20,136 nucleotides of DNA from a virus. The DNA is taken from positions 1 to 20,136 of the IMG/VR virus record IMGVR_UViG_3300024344_000168; one strand, 5' to 3'. A program made the translations under genes and the position numbers. Below are positions 1 through 20,136 of the stretch, piece by piece. The notes under the pieces are model-generated. The model had not been told where the DNA came from and ran no database searches. It worked only from the letters and a program-made list of their open reading frames with translations. How positions within the stretch are numbered: position 1 is the stretch's first letter; the number at the start of each line of letters is the position of its first letter.

Positions 1-578
1 ATAAAGGACCATCAGAAGAATATTTTAAAACGCAGCGAGCAGCTAGAGACTATGACCGTAAATTAGAACAAACTGCAGGACAAATAGGTCTTGAACAAGA
101 ATTTGCAATGGAACAGATAGGAGCTAAAAGTAATCCACAATCAACTTTATTCAATAGATACTTAGACCAAGCTGTTGACGCAGGTATGTCTGGACCAGTA
201 GCTACACGTTTTGCTACATACCGTGCAACTATGGAAGAAGATTTAAGACAAAAAGTTGGTGGCAACAGATTAGGTGGAATTATAGAATTTGATTTAAACG
301 ACGAGAAACAAAAAAGAAAACAGCTACCTAAAATGAAAAAAGATATAGGTAAATATTTTTATGACCCTTACGATGGTAAAATTAAACAGTTAGTTGAACA
401 AAATGGTGTTTTAGGTTTTTTAGAATTTGATTCAGTAGACAGCATTGATTTTTCAGCTGTTCCAGGAACTTCTACCGAGACTTCTACTCCTTACCAAGAT
501 GAACAAAAAGCTATAGAACAAGAAAAAAGCGAAGGTATTTTAACGGAAGAAGATATCCGAGACTACAAGTTAGTATAG
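1..578 (+). CDS. Unknown phage protein, 5'-truncated (C-terminal about 192 codons)
   Basis: The reading frame is open from base 3 to the TAG at 576-578, so the gene starts outside the window. The first internal ATG, at 108, is codon 36 of the visible part and is unlikely to be the true start. The visible protein is mostly charged and probably helical. It ends in a Ser/Thr-rich stretch followed by an acidic Glu/Lys tail. I see no catalytic motif or membrane segment. It lies 8 bases before the 1363-aa virion-like gene in the same direction, so a structural or virion-associated role is inferred from position only. I do not recognise the family. Confidence 0.75.
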   Translation, partial: KGPSEEYFKTQRAARDYDRKLEQTAGQIGLEQEFAMEQIGAKSNPQSTLFNRYLDQAVDAGMSGPVATRFATYRATMEEDLRQKVGGNRLGGIIEFDLNDEKQKRKQLPKMKKDIGKYFYDPYDGKIKQLVEQNGVLGFLEFDSVDSIDFSAVPGTSTETSTPYQDEQKAIEQEKSEGILTEEDIRDYKLV

Positions 579-586
579 GGGGCTAG

Positions 587-3500
587 ATGGCTGAATTTAT
601 CCCATTAATTTCTGAAGAAGAAGGTAATGATACAGCCTGGTATGTAGCAGGAGCTGCTGGTATTGGCTCAGGTTTATTTAAAGTACCTGAAGGAATATTT
701 TCATTAGCAGCGGAACTAATAGACCTTGGCTTAGATACTAATCTTGCAGGTAAAGTGGAGCAAGCATTTGATTTTATAAATCCATTTGATGAATTAGCAC
801 AACAACACGGAGCAGGTAAACTAACCGAAGCATTAGTTTCTATTGGTGTTCCAAGCACCATTGGATTTAAAATAGGAAGTAGACTAGCAAAGAAAGCATT
901 AGACGCTAGAAAAGCAGGAACATCATTTAGACTTAATAGTAAGAACGCTGTTAAGCAAGCCATGAGAGCAGACAGTCTTAATAAAAACGCTGGCAAAGTA
1001 AGATTTGCAGCAGGTGTTGCAGGTGGAGCTGCAGCTGAAACTATGGTTGCTGACGTAGAAGAAATAGGATCTTTTGGTGATATGTTTGACTCTGCACCTA
1101 CAGAATTAGATAGATTAAATAGCGAAGGCAGAGAAGACGCTACTAGAAAGTTAATGAATAGATTTAAGTTTGCATCAGAAGGATTATTAATTACTCCTTT
1201 TGTTGGAGCTGTTGCAAAAGGTGGTAAAGCTTTGGCAAAACACGGTCAAGAACTAGCTTATAGTAATTCTAAATTTGACAGAGCAGTAAATAAAATAGCT
1301 CAAATGTTAACACCTGAAGGAAAACTTACTAAATCATTATTTGAATCTCAAAAAGTAATGGAACGAATGAAATCTGGAGATATTGCTGAAGCTAATAGAA
1401 TAGTAAGAAACTTAACTCAATCTGTAAAGGCAGCATTTCCTGAAATGCAAAAAGTATTAGATAAATTAGGACCAAAAGAAAAAAAAGATTTTTATAAAAA
1501 ATTAAATGATTTATTATTTGAAGGAGACATATCAAAAGGTTTATTGGACCCTAGAAAAGTAGATAATGCAATGAATAAAATGAGAACATTAGGTGTTACT
1601 GGAGAAACTAGTGGAAAAATAATGAATAATTTACAAGAAGCAAGAGCAGAATTTGCAAGGCTTATAGGTTTAACTCAAGGTAAAAATAAAAGTGAATTAA
1701 CAGACATTTTAAAAGACAGAGTTTCAAAAATGGTAGGTAATACTTATAGAATATTTGAAGATAAACCTATTATGGGAATTTTTAATAGATACAAACCTGC
1801 TGGAGACTCAATGGCTAATGCCATTAATTTTTTTAGAGCACAGATTGCAAAAAAAGATAAAAATAGAGTAGGTCCGTATGATCCAAATGGTATGCAATAC
1901 TATCAAGAAGCAAGACAAATAGTAAATAACCTTATGGATAAAGCACTTAAAGTTGGAAAAGCGGGAGACCTTCCTAATTTAGAATTTGTAAAAAAAACTT
2001 TAGCAGATGCACCTGGTGGAAAGTTTGTAAAAGATGTTATGGAAAAAACAGGTCAACCACCAAAATTTATTAGAGAATTATTTGGTGAAGTAAAAGACCC
2101 TAGACTTTCTATCTTTAATGCCATTACTAAACTATCAGCTCTTGGTAGACAAACTAAATTTTTAGATGAAGTATATGAAACAAATAGAAAGCTACAAGCT
2201 AATGGAGAACGAGGAGCTTTCTGGGAGTCTAGAGAAGCTGCAGAAGCTGGTACTAATTATGTTTTAAAATCAAAAGATATTGTTAGAGTAGGGGATAAAT
2301 TAAAAGGTTTAGGAAAAGTAGCAGGTGAAGATATAGTTAATCCGCTTGATGGTTTATATACAACAAGTGATATTGCAGATGGGTTAGGGCTAGCTAATAA
2401 TCTTCTAGAAACTCGGCTTACATCTTTTGCAAAAGGGAGAGAAGGAGCAAGTGTTGTGGAGCAAGGAGCTAGTTGGTTATATAGAAATCTTTTATTAATT
2501 CCTAAAGGAGCAGCTCAATTAGCTAAAACAGTTTTATCTATTCCAACTCACATAAGAAACTTTATGAGCGCTGGTGCTTTTGCTGGTGCTAATGGTATTT
2601 TATTTACTAATCCAAAAGATTTAGCAAATGCCTTTAAAGAAGGCGCTCAAATTTCAGGAGTATTTAAAGGTGCTAGAAATGTTGAATTTGAAAAAGCATA
2701 TAGGGAAATGGTAGAATTAGGTATCGTTAACCAACAAGTTCAAGTAGGTGATATGAAAAATCTATTTAAAACTGCAGGGTTTGGAGACAATGTAGCAAAC
2801 ATAGACGCTGTATTAAATCCTATGATGTCTTATGCCAAAGCTATCCCAAAATGGCTTCAAGGTAAATATGTAGCAGAAGATGATTTTTGGAAAATTACAA
2901 ATTATTTTGTAGAAATGTCTAGAAGAAGAAAAGCTTATGCCAAAGCTGGTATAGAAATGAGTGACGATGCTTTAAAAAGAGAAGCTGCTGACATTGTAAG
3001 AAATACTGTACCTAATTATGCATACGTTGGAGACATTGTAAGAACTGCAAGAATATTACCAGTAGGTAATTTCATGTCTTTCCCTTCAGAAATAATTAGA
3101 ACTACTTCAAATATTGGAAGTCAAATAATAAAAGAATTAAAACACATACCACAATCAGGTATAAAAATAAGAGGTAGTAATATAACTCTTATGGTTACAG
3201 AAGTATTACAAGATGGTACTACTCGAGTAGTTAAAAATAATAATCCAATGTATGGCATTGGAGTACAAAGAGCAATAGGTATGGCAACAACTTTAACTGT
3301 TGTACCAACAGCTACAGTTGAAATGGCTAAATGGACTTATGATGTAACTGACGAACAGATTGCAGCATTAAGACAATTTGTTCCTGAATGGTCTAAAAAT
3401 TCTACGCTTGTACCTGTTAAAGATGACAATACAGGTGAATTAAAATACATAGATTTTAGTCACAGTAATGCATACGATTTAGTATCTCGTCCTTTTAGAA

Positions 3501-4678
3501 ATTTAGCTTTATCTATAAATGATGCCACACAAAACGATGAAACAGTTTTAGCTGGTTTTTCTAGAGGTATAGATGATGCAGTAGTAGAATTAGCTTCTCC
3601 TTTTGTAGCTGAATCTATTTGGACAGAAGCTATAGGAGATATAGTTGGAAGAGGTGGTAGAACTAGAGATGGAAGAATTTTATATACAGATCAAACTGCT
3701 TTTGGAGATAAGAAAAAAATTCAATTTGTTCATTTAATGGAAGCACTAGCTCCTTCTTACAAACAAGGTGTAAGAATTTATCAAAGATTTACTAAAACTC
3801 CAAACAGAACGGGACAAATTTTAGAAGGAGATACTTTAGGTATGCCGGATGAGATTCTTGGATTCATGGGTTTAAGACCTGTTGAAGTTGATCCAGTAAG
3901 AGCAATGGGATTTAAGATTGCACAATATCAAACGGGTATAAGAAATGCTAGAAGAGAATTTACAGGTGGTTTCTTTGGATTACTAAGAGGCGGTCCAATT
4001 GATGAAGACGATGTTATAAATAGATATATAGCTTCAAACCGTGCAAGATTTAATGTTCAACGAGAAATGTTTAAAAATATTAGCGCTGCAAATGTTTTAG
4101 GAGTTAACAATCCAACTTTAAGAAAAGAATTTAGAGATAGACAAATAAGTATGGATGCTTTTGGAAGATTGCAAAGAGGAAAATTCGATCCTTACTTTCC
4201 ATCTAAAGAAATTATAGCTAGATTTAGAGAGATAGCTAAAAATTTAGGTGACCCAAGTGCATTTAGACTTGCTCAAACTGACTTAAGAGCATTGCAAAGA
4301 GAATATGGTGACTTAGGTTTAGGTGAAAGTTTTAATCAAGGTGGAAGAGTAGGACTTGCACAAGGTTCAGGAGGCTTTATTACAGAAAATCAAATTAATA
4401 GTTTGTTAGCTAGTTTACGTTTAGTAAGAAATGAATTAAAAAAAATTACTTTAGATGATAATTTTGATTTTGAAATGGAAGAATATACTCAGCCTGAGCA
4501 ATTAAAAGGACAAACTCAAGTGCCTTTACCACCAACTCCAGATGTAAACCCAGCGTTAATGCAACAGGTATTACCAAGCACTAATGTTATGGAAACTGGC
4601 TTGACGCCGACAGAACAAGCGTTGCTTTCTAACGAAGAAAAAGCTATAAGACTTAGACAAAGGGGAATGACATCGTAA
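587..4678 (+). CDS. Very large candidate internal virion / ejection protein
   Basis: This is a 1363-aa protein with a GGGGG Shine-Dalgarno-like run just before the ATG. The sequence is mostly helical and Ala/Lys/Glu/Arg-rich. It has short hydrophobic stretches near residues 19-50, 646-675 and 897-915 but no signal peptide. I see no lysozyme, peptidase or polymerase motif. Giant helical proteins with internal hydrophobic segments beside late genes are typical of DNA-ejection or internal virion proteins of podovirus-like phages; assignment here is by size, composition and position. Residues 1252-1260 carry a Gly-Gly-Arg-Val-Gly-Leu-Ala-x-Gly motif. After it comes a different C-terminal tail rich in Leu, Glu, Pro and Gln, so the protein has a large body and a separate tail. 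Its stop overlaps the next gene as TAATG, so the two are probably translationally coupled. A polyvalent or capsid-internal protein is the main alternative. Confidence 0.8.
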   Translation: MAEFIPLISEEEGNDTAWYVAGAAGIGSGLFKVPEGIFSLAAELIDLGLDTNLAGKVEQAFDFINPFDELAQQHGAGKLTEALVSIGVPSTIGFKIGSRLAKKALDARKAGTSFRLNSKNAVKQAMRADSLNKNAGKVRFAAGVAGGAAAETMVADVEEIGSFGDMFDSAPTELDRLNSEGREDATRKLMNRFKFASEGLLITPFVGAVAKGGKALAKHGQELAYSNSKFDRAVNKIAQMLTPEGKLTKSLFESQKVMERMKSGDIAEANRIVRNLTQSVKAAFPEMQKVLDKLGPKEKKDFYKKLNDLLFEGDISKGLLDPRKVDNAMNKMRTLGVTGETSGKIMNNLQEARAEFARLIGLTQGKNKSELTDILKDRVSKMVGNTYRIFEDKPIMGIFNRYKPAGDSMANAINFFRAQIAKKDKNRVGPYDPNGMQYYQEARQIVNNLMDKALKVGKAGDLPNLEFVKKTLADAPGGKFVKDVMEKTGQPPKFIRELFGEVKDPRLSIFNAITKLSALGRQTKFLDEVYETNRKLQANGERGAFWESREAAEAGTNYVLKSKDIVRVGDKLKGLGKVAGEDIVNPLDGLYTTSDIADGLGLANNLLETRLTSFAKGREGASVVEQGASWLYRNLLLIPKGAAQLAKTVLSIPTHIRNFMSAGAFAGANGILFTNPKDLANAFKEGAQISGVFKGARNVEFEKAYREMVELGIVNQQVQVGDMKNLFKTAGFGDNVANIDAVLNPMMSYAKAIPKWLQGKYVAEDDFWKITNYFVEMSRRRKAYAKAGIEMSDDALKREAADIVRNTVPNYAYVGDIVRTARILPVGNFMSFPSEIIRTTSNIGSQIIKELKHIPQSGIKIRGSNITLMVTEVLQDGTTRVVKNNNPMYGIGVQRAIGMATTLTVVPTATVEMAKWTYDVTDEQIAALRQFVPEWSKNSTLVPVKDDNTGELKYIDFSHSNAYDLVSRPFRNLALSINDATQNDETVLAGFSRGIDDAVVELASPFVAESIWTEAIGDIVGRGGRTRDGRILYTDQTAFGDKKKIQFVHLMEALAPSYKQGVRIYQRFTKTPNRTGQILEGDTLGMPDEILGFMGLRPVEVDPVRAMGFKIAQYQTGIRNARREFTGGFFGLLRGGPIDEDDVINRYIASNRARFNVQREMFKNISAANVLGVNNPTLRKEFRDRQISMDAFGRLQRGKFDPYFPSKEIIARFREIAKNLGDPSAFRLAQTDLRALQREYGDLGLGESFNQGGRVGLAQGSGGFITENQINSLLASLRLVRNELKKITLDDNFDFEMEEYTQPEQLKGQTQVPLPPTPDVNPALMQQVLPSTNVMETGLTPTEQALLSNEEKAIRLRQRGMTS

Positions 4679-6720
4679 TGGGATTATTTGACAAAACAGC
4701 TATAATTAGACCAGGAGAAGACTCAGGAAATACTTCTACATCAGGATTAGGTGGTTTAATATCTTTAAGTGATTTATATAAAAATGCATTGCAAGGAAAT
4801 AATCAAAATGTTAGTGGTGCATTTGGACCTCAAGACTATTTATCACGTATAGAAACAGAAGAAGGTCCTTTTACAATGGCTTTAGGACCAGAAGCTTATG
4901 TTCAAACACTAGATCCAAGATATGTAAGTGATGCTTATCAATATTTTTTACAAGGCACGGGTGGTGGACCAGACGCTGCAACAATACCTGCAACTACAGT
5001 AGCACAAGCACCAGATGCACCAATAACTACAGGCGGTGGAGGTGGAGGTAATCTTTTAGATCAACTAGAAGATGATGCTGGAATTGACGCACCTATAAAC
5101 ATAGATACTATGACTGTTAAAGAAGCATTTACACAAGACCCTGCTTACACAGGTATAGATACAGCACCAGATTATTCTGATGTAACTACAGCAGTAGCAC
5201 CTCCAAGTATTTTAAATCCTTACGAACCACAAACTTTAGCAAGTCCAACTTTAAATAAAATGGATACTAGTGAAATAGATATAGAAAATTTTTTAGATTC
5301 AGAACCAGCGCTTACAGCAGGAAAACCTGAAATGCTAGGTGACACAGGTGATAGCATGGATTATATGTCAGGAGCTTTAGACGCACCTTATGGTGTCAAT
5401 CCTAATACAGGAGTGCCTTATCAAACACCAAGAACTATCGCTGATCAAAATGCAGTACTAGGTCAGACTTTTACAGAACCAGCCACAACATTAGGAAGTC
5501 AAATAAACTCTGCATTTGAAAATGTTAAAGGTAAAGGAACAGAAGCAGTTGGAGAATTAACAGATAACTTAGTTGCATTAGGTGGTAAAGTAAGAGAAGG
5601 ATTTGAGAATATTGTGGATTTTGGAGAAACACAAATAGATGTTGGTAAAACTTTAGCAACGGGTGCAATTAATTATTTAGGTAAGAGTATATTTGGACCT
5701 ATAGGTGCTTTTTTAGGAACAGCTTTACAAGCTTTACCTGAAGGTGGACGTTCTGAAATGTCTGATAAACTTGGTGAACAATATGGAATGGATGACATAG
5801 GTAGACTTACAGGTGGACCAATGGCTGGATATGCTGTTGATAGTACATTTGGAAAAGGTATTGAACAGTCAACAGCAGATGTAAAAAATGATGTGGGTAA
5901 TACTTTATCAGAAAAATATGGATTTACAAAATCAGAATTAAATCAAATAGCAGAAGGAACTTATACAGGAACTAAAGGATACAATGAAATAATGGGAAAA
6001 GTAACTAATTTAGTAGATAAGTATAAGGACTTATCAAATTTTGAAAAACAGATAGACAAAAATAAAACAGCCATAGATTATGATATGGAAGGCACTGATG
6101 AAGGTGATAGAGCAGCAGAAGAAGCGGCAGAAGCAAGAAAAGAGGGTCTAGAAGAACTTTCGGATATTTATTCAGGAATAGGTCAAACAAGAGACGCACC
6201 AAGCCCAACACCTCAAGAAATACCTGACAGAGGACGAGGTGATGGTCGAGATACAGGGCCAACTGAATCACCACAAGGATCAGGAGATCCTTACGGAGGA
6301 GGAGAAGGAGGTGTACAAAGTGGTTTAGGTTCACCTGACGTAGGAGAAGTAAGTTCTGATGCAGGATTTAGCGAACCTTCAAATCAAGGTGGCGGCGGCG
6401 GTGGCGGCGGTGGCGGCAAGATCGTTTGTACTATGATGAACGACTCATACGGCTTTGGATCATTTAGAAATAAAATTTGGCTAAGACAATCTAAAAACTT
6501 AGCACCAGAATATCAAATAGGATACCATAAAATATTTTTACCATTAGTAAGACTATCTAAAACAAATAAACTATTAAAGAAAACATTAGAACACATTGCA
6601 GTTCATAGAACTATTGATATTAGACAAGAAGCGAGAGGCAAGGTGCACTTATTAGGTAGAGTATATAGAAAAGTTCTTGAACCAATTTGCTATTGGGTAG
6701 GTAAACATGCCAAAAGATAA
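4678..6720 (+). CDS. Gly/Thr-rich virion-like protein with poly-Gly hinge and distinct C-terminal module
   Basis: This is a 680-aa protein starting in a TAATG overlap with the preceding gene. Residues 1-260 are low-complexity Thr/Pro/Asp/Gly-rich with a first six-glycine tract at 119-124. Residues about 265-360 form a helical stretch with a hydrophobic Gly/Ala-rich segment. An acidic Glu/Ala-rich part follows, then a disordered Pro/Gly/Asp region. Ten consecutive glycines at 571-580 separate all this from a compact, basic, aromatic C-terminal module (581-680), recognisable by YGFGSFRNKIW near its start and two later cysteine/tryptophan-bearing segments. The composition jump at the hinge suggests an independently exchanged domain. 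From memory, unverified, similar modules follow poly-Gly linkers in other uncultured marine phage proteins. A tail-fibre or virion-attached role is inferred. Function is unknown. Confidence 0.78.
   Translation: MGLFDKTAIIRPGEDSGNTSTSGLGGLISLSDLYKNALQGNNQNVSGAFGPQDYLSRIETEEGPFTMALGPEAYVQTLDPRYVSDAYQYFLQGTGGGPDAATIPATTVAQAPDAPITTGGGGGGNLLDQLEDDAGIDAPINIDTMTVKEAFTQDPAYTGIDTAPDYSDVTTAVAPPSILNPYEPQTLASPTLNKMDTSEIDIENFLDSEPALTAGKPEMLGDTGDSMDYMSGALDAPYGVNPNTGVPYQTPRTIADQNAVLGQTFTEPATTLGSQINSAFENVKGKGTEAVGELTDNLVALGGKVREGFENIVDFGETQIDVGKTLATGAINYLGKSIFGPIGAFLGTALQALPEGGRSEMSDKLGEQYGMDDIGRLTGGPMAGYAVDSTFGKGIEQSTADVKNDVGNTLSEKYGFTKSELNQIAEGTYTGTKGYNEIMGKVTNLVDKYKDLSNFEKQIDKNKTAIDYDMEGTDEGDRAAEEAAEARKEGLEELSDIYSGIGQTRDAPSPTPQEIPDRGRGDGRDTGPTESPQGSGDPYGGGEGGVQSGLGSPDVGEVSSDAGFSEPSNQGGGGGGGGGGKIVCTMMNDSYGFGSFRNKIWLRQSKNLAPEYQIGYHKIFLPLVRLSKTNKLLKKTLEHIAVHRTIDIRQEARGKVHLLGRVYRKVLEPICYWVGKHAKR
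6388..6417 (+). repeat. GC-rich GGY microsatellite encoding ten glycines
   Basis: There are ten consecutive glycine codons, all GGT or GGC and none GGA, although the rest of this AT-rich gene uses GGA and GGT freely. The first Gly tract in the same gene (5032-5049) mixes GGA and GGT. The tract sits exactly at the joint between a disordered region and a compact C-terminal module. It could act as a flexible hinge in the protein and as a recombination joint in the DNA. Confidence 0.85.
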
Positions 6721-6901
6721 CGCATTACAAAAAATAGAATCACACGAAAAACTTTGCAGAATTATGCAAAAGCAAACTCACGATAAAATTTTAAAATTAG
6801 AAAATCAAATTAATAGAGTAGAAAGTATTTTATTAGTTTCAGTTGGTACGTTAATTGCCGGCATGGCAAGTCTTATCGTTATGTTAATTACAAAAATTTG
6901 A
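6707..6901 (+). CDS. Small coiled-coil + C-terminal membrane peptide, holin/XhlA-like
   Basis: This 64-aa protein overlaps the previous gene by 14 bases; a TAGGTAAAC sequence precedes the ATG. Residues 1-38 are hydrophilic and heptad-like (ESHEKLCRIMQKQ, then LENQINRVE). Residues about 41-61 form one hydrophobic transmembrane helix (LLVSVGTLIAGMASLIVML), and the protein ends with Lys-Ile. An N-terminal coiled coil followed by a single C-terminal membrane span is the layout of XhlA-type lysis or holin-associated proteins. Its place at the end of the virion block supports a lysis role, but a membrane-anchored virion or superinfection protein is possible. Confidence in the gene is good and in the function moderate. 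Confidence 0.75.
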   Translation: MPKDNALQKIESHEKLCRIMQKQTHDKILKLENQINRVESILLVSVGTLIAGMASLIVMLITKI

Positions 6902-6902
6902 G

Positions 6903-6916
6903 CGCGTTACGCGTAA
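6903..6916. other. Short GC palindrome between convergent genes
   Basis: The 28 bases between the convergent stops contain CGCG-TTA-CGCG (6903-6913), overlapping the perfect palindrome TTACGCGTAA (6907-6916). The position suits a bidirectional transcription end. The stem is only 4-5 bp, however, and no T-run follows on either strand, so intrinsic termination is weakly supported. Confidence 0.3.
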
Positions 6917-6929
6917 GTCCCATAATTTC

Positions 6930-8360
6930 CTATATCCAATCAGTTAACTCTTCACCCATGATTTGAGTTGCAATATTAATTTTTTTACGAAGAGCTAACA
7001 CAATTTTTTCATCAATGGTGTCTTCTGCAAGAATATCAATATAAGTCATTGGTTTAGTTTGACCTATTCTATCTATTCGAGCCTCTGATTGTTTTCTTTT
7101 TTCTAAATCGTAACCATTAGAATAGTAAATCATATTACTGGCTGCGGTTAATGTAATACCATAACCACCAGTTTGAGTAGTTCCTATAAAAAATCTTACT
7201 TTTTCATCTTCTTGAAATTTTTTAATGTTAGATTGTCTATCTTCTTCAGGTGTAAGCCCATAATAATCAACACAACAACCTTCTCCAAATTCTTTAGTAA
7301 CTTCCTTAATAATTAAATTAACATCTCTTTGCCAATGGGCCCAAATAACAACTTTTCCTTCAATTTCGTACAGTATATCAATTAATTCACTTATACGATT
7401 ATTAGGAATATCTTGAGTTGTACCATCATCAGCTTTAAAATGGCCGCAAGTAATTTGCTGCAGTCTCATTAATTGAGTTAATGCTGTAGCTGTTGTAATC
7501 ATTTTACCATTTAATGTAGCAAGCGCAGTTTTACGCATTTGATCGTATATTTTAAGTTGATCAGAGCTTAATTGTACTATTCTTTTCATAAAAGTCTTTT
7601 TAGGTAGGTCCAAACAATCATCTTTTAATACTCTATATGAAAAAGGTTTTAATTTTTCTGATAATTCACTTAAATTTCTGTATCCAACAACTATTTGTAC
7701 TGATCTACCACCAAAATTAGCTGTTCTCATTAAAGCATATCTAGTTCTAAAAGAATAATAAGAAGAATGGTCTAACAAAAAAGAATCTAAGAAAAAACAT
7801 TGAGTATACAGATCTAACGGTGATTTTGTTACAGGTGATCCAGTTAATATTCTTCTATATTTAGCCATTTTAGACAAAGATAATATAGCTTTAGTTCTTT
7901 TAGCTCCTGGATTTTTAATAGTTGTAGATTCATCTATTGCTACCATTGCACTACTACAATTTAAAAATTTTTTAGCAAATTCTAATCCCTTTTTAGTTGA
8001 GAAAGCTTCAACGTTCATAACTAATATACGTAAATCTACTCCTGTTTTAAATAATGTGTCTAATTTAGATTGTTGTGTTTTATTAATTAATGCTTGCCAT
8101 AAAACCACTTTTTTATCAATATGGTCTACCATATGTGTAGGTATTTCAGAGTCATACCAATTTTTATAAACACCTTTTGGCGCTATAATTAAGGCAGCAT
8201 TAATTTTACCCTTATCATAAAGCATAGAAATATTATCTATAAGCACTTTAGATTTACCGGTACCCATTTCCATAAAATAAGCAAATATTTCCTTATTCCA
8301 TGACATTTCTAACGCTTTTAATTGATGCGCATATGGTTTTGTTTTAAATTTATAATTCAT
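6930..8360 (-). CDS. SNF2-type superfamily 2 DNA helicase / translocase
   Basis: This 476-aa protein is the only reverse-strand gene. Helicase motifs run in order: a Q-type Tyr-x-x-Gln before motif I; Walker A MGTGKS (about 32-37); Walker B DEST (about 143-146); motif III LTGSPVT (about 170); a C-terminal RecA-like lobe; and motif VI ARIDRIGQ (about 427-434), which is typical of SNF2/RapA-like ATPases. It has no nuclease or target-recognition domain and is short for the family, as phage versions are. It probably remodels DNA or displaces proteins during replication or recombination. The ATG at 8360 is preferred because AAGAAAG lies 7 bases upstream on this strand. The GTG immediately before it (8363) would leave only 4 bases. 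It diverges from the replication operon and may be co-regulated with it. Confidence 0.93.
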   Translation of the reverse strand: MNYKFKTKPYAHQLKALEMSWNKEIFAYFMEMGTGKSKVLIDNISMLYDKGKINAALIIAPKGVYKNWYDSEIPTHMVDHIDKKVVLWQALINKTQQSKLDTLFKTGVDLRILVMNVEAFSTKKGLEFAKKFLNCSSAMVAIDESTTIKNPGAKRTKAILSLSKMAKYRRILTGSPVTKSPLDLYTQCFFLDSFLLDHSSYYSFRTRYALMRTANFGGRSVQIVVGYRNLSELSEKLKPFSYRVLKDDCLDLPKKTFMKRIVQLSSDQLKIYDQMRKTALATLNGKMITTATALTQLMRLQQITCGHFKADDGTTQDIPNNRISELIDILYEIEGKVVIWAHWQRDVNLIIKEVTKEFGEGCCVDYYGLTPEEDRQSNIKKFQEDEKVRFFIGTTQTGGYGITLTAASNMIYYSNGYDLEKRKQSEARIDRIGQTKPMTYIDILAEDTIDEKIVLALRKKINIATQIMGEELTDWI

Positions 8361-8372
8361 CACTTTTCTTTC

Positions 8373-8401
8373 TTGACTTCTTATATAATATTGTTTATAT
8401 G
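8373..8401 (+). promoter_or_regulatory. Predicted sigma70-like promoter for the replication operon
   Basis: TTGACT (8373-8378) is followed after 17 bases by TATATG (8396-8401), or after 16 bases by TTATAT. The -35 is good and the -10 weak. The predicted start near 8408 gives a leader of about 13 bases carrying the AAGAAAG ribosome-binding sequence of the gene at 8421. Confidence 0.5.
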
Positions 8402-8409
8402 CTTGTCAA
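8380..8409 (-). promoter_or_regulatory. Predicted sigma70-like promoter for the SNF2 helicase
   Basis: Reading the minus strand, a perfect TTGACA (8409-8404) is followed after 16 bases by TATATA (8387-8382) or after 18 bases by TATAAG (8385-8380). The predicted start is near 8375. This promoter occupies the same roughly 40 bp as the plus-strand promoter, so polymerase could not bind both at once. Confidence 0.55.
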
Positions 8410-8420
8410 GAAAGTTATTT

Positions 8421-8801
8421 ATGGAATACGAAAAAATTACGAGCGTTAAAGAAAGTATAGTTTATGTATTACAAGAATTACCAGGGACAAGAATTGGGCG
8501 TCCTAAATATAATATTATAGGTGCTCAAAAATATGGTAAGCTTAAAGTTTTGTTAAAAGAAAATACACAAATTATTATGAGTCCAGGGCCTATAATTTTT
8601 GAACTAAGACGTTTGTTAAAAGATTACAATTCTAAAGATTATTTATTATTATCAGGTGATCCATCTGTAATTGGTATTGCATGTTCAATTGTATCGGACA
8701 TGAACGGAGGAAAATTTAATCTTTTAAAGTGGGACAGACAAGAACAAATGTATTATCCATTAGAAATTAATATACACGAGAAAGGAAAAATAGATGATTG
8801 A
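8421..8801 (+). CDS. Conserved-looking phage protein of unknown function
   Basis: This is a 126-aa protein. The start at 8421 is chosen because AAGAAAG lies 6 bases upstream and the divergent promoter lies just before it. An in-frame extension to 8322 would run into the opposite-strand helicase gene and add an unlikely N-terminus. A basic N-terminal half is followed by a hydrophobic, probably alpha/beta half with LLLSGDPSVIG (about 79-89) and a later LLKWDRQ. I have the impression of similar short proteins, with the GDP-S/T-VI and LKWDR segments, in other marine phages, but assign no function. It is the first gene of the replication operon and overlaps the next gene by 8 bases. Confidence 0.82.
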   Translation: MEYEKITSVKESIVYVLQELPGTRIGRPKYNIIGAQKYGKLKVLLKENTQIIMSPGPIIFELRRLLKDYNSKDYLLLSGDPSVIGIACSIVSDMNGGKFNLLKWDRQEQMYYPLEINIHEKGKIDD

Positions 8802-9342
8802 TTATGAAGAAGATCGAGTACAATCTGTAACACAAACAGATGCAGCTAAAACTTTATCTGATAAAGTTATAGAATTAAAAAATTTAGAAGATGAAATAGA
8901 TAACGCAGAAGAAAGTTTATCTAAATTGAAAGAAAAAGCTAAATATATTTCAGGCATAGAAGTTCCACAAATGATGGAAGAAATGCATATTACAAAATTA
9001 AAGCTTAAAGATGGAGAATCTGTAGAGATTAAAAAAATTTACGGTGCATCTATTACTCCTGATAATCAGGAGAAAGCTTTTACATGGCTTCGAAATAACG
9101 GCCTAGGTGACATCATTAAAAATGATGTTACCGTTACCTTTGGTCGTGGCGAAGATAACAAGGCACAGCAATATGCTGTCCTTGCACGAGGTCAGGGTTT
9201 TGAACCAGTCCAGAAAATTGGTGTTCATCCCCAGACACTCAAAGCAGTGGTCAGGGAGCGTCTTGAAGCTGGACAAGAGATGCCCTCTGATCTTTTTAAA
9301 ACTTACGCGGGTAACAGTACAAAAATAACAAGGAGAAACTAG
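8794..9342 (+). CDS. Unknown phage protein with N-terminal coiled coil, in replication operon
   Basis: This is a 182-aa protein starting in an 8-base overlap, with an AAAGGA ribosome-binding sequence. Residues about 20-50 form a Leu/Glu/Lys coiled coil. A compact domain follows with AFTWLRNNGLGDIIKND (about 92-108), TFGRGED, GVHPQTLKAVVRERLEAG and a basic C-terminus. I see no enzyme motif. Position between helicases and a candidate ssDNA-binding protein suggests a replication accessory role. Bases about 9080-9290 use unusually many C- or G-ending codons (GTC, CTC, CGT, CAG), unlike the first half of the same gene, hinting at a recombined or strongly constrained segment. Confidence 0.82.
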   Translation: MIDYEEDRVQSVTQTDAAKTLSDKVIELKNLEDEIDNAEESLSKLKEKAKYISGIEVPQMMEEMHITKLKLKDGESVEIKKIYGASITPDNQEKAFTWLRNNGLGDIIKNDVTVTFGRGEDNKAQQYAVLARGQGFEPVQKIGVHPQTLKAVVRERLEAGQEMPSDLFKTYAGNSTKITRRN

Positions 9343-9346
9343 AAAC

Positions 9347-10060
9347 ATGGAAAACAATGTAACAATAAAAAAAGAAGGGGCACTACCATCTACAGCTTTG
9401 TATGAAGGTGATGCTCACGCAGGTTTTGAGAAGGTAAACACAACAAGTTTGGCTTTACCTATCATAAAACTTTTACAAAATAGCTCTGGAGAAGCGCAAA
9501 AACGTAATCAAAATTATGTTGAGGGTGCAGAACCAGGAATGTTTTTAAATACAGTTACTAAAAAACTGTATGATGGAACAAAAGGTATGGAAGTTGTACC
9601 TTGCTATTATAAATTGGAGTACCAGGAATGGGCAGATTTTGGAACAGGTTCAGGTAGACCTGAAAACATTTTTGATGCTAATTCTGACATACTTTCAAAA
9701 ACTAAAAACGAAAATGGTAAAGATAGATTGGAAAATGGTCATTATATCCAAACTGTTGGACAGCATTACGTTTTAATTAGAGACGGTAATTCCACAGAAA
9801 ATGCTTTAATATCTATGAGTTCATCTCAAGGTAAAGTAAGCAGAAAATGGAACTCAATGATGATGTCCATTACTCTTGATGGAAAAAATGGCCCATATAC
9901 ACCGCCATCTTTCAGTCATAAATATAAAATAACCTCTGTTTTAAACTCAGGCAAAGGAAACCAATGGTATGGTTTTAATGTCACTAAAATTGGTCCTGTT
10001 GAAGAACCAGCTTTATATGAGCGAGCTAAAAAGTTTTACACTAGTTTAGCTAGCAAATAG
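9347..10060 (+). CDS. Candidate single-stranded DNA-binding protein
   Basis: This is a 237-aa protein with AAGGAG (9330-9335) about 11 bases before the ATG. After a short variable N-terminus come LPIIKLLQNSSGEAQKR, a VEGAEPGMFLNTVT segment, VVPCYYKLEYQEW and a beta-rich middle. The segment SRKWNSMMMS and an aromatic C-terminal part (NQWYGFNV) follow. The size, mixed beta-rich and aromatic composition, and place immediately before the primase suit an ssDNA-binding or recombination mediator protein. This is inference from context rather than a recognised OB-fold signature. There is no acidic C-terminal tail of the kind found in E. coli SSB or T7 gp2.5, which counts against a classical SSB. Confidence 0.72.
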   Translation: MENNVTIKKEGALPSTALYEGDAHAGFEKVNTTSLALPIIKLLQNSSGEAQKRNQNYVEGAEPGMFLNTVTKKLYDGTKGMEVVPCYYKLEYQEWADFGTGSGRPENIFDANSDILSKTKNENGKDRLENGHYIQTVGQHYVLIRDGNSTENALISMSSSQGKVSRKWNSMMMSITLDGKNGPYTPPSFSHKYKITSVLNSGKGNQWYGFNVTKIGPVEEPALYERAKKFYTSLASK

Positions 10061-10069
10061 TGTGAATAG

Positions 10070-10099
10070 TAGGCGGCTGATGGAGACGGAAGCCGCCTA
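10070..10099 (+). other. GC-rich hairpin upstream of the primase gene
   Basis: TAGGCGGCT (10070-10078) pairs perfectly with AGCCGCCTA (10091-10099) around a 12-base purine-rich loop. In RNA a further G-U pair is possible. It is the strongest stem in a 54-base gap in a genome that otherwise leaves almost no gaps. No T-run follows, so it is not a standard terminator. A translational or stability element for the SSB-candidate or primase mRNA, a processing site, or a replication-origin hairpin are all possible. Confidence 0.7.
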
Positions 10100-10114
10100 T
10101 GCCACAGAGAGCGT

Positions 10115-11668
10115 ATGATAGATAAAGTAAAAATTTTTAAGGATATATTTGAAGGATTAGACTCTGCTTACGGTCAAACCATAAAAACAGATCAGTTTGA
10201 TGAAAGAGGAAAACATAAAACTAAATCTTATACAGTTAATCAACCCCCTAAAATAGATATATGGAAAAAACATTTAGAAGGAGTTGATCCTGGATTAGGA
10301 ATTGTTCCAATTAATAAAGAAAATAAATGTAGGTGGGGATGTATAGATATAGATACTTACCCTTTTAATCATAAAAAATTTTTAAATCAATTAAAATCAA
10401 AAAACATACCAATAATTCTTTTTAGGTCTAAGTCTGGTGGAGGTCATGCGTGTTTATTTACAAACGAATACGTTCCAGCTACTATTATGAGACTTAAACT
10501 TAAACTTATAGCTTCAACATTAGGATTTGCAAACGCAGAAATATTTCCAAAACAAGATTACATAAGAGTAGATAGGGGAGACACAGGAAGTTTTTTAAAC
10601 TTACCTTATCATGGCGAAGATCGCACTATGAGATTTGCGTATGATGAAAAAGGAGAAGCTTTAAAATTAAATGAATTTTTTAAAATACATAAGGAAAAAG
10701 CATTGTCTTTAGAAGATTTAAAAAATTTAAAAATAGCAAATGACAAAGAAGGCAATGATTATTTTAAAGGTATGCCGCCATGTTTAGTAACTTTATTGGG
10801 TGACGGAGTTCCAAATGGTCAAAGAAATAACTGTATGTATAACGTAGGAGTTTATTTAAAAAAAAGATACCCAGATAAAGACGAATGGCAAAGTCATATG
10901 TTTACTTATAATAAAGAATTTATGACACCACCATTAGATACAACAGAAATAAATACTTTAATTGAATCTTTGAATGGTAAAGAATACAAATATAAATGTA
11001 AAGATGAACCCATACACAGTTTTTGTGATGCTAAAAAATGTTCAATGAAAGAATTTGGAGTAGGCGATGATGGACCTACACCAGAAATAACTCAAATAAA
11101 AAAATATGAATCTGATCCTCCTATTTATTTTGTTTCTTTAGATGGAGAAACAGTAGAAGTAGACGATGCAACATTGCACGATCCAGAAAAATTTTCTTTA
11201 GCATGCATGAATCAAATAGGTATGCCAATGATGCCAGTTCCTAAACATGCGTGGAGAAAACTTTTAATAAAATTATTTAACAATGGTGGTAAAGGTGTTG
11301 AAACTATTCCTGCGCCAGAATCATCTAAACTAGATGTGCAATTAAAAGAAATATTAGGAGACTTTATTAACAAAGCTCCAGGGAAAGAAATGGAAGATGT
11401 GTTAAGGGGTATTGCATATTCAGATAGAGAAGGAAGCACACACTTTCAATTTAAATCTTTTTGGAGATATTTATTAAAAACAAAATCTTGGGCAGAAAAA
11501 ACTTATCCTAAACAAAAAACATTAAGACTTTTAGAAATTATGTATGAAGTAAAAGAAAGACAGCCAAAAATAGATGGCAAAACATATAGAGTTTTAGAAA
11601 TGCAAACAATAAAATTAGACAAACCTAATCCAAGAAAATTAGAAGTAGAAAAGGAACCATGGCAGTAA
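10115..11668 (+). CDS. Archaeo-eukaryotic primase (AEP) with Cys-rich C-terminal domain
   Basis: This 517-aa protein should make the primers for DNA synthesis. The N-terminal AEP catalytic core shows the metal-binding Asp-x-Asp in CIDID (Asp78, Asp80). The nucleotide-binding motif with His111 in SKSGGGHACLF follows, then EIFPK (142-146) and NLPYH (162-166). The second domain (about 215-315) contains MPPCL, a GQRNN segment and cysteines at 223, 240, 295, 304 and 309. This resembles PriCT/PriL-type accessory domains and could bind zinc or an iron-sulphur cluster (inferred). The remaining about 200 residues are charged and of unknown fold. Motifs resemble primases of the phage and mobile-element AEP clade rather than DnaG/TOPRIM. 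The ribosome-binding site is poor (AGAGAG only 3 bases from the ATG) and the GC-rich hairpin lies just upstream, so translation may be regulated. It overlaps the next gene by 10 bases. Confidence 0.88.
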   Translation: MIDKVKIFKDIFEGLDSAYGQTIKTDQFDERGKHKTKSYTVNQPPKIDIWKKHLEGVDPGLGIVPINKENKCRWGCIDIDTYPFNHKKFLNQLKSKNIPIILFRSKSGGGHACLFTNEYVPATIMRLKLKLIASTLGFANAEIFPKQDYIRVDRGDTGSFLNLPYHGEDRTMRFAYDEKGEALKLNEFFKIHKEKALSLEDLKNLKIANDKEGNDYFKGMPPCLVTLLGDGVPNGQRNNCMYNVGVYLKKRYPDKDEWQSHMFTYNKEFMTPPLDTTEINTLIESLNGKEYKYKCKDEPIHSFCDAKKCSMKEFGVGDDGPTPEITQIKKYESDPPIYFVSLDGETVEVDDATLHDPEKFSLACMNQIGMPMMPVPKHAWRKLLIKLFNNGGKGVETIPAPESSKLDVQLKEILGDFINKAPGKEMEDVLRGIAYSDREGSTHFQFKSFWRYLLKTKSWAEKTYPKQKTLRLLEIMYEVKERQPKIDGKTYRVLEMQTIKLDKPNPRKLEVEKEPWQ

Positions 11669-13179
11669 GAACAATAATACCTGGTCCACCAGGAACAGGA
11701 AAAACTTGGACATTAGTAAATAAGTATTTAGTTAAAGAAATTAATGGTTTACACACTGACCCTAAAAAAATAGTGTATGTCACATTTAGTAATGCTGCAG
11801 CAGAGGAAGCTAATAAAAGAATAAAACATCCTTTACTTTACATATCTACATTACATTATCTTGGAAAAGAGGAATGTAAAATTGACACGACAACACAACT
11901 ATTAAAAGATAGAAAGTGGAAACAATTTACAAGTCAATCAAAAATTTGTAGAGGAATGAAATTTGAAACTAAGAAAGATATTTACGGAAACACAATACAT
12001 CAAAATCCTCACATGAGAATAATATCTTATGCACGTTCTAAAAAAATTGATTTAATAGAAGCTGCTTTACAATTAGATTTGCATCATTCTGTTGACTTGT
12101 GGTTAACAGAACAGATTAACGAAGATTTAAAATCATATAAAGAACAAACTGGAATGATAGAATTTTCAGATATGATTACTCAGTTTGTCGAGGAGGATAA
12201 GCGTCTTGCTCTCGATGCTGTTTTCCTCGATGAAGCCCAAGATTTAAGTCCTTTGCAATGGGATATGTTTTTTCATATTGAGAAACAATGTGAAAGATCT
12301 TACATTGCAGGAGACGACGATCAAACTATATATGGGTTTCAAGGAGCAGATCCAAATATATTTATAAATTTAAAAGGTGTTTTTGATAATCAAATATATT
12401 CTCACAGAGTTCCTAAAAAAATACATGCGAAAGCATTAGACATTTTAAAACAAATAAATCAACGGTTGAACAAGCCTTGGGAAGCGAGAGACGAGGAAGG
12501 AACTTATAAAGAAAATTGTTTGTTGCGTGACTTTAATTTTAAAAATGATGATTGGATGATACTTGCTCAAACAAATGCACAACTGAAAGAACCTGCACAA
12601 TATTTAAATGATTTAAATTTAAGATACAAAGGTGGACAAAATGAATTATTACCTGAAGATTTACTTAAAGCATATAGAATTTGGATTAAATTAAACTCTG
12701 GTGCAAGTGTGTCTGGTGAAGATGCGCAGCATGTAATTAAAAATTTTTTAAGAAAGAAACAAGTTAAACACGGATTTGGCGAAGGAAAATTATTAGATAA
12801 AGTTTTTACTGTTACACTTGATGAACTTCAAAAAGAACACGGAGTTTTAGTGTCGGGCAGCTGGGAACATCTTCACATGTCAGATGAACAAAAAAATTAC
12901 ATAAAACTTTTATTAAAAAATGGCGATAATCTTACTATAGATTCAAAAATAGAACTATCAACAATTCATGGTGCCAAAGGCAGAGAATGTAAAAATGTTA
13001 TTTTATACATAGATTTTGGTTCAGAAGATGAAAATGATTTTTTAGCAAACGAAGCAGATAAAGATCCAGATAAAATTCATAGATTATATTTTGTTGGAGT
13101 AACAAGAGCAAAACAAAATTTATATGTTATGGAGAGTATACAAACTAACTTTTACAACATAGGACATCCAATAATATGA
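11659..13179 (+). CDS. UvrD/PcrA-like superfamily 1 DNA helicase
   Basis: This 506-aa ATP-dependent 3'-5' type helicase has all the main SF1A motifs: Walker A GPPGTGKT (9-16); motif II LDEAQD (190-195); motif III GDDDQTIYGFQGA (218-230); motif V STIHGAKGRE (434-443); and motif VI YFVGVTRAK (477-485). At about 500 residues it is shorter than UvrD or PcrA (about 700), with reduced 1B and 2B subdomains, as often seen in phage forms. Coupled by a 10-base overlap to the primase, it is the best candidate for the replicative or fork helicase, because no DnaB-type helicase is present. Bases about 12185-12240, spanning motif II, use C-ending codons unlike their flanks. It ends in an ATGA overlap with the next small gene. 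Confidence 0.93.
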   Translation: MAVRTIIPGPPGTGKTWTLVNKYLVKEINGLHTDPKKIVYVTFSNAAAEEANKRIKHPLLYISTLHYLGKEECKIDTTTQLLKDRKWKQFTSQSKICRGMKFETKKDIYGNTIHQNPHMRIISYARSKKIDLIEAALQLDLHHSVDLWLTEQINEDLKSYKEQTGMIEFSDMITQFVEEDKRLALDAVFLDEAQDLSPLQWDMFFHIEKQCERSYIAGDDDQTIYGFQGADPNIFINLKGVFDNQIYSHRVPKKIHAKALDILKQINQRLNKPWEARDEEGTYKENCLLRDFNFKNDDWMILAQTNAQLKEPAQYLNDLNLRYKGGQNELLPEDLLKAYRIWIKLNSGASVSGEDAQHVIKNFLRKKQVKHGFGEGKLLDKVFTVTLDELQKEHGVLVSGSWEHLHMSDEQKNYIKLLLKNGDNLTIDSKIELSTIHGAKGRECKNVILYIDFGSEDENDFLANEADKDPDKIHRLYFVGVTRAKQNLYVMESIQTNFYNIGHPII

Positions 13180-13343
13180 GTCATCCATATGCAGAAAGTA
13201 GAAAACGAGCAAGAAAAAAATGGAGACAAAGTTTTAAAGGTAAAGCATGGGACAAAAAATATGGTCAAAGACCGGAAGTTAAAGCAAGAAGACATGAATA
13301 TTATATTAAAAAATTAATTAAGGAGTGTGCAAATGAAAGATGA
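13176..13343 (+). CDS. Small basic protein of unknown function
   Basis: This 55-aa ORF starts in an ATGA overlap with the helicase stop and runs into the DUF3310 gene start, so it fills an otherwise empty 150-base gap. The protein is strongly basic (many Lys and Arg, few acids), with two tryptophans and the segment RPEVKARRHEYY. That segment recalls the short basic arms of phage HNH-type or nucleic-acid-binding proteins, but no His-Asn-His core is present. It may bind DNA or RNA. Gene reality is supported by exact stop/start coupling; no function is assigned. Confidence 0.65.
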   Translation: MSHPYAESRKRARKKWRQSFKGKAWDKKYGQRPEVKARRHEYYIKKLIKECANER

Positions 13344-13590
13344 AATTTATAAAAAACAGGTAGGCGGCGATCATTACAAATCTATGGTTATTCAGCCATC
13401 AGAATTTATAAATAGAAATAATATTCCGTTTGCCGAAGGTAACGCAATAAAATACTTATGTCGCCATAAGCAAAAAAATCAAAAAGAAGATCTATTAAAA
13501 GCAAAACATTATATTGACATGGCGATTGATAGAGACTATCCTGAACAAGTGAAAGAAAAAAAGAAAAATTCTTGGGGGATAACTAAATAA
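13333..13590 (+). CDS. DUF3310 family small phage protein
   Basis: This 85-aa protein matches the DUF3310 (SaV-like) family pattern: KQVGGDHYK (8-16), IQPSEFI, then EGNAIKYLCRHKQK and EDLLKAKHYIDMAI. The family is common in phage replication regions and is sometimes labelled nucleotide-kinase-like; its biochemical role is not firmly established. The ATG at 13333 is chosen because AAGGAG (13320-13325) lies 7 bases upstream; the in-frame GTG at 13327 would be only 1 base from it. It overlaps the preceding basic peptide by 11 bases and meets the polymerase gene as TAATG. Confidence 0.92.
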   Translation: MKDEIYKKQVGGDHYKSMVIQPSEFINRNNIPFAEGNAIKYLCRHKQKNQKEDLLKAKHYIDMAIDRDYPEQVKEKKKNSWGITK

Positions 13591-15455
13591 TGTTTAGCGC
13601 AGCGACTGAATGGGTATGCCCAGAAAATTTTCCAGCTTTAAAAAGCTATGATTATATAGCAATTGATTTAGAAACAAGAGATCCTAATTTAAAATCTAAG
13701 GGGTCTGGATCTTTAGTAAATGAAGGTGAAATAATAGGAGTGGCAGTGGCCGTTGAAGGTTGGTCTGGATATTATCCAATTGCTCACAGAGAAGGAAATT
13801 TACCTAAAAAAAAAGTATTAGATTGGCTACAAGAAATATGCAGTCTTCCATCAACTAAAATATTTCACAACGCCATGTATGATATGTGTTGGTTAAAAGC
13901 TTATGATATTAAAGTAAATGGCCATATTATAGACACCATGGTAATGGCAGCGCTGGTAGATGAAAATAGATATTCATACTCTCTTAACAGCCTTTGTTAC
14001 GATCATTTAGGAGAAGTTAAAGACGAAAGTATACTAACCACAGCTGCAGAAAAAGCAGGAGCTGATCCTAAAGCTGAAATGTATAAACTTCCAGCTATGT
14101 ATGTTGGAAACTATGCAGAAAAAGATGCAGAGTTAACTTTAAAATTATTTAAATTTTTATCATTAGAAATTAGAAAAGATAATTTAACTGAAGTATTTGA
14201 TTTAGAAACTAGATTGTTTCCTTGTTTAATAGAAATGAAAGTTAAGGGCGTTCGAGTAGACGTTGAAAGGGCTCACTTATTAAAGTCCAAATTATCAGAA
14301 GAAGAAAAACAATTGTTACAACAAGTAAAAAAAGAAACAGGAGAAGATGTCCAAATATGGGCAGCAAGATCGATTGGTAAAGTATTTGACAAGCTTTCTT
14401 TACCTTATAATAGAACTGCAAAAACACAAGCACCTTCCTTTACTAAAAATTTTTTACAAGTGCATAAGCACCCGTTGGTACAATGTATAGCAAAAGCTAG
14501 AGAAATAAACAAGGCACATACCACATTCATTGATACAATCATTAAGTATCAATATAGAGGCAGAATACATGCAGACATAAATCCAGTTAGAGGTGAAAAA
14601 GGAGGAACGGTAACCGGAAGATTTTCTTATTCTAATCCTAATCTCCAGCAGGTTCCAGCGAGGAACAAGGATCTAGGTCCTTTAATTAGATCATTATTTT
14701 TACCAGAAAGAAATCATACGTGGGGATGTTTTGACTACTCACAACAAGAACCAAGACTAGTAGTTCACTATGCAGCAGCTAGTCCTAAACTTAGAGAAGA
14801 CGACGAAGTTAAAAGTATAGTAGAAAGATTTAAAAACAATAATGTAGATTTTCACCAAACTGTAGCAGATATGGCAGGTATAGAAAGATCTCAAGCCAAA
14901 ACAATTAATCTTGGACTATTTTATGGAATGGGTAAAGCTAAACTTCAAGCAGAGTTAGGTTTAAATACTAAAGAGGAAGCAGAGAAATTATTTGAAAAAT
15001 ATCATAGTCGTGTACCTTTTGTTAAAGATTTAATGAATAATACTTCAAGAGATTCACAAAGAAATGGATACATTACAACTTTACTTGGCAGAAGATGTAG
15101 ATTTGATACATGGGAGGAAGCTGCATTTAGACCTGGAAGACTTACAAGTGCTATGACATGGGAAGAAGCAAGCACTAAGTTTGGAGAAGACAATATTAGA
15201 AGAGCATTCACATACAAAGCACTAAACAAACTGATACAGGGATCAGCTGCAGATATGACAAAAAAAGCAATGTTAGATTTATATGAAGAAAAAATTATCC
15301 CACATATACAAATTCACGATGAATTAGACGTTTCTGTAGAGTCAAAAGAACATGCCAATAAAATTATTGATATTATGCAAAATGCTGTTAAGTTAAATGT
15401 CCCTAATAAAGTGGACTATGAGTCTGGAGAGAATTGGGGAGATATTTACGATTAA
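13590..15455 (+). CDS. polA: Family A DNA polymerase with 3'-5' exonuclease
   Basis: This 621-aa replicative polymerase has a DnaQ-like proofreading domain first. Exo I is IDLET (Asp26, Glu28), Exo II is NAMYD (Asp98) and Exo III is YAEKD (Tyr175, Asp179). The polymerase domain follows, with motif A FDYSQQEPR (Asp382), motif B beginning at Arg433 with Lys437 and Tyr445, and motif C IHDELD (His576, Asp577). All catalytic residues are present. No 5'-3' nuclease domain is present, as in T7-type polymerases. The residue equivalent to E. coli Phe762 is Leu441 (TINLGLFYG). In virioplankton studies this position has been linked with replication style, leucine being associated with slower or temperate-like phages. 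No integrase is seen here. The gene is TAATG-coupled to DUF3310. Confidence 0.97.
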   Translation: MFSAATEWVCPENFPALKSYDYIAIDLETRDPNLKSKGSGSLVNEGEIIGVAVAVEGWSGYYPIAHREGNLPKKKVLDWLQEICSLPSTKIFHNAMYDMCWLKAYDIKVNGHIIDTMVMAALVDENRYSYSLNSLCYDHLGEVKDESILTTAAEKAGADPKAEMYKLPAMYVGNYAEKDAELTLKLFKFLSLEIRKDNLTEVFDLETRLFPCLIEMKVKGVRVDVERAHLLKSKLSEEEKQLLQQVKKETGEDVQIWAARSIGKVFDKLSLPYNRTAKTQAPSFTKNFLQVHKHPLVQCIAKAREINKAHTTFIDTIIKYQYRGRIHADINPVRGEKGGTVTGRFSYSNPNLQQVPARNKDLGPLIRSLFLPERNHTWGCFDYSQQEPRLVVHYAAASPKLREDDEVKSIVERFKNNNVDFHQTVADMAGIERSQAKTINLGLFYGMGKAKLQAELGLNTKEEAEKLFEKYHSRVPFVKDLMNNTSRDSQRNGYITTLLGRRCRFDTWEEAAFRPGRLTSAMTWEEASTKFGEDNIRRAFTYKALNKLIQGSAADMTKKAMLDLYEEKIIPHIQIHDELDVSVESKEHANKIIDIMQNAVKLNVPNKVDYESGENWGDIYD

Positions 15456-15468
15456 CCAGGAGGAAATT

Positions 15469-15570
15469 ATGGAAATAGTAAACAATATAATTGCAAGAGT
15501 TAAATCTGATAGAAAAGTACAGATTGGTGTAGCTGTTGCAATAGTCATCATTATAATTTTAGTTAATTAA
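15469..15570 (+). CDS. 33-aa single-span membrane peptide
   Basis: This short ORF is preceded by a perfect AGGAGG (15458-15463), one of the best ribosome-binding sites in the window, which strongly supports expression. The peptide has a polar basic N-terminal half and one C-terminal hydrophobic helix (about 17-32: VQIGVAVAIVIIIILV). It fills the gap between the polymerase and the 216-aa gene. It could be a pinholin-like, antiholin or superinfection-exclusion peptide, or interact with a membrane-bound replisome. No family is recognised. Confidence 0.7.
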   Translation: MEIVNNIIARVKSDRKVQIGVAVAIVIIIILVN

Positions 15571-15580
15571 TATATGATAC

Positions 15581-16231
15581 ATGGCTTACTTAAATGCAAA
15601 CATTCCTGTGACATATGCACAGATCAGAAGAGAATATCTTTACGATCTTAAAAAGCATCATGGGGAAGTGGAAGATTGCATTATCTTTGGCCTATCATCA
15701 ATTACAGGGCGCCCTATACTCTTTCATGCAATTATGGAAAATGGTGCTGTCTTTTATAGGTTGCCAATCTCTGCGTTTATACAAAGAGGTTTTAACCCAA
15801 AAGAAGTACCTGGGCGTCGACTTGATGAGTTGGAGTTGTGGAACTGTTTTAGTTATTATCCTGCTATCACTTCTTACGATATCTTAGACGGACAATCTGG
15901 TAAATACATTGGTAAAGATAAAAAATGGCACTATGGTGCTTATCTTTTCACAGTTGACTTTGCACATCCAGAGAGTAATATAGTAGACACAGATCATTCT
16001 GAAATACCGCACGAACACAAGTGCGCTCATATATTGGCGTTAGATGACGGCAATTATGCGGCACAGCCAAACAATAGATTAATTTGGGACATACCTTCAT
16101 TTACAGTTAGGGACGACATTCCTGACTGGAAAGTACAAACAAGTGAATGGAATGTTGAAGATACTCGTAAATGGAGAACAGAAGATACTGATAAATTTTT
16201 TTACGAAATTGAGGAAAAGAAAAATGACTAA
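15581..16231 (+). CDS. Unknown 216-aa soluble phage protein
   Basis: This protein has no signal peptide or membrane segment. It is rich in Tyr, Trp, Asp and His, with segments such as GRPILFHAIMENG (about 43-55), ELWNCFSYYPAIT and WHYGAYLFTVDF. A histidine-rich stretch HSEIPHEHKCAH (about 144-155) could bind metal, although no known catalytic signature is present. The C-terminus is acidic and Trp-bearing. There is no clear Shine-Dalgarno sequence; the ATG at 15581 lies 10 bases after the preceding stop. Codon use is visibly richer in C/G-ending codons than neighbouring genes, suggesting different ancestry or strong constraint. It overlaps the Cys-rich peptide gene by 8 bases. Its His-rich segment next to a possible metal-binding peptide may be coincidence. 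Confidence 0.82.
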   Translation: MAYLNANIPVTYAQIRREYLYDLKKHHGEVEDCIIFGLSSITGRPILFHAIMENGAVFYRLPISAFIQRGFNPKEVPGRRLDELELWNCFSYYPAITSYDILDGQSGKYIGKDKKWHYGAYLFTVDFAHPESNIVDTDHSEIPHEHKCAHILALDDGNYAAQPNNRLIWDIPSFTVRDDIPDWKVQTSEWNVEDTRKWRTEDTDKFFYEIEEKKND

Positions 16232-16367
16232 ATGTAAAGATTGCCATTGTGATTGCCACTGTAATGAAGAATTACACAGTCACCACTATGATGGGGATTT
16301 ATGTACATGCGAAAATTGTGAATGTAAAAATGGTAAAGACAAGGCAGAAGACAAAACGTATGAGTAA
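16224..16367 (+). CDS. Cys/His-rich metallothionein-like peptide
   Basis: This 47-aa peptide has nine cysteines (4, 7, 9, 11, 13, 27, 29, 32, 34) and five histidines. The N-terminal cluster is CKDCHCDCHC. The C-terminal cluster CTCENCEC has the Cys-x-Cys-x-x-Cys-x-Cys spacing seen in bacterial metallothioneins. A His/Tyr/Asp-containing linker separates the clusters, and a Lys/Asp/Glu tail follows. By family knowledge such a density of paired thiols would bind Zn, Cu or Cd in clusters; that this one does so is inference. The start at 16224 is supported by GAGG(AAA) upstream and an 8-base overlap with the previous gene. An in-frame extension to 16143 would lie wholly inside that gene. It overlaps the next secreted-protein gene by 8 bases. 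A zinc-ribbon-like regulatory peptide is the alternative. Confidence 0.8.
   Translation: MTKCKDCHCDCHCNEELHSHHYDGDLCTCENCECKNGKDKAEDKTYE
16242..16265 (+). repeat. 12-bp tandem duplication inside the Cys-rich peptide gene
   Basis: TGCCATTGTGAT is followed directly by TGCCACTGTAAT. The two units differ at two bases and encode Cys-His-Cys-Asp then Cys-His-Cys-Asn. The first metal-binding-like cluster seems to have grown by a short in-frame duplication. Confidence 0.75.
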
Positions 16368-17115
16368 AACTATGAACTATTATTTTACAGGAATATTAAT
16401 TGTATTATTATGTCTTTTAACTTTTTGCGCTGGACCAGCACATGCAGGTTCAACACAAACAAACACTTCAGGAAGTAATACTGCAATTGAAGGTGGATAC
16501 ACATCTACTGCTACAACTACATATCAATCAGGTTCTGAATCTACATCTACAACTAATAATACTACAAACTCAGACATAAGATCTTCACCACCATCAGCAT
16601 CAGCACCATCATATAATTCTATGACACAAGACGTATGTGCCGTTGGAGTTTCTGCAGGGGTTCAAACATTTGGTTTAGGTATTAGTGGTGGTAAACATAT
16701 AATAGATAAAAATTGTGAAAGATTAAAACTAGCAAGAATTTTAAATGACTTTGGTATGAAAGTTGCAGCGGTTGCAATACTTTGTCAAGATGAACGTGTG
16801 TTTGAATCAATGATACAAGCTGGCACTCCATGTCCAATAGATGGTAAAATAGGTAAAGAAGCAAAAGCATTATGGTCTAAGTATGATCACGAAAGACCTG
16901 ATTACGATATATATGTAAAACGTATGAAGGAACGAGAAAAAAAAGAAAAAGCAATAGCTAAGAAAAAAGCTCTTGAGGAAAAAAGAGCAGCTAAAGAACA
17001 AGCTAAAATGACAAAAGAATTTGAAAAAGTAGATTTAGACACAAAATTTAATAAAGAAGTAAATAAAAAAATTGAAGAAAAAAAGAAAGATATAAATTGG
17101 GAGTCACCTAAATAA
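16360..17115 (+). CDS. Secreted four-cysteine protein with charged coiled-coil tail, unknown
   Basis: This is a 251-aa protein. The start at 16360 is chosen because it gives a clear signal peptide: basic/polar N-terminus, hydrophobic core GILIVLLCLLTF, and a likely signal peptidase I cut after Ala-His-Ala (about residue 29). A Cys near residue 23 lacks a good lipobox. The mature protein has a Ser/Thr/Asn-rich, likely disordered stretch (30-85). A conserved-looking domain follows (about 88-170) with Cys93, Cys119, Cys142 and Cys158, including NCERLKLARIL and CQDERVF. The tail (about 185-251) is a long Lys/Glu/Ala-rich coiled coil. The cysteines could form two disulphides in the periplasm. I have the impression of similar sequences in other marine phages, without a known function. 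An envelope-modifying or virion-attached role is possible. Confidence 0.8.
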   Translation: MSKTMNYYFTGILIVLLCLLTFCAGPAHAGSTQTNTSGSNTAIEGGYTSTATTTYQSGSESTSTTNNTTNSDIRSSPPSASAPSYNSMTQDVCAVGVSAGVQTFGLGISGGKHIIDKNCERLKLARILNDFGMKVAAVAILCQDERVFESMIQAGTPCPIDGKIGKEAKALWSKYDHERPDYDIYVKRMKEREKKEKAIAKKKALEEKRAAKEQAKMTKEFEKVDLDTKFNKEVNKKIEEKKKDINWESPK

Positions 17116-17240
17116 TGCCAATGCCAGTAAGAAAATGGATTGTAAAATTAAGAATGTGGTATGCAGATATTCGTGGTCATCATGGTAAAAAATGGAACTA
17201 TGAACCATCAGAAAATTATATGGGAAGAAGAAAAAAATGA
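17115..17240 (+). CDS. Small basic 41-aa protein, unknown
   Basis: This ORF starts in a TAATG overlap with the preceding secreted-protein gene and ends in an ATGA overlap with the following tiny ORF, filling the gap exactly. The peptide is basic and aromatic (several Trp and Tyr, Lys/Arg-rich, a GHHGKKW segment). It has no membrane segment or known motif. Support comes from coupling and from the lack of any other use for the gap; no function is assigned. Confidence 0.55.
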   Translation: MPMPVRKWIVKLRMWYADIRGHHGKKWNYEPSENYMGRRKK

Positions 17241-17350
17241 TTTGGTTAACAATATTTATAGGAGCTAATGTATATGCGTATTTTGCTATTGACCGTTTTG
17301 CTGACAATATTAACCCTTACAACTTCAGCAGAAGAAATAACAACCGGTAA
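17237..17350 (+). CDS. Possible 37-aa membrane peptide overlapping the next gene
   Basis: An ATG overlaps the preceding stop (ATGA) and opens a 37-codon frame with a hydrophobic N-terminal helix (IWLTIFIGANVYAYFAI) and a polar Asn/Arg-rich tail. It runs 77 bases into the next gene in another frame, across that gene's signal-peptide region. Coupled starts and a membrane helix favour a real product. The long out-of-frame overlap and the hydrophobic T-rich nature of signal-peptide DNA argue for caution. Confidence 0.38.
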   Translation: MIWLTIFIGANVYAYFAIDRFADNINPYNFSRRNNNR

Positions 17351-19130
17351 CTTACTTCCTAATGCGGGAGATGGAGTAGATTGGAATTCTAGTTCTACAG
17401 ATCAAATTAATCCTGGTAGCTCTGGTTATGTATCTAACAATGCTACAATGAATGGATTTACAGTTACGTGTTCAGCTTCTCAATCAAATTGTGGCTATAA
17501 ATGGGGCGTAGGTGGTGATTTTGAAGTCACTGGTACTGCAACAATATCTAAAAACGATATTGCTTTAACTAACAATACTCGTACTCAAGACATGTTAGAT
17601 AATGGCATTACTCTTAATAATTATATAGATGTTGCGAACTGTGATCATGAAGCTGGTAATTGTGAAGGTGATACAGGAGCTACAGACTCTCATACAATTA
17701 CAATTAAAATAAAAGATTCAAGCGGTGCTGTATTATCTACTACTACTCAAACAAGAACAGACATAGATGGTTTTAAAGGAAATTGTAATGGTTATCCTAC
17801 CAATTCTTCAGCAGGATTATCTGCAGCGTGTGGTCAATACAATGATACAGTTGTATATAACAATCCAAATTCTAATAAAGTAGACTGGTCTTGGAGTGGC
17901 ACTGATAATAACACAGGAACTGCAAGCAGAGGCGGCCCAAATCTTTTAGGTGCTAAACTTACAATGACTTATGATAATACTGTATTAGATACAGAGACAT
18001 CAACAGCTTTAGACGATGTTGAAGAAACATTAGAAGACTTACAAGAAGAAGTTTTTGATGACATGGAAGAATTCTATTTTGAAGAAGAATACTTTACTTT
18101 TGATGAAGAGCCTCAATTTGAAATGGAAACAGAAATGGAAACTTTTACATTTACAGAAGAGTTTGTTGAAGAATTTTTTGATGAAATGTTTATGGAAGAT
18201 TCATTTTTTATGGATATGGAAGATGAAGGTATGTCATTTGAAGATGGCCCAATGATTGTATTTGCAAATGAAGAAATGATGGAGGAAATTTATGAAGAAT
18301 CGAACGAAATCGTTGCAACATTTTTACCGATGGTTTCTGAAGAAGAGGAATTTTCATATGAGGAATCGTTCGTTGAAGATGATGGACCCATATTTATGGA
18401 ACCAACCGAGAACGGAGAAGGATTTACTACAGAAACTTTTCAGGAAGAAGAGTTAATGGAAGAAGAGCCATCTATGATGACGGAAACATTTCAGGAAGAA
18501 GAGATGATAGAAGAAGAACCTGCTATGACAGAGACATTTCAAGAAGAAGAAATGATTGAAGAGGAAATGGCAGAAGAACCAACAGAAATGGCTGAAGAAG
18601 AAGTAATAGAGGAAGAAAACACTGAAATGGCTGAAGAAGAAGCTGTTGAAGAAGAACCTACTCAAATGGTAGAAGCAACTAATGAAGAAAAAAAAGAAGA
18701 AGTTAAAGAAAAGAAATCTGATAGCGAGTCTCCTAAAAAGTCCGCTGTTCAGACTAAGAAGTTTGCCAAACAAAAAAAGATACAACAGAAAAAAGCTATT
18801 ATTAAAAATCTTGCCAGAATAATGGATAAAGTTGATAAAGATATTAAAGACATATCTAAAAATTTAGCTGTTAAAAATATTATAAAAATGGAAGCAATGA
18901 CAAGCGAACAAGCGTCCTTAAATGCATACCAAAATACAGTGTTTTATGCGCCAAAAAACATATATTTAGACCAATTAAATATCTTTGATAACAGGCAAAT
19001 ATACCCAAATACTAATCTTGCAAGTTATACTCAAAATGATAAGATAGATGTTAAAGCACGTAAACTTCAAGAGATAAACTCTAGAAAACAACAATTGCTT
19101 TTAGAACTGGAGATATTAAAAAATGAGTGA
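17274..19130 (+). CDS. Secreted protein with disulphide-type N-domain and giant acidic repeat region
   Basis: This is a 618-aa protein. The ATG at 17274 is chosen over the in-frame ATG at 17268 because GGAG (17261-17264) is 9 rather than 3 bases away. A signal peptide (MRILLLTVLLTILTLTTSA) precedes a beta-rich, Thr/Asn/Gly-rich domain (about 20-235) with six cysteines in three close pairs, as expected for an exported, disulphide-bonded adhesin- or lectin-like fold. Residues about 240-475 are extraordinarily rich in Glu with Phe, Met and Thr, including repeats of TETFQEEEMIEEEPAM and TEMAEEEVIEEEN. A Lys-rich hinge and a helical C-terminal domain (about 500-618) follow, with YAPKNIYLDQLNIFDNR and a coiled-coil end. 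It may be an envelope or virion-surface protein, or bind cations. Function is unknown. It overlaps the next gene by 8 bases. Confidence 0.83.
   Translation: MRILLLTVLLTILTLTTSAEEITTGNLLPNAGDGVDWNSSSTDQINPGSSGYVSNNATMNGFTVTCSASQSNCGYKWGVGGDFEVTGTATISKNDIALTNNTRTQDMLDNGITLNNYIDVANCDHEAGNCEGDTGATDSHTITIKIKDSSGAVLSTTTQTRTDIDGFKGNCNGYPTNSSAGLSAACGQYNDTVVYNNPNSNKVDWSWSGTDNNTGTASRGGPNLLGAKLTMTYDNTVLDTETSTALDDVEETLEDLQEEVFDDMEEFYFEEEYFTFDEEPQFEMETEMETFTFTEEFVEEFFDEMFMEDSFFMDMEDEGMSFEDGPMIVFANEEMMEEIYEESNEIVATFLPMVSEEEEFSYEESFVEDDGPIFMEPTENGEGFTTETFQEEELMEEEPSMMTETFQEEEMIEEEPAMTETFQEEEMIEEEMAEEPTEMAEEEVIEEENTEMAEEEAVEEEPTQMVEATNEEKKEEVKEKKSDSESPKKSAVQTKKFAKQKKIQQKKAIIKNLARIMDKVDKDIKDISKNLAVKNIIKMEAMTSEQASLNAYQNTVFYAPKNIYLDQLNIFDNRQIYPNTNLASYTQNDKIDVKARKLQEINSRKQQLLLELEILKNE
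18429..18581 (+). repeat. Three tandem 16-18-codon repeats (TETFQEEE type)
   Basis: Units begin at 18429, 18480 and 18528. Each encodes Thr-Glu-Thr-Phe-Gln-Glu-Glu-Glu followed by Met/Leu, Ile/Met and a Glu-rich tail ending near Pro or Met. Synonymous differences between units (ACA/ACG, CAG/CAA, GAA/GAG) show the duplications are not brand new. Confidence 0.8.
18582..18659 (+). repeat. Two tandem 13-codon repeats (TEMAEEE type)
   Basis: Units begin at 18582 and 18621, with a degenerate third start at 18660. Each encodes Thr-Glu-Met-Ala-Glu-Glu-Glu, two variable residues, a Glu run and Asn or Pro. They follow directly on the longer repeats, so the acidic tract contains at least two repeat families. 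Confidence 0.8.
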
Positions 19131-19311
19131 TATATCAATAAAAGGACAAAGTCCTATTTTAAAAGAGTTTCCAAAAAAAAAACGATCTGGCAAAGAACAA
19201 ATAAGAGGTAAAACTAATAGAAGAGGCGTAGACATGGTAGCAGAGAAGGCAAAAAAAATGAAGTTGATAGAAGAAAAAAATAATGAAGAGATGAGTAAAA
19301 GAGGAAAATGA
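19123..19311 (+). CDS. Small highly basic 62-aa protein, unknown
   Basis: The ATG lies in an 8-base overlap with the preceding stop. The protein is Lys/Arg-rich, starting with SDISIKGQSPILKEFPKKKR, then a GKTNRRG segment and a charged helical end. It has no cysteines, membrane helix or recognised motif. It could bind nucleic acid or pair electrostatically with the very acidic protein encoded just upstream, which is speculation from charge alone. It ends in an ATGA overlap with the next gene. Confidence 0.72.
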   Translation: MSDISIKGQSPILKEFPKKKRSGKEQIRGKTNRRGVDMVAEKAKKMKLIEEKNNEEMSKRGK

Positions 19312-19598
19312 AAAATCTTAAAGACCAACTCGCAGGAATAGCAGCTCTTATTGCAGCAATCGTTGCAATAGGTGGTGGTTTTGTTAAATATGGAGAAATT
19401 ACAACTAAATTAGCTGAAATAGAAAATAGATCAACTACCGATTATTCTGCACAAATAGCAGTATTAGAAGAAAAAGTAGAAGCATTAGGGACGGAACATG
19501 GCCACACTAAAATATTAGTTAATGAAAAAGAAATTGAATTACTTAAAATACAAATAGAAGAAATAAAAGTATCTACATCTAATCCACTATCACAATAA
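19308..19598 (+). CDS. Membrane-anchored coiled-coil protein, candidate inner-membrane spanin
   Basis: This 96-aa protein has GAGG just upstream of the ATG. One hydrophobic helix lies near the N-terminus (about 8-26, LAGIAALIAAIVAIGGGFV). Heptad-rich helices follow, including KLAEIENR, AVLEEKVEAL and LLKIQIEEIKV, and the C-terminus is short and polar. An N-terminal anchor with a coiled-coil outer part is the layout of i-spanins, which join inner and outer membranes during Gram-negative phage lysis. A tiny lipoprotein gene follows immediately, strengthening that reading. A holin-associated or tail-chaperone membrane protein is the alternative. Confidence 0.75.
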   Translation: MKNLKDQLAGIAALIAAIVAIGGGFVKYGEITTKLAEIENRSTTDYSAQIAVLEEKVEALGTEHGHTKILVNEKEIELLKIQIEEIKVSTSNPLSQ

Positions 19599-19599
19599 T

Positions 19600-19758
19600 A
19601 TGAAAAAAACATTGTTAATACTATCACTGTTAGCGTTTACTTCCTGCGTAGCAGTAGGACCTAAATGCACATACACGCAAGAAGGAACAAAAATTTCATC
19701 TTGGTTTTGGTTTTATAAAGATAAACCAGTTGACCTAGATAAAATGAATTGTAACTAA
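19600..19758 (+). CDS. 52-aa lipoprotein, candidate outer-membrane spanin
   Basis: This short ORF begins 1 base after the preceding stop. A lipoprotein signal is visible: Met-Lys-Lys, hydrophobic core LLILSLLAF and the lipobox-like Phe-Thr-Ser-Cys with Cys16 as lipidation site; position -3 is Phe rather than Leu, a tolerated variant. The mature part is only about 37 residues, with two more cysteines and aromatic residues (WFWFY). Small lipoproteins right after a membrane coiled-coil gene are typical o-spanins. It is coupled to the next gene as TAATG. Confidence 0.7.
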   Translation: MKKTLLILSLLAFTSCVAVGPKCTYTQEGTKISSWFWFYKDKPVDLDKMNCN

Positions 19759-20136
19759 TGGCACTTAAAATTTCAGAAGAAGCAGCTGTACAAATGCCGA
19801 TGAAAACGGTTGCCTCGTTGATCTGTATGGTCGCGATTGGCACCTGGGCATATTTTGGTATTATTGAAACACAAAACAGACTTTCAACTCAAGTAGAGCT
19901 AATGCAAAAAGATTTAGTAGAGAACACAGCTTTTAGAATAGGCTGGCCTCGTGGAACTTTAGGAAGTTTGCCCGCAGATTCAGAACAATTTATGCTTATT
20001 GAGGAATTGTATAAGCAAGTAGAAAAATTACAAATACAACAAGAAGCTGGAATGCATAATAAAGTTAATATAGAATTTATATCAAAACAATTGGAGAAGG
20101 CTTTACAAGATATTGAGGAGCTAAAAGATAAAGCTA
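19758..20136 (+). CDS. Membrane/coiled-coil phage protein, 3'-truncated
   Basis: The gene starts in a TAATG overlap and is open to the window end (126 full codons visible). An N-terminal polar segment (ALKISEEAAVQMPMK) is followed by one membrane helix (about 17-36, TVASLICMVAIGTWAYFGII). A conserved-looking segment FRIGWPRGTLGSLPADSEQF follows (about 59-78), then long coiled-coil helices. I have the impression of similar proteins in many marine phages; their role is not known to me. A virion- or lysis-associated membrane function is inferred from the neighbours. The first 90 bases use GC-richer codons than the rest. Confidence 0.8.
   Translation, partial: MALKISEEAAVQMPMKTVASLICMVAIGTWAYFGIIETQNRLSTQVELMQKDLVENTAFRIGWPRGTLGSLPADSEQFMLIEELYKQVEKLQIQQEAGMHNKVNIEFISKQLEKALQDIEELKDKA

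Follow-up and report, generated by a model that had tools for sequence, protein, structure and literature searches.

The window, by which we mean the whole stretch of DNA analysed here, is a linear virus record of 20 136 bp and a fragment of an HTVC023P-type pelagiphage; both its DNA and its gene order (primase, UvrD-type helicase, DUF3310 protein, DNA polymerase A and the phrog_3704 'PurM' gene) agree with this type. On its plus strand, an open reading frame (ORF) at 16224-16367 encodes 47 aa plus a stop, MTKCKDCHCDCHCNEELHSHHYDGDLCTCENCECKNGKDKAEDKTYE*, and the protein is acidic beyond its first residues. The translation bears out an earlier note on this sequence, which had counted nine Cys and five His in 47 residues with a CxCxxCxC cluster: the Cys stand at positions 4, 7, 9, 11, 13, 27, 29, 32 and 34, and the His at 8, 12, 18, 20 and 21. 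The potential ligands are arranged in an N-terminal cluster, C4-x2-C7-x-C9-x-C11-H12-C13 (16233-16262, plus strand), which is invariant in alignments A1 and A2 except that position 9 is either Cys or His, and a C-terminal cluster, C27-x-C29-x2-C32-x-C34 (the CxCxxCxC of residues 27-34; 16302-16325, plus strand), in which position 34 is Cys or His among relatives. The codon of the second conserved His, His18 (in LH), lies at 16275-16277 on the same strand.

Two plus-strand genes flank the ORF and each shares 8 bp with it, as expected from the overlapping operon described in the earlier note. The upstream gene (15581-16231) belongs to phrog_3704 and is called 'PurM' or 'ferredoxin' in public records; its stop overlaps the microprotein start in ATGACTAA. 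The downstream gene (16360-17115) encodes a predicted secreted protein of phrog_20531 (unknown function), whose start overlaps the microprotein stop in ATGAGTAA. Such 8-bp overlaps at both ends are the usual arrangement for coupled translation, and a Shine-Dalgarno-like GAGGA can be read in the sequence at 16211-16215 (plus strand), 8 nt ahead of the ATG and within the 3' end of the upstream gene. That the ORF is a genuine phage gene follows from its relatives at the same position. A chance ORF or artefact was rejected both for this reason and on the basis of Cys content: given a Cys background of 0.75% in 11 large ORFs of the window, at least nine Cys in 46 residues would arise by chance with P of about 6e-11. 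It should be noted that the labels of the upstream family, which comprises the window gene, HTVC023P gp44, and members in HTVC008M and many cyanophages, disagree: some records give PurM (phosphoribosylaminoimidazole synthetase) and RefSeq gives ferredoxin. A Pfam scan of the gene product matched neither PurM nor ferredoxin, and thus the real role of this protein looks unsettled; we use PurM below as a name only.

Part of the N-terminal cluster (16239-16262, plus strand) is encoded by two adjacent 12-mers, GATTGCCATTGT/GATTGCCACTGT, which specify DCHC-DCHC and match at 11 of 12 bases. This near-repeat had previously been taken for a 12-bp tandem duplication that extended one of the clusters. 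The repeat itself is present, in the N-terminal cluster, and the extension did not hold up: homologues keep the same cluster spacing throughout, while their corresponding 12-mers are identical at anywhere from 4 to 12 of 12 bases. A recent tandem duplication was therefore rejected, and the near-repeat appears to reflect a CHC-x-CHC motif written with few codons, not an expansion private to the window phage.

The upstream phrog_3704 gene was used as bait for relatives and yielded 80 IMG/VR loci, 65 of which had at least 500 bp downstream. A related Cys-rich gene could be identified within 500 bp downstream of phrog_3704 in 32 of these 65 loci (about half), which answers the proposal in the earlier note that the same locus be surveyed in related phages. 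A profile made from the alignment brought 80 further viral loci and at least 205 confirmed matches, and the total collected was 97 distinct proteins. All follow the pattern C-x2-C-x-[C/H]-x-C-H-C-x(6-16)-C-x-C-x2-C-x-[C/H], in which 6-16 residues, in most cases 11 or 13, separate the clusters; this linker holds a His in 92 of the 97. Since the collecting pattern had preset C4, C7, C11-H12-C13, C27, C29 and Cys or His at 32, invariance at these positions is partly by construction; the set fetched via the neighbouring gene shows the same ligand invariance. Positions 9 and 34 and the linker His had been left free. Position 9 was Cys in 66 and His in 31 proteins, and position 34 was Cys in 86 and His in 9, with 2 truncated. 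In alignment A2, C4, C7, C11, H12, C13, C27, C29 and C32 were invariant and H18 was nearly so.

Non-ligand residues between the ligands vary widely across the family; Cys codons switch between TGT and TGC and His codons also change silently, with the residue kept. The pN/pS ratio of the core was 0.31 in the class with an 11-residue linker and 0.46 in the 13-residue class, both somewhat low-biased as motif codons were fixed by how the set was selected. Taken together, these patterns indicate purifying selection on the core. The cysteine spacing, whose loss in homologues would have told against the earlier reading, is conserved. A divergent subgroup (L024, L040, L044 and L071) has the arrangement CxxC-NKM-CHC-x6-CxxCxC and a core of seven Cys and one or two His. 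In addition, the C-terminal tails look modular (for example, in L018:3823-3957, L042 and L088), with (R)TYxxxKDHxxDMSYENEVKYD and VIDDTGECESCQ found on different Cys cores.

The family is phage-borne and phage-specific. Only one confirmed match was obtained when 84 980 species genomes of bacteria and archaea were searched, and this sole match lies on a Pelagibacteraceae MAG/SAG contig on which the phage polymerase and PurM genes are also present; the same contig accounts for the single match among 397 SAR11-family genomes. Among phages, the family could be identified in at least three pelagiphage lineages. HTVC023P-type podoviruses carry it after PurM, or near capsid genes in L115 and its relatives of the same lineage; it also occurs in smaller pelagiphages such as HTVC106P, where an integrase gene is sometimes close by, and in an HTVC008M-like myophage (L127). 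The gp36 of cultured HTVC106P (QGZ18079.1), labelled 'hypothetical', is a member. A tblastn search of P0001 against INPHARED gave no match, a result made uninformative by low-complexity masking; helix-bearing relatives used as queries do retrieve HTVC106P. An unannotated copy is also present in HTVC023P itself (29072-29178; L002:4642-4748), where the reading frame KTFCFECHHDCHCDKICPKCSCYTCNNIEIKYYD follows PurM and has no clear start codon nearby. It is possibly a decayed copy, or is translated from an upstream ATG inside PurM.

Comparison with known families gave no assignment. The window protein and 30 members had no match in Pfam, NCBIfam, PHROGs or PDB; the weak values obtained were E 0.37 for a viral zinc-finger model with one member and a spurious E 6.5 for a nuclear receptor in the PDB profile search. 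The better zinc-ribbon match that the earlier note had named as a ground for dropping its reading did not appear in Pfam, NCBIfam or PHROGs. The profile search for bacterial metallothioneins that it had proposed was negative: PF02069 (Metallothio_Pro) was not matched at E up to 10 by the window protein or the 30 members, whereas an SmtA control, whose sequence this very match confirmed, was detected in the same scan at 4.5e-21. Alignment by hhalign with SmtA and with the genomic PF02069 protein P0007 covered only 12-13 columns, namely the CxCxxCxC stretch, which lies at the opposite end. The microprotein resembles SmtA/BmtA in size (45-60 aa), in having nine Cys and two likely His ligands (the SmtA cluster is Zn4Cys9His2), in the CxCxxCxC cluster and in being cytosolic. 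SmtA binds four Zn (PMC10612145). However, in SmtA the CxCxxCxC is N-terminal and precedes a zinc-finger part that has CxxxC and, further on, His, whereas in the microprotein family C-x2-C-x-C-x-CHC comes first and CxCxxCxC last. Because no profile match was found and the order and spacing of ligands differ from those of SmtA, the family is, as judged by these comparisons, not a member of the PF02069 bacterial metallothioneins. Thus, of the earlier metallothionein reading, the metallothionein-like ligand pattern stands and is conserved in relatives, and membership in PF02069 finds no support in the profile scan. By broad metallothionein criteria, the protein is small and Cys-rich, contains CxC as well as CxxC motifs, is poor in hydrophobic and aromatic residues, and keeps its Cys/His ligand positions (9 and 34 are only Cys or His; the others are invariant).

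PF02069 was found in none of 197 genomes of the host family and in 2 of 289 genomes of the host class. An origin from a host metallothionein was rejected on two grounds, the phage-borne nature of the family and this absence from the 197 host-family genomes. Some phages may carry metallothioneins of the established type: a hypothetical protein of 'Microcystis phage MaAM05' (L173; MW495066.1, 111775-111996) is a genuine PF02069 metallothionein (5.6e-12). The metadata of that record are odd, in that hospital wastewater is given as the source, and it carries fabI and engB, which calls for caution about its phage origin. A metallothionein has reportedly been noted in a cyanophage, and among the papers searched here none dealt with phage or viral metallothioneins. 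The genome paper on HTVC023P-type phages places purM and the curli genes among the auxiliary genes, and the words metallothionein, cysteine and zinc are absent from it (PMC9599517).

The best explanation as a whole, in which our confidence is evenly balanced, is that the product is a cytosolic microprotein whose nine Cys and two conserved His would hold a small d10 metal cluster, most likely of three to four Zn(II), and which would work like a metallothionein by taking up or buffering zinc (possibly Cu or Cd) inside the infected cell, with the gene moving among pelagiphages as an accessory gene. We infer metal binding, the type of cluster, the identity of the metal and the buffering role from sequence. 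A cluster with at least one bridging thiolate would be expected, because 11 ligands in 31 residues, the CxC pairs and the contiguous C-H-C preclude separate four-ligand sites. As His cannot bridge, residues 9, 12, 18 and 34 would act as terminal ligands; a Zn4 cluster held by 11 ligands requires five bridges, a number that the seven invariant Cys could provide. That the ligand positions accept ligands alone (Cys and His interchange at 9 and 34) favours the metal-cluster reading. The core is nearly without hydrophobic residues and metal-free AlphaFold models gave no confident fold (pLDDT 62 and 59 in two predictions), both as expected if metal drives folding. In L018 the same tail as in relatives sits on a different, His-free and Cys-only core, MTKCECEDCKCKCTGDCEDCKC, and such exchange of cores would, by analogy, be the plasticity typical of metallothioneins. 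Against a cluster, the ligands of the divergent subgroup (L024, L040, L044 and L071) are few enough for two separate zinc sites. Against a metallothionein, no likeness in sequence or structure to any metallothionein extends beyond the 12-13 CxCxxCxC columns, and neither metal-responsive regulation nor a metal gene was seen near the ORF. The neighbourhood suggests an adaptor over free buffering: there are amphipathic peptides, the same slot can hold zinc-ribbon peptides, and endolysins lie beside the fused form.

An adaptor is the alternative that deserves most attention, and we consider it possible, if doubtful: the Cys/His core would be a zinc-stabilised module, not a buffer, and together with an amphipathic helix it would form an accessory that is associated with the membrane in late infection or lysis and in which the helix (fused or encoded by an adjacent gene) binds the membrane and the zinc module binds a partner. 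In group 2 pelagiphages (alignment A3), the core is indeed fused behind an amphipathic helix (predicted at residues 2-24, pLDDT about 73) and a Lys/Arg-rich linker. HTVC106P gp36 is such a fusion (63% over 98% of L113, E 1e-9); it shares the Cys/His core of the window protein in a cultured pelagiphage, and differs in its N-terminal amphipathic helix and basic linker and in belonging to a lysis module. At most group 2 loci, the fused gene lies 3-15 bp from or overlaps a GH24 lysozyme, precedes an M15 endolysin by about 10 bp, or comes just after a GH24-holin-like pair (endolysin types were assigned by Pfam Phage_lysozyme and Peptidase_M15), and shared small genes and a holin-like gene accompany the endolysin and the fused core. 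The slot after PurM in HTVC023P-type phages points the same way: across 75 loci, the first gene encodes a W-rich cationic helical peptide in 38, a helix with a CxxC..CxxC zinc ribbon in 20 and an M15 endolysin in 3; the metallothionein-like protein is first in 7 of the 75, joined to a helix in 2 of those. However, the window copy has neither helix nor endolysin, its neighbours being PurM and the secreted protein; the L127 copy is likewise next to neither a helix nor an endolysin, the copies of L115 and its relatives lie near capsid genes, and no endolysin or holin adjoins the window, L115 or L127 copy. Moreover, the ligand density far exceeds the need of one structural zinc domain, and the likeness of free and fused helices is general and not proven homology. 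A further combination, which we regard as rather unlikely, is a two-part device in which a W-rich cationic amphipathic helix and a multi-metal Cys/His cluster, fused or split, act at the membrane late in infection, for example, to time lysis or disrupt the envelope, the metal cluster serving as a sensor or an anchor. If true, pelagiphages would possess an undescribed kind of component for lysis or takeover.

Two other roles can be weighed against the same evidence. A zinc-finger-like nucleic-acid-binding regulator, such as a late transcription or host takeover factor, would suit the small size, the CxxC and CHC motifs and the lysine-rich linkers of the fused form; it is improbable given that 30 members lack any zinc-finger match in Pfam, NCBIfam, PHROG and PDB, that the window protein is acidic outside its first residues, and that the CxCxxCxC spacing, to our knowledge, differs from those of zinc knuckles, ribbons and RING domains. 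The idea that the protein serves specifically to hand zinc to the zinc-dependent M15 endolysin seems less credible still. That enzyme adjoins the gene in L100, L118, L122 and L151 and is in the same module in L070, L075, L076, L084 and HTVC106P, but GH24 lysozymes, which need no metal, adjoin fused copies as often (GH24 at 13 and M15 at 5 of 29 loci without PurM in view). Because both kinds of endolysin occur beside the core, zinc supply to M15 was rejected as a general role.

Pelagiphages infect SAR11, which is among the most abundant bacteria in the ocean. A widespread, phage-only family of putative metal-cluster microproteins would represent a new type of auxiliary gene, in a setting where the sampled host-family genomes lack a bacterial metallothionein; annotation overlooked the family on account of size and composition. 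It connects putative metal binding with the small helical peptides of the lysis region, and HTVC106P gp36 offers a testable cultured example. If the microprotein is a zinc store, it bears on trace-metal handling by infected SAR11 cells.

Several related or neighbouring genes should also be mentioned. HTVC201P gp48 and HTVC010P AGE60314 are helix-only relatives, the latter with a short remnant Cys tail. HTVC027P gp12 occupies the same slot with the same 8-bp overlap after PurM and is likewise small and metal-ligand bearing, but has a plain CxxC..CxxC zinc ribbon, a W-rich tail and five Cys, with weak Pfam likeness to Lar/zinc ribbons. The W-rich cationic amphipathic peptides (18-33 aa; for example, MIKKLWKKIVNWLFSWQK in L017:1361-1417, and those in L031, L077 and L080) overlap the PurM stop by 8 bp, and a zinc-ribbon segment is joined at either end of the W-rich peptide in 20 of the 75 loci. 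They look like membrane-active peptides and might act in lysis. Finally, further downstream in the window, 17268-19130 encodes a predicted secreted protein of 620 aa with a very long Glu/Met/Phe-rich, repeat-like stretch and without a family match; next comes a predicted lipoprotein at 19600-19758.
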